The notes under the pieces are model-generated. The model was not told the DNA's origin. It saw only the letters and a program-made list of their open reading frames with translations, and made no database searches. The position numbers and the translations under genes were made by a program. Shown in pieces: positions 1-21,943 of a stretch of 21,943 bases of DNA (its first letter is position 1; each line of letters begins with the position of its first letter). Source of the DNA: a virus; IMG/VR virus record IMGVR_UViG_3300037847_004011, positions 1 to 21,943 of that record; one strand, 5' to 3'.

Positions 1-863
1 ATATAGGCAACAGCTCTGGTAACACTAGGATGACATTGCTTGCGGATGGTAAATTAGGAGTCAATACTACATCTCCACTTGGAACGGTACATATTTTCAC
101 AGCAGATGCTGGTGCAGCTATAGCTACAAATACAAGTCACGATGATCTAATAATAGAGAATGGTGGGAATTGTGGTATTCAATTATCTGGCCCTGCAAGC
201 AGTTATCAATACTTAGCTTTTGGTGATACAGCTTCAGCTAACCAAGGTTATGTAAGATATTATCATACAGATAATAGAATGGATCTACGTGCAGGAGGCA
301 CGGATACTTTAAGTCTTGTTGGAGGTAAAGTAGGAATAAGAACTACAAGCCCAACTGAGGTCTTAGACGTTGTCGGTTTAATTAAGTTTGGTAACACAAG
401 GTCTGATAACACTCAAAAGATAGCAAGGCTTCTTGTACCTGAATATAATAATTCGCATGGGTCTTTCCTTGCATTCATGGGTACAGCTAACCAAACTAGT
501 AATGCTGTTAGTTATGGGGGAGGTACTTCATCAGCAGACGCAGCTACACTTTTATTGTTCTACACTGCATCTGCCGTTAATACCACTGTTGGTACAGAAA
601 GAATGCGTATCACTTCTGATGGCAAGGTAGGTATTGGAACTCAATCTCCACAACAAGAGTTGGATGTCGATGGGGTTATTAAACAAAAGGTATATACAGT
701 CAGCAACCTACCATCAGCAAGTAGCTCAACTATAGGAGCTAGAGCGTTTGTAAGTGATTCATATTACCCATTTAGCTCTAGTTATCTAGGATCTCAGATT
801 TCAGGTGGGGGTAGTAATTTTAGTCCTGTTTACTCTGATGGTAGTTATTGGTATATGGGGTAA
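1..863 (+). CDS. Tail fibre / receptor-binding protein, C-terminal part (5' truncated)
   Basis: The reading frame is already open at position 3, so the gene starts before the window; the ATG at 30 lies inside the first visible repeat and is not the true start. Three copies of a fibre repeat ending in a DGK-(L/V)-G-(V/I)-x-T-x-SP type motif are seen (near positions 48-81, 324-354 and 618-651). The last two are followed by an 'E-(V/L)-D-V-x-G-x-I-K' segment, typical of trimeric phage tail fibres and tailspike-chaperone proteins. The last ~60 residues, with 'GARAFVSD' and 'GGGSNFSPVYSDG', look like the small C-terminal cap often found at the end of marine phage fibres. The protein is probably part of the virion adsorption apparatus; receptor unknown. 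The family assignment is from repeat pattern only. Confidence 0.85.
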   Translation, partial: IGNSSGNTRMTLLADGKLGVNTTSPLGTVHIFTADAGAAIATNTSHDDLIIENGGNCGIQLSGPASSYQYLAFGDTASANQGYVRYYHTDNRMDLRAGGTDTLSLVGGKVGIRTTSPTEVLDVVGLIKFGNTRSDNTQKIARLLVPEYNNSHGSFLAFMGTANQTSNAVSYGGGTSSADAATLLLFYTASAVNTTVGTERMRITSDGKVGIGTQSPQQELDVDGVIKQKVYTVSNLPSASSSTIGARAFVSDSYYPFSSSYLGSQISGGGSNFSPVYSDGSYWYMG

Positions 864-908
864 TAAAATACTTGAATCTACGTATTTACTGCATATCCTA
901 ACTATATT

Positions 909-1112
909 ATGGAAGAAGTTACACTTAAACTTAATAAGGATCTAATCCAAGTAAACATCCAAGCTATCGACATTGCTGTTAAAGCTGTCGGCTTGAACGG
1001 TGCTGAAGCTCTAGTAGTTCTAGCCAAAACAATATCTGAGCAAACAGGCGAGACTGTTGCTCCTCCAGAGCAGCCCGAAGCTGAAGAGGCTCAAGTAGAA
1101 GTAGTTGAGTAA
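909..1112 (+). CDS. Small acidic hypothetical protein downstream of the tail fibre
   Basis: A 67-residue protein. Residues 1-45 are predicted mainly helical and amphipathic ('IQAIDIAVKAVGLNGAEALVV'); the last ~20 are Glu/Pro-rich and probably disordered. There is no signal peptide or membrane segment. No clear Shine-Dalgarno sequence precedes the ATG. The stop overlaps the next start by one base (TAATG), so the two are probably translationally coupled. Small proteins of this kind often follow fibre genes in marine phages, but no function is known to me. It could be a fibre accessory or chaperone; this is inference from position. Confidence 0.7.
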   Translation: MEEVTLKLNKDLIQVNIQAIDIAVKAVGLNGAEALVVLAKTISEQTGETVAPPEQPEAEEAQVEVVE

Positions 1113-1723
1113 TGCGTTTTTACGTAGAAATAGAAGATGAGAATCATCTTGCTGGCATCACAAAAGCCAGAGAAGCGTACAACGCCTCACTACCTTGGAT
1201 AGATAATCCTGATTATGTAGAGCCTTATCTCCTAAAGGAGATGGTTAATCCTGATTATGAGGAGCCTATAGGTGATCCACTTATAGAAAATCCTGATTAT
1301 GAACCAGCAACTGAAGAGTTTGGAGAACCTTTAATTCCCAACCCTGATTTCGTAAAGGGGTCAGAAGCAGTTGGGGAACCGCAGATTCCAAACCCTGATT
1401 ACGATGAAGAGGACGAAGAGTCTGAGGAGTTTATAGACAACCCTGACTACGTTCCAGCAGTCGAGGAACAAGGGCCAGCAGTTATTGACAACCCTGATTA
1501 TAGAGAAGCTAAAGAAGCTGTAGGGGAGCCACTGATTGAAAATCCTGACTATGTTCCTGCTGTTGGAGAGCCTACAATACCTAATCCAGACTACACAGAA
1601 GGTACTCCAGATCTTCCACAAACCATTCCACAGGAAGGCTTTACAGAAGATAAAGACTACATGAAGTGGGTGATCGAAAAGGCTGCTGAGTCCTATGCCA
1701 AGGAGTTTGGTATTATTGATTAA
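1112..1723 (+). CDS. NPDY-repeat protein (acidic, nine tandem repeats)
   Basis: This 203-residue, strongly acidic protein has three parts. Residues 1-29 form an N-terminal segment ('YVEIEDENHLAGITKAREAY'). Residues 30-161 hold nine repeats centred on NPDY (one is NPDF), with the Asn at residues 32, 46, 60, 77, 94, 110, 127, 144 and 158, a spacing of 14-17. Residues ~176-203 form a C-terminal segment ('YMKWVIEKAAESYAKEFG'). Between NPDY cores the linkers are rich in Glu, Pro, Ala and Gly ('VPAVGEPTIP'). The N- and C-terminal segments together resemble a short (~60-70 aa) phage protein from memory, into which the repeats appear inserted. It has no signal peptide or TM helix. Its start overlaps the preceding stop by one base. 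Function is unknown; a fibre- or host-interaction role is speculation from position. Confidence 0.75.
   Translation: MRFYVEIEDENHLAGITKAREAYNASLPWIDNPDYVEPYLLKEMVNPDYEEPIGDPLIENPDYEPATEEFGEPLIPNPDFVKGSEAVGEPQIPNPDYDEEDEESEEFIDNPDYVPAVEEQGPAVIDNPDYREAKEAVGEPLIENPDYVPAVGEPTIPNPDYTEGTPDLPQTIPQEGFTEDKDYMKWVIEKAAESYAKEFGIID
1199..1594 (+). repeat. Nine diverged coding repeats of the NPDY unit
   Basis: Units of 42-51 bp each carry an Asn-Pro-Asp-Tyr core. Core codons vary synonymously between copies (AAT/AAC, CCT/CCA, GAT/GAC, TAT/TAC), so the repeats are conserved at protein level while the DNA has drifted. They are not a recent slippage array. Confidence 0.85.
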
Positions 1724-1744
1724 TTGTGGTATATTGCTCGCTAC

Positions 1745-1918
1745 ATGAGCAATAGCGAAATATTAGCTAAAGGCGTTACAGGGGTTACAGGCTCTATCGT
1801 AGCGGTTACTATACCGTATGCGGAAGTTATTCAATGGGGCATCCAAGTTGTTGGAGGACTCTTAGGTATCACTGTAGCTATAATTACTTTATACAATTTA
1901 ATTAAGAAAAAGAAATGA
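1745..1918 (+). CDS. Small membrane protein, holin candidate
   Basis: A 57-residue protein with two hydrophobic stretches: roughly residues 10-24 ('VTGVTGSIVAVTIPY') and 28-50 ('VIQWGIQVVGGLLGITVAIITLY'), ending in a basic tail NLIKKKK. Small size, two candidate membrane segments, a charged C-terminus and position just before the spanins and endolysin all fit a class II-type holin, which would form the inner-membrane lesion that triggers lysis. A TTG at 1724 is in frame, but the ATG at 1745 gives the natural N-terminus. Its stop overlaps the next start (ATGA). Which of the two adjacent membrane proteins is the holin and which an antiholin cannot be told from sequence. Confidence 0.65.
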   Translation: MSNSEILAKGVTGVTGSIVAVTIPYAEVIQWGIQVVGGLLGITVAIITLYNLIKKKK

Positions 1919-2079
1919 ACAAAGAATCAATATTAGGTATTATCCGTCACATGTTAACTTTCGGTGGTGGTTTTATGACACAAAATGGTATGGCTACCGA
2001 CGATCAAGTAACCACTGCTGTATCTGCTGCGGTTACTTTAATTGGTGTTATTTGGTCAATACTGTCTAAAAAGAAGTGA
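1915..2079 (+). CDS. Small membrane protein, Pam3-gp28-like holin candidate
   Basis: A 54-residue protein that starts on the ATGA overlap at 1915. It has the pattern 'SILGIIRHMLTFGGGF' at the N-terminus, a short polar loop ('TDDQVTTAVSA'), one hydrophobic helix (about residues 36-50, 'SAAVTLIGVIWSIL') and a basic end SKKK. This layout (I-x-R-H-x-L-T-x-G-G-G-F, then a V-x-L-I-G-V-x-W-S helix) matches my recollection of the Pam3-gp28-type putative phage holins. It overlaps the i-spanin start by four bases (GTGA). It likely acts in the inner membrane as holin, antiholin or pinholin together with its upstream neighbour. Family name is by recall, not by search. Confidence 0.65.
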   Translation: MNKESILGIIRHMLTFGGGFMTQNGMATDDQVTTAVSAAVTLIGVIWSILSKKK

Positions 2080-2270
2080 GGCATTTTTTCCGCATAATTG
2101 TATTAGCGTTAGAAGCTTACGTAAACTATACTAAAGGTAAGCAACGCAGATATATTTATGAACTGGAAGATAAAATTGATAAGCTTGCTGCTGATGGTAG
2201 TCCTTCTGCCAAGCTGCAAATTGAGAGACTTAGTGGGCGACTCAAGCTTGAACGAAAGCGCAATATATGA
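2076..2270 (+). CDS. Putative inner-membrane spanin (Rz-like)
   Basis: A 64-residue protein starting at a GTG that overlaps the holin stop (GTGA). A short hydrophobic N-terminal stretch (residues 3-15, 'HFFRIIVLALEAY') is followed by a highly charged helical or coiled-coil region (about residues 23-62) broken at 'DGSPS'. An inner-membrane spanin has this plan: one N-terminal TM helix and a periplasmic coiled coil that meets the outer-membrane spanin. The membrane segment is weak and the protein short, so the assignment rests mostly on the lipoprotein nested in the +1-shifted frame from 2158, the classic Rz/Rz1 arrangement. No Shine-Dalgarno sequence is needed if it is coupled to the upstream gene. 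Confidence 0.55.
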   Translation: MRHFFRIIVLALEAYVNYTKGKQRRYIYELEDKIDKLAADGSPSAKLQIERLSGRLKLERKRNI

Positions 2271-2427
2271 TCCCCCCACAATTACCCTTATAAAAGGGTA
2301 TGATTACCCCTTTAAAGAAGGCAATCTCATGGGGCGTGGGCAGAAGTTTCACAGTGATTATTCCTACAGGCGTGCTATAATAGTAGGAGATGATAGCAAT
2401 ATGCGTGGGACACAGCCGACCAAATGA
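2158..2427 (+). CDS. Putative outer-membrane spanin lipoprotein (Rz1-like), nested start
   Basis: An 89-residue protein that begins inside the i-spanin gene in another frame and continues 157 bp past its stop. Residues 1-19 form a lipoprotein signal peptide: basic start (NWKIK), hydrophobic core (LISLLLMVVL), lipobox-like LPSC with the lipidated Cys at residue 20. The -2 Pro is unusual but tolerated. The mature part is ~70 residues with 'DPPTITLIKGYDYPFKEG' and 'KFHSDYSYRRAIIVG'. An outer-membrane spanin is a small lipoprotein that bridges the periplasm with the i-spanin and fuses the membranes in the last step of lysis, so the host should be Gram-negative. The gene's 3' end overlaps the endolysin start by 38 bp. 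Confidence 0.75.
   Translation: MNWKIKLISLLLMVVLLPSCKLRDLVGDSSLNESAIYDPPTITLIKGYDYPFKEGNLMGRGQKFHSDYSYRRAIIVGDDSNMRGTQPTK
2283..2312 (+). other. Alternative hairpin arms within the spanin gene
   Basis: Three arms occur in a row: TACCCTT (2283-2289), AAGGGTA (2294-2300) and TACCCCTT (2305-2312). The middle arm pairs perfectly with the first over a 4-nt loop, or with the third with one bulge. It lies just after the i-spanin stop. Because this is also coding sequence, the pairing may be chance. Confidence 0.3.
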
Positions 2428-2944
2428 TTCAGGAGCAGCTTCTGTAACTGGAGTCACTGAATGGGATTACAATTCGGAGCTTGCCGAGATGATTGGCAAG
2501 GAACTAAAACAACCGTATAAGATTTACCACACCTATAAAGGTGGGAGTTATGTCACTGCTATGCGGTGGTTGGCTAGGAAGCTAGATGAAGATCGTGTAG
2601 ATACAGCCGTTGAATTACACTTCAACGCAGCAACACCATCAGCGACAGGACATGAATGGTTACACTGGCATACGTCTGAAAAAGGAAGATTACTTGCACG
2701 TACACTAAGAGATTCTTTTGAAGACTCCTTCCCATTATTTAGGAGCAGGGGGATTAAACCACGTAAAAAAGGAAGTAGAGGAGCTTACTTTTTAAGGGCT
2801 ACCTCAATGCCAGCTTGTATCGCAGAACCCTTTTTTGGGACTAATAAAGAAGATTGGGATCTAGCTGTAAACCATAAACAAGGGATGGCTTCTGCTATAG
2901 CAGGGGGTATTACACTATATTCAGAGCTTGTGGAAAGGTGGTAA
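2390..2944 (+). CDS. N-acetylmuramoyl-L-alanine amidase endolysin (Amidase_3 type)
   Basis: A 184-residue enzyme that would cleave the MurNAc-L-Ala bond of peptidoglycan at lysis. Amidase_3 features are visible in order: 'CVGHSRPNDSGA' (zinc His8), Glu near 'TEWDYNSELA' (second ligand), 'ELHFNAA' (third ligand His) and 'CIAEPFFG' near residues 143-150 (catalytic Glu). There is no signal peptide, so export needs the holin upstream. The length matches single-domain amidase endolysins. The ATG at 2390 is the first possible start after an in-frame stop at 2384; an AGGAG lies directly against it with no spacer, so initiation may be coupled to the overlapping spanin gene. Confidence 0.85.
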   Translation: MIAICVGHSRPNDSGAASVTGVTEWDYNSELAEMIGKELKQPYKIYHTYKGGSYVTAMRWLARKLDEDRVDTAVELHFNAATPSATGHEWLHWHTSEKGRLLARTLRDSFEDSFPLFRSRGIKPRKKGSRGAYFLRATSMPACIAEPFFGTNKEDWDLAVNHKQGMASAIAGGITLYSELVERW

Positions 2945-2945
2945 T

Positions 2946-3248
2946 GTGGAACTCCCAAAGACAGTTTCTATTGCTGGCAGACGAGTAAAGCTTGCCTTAG
3001 TTCCCTTTAATGGGGACAGTCCTGACTACGGATTATATCTACACGACAAGAAAACTATTGAGATAAATAATACGCTAAAAGGTAAAGCCCTTATACACAC
3101 AATAAGGCATGAGATGATGGAGGCTAGTTTATTACTGAGCGGTGTAGGGTGGTTAGAGAATTATGATCAAGAGGCGATTGTCCGTTGCATGGAGGAGATA
3201 TTCTTCCCTGCATGGGAAAATTTTTTAAAAAAATATAACAATGAGTGA
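2946..3248 (+). CDS. Small zincin-like protein with HExxE motif
   Basis: A 100-residue protein. The GTG at 2946 is preferred because AGGTGG sits at a good distance; a TTG at 2928 is also in frame. The core is 'LIHTIRHEMMEASLLLSG', where R-H-E-M-M-E gives HExxE on a helix, followed by an aspartate/glutamate-rich helix ('YDQEAIVRCMEEIFF') and an aromatic tail. Small phage proteins with HExxH or HExxE plus a downstream helix are commonly grouped with metallopeptidase-like zincins. Here the third metal ligand would be Glu, so activity is uncertain. It sits between two lysins and overlaps the lysozyme gene by 8 bp, which suggests co-expression at lysis. Metallopeptidase activity is inference. Confidence 0.6.
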   Translation: MELPKTVSIAGRRVKLALVPFNGDSPDYGLYLHDKKTIEINNTLKGKALIHTIRHEMMEASLLLSGVGWLENYDQEAIVRCMEEIFFPAWENFLKKYNNE

Positions 3249-3780
3249 ACAAAACAAACAACCTGATTATTATTCATATATAAAGGCTAATGAAGGTCTT
3301 AGATTAAAGAAGTACTTAGATTCAAAAAACAAGCCAACTATTGGTGTTGGGCATTTGATAAAAAAAGGAGAGAACCTAAATGAAATAACAGAGGATAAAG
3401 CAAAAGAACTTTTCGATGGGGATGTCCAAGAAAAAATAAATTATGTTAGGAAAGATATAGACAAGGATTTAGGTAAGGGAACTTTTGATGCTTATCCTAA
3501 TGACGTTAAGATATCGTTAGTAGATTTAGATTTTAGAGGTGATTACAGGCAATCACCAAAAGCTATAGGCTTATTTAAGAAAGGTAAGTATTATGCTGCT
3601 GCTAAAGAACTTCTTAACAACGATGATTATCGACAGTCTCAAAAAGAAGGTACTGGAATTGCACCAAGAATGGAGCGGAATGCTCAATCTTGGGTCGATT
3701 TAGGGAATGCTAAATCCCTAAATACAAGCTTCAAAGAAGCTGTTGAAGAGAGGATTAAACTTCTCAATGAGAAAAAATAA
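3241..3780 (+). CDS. GH24 (T4-type) lysozyme
   Basis: A 179-residue muramidase predicted to cut the glycosidic bonds of peptidoglycan. The GH24 signature is clear: catalytic Glu in 'YIKANEGLRLKKYLD' (about residue 18), Asp in 'YLDS' (about 27) and Thr in 'KPTIGVGH' (about 33-40). The C-terminal part has the usual 'FKKGKYYAAAKELL' helix and 'GTGIAPRMERNAQSW' motif near residues 138-152. No signal peptide or anchor is seen, so it is cytosolic until the holin opens, or it is virion-borne. It is the second lysin in the cassette, with a different bond specificity from the amidase upstream. Its 3' end overlaps the nuclease gene by 14 bp. Confidence 0.9.
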   Translation: MSEQNKQPDYYSYIKANEGLRLKKYLDSKNKPTIGVGHLIKKGENLNEITEDKAKELFDGDVQEKINYVRKDIDKDLGKGTFDAYPNDVKISLVDLDFRGDYRQSPKAIGLFKKGKYYAAAKELLNNDDYRQSQKEGTGIAPRMERNAQSWVDLGNAKSLNTSFKEAVEERIKLLNEKK

Positions 3781-4297
3781 AAAAGGTTTTACGGTTGAGG
3801 GTGACTTTGTTGTCTATAAACCTTCGAGCGAAGACTTAGTCCTTGCTCATAAACGCTCTTGTAAATTGGGAGTGTTGCCTAACTCATTTACTCAGGGTTT
3901 AGGGCGCATGGCAGGATACTTAGGAGAGATAGCAGTACAAAACTATTTGAAGAGGAGCAAGTATGTAGGTGACTCTGTGTACACACATGATATTGAGTAC
4001 AAGAAAAGAAAGATAGAAGTTAAATCAAAATCTTGTGCTACTCCTCCAAAGTCTCATTACTCTGCTTCTGTTAATTGCAAGAAGCAGTTCATGCCAGACA
4101 ACGATGTTTATTTTTTCACTAGAGTACGTAAGGACTTTATGATTGTTTGGATTGTAGGTTGGTTACCTACTACAAAACTATTGAAGGAAGCTGAGTATAA
4201 AAACAGAGGTGATAAAGATACTGATGGTTTTGTGTACAAAACCTCTGGGCTACATATTGATATAGGCGATCTAAAGTCACCTACGTTGTTTCAATAA
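3767..4297 (+). CDS. Putative PD-(D/E)XK-fold endonuclease
   Basis: A 176-residue protein from the ATG at 3767; an in-frame TTG at 3743 would add 8 residues deeper inside the lysozyme gene. Nuclease-like residues are in the expected order: 'GYLGEIAVQNYL' (Glu on helix 1), 'HDIEYKKRKIEVKSKS' (Asp, then E-V-K as the E-x-K catalytic pair), then a Lys/Gln-bearing strand-helix part and a hydrophobic beta segment ('DFMIVWIVGWLP'). This is the order of a small PD-(D/E)XK restriction-like fold. It could degrade host DNA or process phage DNA. It is the last gene of the rightward unit and its stop overlaps that of the convergent leftward operon by 7 bp. Substrate is unknown. Confidence 0.6.
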   Translation: MRKNKKGFTVEGDFVVYKPSSEDLVLAHKRSCKLGVLPNSFTQGLGRMAGYLGEIAVQNYLKRSKYVGDSVYTHDIEYKKRKIEVKSKSCATPPKSHYSASVNCKKQFMPDNDVYFFTRVRKDFMIVWIVGWLPTTKLLKEAEYKNRGDKDTDGFVYKTSGLHIDIGDLKSPTLFQ

Positions 4298-4557
4298 GTT
4301 TCTTCAGGTGTAGATATAAAGATAGGATACCCTTCCCCTCTTGTACCTGCTACATTTATCCAAAAGTAATCTTCAGCTTCGTCGGGTTTCATTTCTTTGG
4401 ACAGTATTTCGATACATTTTTCTATAGAGTATACAGCTCTCGTAGGGTCTTCATCTAGTGCAACCCCAATAAAAGCGTCATCAAGACCATCAGGAACTAT
4501 AACAGATTCACTCGGCACTACCGTCTCACAGAATTCGTTTATTTCATCTCTAGTCAT
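4291..4557 (-). CDS. Small conserved phage protein, paralogue A of a pair
   Basis: An 88-residue acidic protein. The ATG at 4557 is chosen; a GTG at 4566 is also in frame. Core residues 'DGLDDAFIGVALDEDPTRAVYSIEKCIEIL' followed by 'EAEDYFWINVAGTRGEGYPIFI' match a widespread, unnamed phage protein family: 'G-(L/F)-(D/E)-D-A-(F/Y)-I-G', an 'A-V-Y-S' strand, a helix with I-x-I-L, then an 'A-x-x-Y-F' helix and a Gly-Pro-Phe ending. The gene at 12682-12954 is a second copy. No function is known for the family as far as I recall. It is the last gene of the leftward operon, overlaps the primase-helicase by 8 bp, and converges on the nuclease gene. Confidence 0.7.
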   Translation of the reverse strand: MTRDEINEFCETVVPSESVIVPDGLDDAFIGVALDEDPTRAVYSIEKCIEILSKEMKPDEAEDYFWINVAGTRGEGYPIFISTPEETY

Positions 4558-6739
4558 CAAGACCACTTATATCCCATTTCGGATCTAAATCAATGGAATA
4601 AATCTTGTTGTGTTTCTTGTACTGAGAAGTAACGGGTCTAATTGTAGGGTCTGCTTTACAAGCTTCTTCTAATGACTGCATACTGCGACGCATGAACTCT
4701 GTGTTTACCACTAGGTTATTCAATGGTTTACCACCATTCAATTCTGTTACAAGTTGCATAAAGTCTGTAGCAAATCCCCTCCATACAGTTCTTTTATCAT
4801 CATAGTCTCTAAACTTCCGTACAAAAAATTCTACTGTTTCTATTAAGATAGACCTTGTTGAATTTGCAAAGGCAACTTCTTCTATCTCAGGATCAATGAA
4901 AGATTTAATACCAAACCTTGAATCACCTTTTATGTGTTTAGGAACTTTAAATTCGTGCAGTAACCATTGAGCAAAGTATGGAAGCTCGTCAGCTATCCTT
5001 GATTCTATAATAGTATTACTTGCTTCTTCGACTCCTAATAGTTTGGCAAAGTTACTTTCCGCTTTATCAGAAATACGTAGAGCTAATATTTTATCTCTGT
5101 TACTAGAATCTAAAGCAGGAATAACTGATAAACTAGTAGGGTCCATATTCAAAGACATGATTACTCGACCTGCCCAACTGATAGTTATAGTGTCTTCAAA
5201 CTTTGCTTGGTATTCAATTCTTGGGTTAGCGGTTGCTTTTTTAATCAGCTCAGTGGCTCTACGTTGTTCCGCAAAAGAAGCAGCCGAAGTTGTATCGTCT
5301 ATAACCCAAGCAGCTACTCTACCTAATTCTTTGTTGAACTTACTATCACCACTAAGATAATCCGAAGCGTCGGCAAATCCACCGAGCAACCCACCAATCA
5401 ATTTGTTAGATAGCAAAGACTTACCTTTGTTTGTTGGCCCTACCAATATAAGTGCGTGTCCTTGTTTAGACTCTTTTTCGTACAGAGCGGAATAGATTCT
5501 TTGTAACCACCCATAAAAATAGTCTAGCGATTCCTTATCTTTAAAGAATTGGGTGAGCCATGTATCTATAAACTTCCATTTATTTCTGTCAGCGTCCCCC
5601 GCAGGTTGTACTGGTTTAAGTGTACTGGTGTTTAAAATCTTATTTGGCCCTGACTCTACTATCCTTCTTTTATCAAATATGATAGGGGCTACTTCATCTA
5701 TCCTACTGTTTTGTTGTATTATTAAGATAGCGTTTTCTACTTCAGTTAGCGGTTGCCCATTTCTTGTTGTCCTAAAACCTGCTTGGCGTAGTTCTAGTTT
5801 AAGTTGATCCTTATCTAAGGTGCATGCTTTTCCGTTGATGAAAGTATAGAAAGCTTTACCTGTAAACCAATATTTATCTACTAGATGGTCTAGTTTTGCA
5901 TTCTCATATTCATCTACAAAAGCTTGCCCAAATATTTCTTTCCAAGTTAAGAACCCTTTACCTGCTCTATCTGAGTAACATACCATACCATCTAGAGTCA
6001 CCTGACAACCGTCTCTTTCTATACCATCATCTATCCAGAACAATGGCCCCCTATCCCCTACATTAAATCCTGAAGTCCACCTACCTTTGTATTTCTCGTC
6101 CTCACGTACTTTTTTTTCAATAACCTCTAGTGGGATACTTAAAGCAGTCGGAGCTTGTGGTGGGTGTTTGATACTAGTTTTTATTAATAGCTTTTTATAA
6201 AAGTCTTTCTTTAGTCTTTTTTCAGTAACATGAATAACCTCACCTAGAAACCAATATTTAGCTGCATCCAAACAAGACTCATCGAAACCTGCAAACATAC
6301 GCCTGACTCTTAACTTGTCGGCAAGTGCTTTGACAAAAGCGTTAAACATTCTGTAGTCTATCAGCAGCTTTCCTTCAAACTCCCATATAAGTCTGATACC
6401 ACCAGAAGGAGTTCTAGTTATAACAGTTGGTGGGAAGGGTCCACATTTAGAAAGTACTTCTTCTACTACCTTATCCCAATCAGGGTCAATGTTATCATAC
6501 TCAACAACGAAGCCATACATTGCTTCTACTTTGTTACCACCCCTTTTTGATATTCTTGTAGAGGCTATCGTACCTTCATTCAAAGAGTAGAATACATAGT
6601 CCGTGTCTGGGTGGTTCATCCACGCCCTACGTTTTTCTTTATCTGTAAACTTCTTCGGGGTTTTATTAAATGTTGTAAGTGTCTCGCAAGTGTTAGTATG
6701 GTGGTCTGATAGGTTTTTTAAGTATCTATAATGGTGCAT
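4550..6739 (-). CDS. Primase-helicase: PrimPol-like N-terminus plus SF3 helicase
   Basis: 729 residues from the ATG at 6739. An upstream in-frame ATG at 6778 would overlap the polymerase by 38 bp and has no Shine-Dalgarno sequence, so 6739, one base past the polymerase stop, is preferred. Residue numbers below count from 6778. Region 80-190 looks like an archaeo-eukaryotic primase: 'GFVVEYD' (90-96, hhxEhD), 'RTPSGGIRLIWEF' (122-134), 'YWFLGEVIHV' (175-184). The C-terminal half is an SF3/D5-like ATPase: Walker A GPTNKGKS (447-454), Walker B 'AAWVIDDT' (489-496) and motif C-like 'VIMSLNMDP' (539-547). It would unwind and prime phage DNA for the adjacent polymerase. The primase domain is inferred from weak motifs; the helicase is clear. 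Confidence 0.85.
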   Translation of the reverse strand: MHHYRYLKNLSDHHTNTCETLTTFNKTPKKFTDKEKRRAWMNHPDTDYVFYSLNEGTIASTRISKRGGNKVEAMYGFVVEYDNIDPDWDKVVEEVLSKCGPFPPTVITRTPSGGIRLIWEFEGKLLIDYRMFNAFVKALADKLRVRRMFAGFDESCLDAAKYWFLGEVIHVTEKRLKKDFYKKLLIKTSIKHPPQAPTALSIPLEVIEKKVREDEKYKGRWTSGFNVGDRGPLFWIDDGIERDGCQVTLDGMVCYSDRAGKGFLTWKEIFGQAFVDEYENAKLDHLVDKYWFTGKAFYTFINGKACTLDKDQLKLELRQAGFRTTRNGQPLTEVENAILIIQQNSRIDEVAPIIFDKRRIVESGPNKILNTSTLKPVQPAGDADRNKWKFIDTWLTQFFKDKESLDYFYGWLQRIYSALYEKESKQGHALILVGPTNKGKSLLSNKLIGGLLGGFADASDYLSGDSKFNKELGRVAAWVIDDTTSAASFAEQRRATELIKKATANPRIEYQAKFEDTITISWAGRVIMSLNMDPTSLSVIPALDSSNRDKILALRISDKAESNFAKLLGVEEASNTIIESRIADELPYFAQWLLHEFKVPKHIKGDSRFGIKSFIDPEIEEVAFANSTRSILIETVEFFVRKFRDYDDKRTVWRGFATDFMQLVTELNGGKPLNNLVVNTEFMRRSMQSLEEACKADPTIRPVTSQYKKHNKIYSIDLDPKWDISGLDD

Positions 6740-6740
6740 G

Positions 6741-8504
6741 TTATTTCTCGTATTTATCCAGAACTTTACCTTCGGCATCTAGGGGGATATCGGGTAACCA
6801 CTCTGGTGGGGTTCTCATTTCTTCTATGACAAGATCCAAAGTTTTCTCTGCATCTTCCTCATCCACTTCTATGACAACTTCGTCATGTACGTGAAAAATA
6901 ATTTCCATCCCTCTATTTTCGAGGCGGGTGAGTATATCAGAAAATATGTCTCGTGCAAGTGCTTGAGATGCATTTTCTGTTAAAAGTCCTCCGTATAGCT
7001 TTACAGGAATCTTTTTAGCTCCTTTAGCAATCAACGCTATGTAGTTCCTCCTACCAAATTGCATGGCAGTTTGTATCTTACCGTAGTCCAAACTACGTCC
7101 AGAGGGCAATTCAATACTAAAATCATCTCCTAATGAGTATGCTACGTGTAACTTCCTTTGCAAGTTGTTCCAAAGAGACACAACTCGTTTCATTTTTGTT
7201 CTATATAGCTTTACAGCCTTGACAGCTTCTTCTTCATCCATACCCGATATCAAAGCAAACTTACCTGCTGATACAGAATAACCACAACCAAGTACCATAG
7301 TTTTAACTAGATGCCTTAGTGAAGGGTCTTCTTCTTTTAGCACCCCTTTTGATTTATCCCATTTATCGAACCTGATAGCAAAGGCTTCGTAGATATCGTC
7401 ACTTGCTTTTATTTCATCTAAAGAGTCTTGATCTTCCGCTAACCAACACAAAGTCCTAACTTCAATTTGAGATAAGTCTACAACGACTAGCTTTCTACCT
7501 TTCTTTGGCGATATTAAACTACGTAAGTTGACTCCAAACATTTCTCCTCTAGGAAGGTTCTGTAGATTTAAGTTACCACCACTACCACTAAACCTACCTG
7601 TATGCGCTCCATGATATAAGATACCTCCGTAGTATCTTTTATCACCCATTGTAGCATACTCAAAAGCTTCTAACTTTCTTTTAAGTGAGTTGATCCTTCT
7701 GTAATCACGTACCGCAGAAATCCATTTATACTTACCCTCATTTTCTTTTATCCACTTATTAGCATCTTCATCTGTAAGGGCTAAACTTGCAGGAGGTTTG
7801 AGTCCTTCTTTTTTACACTCATCATTAAAAGCTTGCCTAGACAGTATGGGTTTTTCGTCTATCCAAGGTATAGAGTTTTCTGCTTCAAAAAGTCTTTCGT
7901 TAATAGTTACTAAAGATTTTTTAAGTAGTTCAGTGTTAATTGGGATGCCTCTTTGTACGCACCTCCTGTTCATCAAACTAATATCCCTCTCCATTTGAGG
8001 CCAATCACCTTCCAAGTCTTGCCATAATTTTAAACAAAGTTCTGAGTCCTTCAGAGCATACTCATCAACTTCGTCTTGAAACTCTTTAGTCATGTCCTCC
8101 CATCGTTTACCTGACATGTTATCCCTTGTAGATTTATCGACTTCTAAATTGTACAGGGTGGTGGTAGCTCCCTTCAAAGATCTAGGTAATCCAGAATATG
8201 CTGCTAAGTCTGCGGTACACACCCATTCAGCATATTCATATTTTTTCCACCACCCTTTATCAACTCCATACAAATAAAGTGTTTCATCAAATTGTGCATT
8301 GTGTGATAGGACTCTGTTATTTTCTATAACACTCCAATCAAATTCTTCTTTGGGACACCCCACGAAGCTTGTCCCTTCATCTCCTACAGCACTAACTCTG
8401 TAGGCATCAAAGTCGGTATGGCTGAAGTAGCCTAGTAATCCAAGAAATTTTACCGAACAATCTTTGTCGTAATAACTTTCAAAATCAATAGCGATTGTAT
8501 TCAT
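6741..8504 (-). CDS. polA: DNA polymerase, family A, with 3'-5' exonuclease
   Basis: 587 residues from the ATG at 8504; a GTG at 8525 lies inside an inverted repeat and is unlikely. The exonuclease domain (~1-180) has all three motifs: 'IAIDFES' (D7, E9), 'LSHNAQFDE' (Asp73) and 'YALKDSE' (Asp153). In the polymerase domain: motif 1 'TGRFSGSGGNLNLQNLP' (~302-318), motif A 'VVVDLSQIEVRT' (catalytic D343, E348), motif B 'RHLVKTMVLGCGYSVS' (~397-412), motif C 'HVHDEVVIEV' (D541). It has no 5' exonuclease domain, as is usual in phage Pol A. The residue matching E. coli Pol I Phe762 is Leu405 here, and the Gly after the motif B Tyr is Ser. It is the replicative polymerase and abuts the primase-helicase. 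Confidence 0.95.
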   Translation of the reverse strand: MNTIAIDFESYYDKDCSVKFLGLLGYFSHTDFDAYRVSAVGDEGTSFVGCPKEEFDWSVIENNRVLSHNAQFDETLYLYGVDKGWWKKYEYAEWVCTADLAAYSGLPRSLKGATTTLYNLEVDKSTRDNMSGKRWEDMTKEFQDEVDEYALKDSELCLKLWQDLEGDWPQMERDISLMNRRCVQRGIPINTELLKKSLVTINERLFEAENSIPWIDEKPILSRQAFNDECKKEGLKPPASLALTDEDANKWIKENEGKYKWISAVRDYRRINSLKRKLEAFEYATMGDKRYYGGILYHGAHTGRFSGSGGNLNLQNLPRGEMFGVNLRSLISPKKGRKLVVVDLSQIEVRTLCWLAEDQDSLDEIKASDDIYEAFAIRFDKWDKSKGVLKEEDPSLRHLVKTMVLGCGYSVSAGKFALISGMDEEEAVKAVKLYRTKMKRVVSLWNNLQRKLHVAYSLGDDFSIELPSGRSLDYGKIQTAMQFGRRNYIALIAKGAKKIPVKLYGGLLTENASQALARDIFSDILTRLENRGMEIIFHVHDEVVIEVDEEDAEKTLDLVIEEMRTPPEWLPDIPLDAEGKVLDKYEK

Positions 8505-8521
8505 AATTTGCGATGAGTTGC

Positions 8522-8554
8522 CCACCTACGTGAAAACCTAGAACACGTAGGTGG
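8522..8554 (-). promoter_or_regulatory. 11-bp perfect inverted repeat upstream of polA
   Basis: CCACCTACGTG (8522-8532) and CACGTAGGTGG (8544-8554) are exact reverse complements around an 11-nt loop, ending 17 bp before the polymerase ATG on the minus strand. The arms are GC-rich against an AT-rich background. No T-run follows on either strand, so an intrinsic terminator is unlikely. An operator, a translational-repression hairpin or a processing site are candidates. Confidence 0.6.
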
Positions 8555-8598
8555 ACTCCCCCATTTCGTATTGCGGAACTCCTACCGCTTGACGAGAT

Positions 8599-8799
8599 TT
8601 ATATTAGTTCAGGCTGAGATGCCTTTAGCTCCTTTAAGGTTTTGATCTGAGCTTCAAAAGCTTCAGTTGTTGCTATCATCTTAGTATCAGAGGAGTTTAA
8701 GTCTTCTATTTTAGAAGAAATTTCTTCTCTAATTTGGCTTACATGCTTAAGTTCACTTTCAAGATGTGCTATCTTTATATCTAGATCAGTATTACTCAT
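8599..8799 (-). CDS. Small coiled-coil protein
   Basis: A 66-residue protein with no Cys, Trp, Tyr or Pro except near the end, and a heptad-like Leu/Ile pattern ('IAHLESELKHVSQIREEISSKIEDL', then 'AFEAQIKTLKEL'), consistent with two coiled-coil helices joined at 'NSSDTK'. It lies between the ssDNA-binding candidate and the polymerase in the replication operon, 2 bp from the former's stop. It could be an accessory or oligomerisation factor for replication proteins. No family is recognised. Confidence 0.6.
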   Translation of the reverse strand: MSNTDLDIKIAHLESELKHVSQIREEISSKIEDLNSSDTKMIATTEAFEAQIKTLKELKASQPELI

Positions 8800-8801
8800 A
8801 A

Positions 8802-9458
8802 TTAAGAAGGGATAATTCTAGATACAAAATCAACAACTTGTGGATCGGTATCAACCTTAGTTACAGTCATTTGTGGTATGTACCAACTGACTCTGTTAGC
8901 TGTAGCTTGATCAGCCTGAAACTTCCAGTGTTTTGCACACAGTGGAGCATCTGGATTCATCGCTTGAAATAGTCCAAGTCTCTTGAACGTATTTCGGTAT
9001 GCTGCTTTACGTACATGGATTTTACCCATCGCATAAGAGGTTTCTCCTATGGGGAAAGGGAATGCGTCGGCAGCGTCCTCTCCAACATCCTCTGGTTCAG
9101 GGATGAGAAGTGTCACATCAGCAAACTCAATCGTACCGAAGTCCGAATCCTCTGCTATTGCTTGTTTCTCATCTGCGGTGTAAGCAACTCTTGCTACTTC
9201 GTTTGAACCAAAAGGTACGTTTTCTGCCCACCCTTTTACTGCTGTGATTGGGATAACTGAAAGTGATCCTCCTGTTGGCATAATAGTGTGGGTTCTATTG
9301 ATAACGAGCGCACCCTCGTCACCATCGATTTCCGAAGATCCTTGTATAACATTGAGTCTTGGAATCTCGATATCTTCTGCTGATATCGCAAGCCTTGGAG
9401 CAGCTACTGGAGCTGCGAGTTCTTCTTTTTTTGCTTCTACTAGTTTAGTTTTGGGCAT
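8802..9458 (-). CDS. Probable ssDNA-binding protein (replication accessory)
   Basis: 218 residues. The N-terminal ~22 are Lys/Ala-rich ('KTKLVEAKKEELAAPVAAPR'), then comes 'DIEIPRLNVIQGSSEIDGD', a segment I associate with phage single-stranded DNA-binding and recombination accessory proteins. Beta-rich stretches ('GSLSVIPITAVKGW', 'FADVTLLIP', 'YAMGKIHVRKAAYRNTF') and aromatic plus basic residues fit an OB-fold. An acidic tail, common in SSBs, is absent. Position between the RecB-like exonuclease and polymerase supports the role. No Shine-Dalgarno sequence precedes the ATG; instead an in-frame Lys-Thr codon repeat runs upstream to a stop. Confidence is high that this is a gene, moderate for function. 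Confidence 0.6.
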   Translation of the reverse strand: MPKTKLVEAKKEELAAPVAAPRLAISAEDIEIPRLNVIQGSSEIDGDEGALVINRTHTIMPTGGSLSVIPITAVKGWAENVPFGSNEVARVAYTADEKQAIAEDSDFGTIEFADVTLLIPEPEDVGEDAADAFPFPIGETSYAMGKIHVRKAAYRNTFKRLGLFQAMNPDAPLCAKHWKFQADQATANRVSWYIPQMTVTKVDTDPQVVDFVSRIIPS

Positions 9459-9494
9459 GGTCTTAGTTTTGGTCTTGGTCTTAGTTTTATTTTA
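9441..9494 (-). repeat. Lys-Thr codon microsatellite across the start of the ssDNA-binding candidate
   Basis: On the minus strand the nine codons before the ATG at 9458 read K-T-K-T-K-T-K-T after an Asn and a stop (TAA at 9494-9492), and the first codons after the ATG continue P-K-T-K. The DNA is an imperfect repeat of ACTAAAACCAAG-like units. No start codon occurs in the upstream repeat. Confidence 0.6.
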
Positions 9495-9497
9495 GTT

Positions 9498-10619
9498 TTA
9501 AGAAAGGGTAAACCTTTCCTCTGACGTTTCTATAATGCCATTGTTTTCAACAGCGTCAAGAAAAGATCTTGATTTTTCTCCTTTTTCTCCTTTAGGAGCA
9601 TTATCCCCCACAGCATTAGCTATTTTTTTAAGGGGGATACTAATCAAATTAAGTAAATCTTCTTGTTCTAAATCGTACTCTTTTGCTATCTCTACGAGTT
9701 TTATGTTGTCAGTACACTTACGAGTGGCTCCCATAGATTTAAGTTTTAAGTTCTGAAACTCCATTCCATCTTTAGCTAGAGCAACAGCTTTTTCTTTTAC
9801 CCTCTTTGCCCAATTCTCTACAACTTTAGCTACGACGTAAAGGTGTTCTACTGTCTTAGGGTCGTTAGGATCTTCTATGTTTTCTTTAGGTAAATTATCT
9901 CCTGATATACGTTGTACTATTTCAACTGCTAAACCACCAAGCGAAGGACAATACTCTTCGTGTTTACAAAATCGGCAGTTAACCGAAGGAGAAAGTGCGT
10001 CTGCTTCTGGGAAACCACCATCCCATTGAGGGCGCACTTTCTCCCCATTTCGTATTACGTCGGCTAGTTGCTTAACCAATAAGGGCAATTCCTCTCGTGT
10101 AAATGTTCCTTCCAGTACTTCATTGCGTACAGGTATATAGAACACAAAAGTGATTTCATCAAGCTCTGGATATTTTTGAAAAGCTCCGACCGTGTAAGCC
10201 CTTGCTTGCCAGTTACTTCTAGGTGGATCTATTTCACTGACCCCTGTTTTGTAATCTGCTAATATAGCTTTGTTACCAAAGGTAAGTAGTCTATCACAAG
10301 TTCCCCACGTATTTGTAGAGTCAAGATCAACATCTAGAAGGATCTCATTCTCTTCCTTGTACTCCTGCCCTTTAGCATAATTCTTGGTATACTCATCCTC
10401 TTGCTTGACGATTGCTTCATAGATCATGACTTCGTCTTCATCGTGCAGGGCAGAGGGATCACGAACTTCTAAGGCTTCGTGGATACGAGTACCTTTTTCA
10501 GCAGCAGCGTTTGTACCTGATCGACCTTCGTAGCCAGAACAACCTGCTACGTACTTGAGACTTGATGGTGAGAAAGGAGCGTGTCCTCTGCTGCTATGAT
10601 CGGGTGTATTAGACTCCAT
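9498..10619 (-). CDS. Cas4/RecB-like PD-(D/E)XK exonuclease (DUF2800-like)
   Basis: 373 residues. Start 'HAPFSPSSLKYVAGCSGYEG' followed by 'KGTRIHEALE' (His47) is typical of the DUF2800/Cas4-RecB-like family. Catalytic residues: Asp109 in 'GTCDRLL', 'ILADYKTG' (Asp122, Lys124) and 'NWQARAY' (Gln138, motif QxxxY). Cys27 plus Cys215, Cys218 and Cys224 ('CRFCKHEEYC') could hold a 4Fe-4S cluster, as in AddB/Cas4-type nucleases. It likely resects DNA ends for recombination or digests host DNA, with the helicase gene it overlaps (11 bp). The C-terminal ~110 residues are extra and of unknown role. Confidence 0.85.
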   Translation of the reverse strand: MESNTPDHSSRGHAPFSPSSLKYVAGCSGYEGRSGTNAAAEKGTRIHEALEVRDPSALHDEDEVMIYEAIVKQEDEYTKNYAKGQEYKEENEILLDVDLDSTNTWGTCDRLLTFGNKAILADYKTGVSEIDPPRSNWQARAYTVGAFQKYPELDEITFVFYIPVRNEVLEGTFTREELPLLVKQLADVIRNGEKVRPQWDGGFPEADALSPSVNCRFCKHEEYCPSLGGLAVEIVQRISGDNLPKENIEDPNDPKTVEHLYVVAKVVENWAKRVKEKAVALAKDGMEFQNLKLKSMGATRKCTDNIKLVEIAKEYDLEQEDLLNLISIPLKKIANAVGDNAPKGEKGEKSRSFLDAVENNGIIETSEERFTLS

Positions 10620-11904
10620 GTAGTTCAGTTAGGTTATTTATTTTTCTTTCTATTGAGTCTATGACATTTTCTTCTATAGACCCTGAAGTAACTAAAACTT
10701 TTTGTATAGCGTCCGACTTTGCACCATTACGGTGAATGCGTCCTAAAGTTTGGAGGTAGTCTTTAGCATTGAAAGAAGGGCAGATCAAACTAACTCTTGG
10801 TCTATCCCCATTACAATCATGTAATGATAGTCCAGTACCCCCTGCTGCAATGTTAGCAACCACAATAGTTGATTCATCATTTTGAAATTCGTCTACGATT
10901 GCTTGTCGTTCTTCTACTGTTTGACCTCCCTCAATAGATTTGCATTTCAGTTGCTCACATAGTGTTACTACAGTGTCTCTGAAGTTAACAAACAACACTA
11001 CAGAGTTACCTTGTTCTTCTAAGTCTTGTGCGTATGTAACTAAGTCAGGGACTTTCATCGCTTCTGTTAGTTGTCTTGCACGTAGGATGTTAACGATCAC
11101 ATGGTCACTATTCCCAACAGAACCATTCTCGATAAGTTCTGTTATTATTTGTGGTGTTAGACCTAACTTTTCATAAGTCTTTATAATCTTATTAGAATCA
11201 GCAAATTGCATAGGCTCTATGAAAACTCTGTTATTTCTGAATGAATCAGGGAAATCCGCTACAGTTAACTTAGCCCCCATAACCCCATAGATCTTTTCGT
11301 GTATCTTTTTGAGGTTACTCTTTGATCCTAAGTGCCAACCATTCCACTCATCTTGGTAACACCCATTAGCTTTCATCCAACTGAACCAGTTATATAAACC
11401 GTTTTCTGTTTTAGCTAGGCTGTGTAGTCCCAACATATACCCAATAGACCTCATCTCTGTAGGATCTTCACACGCTGTTGCTGACATCCCATGCACTAGA
11501 AAACCTTGTTTAACTAGGCTTATAATAAGCTGTGCATTTTGTGTGTATGGGCCTTTACATTTATGTATCTCATCTACTAAGAACAAAGTGTTTTTAGGGA
11601 CTTTCCAGTTCATTATCTTCTTACCCCTCTTAGACATATGTGGGGTATTACCAGTCCTTACCTTTTCAAAATTAAGTACGAATATAGGATCAATACCTAC
11701 TTCTTTTAGCTCCCTTTCCCATGAAGGGATCACTGCTTTAGGACACATAACAGCTACAGGGCGTTCTAACCGCAAAGCTAAATGTGCTGCAACTACTGTT
11801 TTTCCAGTACCAACAGAGCTAGAATCTAGGGTATTTTTATTTTCTCTTAGCTTTTCTTCAAAGAAGTCAGCCACTTTGGACTGAGCGGGGAATAGGTTTT
11901 TCAT
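10609..11904 (-). CDS. SF2 helicase, SNF2/DEAD-like
   Basis: 431 residues. Motif I 'SSVGTGKTVVAAHLA' (residues ~29-43), motif II 'FLVDEIHKCKG' (DEIH), motif III 'HGMSATACE', and in the second RecA lobe 'NSVVLFVNFRD', 'ESTIVVANIAAGGTGLSL' (motif V) and 'QTLGRIHRNG' (motif VI). This is a compact two-lobe SF2 translocase of the SNF2/RapA-like type found in phage replication operons. It may remodel forks or aid the RecB-like nuclease that follows. The ATG at 11904 is preceded by a candidate promoter (TTGCCT-16-TACTAT) whose start site would lie almost on the ATG. Confidence 0.88.
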   Translation of the reverse strand: MKNLFPAQSKVADFFEEKLRENKNTLDSSSVGTGKTVVAAHLALRLERPVAVMCPKAVIPSWERELKEVGIDPIFVLNFEKVRTGNTPHMSKRGKKIMNWKVPKNTLFLVDEIHKCKGPYTQNAQLIISLVKQGFLVHGMSATACEDPTEMRSIGYMLGLHSLAKTENGLYNWFSWMKANGCYQDEWNGWHLGSKSNLKKIHEKIYGVMGAKLTVADFPDSFRNNRVFIEPMQFADSNKIIKTYEKLGLTPQIITELIENGSVGNSDHVIVNILRARQLTEAMKVPDLVTYAQDLEEQGNSVVLFVNFRDTVVTLCEQLKCKSIEGGQTVEERQAIVDEFQNDESTIVVANIAAGGTGLSLHDCNGDRPRVSLICPSFNAKDYLQTLGRIHRNGAKSDAIQKVLVTSGSIEENVIDSIERKINNLTELHGV

Positions 11905-11911
11905 TTAGGAC

Positions 11912-11939
11912 ATAGTAAAAGAACTTGAATTGAAGGCAA
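11912..11939 (-). promoter_or_regulatory. Candidate sigma70-like promoter before the helicase gene
   Basis: On the minus strand TTGCCT (11939-11934), a 16-bp spacer and TACTAT (11917-11912) lie in the only sizeable gap of the operon's first half. The hexamers match consensus at 4 of 6 positions each. The predicted transcript would begin at or within 1-2 nt of the ATG. Confidence 0.3.
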
Positions 11940-11949
11940 GAAAAACTTT

Positions 11950-12456
11950 CTACAATTTATCATACCCTACTAAAGCATGACCTTTCCGTATGTATCTAGC
12001 TATTAGAAAAGCGTCTATCATACCATCGTGAGGTTTAGAACAGCGTTTACTTTTCAACCAACATTCTTCAGGAGCTAACATATTAGCCACTCCTAATGCA
12101 GCTTTCTTTGTATCATATGGCGGAGCCAAGTGACCTAACATAGCTTTTTGCCAGTTACGTACTTTAACGCATTGCACATCCCACTGCCTACTCTCAGCTA
12201 GTCCTAACAATTTACCAAATGATATTGCCATAGACCTAACAGCCTGTGAACTCTTTGCATGGTGTAGGGGTTCTTCGATAGCAAATATAAACTCTGACTC
12301 AAGTGCCATCACCCACTCATATACTTTACGAGTATCAGTTTCTCGTTTCTTACAACGATGGAGTGTAGGCATCACTGTCTTATCAATGACAGCTCCTGTT
12401 GTTTTTGATATGGCGACTAACCCACCGTTGAGTCCGTTATCAACTCCTATAATCAC
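11950..12456 (-). CDS. RuvC-like Holliday junction resolvase
   Basis: 168 residues with the RNase H-fold pattern of RuvC: 'MIIGVDNGLNGGLV' (catalytic Asp6), 'FAIEEP' (Glu61/62), 'VKVRNWQKAMLG' (the WQK motif seen in phage RuvC-like proteins) and 'KPHDGMIDAFLIARY' (Asp144, Asp148). It would cut four-way junctions or debranch concatemers before packaging, which fits its place beside recombination genes. Its start overlaps the upstream 89-aa gene by 17 bp. Confidence 0.88.
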   Translation of the reverse strand: MIIGVDNGLNGGLVAISKTTGAVIDKTVMPTLHRCKKRETDTRKVYEWVMALESEFIFAIEEPLHHAKSSQAVRSMAISFGKLLGLAESRQWDVQCVKVRNWQKAMLGHLAPPYDTKKAALGVANMLAPEECWLKSKRCSKPHDGMIDAFLIARYIRKGHALVGYDKL

Positions 12457-12709
12457 AATGTTCTATGGCTTTAGCAGAAAGTATTATACCGTCTCCTTCT
12501 TCTGGTATTAAAGCATCTATGTTTGGGACAAGCATCTGTATATAAAATACTTCTCTTGCTGAGTTAGGTATAACTCTGTAGTAAGTACCCGCCCTACGTT
12601 CTACAATATAGGTAAAGTCTTTACCCATTTCCTTTCGTACCATGACACAGGGATTTTCTACAGGTTCCCTGTCTTCAAACATTACTCCGATAGATCGTCT
12701 AAGAAACAT
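12440..12709 (-). CDS. Hypothetical protein
   Basis: 89 residues from the ATG at 12709, chosen because GGGAGGG lies 6 bases upstream; a TTG at 12724 is also in frame. It is a mixed alpha/beta small protein with basic N-terminus ('FLRRSIGVMF'), an aromatic strand ('FTYIVERRAGTYYRVI') and an acidic end ('ALIPEEGDGI'). No catalytic motif, TM helix or known family is recognised. It overlaps the paralogue-B gene upstream and the resolvase downstream, so it is co-translated with them. Confidence 0.65.
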   Translation of the reverse strand: MFLRRSIGVMFEDREPVENPCVMVRKEMGKDFTYIVERRAGTYYRVIPNSAREVFYIQMLVPNIDALIPEEGDGIILSAKAIEHCDYRS

Positions 12710-12954
12710 GGTGTACCCTCCCAAAAGTTTGTTTGTAGGTATTCATATTCATACCTTTCATAAGCTTGTTGCTTTGTAAGGTTATAATTTTTTTGTAGTA
12801 AATCTATTGTCATTTGCTTTGAGTAACAAGCAACAGGTGGTCTGCCATACTGTTCTACTGTGCCTATGTAAGCATCTTCTAAACCACTAAATAAGAGGAC
12901 AGGCTTGTCTATATCTTCTTTTGTTTCAGGATTTATCATCGTCTGGCTCAACAT
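12682..12954 (-). CDS. Small conserved phage protein, paralogue B of a pair
   Basis: 90 residues. 'SGLEDAYIGTVEQYGRPPVACYS' aligns with 'DGLDDAFIGVALDEDPTRAVYS' of the gene at 4291-4557: shared G-L-(D/E)-D-A-(F/Y)-I-G, A-x-Y-S, an I-(E/D)-x-L helix, then 'A-Y-E-R-Y-E-Y' against 'A-E-D-Y-F', and a final Gly-x-Pro-x-Phe. Copy B has a longer N-terminus. Two ATGs (12954, 12939) are possible and neither has a Shine-Dalgarno sequence. It is the second gene of the leftward operon. Function is unknown. Confidence 0.75.
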   Translation of the reverse strand: MLSQTMINPETKEDIDKPVLLFSGLEDAYIGTVEQYGRPPVACYSKQMTIDLLQKNYNLTKQQAYERYEYEYLQTNFWEGTPCFLDDLSE

Positions 12955-13546
12955 CTATTATTTTATCTTTGTTTATTTTGACAGCTCCATCACCACGATC
13001 TGCCTTTGCATTATTTAAAATACTAATATCTATCTGCAACTTACCTGAACCCCCTGCTGTACGTGCGTTTAATCCTAAGTTCCTACGTATTAACTGATCT
13101 AGCTCAGACAGTTCTTTAACTGTACGTGGCCCTCTAAGGTTTTTAATACTGTCCCGCAGAAGTTTGATAGCAGAAGCAGCTACATAAGATTGATACTTCT
13201 CTGCTGGAGATGACTGCGATTGTGCGATCTCCATAAGTTTCTTGTCTTCATCTATACGAGCTTCCAGTTTAGCTTCTTTTATAGCCTCATCTGTTTTACC
13301 TTCTAGGTTATCATCAAGTGATGCTTGTAAAGGGTCTTTGTTTTCTTTTACTTCTTCATCTTCTTTTAAAGATGGGTTGTTTGCATGTGGGTCTTTCTTT
13401 GGTTTTGCACCCTCATCCCTTAACCATCTACGGAGTGTAGAGACATTGATTCCTAACTCCTTCGCAATAGTAACAAGTTTATATTGCTGCTCGTACATTT
13501 CGAGAGCATGTTTAAGCAGCTTAGATTTTTTAGATTTATAAGCCAA
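12926..13546 (-). CDS. Probable small terminase subunit / HTH DNA-binding protein
   Basis: 206 residues. A helix-turn-helix at residues ~8-45 ('YEQQYKLVTIAKELGINVST', then LRRWLRDEG), an acidic linker (~50-90), and a C-terminal helical part with 'RGPRTVKELSELDQLIRRNL' and 'GLNARTAGGSGKLQIDISIL', a combination I associate with phage small terminase proteins that recognise pac/cos DNA. The start is probably TTG at 13546: the first ATG (13498) would remove HTH helix 1. The gene is first in the leftward replication operon and diverges from the large terminase, so it may also act as a regulator. Confidence 0.7.
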   Translation of the reverse strand: MAYKSKKSKLLKHALEMYEQQYKLVTIAKELGINVSTLRRWLRDEGAKPKKDPHANNPSLKEDEEVKENKDPLQASLDDNLEGKTDEAIKEAKLEARIDEDKKLMEIAQSQSSPAEKYQSYVAASAIKLLRDSIKNLRGPRTVKELSELDQLIRRNLGLNARTAGGSGKLQIDISILNNAKADRGDGAVKINKDKIIDVEPDDDKS

Positions 13547-13553
13547 AGCACTT

Positions 13554-13570
13554 AATATATACTATATATT
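13554..13570. promoter_or_regulatory. 17-bp AT palindrome between divergent operons
   Basis: AATATATA-C-TATATATT is a perfect palindrome with one central base, in the 43-bp gap between the small and large terminase starts. It overlaps a possible leftward -10 (TATATA). It may be an operator, a melting site, or a packaging or origin element. Confidence 0.45.
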
Positions 13571-13584
13571 TACATAGCTTTCAA
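13556..13584 (-). promoter_or_regulatory. Candidate sigma70-like promoter for the leftward operon
   Basis: On the minus strand TTGAAA (13584-13579), a 17-bp spacer and TATATA (13561-13556), matching consensus at 5 and 4 of 6 positions. The predicted start site is within a few bases of the TTG of the small terminase. Confidence 0.4.
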
Positions 13585-13589
13585 ATTAA

Positions 13590-15359
13590 ATGACGCAGAC
13601 CTTACGGATATATGAACCACGGATAGATGAAAAGACATCTAAAATGGATGTGGGTGGGATGAGTATTGATGCAACAAACACAGTGACAGGTTTGTTGTAT
13701 GGGTTGGCTAACCACAAAAGTAATAAGGCAAGAGAGTATTACTTCTGGAGGTTATGTGATGAACTATGGAACCATGAAGAACTCCCTGAACCTCTGATGG
13801 TTAAGCATCCTTGGGCAGAAAGTATGATACAAGCTGTTATACAAAATAAGTATGTGTCTATTGGTGGTGCTGCATCATCTGGTAAGTCACACACTATGGC
13901 TGCATGGGGAATCCTGAACTGGTTAGCTGCTCCAAGAGATACTCTTGTTCTACTAACATCGACTACGTTACGTGAAGCGAGAAAAAGAATATGGGGTTCT
14001 GTCATCAGTTTACTAACAGTGTTAGAAGGCGCACCATTTAAGATAAGAGATTCTATTGGTAACGTCGCTTATGTAAATGAGAATGGAACTCTGATAGAGA
14101 AAGCGGGTTTGAGTTTGATTGCAGCGGAGCGTAGTAAGACTAGAGAAGCTGTTGGTAAGTTTATCGGTATCAAACAAAAGAATGTTATCTTAATTGCAGA
14201 CGAGCTTTCAGAACTATCAACAGCAATACTACAAGCAGGTCTATCTAACTTATCGAAAAACCCATCATTTAGTTTGGTTGGGTTATCAAACCCTGCTTCT
14301 CGTTGGGATGCTTTTGGTGAGTGGAGTGAACCAGCACAAGGCTGGGATTCTATTGATCCTAACATAGATGAAACTTGGAAAACAAAATGGGGTGGTCTTT
14401 ACAAAAGATATGATGGGGAAAGATCCCCTAACATAATTGCTGGTGAAACAGTGTTCCCTTGGTTGCCTACAGAAGAAAAGATAGAGGAAGACAAAGCACT
14501 GCTGGGTCAAGAGAGTAGGGGGTACTACCGAATGGTACGTGCTGTATTCTTTGATTCTGATGAAACCGATGGAGTTTACACAGATGCTGAATTAGTTAAG
14601 TCAGGTGCTATGGGTAGTATAGAATGGGAGGGAACCCCCACACCTATTGCTGGCTGTGACCCTGCCTTTACTAACGGAGGTGATAGAACAATCCTTTATA
14701 CTGGCCATGTTGGTTATGATAAATCTGGTCAGTTTGTTTGCCAGCTAGGTGAAGCGATAGCTCTTACTGACGATGCCACCAACAAAGCCGTCCCCCGATC
14801 TTATCAGATTGTTCAGCAGATAAAGGACGAGTGCAACAAGAGGAAGATACTCCCAGCCAATTTAGGAATCGACTCCACAGGTGCGGGTAGTCCTTTGGCT
14901 GATATTCTCGCTGCTGAGTTTGGTGATGATATTCTTCGTGTTTCATTCGGTGGAAAAGCATCTGACAAGCGAGTCAGTACTAATAGTAAACTGGTAGGTA
15001 ATGAACTGTATGTCAATCGAGTTACTGAACTTTGGTTTGTGGGTAAGGAATTCTGTAGAACTAACCAGTTATTTGGGATTACTAATGAGTTAGCCCAAGA
15101 AGTTGTAGGTCGTAAGTACGATATGGTCAAAGGTTCTACCCTTAGAATGAAGCTAGAATCCAAGCCAGATTATAAGAATCGGTTAGGAAAATCTCCTGAC
15201 TTAGCTGATGCTGCCTTTATTTGCATCGATGTCGCAAGGCAACGTCACGGTCTTGTAGCTGTAGAGCCTCTTGATTTAGGAAACAAGACTCAGGGATCAA
15301 GGCGCAGAAGGTCTATAAAACAGCTTACAGGCGTACTAACAAATCAACCTTTAGGTTAG
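13590..15359 (+). CDS. terL: Terminase large subunit (ATPase-nuclease)
   Basis: 589 residues; the packaging motor that cuts concatemers and pumps DNA into proheads. ATPase: Walker A 'GGAASSGKSHT' (~92-102), Walker B 'VILIADELSE' (Asp204, Glu205), then 'VGLSNPASRWDAF' coupling motif (~230-242). Nuclease: 'IAGCDPAFTNGGDRT' (Asp357), 'LGIDSTGAGSPL' (~427-438) and 'SPDLADAAFI' (Asp ~554), the three acidic residues of the RNase H-fold. The ATG at 13590 has no Shine-Dalgarno sequence. It is the first gene of the rightward unit; its partner small subunit is on the opposite strand. Confidence 0.93.
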   Translation: MTQTLRIYEPRIDEKTSKMDVGGMSIDATNTVTGLLYGLANHKSNKAREYYFWRLCDELWNHEELPEPLMVKHPWAESMIQAVIQNKYVSIGGAASSGKSHTMAAWGILNWLAAPRDTLVLLTSTTLREARKRIWGSVISLLTVLEGAPFKIRDSIGNVAYVNENGTLIEKAGLSLIAAERSKTREAVGKFIGIKQKNVILIADELSELSTAILQAGLSNLSKNPSFSLVGLSNPASRWDAFGEWSEPAQGWDSIDPNIDETWKTKWGGLYKRYDGERSPNIIAGETVFPWLPTEEKIEEDKALLGQESRGYYRMVRAVFFDSDETDGVYTDAELVKSGAMGSIEWEGTPTPIAGCDPAFTNGGDRTILYTGHVGYDKSGQFVCQLGEAIALTDDATNKAVPRSYQIVQQIKDECNKRKILPANLGIDSTGAGSPLADILAAEFGDDILRVSFGGKASDKRVSTNSKLVGNELYVNRVTELWFVGKEFCRTNQLFGITNELAQEVVGRKYDMVKGSTLRMKLESKPDYKNRLGKSPDLADAAFICIDVARQRHGLVAVEPLDLGNKTQGSRRRRSIKQLTGVLTNQPLG

Positions 15360-15405
15360 ATTTGAGCGGTTGCGATTAACTGAAAAAGCAGTAAATTTAT
15401 AGGAT

Positions 15406-17646
15406 ATGGCTACTAAGGATTCTTCTACTTTTTATCCAGTGCTGGATATAGGGCAAGGTTTGAAAGTACCAGATTTTTCAAAAATACCTAAAAAAGATTG
15501 GAAGAGAGTCGTAGACGATTTAAACAAAAAACGAGAAGAAAAGTATAAGAACCTACCGACACAAGTTTTAAGTTCTCCTAATGCAAACCTTAGAGCAGGG
15601 ATAGACTATAAAGCACCAGAAAAACCAGACAAAAAAGAACTAGCTAAAAAATTTGCTGACTCAAAACGAAAAGAAACCATGATGATGGTAGAGGCTGCGT
15701 CCCTTCCATTTACTTTTTCAGGGTTGCCATTAAAAGCTGCTGGGAAGCAAGTAATAAAACAAAAAGATAATATGATAAATCTAATTAGAAATCTAACAAA
15801 AGCGAAAAGCGGAGCCTCAAAGGTTCCTAAGACAGCACCTAAGACAATGGCTCCAGCACCTCAAATAGTTAAGGGAGGTGGAAAACCACAAGAAACACTT
15901 ACTGAACTTGAAAAAATAGCCAAACAAAAAGGAGTTACTAAACAAGAAGCTGCTACAGGAACGTCTAAAAAAATAAAAGAGTTAAGGGAGAAAAAAGTAG
16001 CTCTAAATAAGAAGTTAGCAGAAGATAAAAAGAAACAAGCTAGAGAAGCAGCCGATAAAGCAAAAAGTTTAGGTGAACCTAAACCACAACCCCCTACTAA
16101 AAAAGCCACCAATGAGCAAATCAATAAAGGTAGGATGGCTGCGTATGAAAAAGAGTTGAAAGAAGTACGAGCAGTTAGGAAAAAAATTGTAGAGCAAAAT
16201 AAGTATAACGCAAAAGTTTTAGATGAAGCTCAAAAAAATTATAAAACTAAAATACTACCTAACTACAAAAATAAAGTACTGCCTCAGTATAAAAAAGATT
16301 TAGCAGCTTACAACAAACGTAAGGCTGACATGGAAGCTTATAAGAAAGCAGTCAAAGAAAATGAATCTAAAGGTATATTTACTAATGAGCTTAAAAGGCC
16401 AGCACCAGTTGGTAAACCACCAAAAGAGCCTAAGCCTCCTACCCCTCCAGCTTTAGGTAGTCAACAACTACCAGACTTACCTAGAAAGCCTGATCTGTTA
16501 CCACCAACACCAAAAGCAAAACCAAAAGAGGTGAAAACACAAGAGGTGAAAACACAAGAGGGTAGACCACAAACCCCTATGAATGAAGGGAAGCAACCTA
16601 CCAAAGTGGATACTACTAAAGGGGGTACTACTAAAGCGGATACTAAAACAGATACAACTAAAGCGAGTACTACTAAAGCGGAGACTACTAAAACAGACAC
16701 AACTAAAACAGACACAACTAAAACGGAGCCATCTAAAACTACCGCACAAACAGATGAGGTAGCTGCAACAACTAAAGAGGGTACTGGTGGTCTAACACAA
16801 GAACAGATGAATAGATTCTTCCCACCTGCTCCTCTTAGAGAGGCAACCGAAGAAGTTGCTGAAGGGGTAGGAAAGAGATCATTTAACCCAGCTACAAACG
16901 AAGGGTTTGGTAATATAGCTAAAGAGGTAGGGGAAGTATCTGCTAAAGTAGGGGGTAAAGTAAAAGAGGGAACCAAGGCAGCTTCCGATGTTGCATTTAA
17001 AAAAGTGTTACCTACAACAGTAGTCTTAGGTGGTGGAGGACTTGGAGCTACTGGTTATATGTTAGGGCGTGGTGGTGATGATGAAACACCCAAACCAAAA
17101 GAGGGTGAACCACCTAAACCAAAAGATATTGCATCTAATAAACAAAAAGATAAAAAACCTTCTGACACTGTTGTCATAGGAACAACTGATGCTAAACAAA
17201 CGATTGATACAGACATACCTTTAAAAGACACTGAGCTTTCTAAAAAGAAAAAGTCTATGCCTATGAGTGACTTTTTAAAGCTCGCTAGGAAAACTGCAAA
17301 TAAGGCTGCTAAAGTAGCTGCTTCTGAATCTAAAGATAAACTAGATCCTACTAGATTTAATAATCTTGATGAAGTACCTACTGACGATCCTAATGAAGGT
17401 AAGGCTGTTGCTGGTGGTGTAGGTACAGGTGCAGGTACAGGTACGGGTACAGATGCTATGAGTTTCCGACAAGCTATGGACATAGCTAGTGAAACAAAAG
17501 AAAGAGAAATGCTTCAAAACTTAGGAGGCACTACTCCTACAGGGTTGGATTATCTTAGATCTGCTCCAGAAGTAGAAGCCCAAAATGTTGTTCGTAGAGA
17601 ACTTATGGAGAGAGAAAGAAAAAGAAGAAAGCAAAGAGTAGCTTAA
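15406..17646 (+). CDS. Lys/Thr/Pro-rich low-complexity protein with a Gly-rich hydrophobic segment
   Basis: 746 residues, very rich in Lys, Pro and Thr. N-terminal ~90 residues are basic; ~190-320 form helices with strong Lys/Glu alternation (probably coiled coil); ~340-375 is Pro-rich ('PVGKPPKEPKPPTPP'); ~400-446 holds TTK repeats; ~533-556 is a hydrophobic Gly-rich stretch ('TTVVLGGGGLGATGYMLG'), which might insert in a membrane; the rest is Lys-rich with a Gly-Thr run and an Arg-rich end. No portal, scaffold or capsid motif is seen. The position after terL and before two helical giants suggests a virion or DNA-ejection protein. That is inference. Confidence 0.6.
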   Translation: MATKDSSTFYPVLDIGQGLKVPDFSKIPKKDWKRVVDDLNKKREEKYKNLPTQVLSSPNANLRAGIDYKAPEKPDKKELAKKFADSKRKETMMMVEAASLPFTFSGLPLKAAGKQVIKQKDNMINLIRNLTKAKSGASKVPKTAPKTMAPAPQIVKGGGKPQETLTELEKIAKQKGVTKQEAATGTSKKIKELREKKVALNKKLAEDKKKQAREAADKAKSLGEPKPQPPTKKATNEQINKGRMAAYEKELKEVRAVRKKIVEQNKYNAKVLDEAQKNYKTKILPNYKNKVLPQYKKDLAAYNKRKADMEAYKKAVKENESKGIFTNELKRPAPVGKPPKEPKPPTPPALGSQQLPDLPRKPDLLPPTPKAKPKEVKTQEVKTQEGRPQTPMNEGKQPTKVDTTKGGTTKADTKTDTTKASTTKAETTKTDTTKTDTTKTEPSKTTAQTDEVAATTKEGTGGLTQEQMNRFFPPAPLREATEEVAEGVGKRSFNPATNEGFGNIAKEVGEVSAKVGGKVKEGTKAASDVAFKKVLPTTVVLGGGGLGATGYMLGRGGDDETPKPKEGEPPKPKDIASNKQKDKKPSDTVVIGTTDAKQTIDTDIPLKDTELSKKKKSMPMSDFLKLARKTANKAAKVAASESKDKLDPTRFNNLDEVPTDDPNEGKAVAGGVGTGAGTGTGTDAMSFRQAMDIASETKEREMLQNLGGTTPTGLDYLRSAPEVEAQNVVRRELMERERKRRKQRVA
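16528..16557 (+). repeat. Perfect 15-bp tandem duplication
   Basis: GAGGTGAAAACACAA occurs twice in tandem, in frame, encoding EVKTQ twice. It is the most recent-looking duplication in the low-complexity gene. Confidence 0.85.
16611..16740 (+). repeat. TTK-type coding minisatellite
   Basis: In-frame units of mostly 15 bp: the last three are ACTACTAAAACAGAC (16684-16698), ACAACTAAAACAGAC (16699-16713) and ACAACTAAAACGGAG (16714-16728), encoding TTKTD, TTKTD and TTKTE. Earlier units are less regular. Copy number is likely to vary between relatives. Confidence 0.8.
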
Positions 17647-17647
17647 A

Positions 17648-19018
17648 ATGGGAACTAAAGATTTTACATCACGATCTCGTCAGTCAATTAGGCGTGTCGG
17701 CCCTGATTCTAGTAGAACTAGAAAGGTTCTAGAAGAGGTAGCACCCTTTAGCCAAAAGGCTGCTGATATATTAGCTGTTCAATTTGCTAATGAAAAACTT
17801 TCTGAGTCAGGTGTTGATAGCCCTTTACAACAAAAGGCAAGGGATAACTTTAAACAAGCGTTAGCTGTAGGCGAGCAAGTAGCAATGCAGGGAGACTTTG
17901 ATCCTGTTAATGCGATTGCCCCTGTAAAAATGCAGAACTTTGGAGCTAACCTTCCTTTCGACCAAAGGATAGATTTGATTAATCGTTTTGCACCTCAAGC
18001 AAGGCAGCAAAGAGTAAACAACTTAAAAGAGCATAAACTGTTTTTTGATTTAAAAGAGGCACAAAGAAAAGCCAAAGTATTTCAAGAAGCAGATGCTGTT
18101 AAGATTCAAGTACAACAAAGGCTTGCTAATATAGATCCATTAGCAAAACCTCAAGAGCAGCTTGATAGCATGGTGGATATTATTACAAAGTCACCTGAAG
18201 CGTTGGGAGATCCTAGATTAGCACAGTCGATAAAGTTTAAGTGGGACGATACTTTCAATAGAGTTAACAAAGCTGAAAGTAGAAAGTATGCTAGAAAACA
18301 AACAGAGTTAAATTTAGCACTCGCAGCAGCCAAGGCAGGAGATAAAAATCTTGTGCTTTCTATATTTAAAAAAGGTAAGAAAGGTCAGGAAGGACTAAGT
18401 AAATTAGGGCAGACTGCTGTAGGATTGGCAGAAGCTACTCAGTCTAAGCAACAAAGTGAAGTTTTAGGTAAGACTAATGAATCTATTTTAAATGAATTAG
18501 AACAGTCAGGAACTACTTATGATCAGCTACTTACAATAGAGCCAATGATATCTGGTACTTTAGATGGCAGTCAAAAGTTTCGTTTTGATATTATCAAAAA
18601 ATTAAAAGAGAAAAAAGCTAACGGAGAAATTGTAGATGATAAAATAAATGAACTCCAAGTCCGTAGTACTTCATTAGCTAGTATACCTAAAGAGGCAGTA
18701 AATGAAACTATAATTAAATCTTTCTTAGATGTTTTATTTGATGCTTTCCAAACATCGCAGGTCGGAGGAGCAAAAAATATAGTAAGTTTATTCCCCAACG
18801 ATTTTAAGTTTATGGGAATTACTAATAAAGATGTAGCACTCACTGAAGAAGATTTAAGAAAAAAGATAACTAATAGTATAAGCGTGAGTGATCCAGAACA
18901 GGCTGTCGCTAATTATAAAACTTTTGCGAATGTTATCCAACAACTTTTACTTAATAAACAAGACGACGAAACTCTTGAACAAAAAGTTAATAGGTTCAAA
19001 GGTAAACTTCCTGAATAA
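17648..19018 (+). CDS. Hypothetical helical protein, putative virion / internal protein
   Basis: 456 residues, almost entirely predicted alpha-helical, Gln/Lys/Ala-rich, with no Cys and no membrane segment. It starts one base after the previous stop with no Shine-Dalgarno sequence, so is likely coupled. Features include a basic N-terminus ('SRSRQSIRRVGPDSSRTRK') and many amphipathic helices ('FFDLKEAQRKAKVFQEADAV'). This composition and the position before a giant protein are typical of podovirus-type internal core or ejection proteins. No named family is recognised. Confidence 0.6.
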   Translation: MGTKDFTSRSRQSIRRVGPDSSRTRKVLEEVAPFSQKAADILAVQFANEKLSESGVDSPLQQKARDNFKQALAVGEQVAMQGDFDPVNAIAPVKMQNFGANLPFDQRIDLINRFAPQARQQRVNNLKEHKLFFDLKEAQRKAKVFQEADAVKIQVQQRLANIDPLAKPQEQLDSMVDIITKSPEALGDPRLAQSIKFKWDDTFNRVNKAESRKYARKQTELNLALAAAKAGDKNLVLSIFKKGKKGQEGLSKLGQTAVGLAEATQSKQQSEVLGKTNESILNELEQSGTTYDQLLTIEPMISGTLDGSQKFRFDIIKKLKEKKANGEIVDDKINELQVRSTSLASIPKEAVNETIIKSFLDVLFDAFQTSQVGGAKNIVSLFPNDFKFMGITNKDVALTEEDLRKKITNSISVSDPEQAVANYKTFANVIQQLLLNKQDDETLEQKVNRFKGKLPE

Positions 19019-19056
19019 CCTTAGTGTAAAAACTAACTAACATAACCCGAACTGCT

Positions 19057-21943
19057 GTGACAGAAGATATTAATGAACTAACAGGGAGATCTTTATCTCA
19101 AATTTTAAGTGCTGGTGGTGCATCAGCGAATGATAATTCACTAGACTTCGATACTTGGGATAAAACTTCTGCGGAACACATCGATAATAAAATTGATAAA
19201 CTTAGGGGGTATGGAAATTATTTAAGGGAGTATGAACTAGATAGAGGATTTCTTGATGGTCAAACAGAGTATACAATCAATGAGGTTATAAAAGATAGTA
19301 TAAGAAAAGTTGATCCTGATTATGAACTGCCAGCTTACGGAGGATCTGTAGATTCAGATGCAGCTATGTTAGGAATGGCTTTTGGGGAGGAGAGAAAACA
19401 AAACTACTATGATGCAATATCAAATGGTGCTTCTAGGGATGATTTTATTGACGTACTTAATGACGCTAAAACTTATCTTGTAGAAACAGACCAATTAAAA
19501 TTAGCTTCTCTGCAAAGGACTAATGAAGATGGGGAAACTTACTTTGAGATTATAGGTAATGGTAACGCAGGTGAAAGAGATACAGCTATTAAAGAATCTT
19601 TAAACTTAGGTGCTTTACGTTATAGAGATCTATGGCAAACCCCTATTGGATATGGAGAAGAGTATGAGGGAGTCAATAGATTCCAAGCAGCTCGCTACGC
19701 TAAAATTCAAACTGAGCTTGCTAATTCTTCTCAAAGTAGAAACGATGAAAAGCTTTATGATGAAGTAGTTCAAGAGGCAAAAGATTACTTTGATAAAAAA
19801 CCTCAAGATAGAGATGATCCAGCAGCCTTGGTAACGAAGGCACGAACCCTGCTAGGAAATAATTTTGCTAAAGGGAAAGAGGTTCCCTCTGATGTTGCAA
19901 GGAACAGGTTTCAGGATGCAGAGATTATTGATGTACTAGAACAAGTAGCTGTATATGACAAGTATCAAAAAGGAGAAGTTAAATATATTACTGATGACCA
20001 AAGGCTACATGAAAACATTAAGGTAACTAATAACAAGGTTGCTGTACCACACCTTAGACTGTTAACAAACAGAACTGAATTTCAATTAGCTGTCGAACAA
20101 AAAATACAAAAAGGAGATTTAACTGAAAGGCAGAAAGATTTCTTAGAAAATAACCGAAGACTTTACCTCACAAATAACTACGAAGCTTATGATGAGTTAT
20201 TTAAAGGGGAGGCTTTAGGTGATAAGTGGGTAGCAGCTAAAATTGAGGGGGCACAAGCAGGTAAAGATAATGTACAAATACTAGATGACTTTCTAGATAA
20301 CCCACAAGTATATAGTTCTATTGGTAATAAGTTTAGGGCTATAGCTGATTCTGTGGGGGACTCCTTTTCAGGATTAGCTTTCGTTCTTCCAGCTTTATTC
20401 GGAAATAAAAACGCTATAGATTTTCTTGTAGAACAAGAAGAGAGAAGGGTTAATAGAAGACAGGTCGCTCAAATATATGGTGATAAGTTTGGCATAGGGA
20501 TGGATGTTGCAACAACATTAACCCCTGCCTTAGTTGATATTGGAGCTACTGCATTAGCAAGCTCTGCTACTTTCGGAGCAGGTGGGGTATTATATCTTGG
20601 TTCAAAGCAAGGAGCTAAGATAACAGCAAAAGGATATGTGAAAAGTATTGTAGGAACTGCCTTTCTTAGGCAGTTTGGAGAGACTGGAGAACAAGCTGCT
20701 TTACGTTTAGCTACTAAAAACAAAGTACTAAAACTATCAGAGGAGGGCGTTGTATCAAAAGGGGTTGCTGATGCTATTGATTCGTACAATAACATGATAG
20801 CTAACAAGACGATAGTCAATCGAGTACAGAACTCAGCTATATTTGTAACTTCGGCAAACAGATCAGCAGGTAGTACTTATGCTACTGTATACAGTAATCT
20901 TGATGGTGACCACGCAGAAAAACATGATAAGGCTTTAGGAGCTGCTTTAATGGCAGGTGCAGCTACAGGATTAATAACAACTGGTTTTAGTGCTATAGGA
21001 AAAGGTGGTTTTGAAAATGCTTTGTTAAGAGGACTAACTTTTAACCAACAGAAGTTTGCTTTGGAAAGATTATCAAGATCAAAGCTGACGAGGCTAGATG
21101 CTGAAAACCTTATAAGAGAAACTGTTGGTACTAGGATTAAAGAAATAACAAGGACTGGTTTTGGTGACCTATACCAAAGATTTGTTAAAGCTGGTACAGA
21201 AGAATTTGTTGAAGAGGCTATAGATGAATTTGTAAATAGCTTCATTGTAGATGCTGCACTAGATAGGAACACACCAATGATTGAAAAAATTAGTGGTTCT
21301 TTATACGCTGGTCTGATTGGAGGAATCATAGGTCAGGGTGCATCAGCAGCTCGTGCTATAAAAGATAGAAGAGATTCCGCAGTTGTAGGTCAACTAGCTG
21401 AATTTCAAAAGCAGGAAGAAACTAAAATCATTGAAGCTTTAAGAAAAAATAAATCTCCAATAACGGCTGCTTTGGTAGAGGATCGTGTACGATCTTTACT
21501 TAGAGGGCCAGCAGGGACAGCGATATCACCAGAAGATGAAGTCGCTGTGCAAGAAGCGAGAGCTGAACTAAAGGGCGTAAATCCTGATGAGATATATGTA
21601 GGAGATGAAGGAGTTGAAATTTCTTCTGAGAGAATGGAGCAGTTGATTCCAGAAGTCGATGTTGCTCAGATGGCATCTAATCTAGAAAATTTAAAGTCAG
21701 CCCAAGAGACAGAAGTTATTGAAGAAGCATTAAACACAGAGAGTTCAACTATAGACGACGAAGAATTTATTAATACAAATGCGATCAAGATTTCTGTACG
21801 CCAAGATAAAAATCTTGAGGCTACTGAAGATAAAGTATTTACGTTTGCTAATGAAGAAGAATTAAATAAGGAAATAAAAAACTTAGAAGAACAATTAATC
21901 CCATATCGAGATTGGGCAAGAACACAAGAAGCCAAAGACAAAT
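19057..21943 (+). CDS. Giant helical virion / ejection protein (3' truncated)
   Basis: At least 962 residues; the frame is open to the window end. The GTG at 19057 is the first usual start after an in-frame stop at 19027. Residues 1-430 are soluble, rich in Asp/Glu/Lys/Gln. Hydrophobic or glycine-rich stretches follow at about 436-455 ('FSGLAFVLPALFG'), 479-517 ('DIGATALASSATFGAGGVLYL'), 624-652 ('ALGAALMAGAATGLITTGF') and 746-767 ('LYAGLIGGIIGQGASAARA'), separated by helical linkers including 'EEFVEEAIDEFVNSF'. This layout suits a protein ejected with the DNA that crosses the envelope, or a large polyvalent phage protein. No enzymatic motif is visible so far. Confidence 0.65.
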   Translation, partial: MTEDINELTGRSLSQILSAGGASANDNSLDFDTWDKTSAEHIDNKIDKLRGYGNYLREYELDRGFLDGQTEYTINEVIKDSIRKVDPDYELPAYGGSVDSDAAMLGMAFGEERKQNYYDAISNGASRDDFIDVLNDAKTYLVETDQLKLASLQRTNEDGETYFEIIGNGNAGERDTAIKESLNLGALRYRDLWQTPIGYGEEYEGVNRFQAARYAKIQTELANSSQSRNDEKLYDEVVQEAKDYFDKKPQDRDDPAALVTKARTLLGNNFAKGKEVPSDVARNRFQDAEIIDVLEQVAVYDKYQKGEVKYITDDQRLHENIKVTNNKVAVPHLRLLTNRTEFQLAVEQKIQKGDLTERQKDFLENNRRLYLTNNYEAYDELFKGEALGDKWVAAKIEGAQAGKDNVQILDDFLDNPQVYSSIGNKFRAIADSVGDSFSGLAFVLPALFGNKNAIDFLVEQEERRVNRRQVAQIYGDKFGIGMDVATTLTPALVDIGATALASSATFGAGGVLYLGSKQGAKITAKGYVKSIVGTAFLRQFGETGEQAALRLATKNKVLKLSEEGVVSKGVADAIDSYNNMIANKTIVNRVQNSAIFVTSANRSAGSTYATVYSNLDGDHAEKHDKALGAALMAGAATGLITTGFSAIGKGGFENALLRGLTFNQQKFALERLSRSKLTRLDAENLIRETVGTRIKEITRTGFGDLYQRFVKAGTEEFVEEAIDEFVNSFIVDAALDRNTPMIEKISGSLYAGLIGGIIGQGASAARAIKDRRDSAVVGQLAEFQKQEETKIIEALRKNKSPITAALVEDRVRSLLRGPAGTAISPEDEVAVQEARAELKGVNPDEIYVGDEGVEISSERMEQLIPEVDVAQMASNLENLKSAQETEVIEEALNTESSTIDDEEFINTNAIKISVRQDKNLEATEDKVFTFANEEELNKEIKNLEEQLIPYRDWARTQEAKDK

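Follow-up and report, generated by a model that had tools for sequence, protein, structure and literature searches.

An NPDY-repeat protein of the phage tail-fibre module: a two-helix family with a variable arm and a possible role as fibre chaperone or cap

Pam3 gp25, A5 gp9 and V22 gp27 are chaperones encoded beside the fibre gene (PMC10579305, PMC9608196). Pam3 gp25 forms a 3:3 complex in which a helical trimer places three tentacles on the fibre, and it was not detected in virions (PMC9608196). A5 gp9 and V22 gp27 have a helical body with a hairpin tentacle that is lengthened by insertion, and their hairpins measure about 88 and 16 Å, respectively (PMC10579305). The context of these chaperones is also present in the marine phage DNA studied here, a window of 21,943 nucleotides (IMG/VR record IMGVR_UViG_3300037847_004011). 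In this window, the gene of a protein with nine NPDY repeats lies beside a tail-fibre gene and is exchanged together with it, and one gene of 67 aa intervenes. Our searches of the open-access literature turned up no account of phage NPDY repeats.

The NPDY-repeat gene and its two-helix family

The NPDY-repeat protein (203 aa) is encoded on the plus strand by an ORF with an ATG start at positions 1112..1723, and this start overlaps the last base of the upstream 67-aa gene (909-1112). Nine NPDY/NPDF cores spaced by 14–17 residues had been described in the initial annotation, and this description is accurate. The first residues of the cores are 32, 46, 60, 77, 94, 110, 127, 144 and 158, which gives spacings of 14, 14, 17, 17, 16, 17, 17 and 14. 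In any of 20,000 shuffles of the protein, the maximum was two NPD[YF] cores, versus nine in the real sequence. The protein is strongly acidic, with a net charge of -43, a pI of 4.05 and an Asp and Glu content of 27%. Its N-terminal part (residues 1-28; 1112..1195, plus strand) is predicted to have a short strand-like start followed by a helix at residues 10-26 and carries the GITKAREAYNASLP motif. The C-terminal part (residues 173-203; 1628..1720, plus strand) contains a predicted helix at 180-198 with DKDYMKWVIEKAAESYAKEF. The array of nine cores, with ten predicted short strands, occupies residues 29-172 (1196..1627, plus strand) and is thus located between the two helices of the body. Its central unit (residues 94-106, NPDYDEEDEESEE; 1391..1429, plus strand) is acidic.

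The two ends of the NPDY protein are one small phage protein, as the initial annotation had supposed. A search of the sequence collection with an alignment of the ends returned only known loci, and hand-made degenerate patterns reached the distant family. Two degenerate DNA patterns, one for G-[IV]-x-x-A-x-x-x-Y-N-A-x-L-P and the other for the C-terminal motif, uncovered relatives without repeats. To avoid circularity, C-halves were taken from the members found with the N-terminal pattern, and N-halves from the members found with the C-terminal pattern. The resulting profiles matched the window at E=5e-7 for the C-end and E=8e-16 for the N-end; among 5000 shuffles, no E-value was better than 0.7 and 0.05, respectively. 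The repeat-less homologues that the annotation had proposed to look for are 58-70 aa long, for example MTTFTIEITDESKLAGITAARNKYNENLPLTITDEEGDEIPNPAILETDEDYVQFVMDKASESYANQYGT in L113. The family signature, a GITxAREAYNxxLP segment and a DxxYxxxVxxxAxxSYAxQ segment, is present in the NPDY protein, and G15, N24, Y183, V187, S194 and Y195 are invariant across the 27 family members.

It turned out that a second set of relatives (L127, L083, L107, L094 and others) carries both segments in swapped order. Both halves of these permuted members fit the unpermuted profile, and in L127 and L083 each half scores about 30 bits; the source of L127 is a Betaproteobacteria MAG. AF2 predicted a helical hairpin for the permuted form (helices 21-41 and 45-59, pLDDT 76), and this model had no significant match among viral folds. 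The circularly permuted two-helix bodies (L127, L068, L083, L091, L107, L094, L069 and others) lie mostly just 3' of long fibre-like genes. Pfam, PHROGs, NCBIfam and INPHARED contain nothing that matches the body, and tblastn searches of INPHARED with the joined ends and with the repeat-less, permuted and consensus forms gave no convincing matches. A match to an engineered CTPR protein (E 0.19) was discarded as chance-level. The protein represents a family of phage proteins encoded on the fibre side, and none of the libraries that we searched includes its body.

Comparison of relatives showed that the repeat number is not fixed: the family has members with 0-1, 4, 7, 8 and 9 units. Neither outcome that the initial annotation had named as a refutation, a constant number of repeats or ends unrelated to any shorter protein, was observed. 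Nine units are found in proteins of the window type. In L013/L014 there are seven, where the acidic unit is retained and one 17-residue unit is absent on either side of it. L118, a 70.7-kb contig with different downstream genes, has eight units, one of them degenerate. L050 (300-590), from the same phage group as the window, has four degenerate units, and the short members carry a single PNP-containing turn or lack one. All long-armed members are metagenomic and represent few lineages. Scanning viral contigs for NPDY-x10-NPDY returned 17 contigs, and 16 of them are in the two-helix family. L131 was rejected as an array member: its only two copies of NPDY belong to a short repeat that is unrelated. 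A natural length series and a natural circular permutation are thus found in one family.

We also assessed selection on the repeats. When the core copies are compared with one another, third codon positions differ in 46% of comparisons, and first and second positions in 2.8%. Low divergence at the first two positions together with high divergence at the third indicates selection on the peptide and not recent DNA slippage. This bears out what the initial annotation had read from synonymous drift. The window and eleven marine-type IMG/VR contigs gave a gap-free alignment of 12 orthologues of identical length. In this set, dN/dS is 0.013 for the cores, 0.114 for the ends and 0.203 for the spacers, and 32 of the 36 core positions are invariant. 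The NPDY cores are the most constrained part of the protein.

Gene neighbourhood and co-variation with the tail fibre

The fibre gene, the 67-aa gene, the small membrane protein gene, the holin and the endolysin are all on the plus strand, like the repeat gene. Upstream, positions 3..863 encode the C-terminal part of a tail fibre (PHROGs tail fiber, 1.7e-16), the 5' end of which is outside the window. The 67-aa gene at 909..1112 encodes a helical acidic protein and is a possible partner, for which the indication is weak; it has no match in PHROGs, Pfam or NCBIfam. Several loci carry such a second small helical gene next to the family gene (window 909-1112; L112, L116, L107, L079), and its similarity across phages is weak (E 0.0016). 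Downstream, the lysis region starts with a small membrane protein (1724..1918), followed by a holin of the Pam3 gp28 family (1915..2079; PF23987, 5e-17) and an amidase-type endolysin (2390..2944). Positions 2158-2427 encode a small protein with a lipobox-like LLPSC start. It overlaps the 2076-2270 frame and the start of the endolysin, and looks like a spanin-type overlapping gene.

Using the endolysin as an anchor, we located 35 loci of related phages. In these loci, different small acidic genes occupy the slot between fibre and lysis genes, and which of them is present tracks the fibre tip. Every fibre whose tip is GARAFVSDS...DGSYWYIG-like (11 of 11, the variants being GVRAF in L059 and GCRAF in L001) has the nine-unit gene downstream, as against 0 of 15 fibres with other tips. 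The seven-unit gene adjoins a different fibre tip. In L033, L037, L039, L040, L045, L047, L053 and L054, which have other tips, the slot between fibre and holin is occupied by small acidic genes (MPDLDLSEEDFK..., MAYLIFESKEEA..., MKDILLKF...). These alternative genes are candidate fibre helpers.

To quantify the co-variation, we used Mantel tests on 10 related contigs. Identity of the NPDY protein correlates with that of the fibre C-terminus (r 0.58, p 0.007). The same test gave r -0.03 for the adjacent holin and r 0.15 (p 0.18) for the endolysin. The holin and the fibre tip are equally near the NPDY gene on the DNA, yet only the fibre tip co-varies with it. Between the window and L032, the holins and the endolysin are identical, whereas the NPDY protein has 76% identity and the fibre tip 57%. 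Thus, the NPDY gene belongs to the tail-fibre module by position and by co-variation, which agrees with its earlier placement next to a tail fibre. The repeat-less members also lie mostly just 3' of long genes, but of the 10 loci tested, only 3 had an upstream gene that PHROGs assigned to the tail, which speaks against a general link with the fibre. The fibre C-termini of close relatives (window 3-863 and relatives) diverge strongly inside a conserved GARAFVSDS...VPVYSDGSYWYIG frame, which suggests receptor-driven change at the tip.

Predicted structure of the arm and possible functions

The monomer was modelled with AF2 from a 27-row alignment. Two of the five models are confident: the mean pLDDT is 90.9 for the best model and 88.4 for the second, and about 60 for the other three. 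The predicted helices at 10-26 and 180-198 enclose strands at residues 29, 43, 57, 74, 91, 107, 124, 141, 155 and 171, so that five strands lie on each side of the strand-free acidic stretch 94-106. This fits an extended antiparallel hairpin arm on a helix pair, with residues 94-106 as the proposed tip and with the pairing of the strands inferred. Three considerations favour the hairpin. The repeat-less body requires both helices to be close together. The arms look balanced about the acidic stretch at every observed length, with 5|5 strands in the window, 2|2 in L050 and roughly 4|4 in L118. Finally, the IxNPxY rung and the periods of 17 and 14 residues recur in the calreticulin P-domain, which is known to be a hairpin. 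The symmetry of the spacings is by itself modest evidence, since 84 of 1260 arrangements are equal or better (about 7% by chance). The DSSP string alone would be compatible with a beta-solenoid arm as well; a hairpin is preferred in view of the P-domain matches and of the short relatives, in which the helices are necessarily close. Among PDB folds, the model matched P-domain proteins only, and these matches are statistically weak (Foldseek, 7qpd_C, E 0.095; VIA, calnexin 1jhn, Z 2.2). The VIA match to 1jhn spans model residues 67-133 and is centred on the proposed tip. A match of the arm profile to GH114 (9ep5, E 5e-4) was set aside, by judgement, as acidic low-complexity.

Taken with the gene context, this anatomy suggests that the NPDY protein is an accessory of the tail-fibre module. 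Its likeliest function, at about even odds, is that of a fibre chaperone or a cap whose tentacle can be extended. The two end helices would pair to form the protein body, and the array in the loop between them would fold back into a long antiparallel hairpin arm, in which each IxNPDY may serve as one rung and the acidic unit as the tip. The protein might then help the adjacent fibre to fold or trimerise, or might transiently cap the fibre tip, with the arm lying along the fibre as a tentacle, as in known fibre chaperones. An oligomeric form, like the chaperone or cap action itself, is proposed by this analogy. The monomer model is consistent with a helical body and a tentacle, although its pTM is low (0.43). 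Should the arm be a chaperone tentacle, the natural length series would offer a direct way to examine how the length of the tentacle goes with the type of fibre.

The claim is that the protein works like these chaperones, not that it belongs to their families, and we give it the same even weight. As in A5 gp9 and V22 gp27, the gene lies beside the fibre gene and is swapped with the fibre module, and a helical body would be combined with a hairpin tentacle of variable length (PMC10579305). However, there is no detectable sequence similarity (hhalign probability 0.1%, E 0.45 to A5 gp9), the whole chaperones have 195-240 aa against about 60 aa in the NPDY body, and the arm motif differs. Pam3 gp25 (7YPX) and Mu Tfa are also encoded on the fibre side and have a helical trimerising part and a fibre-gripping part; in addition, the window resembles Pam3 in having the gp28-family holin close downstream. 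In contrast to them, the NPDY protein has neither a Pfam Tfa match nor a predicted N-terminal beta-sandwich, and its arm is inserted between the helices. A5 and V22 are Alteromonas phages, and A5 gp9 carries DUF4376. In searches that included the Pfam scan of 27 members and hhalign, the sequence matched neither Tfa nor DUF4376, nor did it match intramolecular chaperone domains. The tentacle region of A5 gp9 (L132, 9451-10167) consists of short repeats around a GEDAEGND turn, which resembles the VDAEGNE turn of L121.

The main rival is that the protein resides in the virion as a part of the fibre tip, that is, a small adhesin, spacer or adapter whose arm sets reach or binds a cell-surface partner. 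Its gene position and its co-variation with the fibre tip would fit this role equally, and so would cores strongly conserved among more variable spacers. Nevertheless, we consider it rather unlikely for a separate small protein that is so acidic and has no recognisable fibre-attachment or adhesin domain; moreover, comparable fibre-gene neighbours, Pam3 gp25 among them, do not occur in virions (PMC9608196). The initial annotation had left its suggestion of a binding or spacer module open. What the anatomy suggests is narrower, a hairpin arm of a fibre chaperone or cap. It is improbable that the protein acts as an acidic, flexible decoy (a DNA mimic or a counter-defence protein, for instance) and lies beside the fibre gene by chance. 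The low pI and the high Asp and Glu content would suit such a decoy, but it is the NPDY cores that are conserved and not the charge pattern, AF2 predicts ordered periodic strands, and the gene travels with the fibre tip.

Comparison with the calreticulin P-domain

The calreticulin/calnexin P-domain (PF00262; 1hhn, 1jhn) shares with the arm IxNPxY rungs with an Ile in each, periods of 14 and 17 residues and an acidic centre. The likeness in period and motif is based on an alignment with 1hhn and on the motif description in PMC7687155. The NPDY protein scores 41.4 bits against PF00262, the gathering cutoff being 25, and in the Pfam scan the calreticulin family was found in 13 of the 27 members; otherwise, only GH19 was found. 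We then scored shuffled sequences. Full shuffles gave nothing, shuffles with NPDY kept gave 15.9 bits or nothing, and one with Ile and NPDY kept gave 26.8. Since the latter passes the cutoff, the score is not diagnostic, and the match is carried by motif and period. Homology of the arm to calreticulin is not established.

It would be possible to conclude from this score, from the periods, the IxNPxY rungs and the weak fold matches that the arm truly belongs to the P-domain family and was taken over from a eukaryote. This is very improbable. Using the definitions of the type I and type II motifs in PMC7687155, we found 0 matches to IxDPxxxKP(E/D)DWD and 0 to GxWxxxxIxNP, only IxNP being shared. 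The Trp/Lys cores of the modules and the lectin domain are also missing, and the body is unrelated. Much of the score comes from the motif, and a PDB search with the arm profile reaches calreticulin no better than at E 0.68. The repeat-less members rather suggest that the arm goes back to one short turn within phages. A further-reaching interpretation has a P-domain-like hairpin that evolved independently in phages, changes its length by pairs of rungs, sits on a helix pair that also occurs circularly permuted, and serves as an adjustable tentacle of a fibre chaperone; this full reading has slightly less than even odds and is somewhat less probable than the chaperone or cap role alone. If the arm is P-domain-like, one hairpin chemistry would be used in a phage assembly factor and in a eukaryotic chaperone. 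Mimicry of eukaryotic NPxY sorting signals, raised by the initial annotation as a perhaps coincidental fit to adaptor proteins, can practically be dismissed: IxNPDY formally matches hydrophobic-x-NPxY, but the gene is a late gene of a bacteriophage and has fibre and lysis genes as neighbours, nothing ties the phage to eukaryotic cells, and a structural explanation is at hand in NPxY as a turn, IxNPxY also being the rung motif of the P-domain hairpin.

NPDY repeats also occur in surface proteins of Microbacterium phages (L016), which have a NPDYVPAVGEPTI-like unit in common with the NPDY protein and a fold match to its model. They differ in having, by eye, a signal peptide and a LAQTG-type anchor, and in the absence of the two-helix body. 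This is probably an independent use of the NPDY unit. In L016, positions 3863-5368 encode an apparent signal peptide, NPDYVPAVGEPTI-like repeats and a C-terminal LAQTG-TM-RRSRRS tail that resembles a sortase anchor, and the product is possibly displayed on the Gram-positive host.
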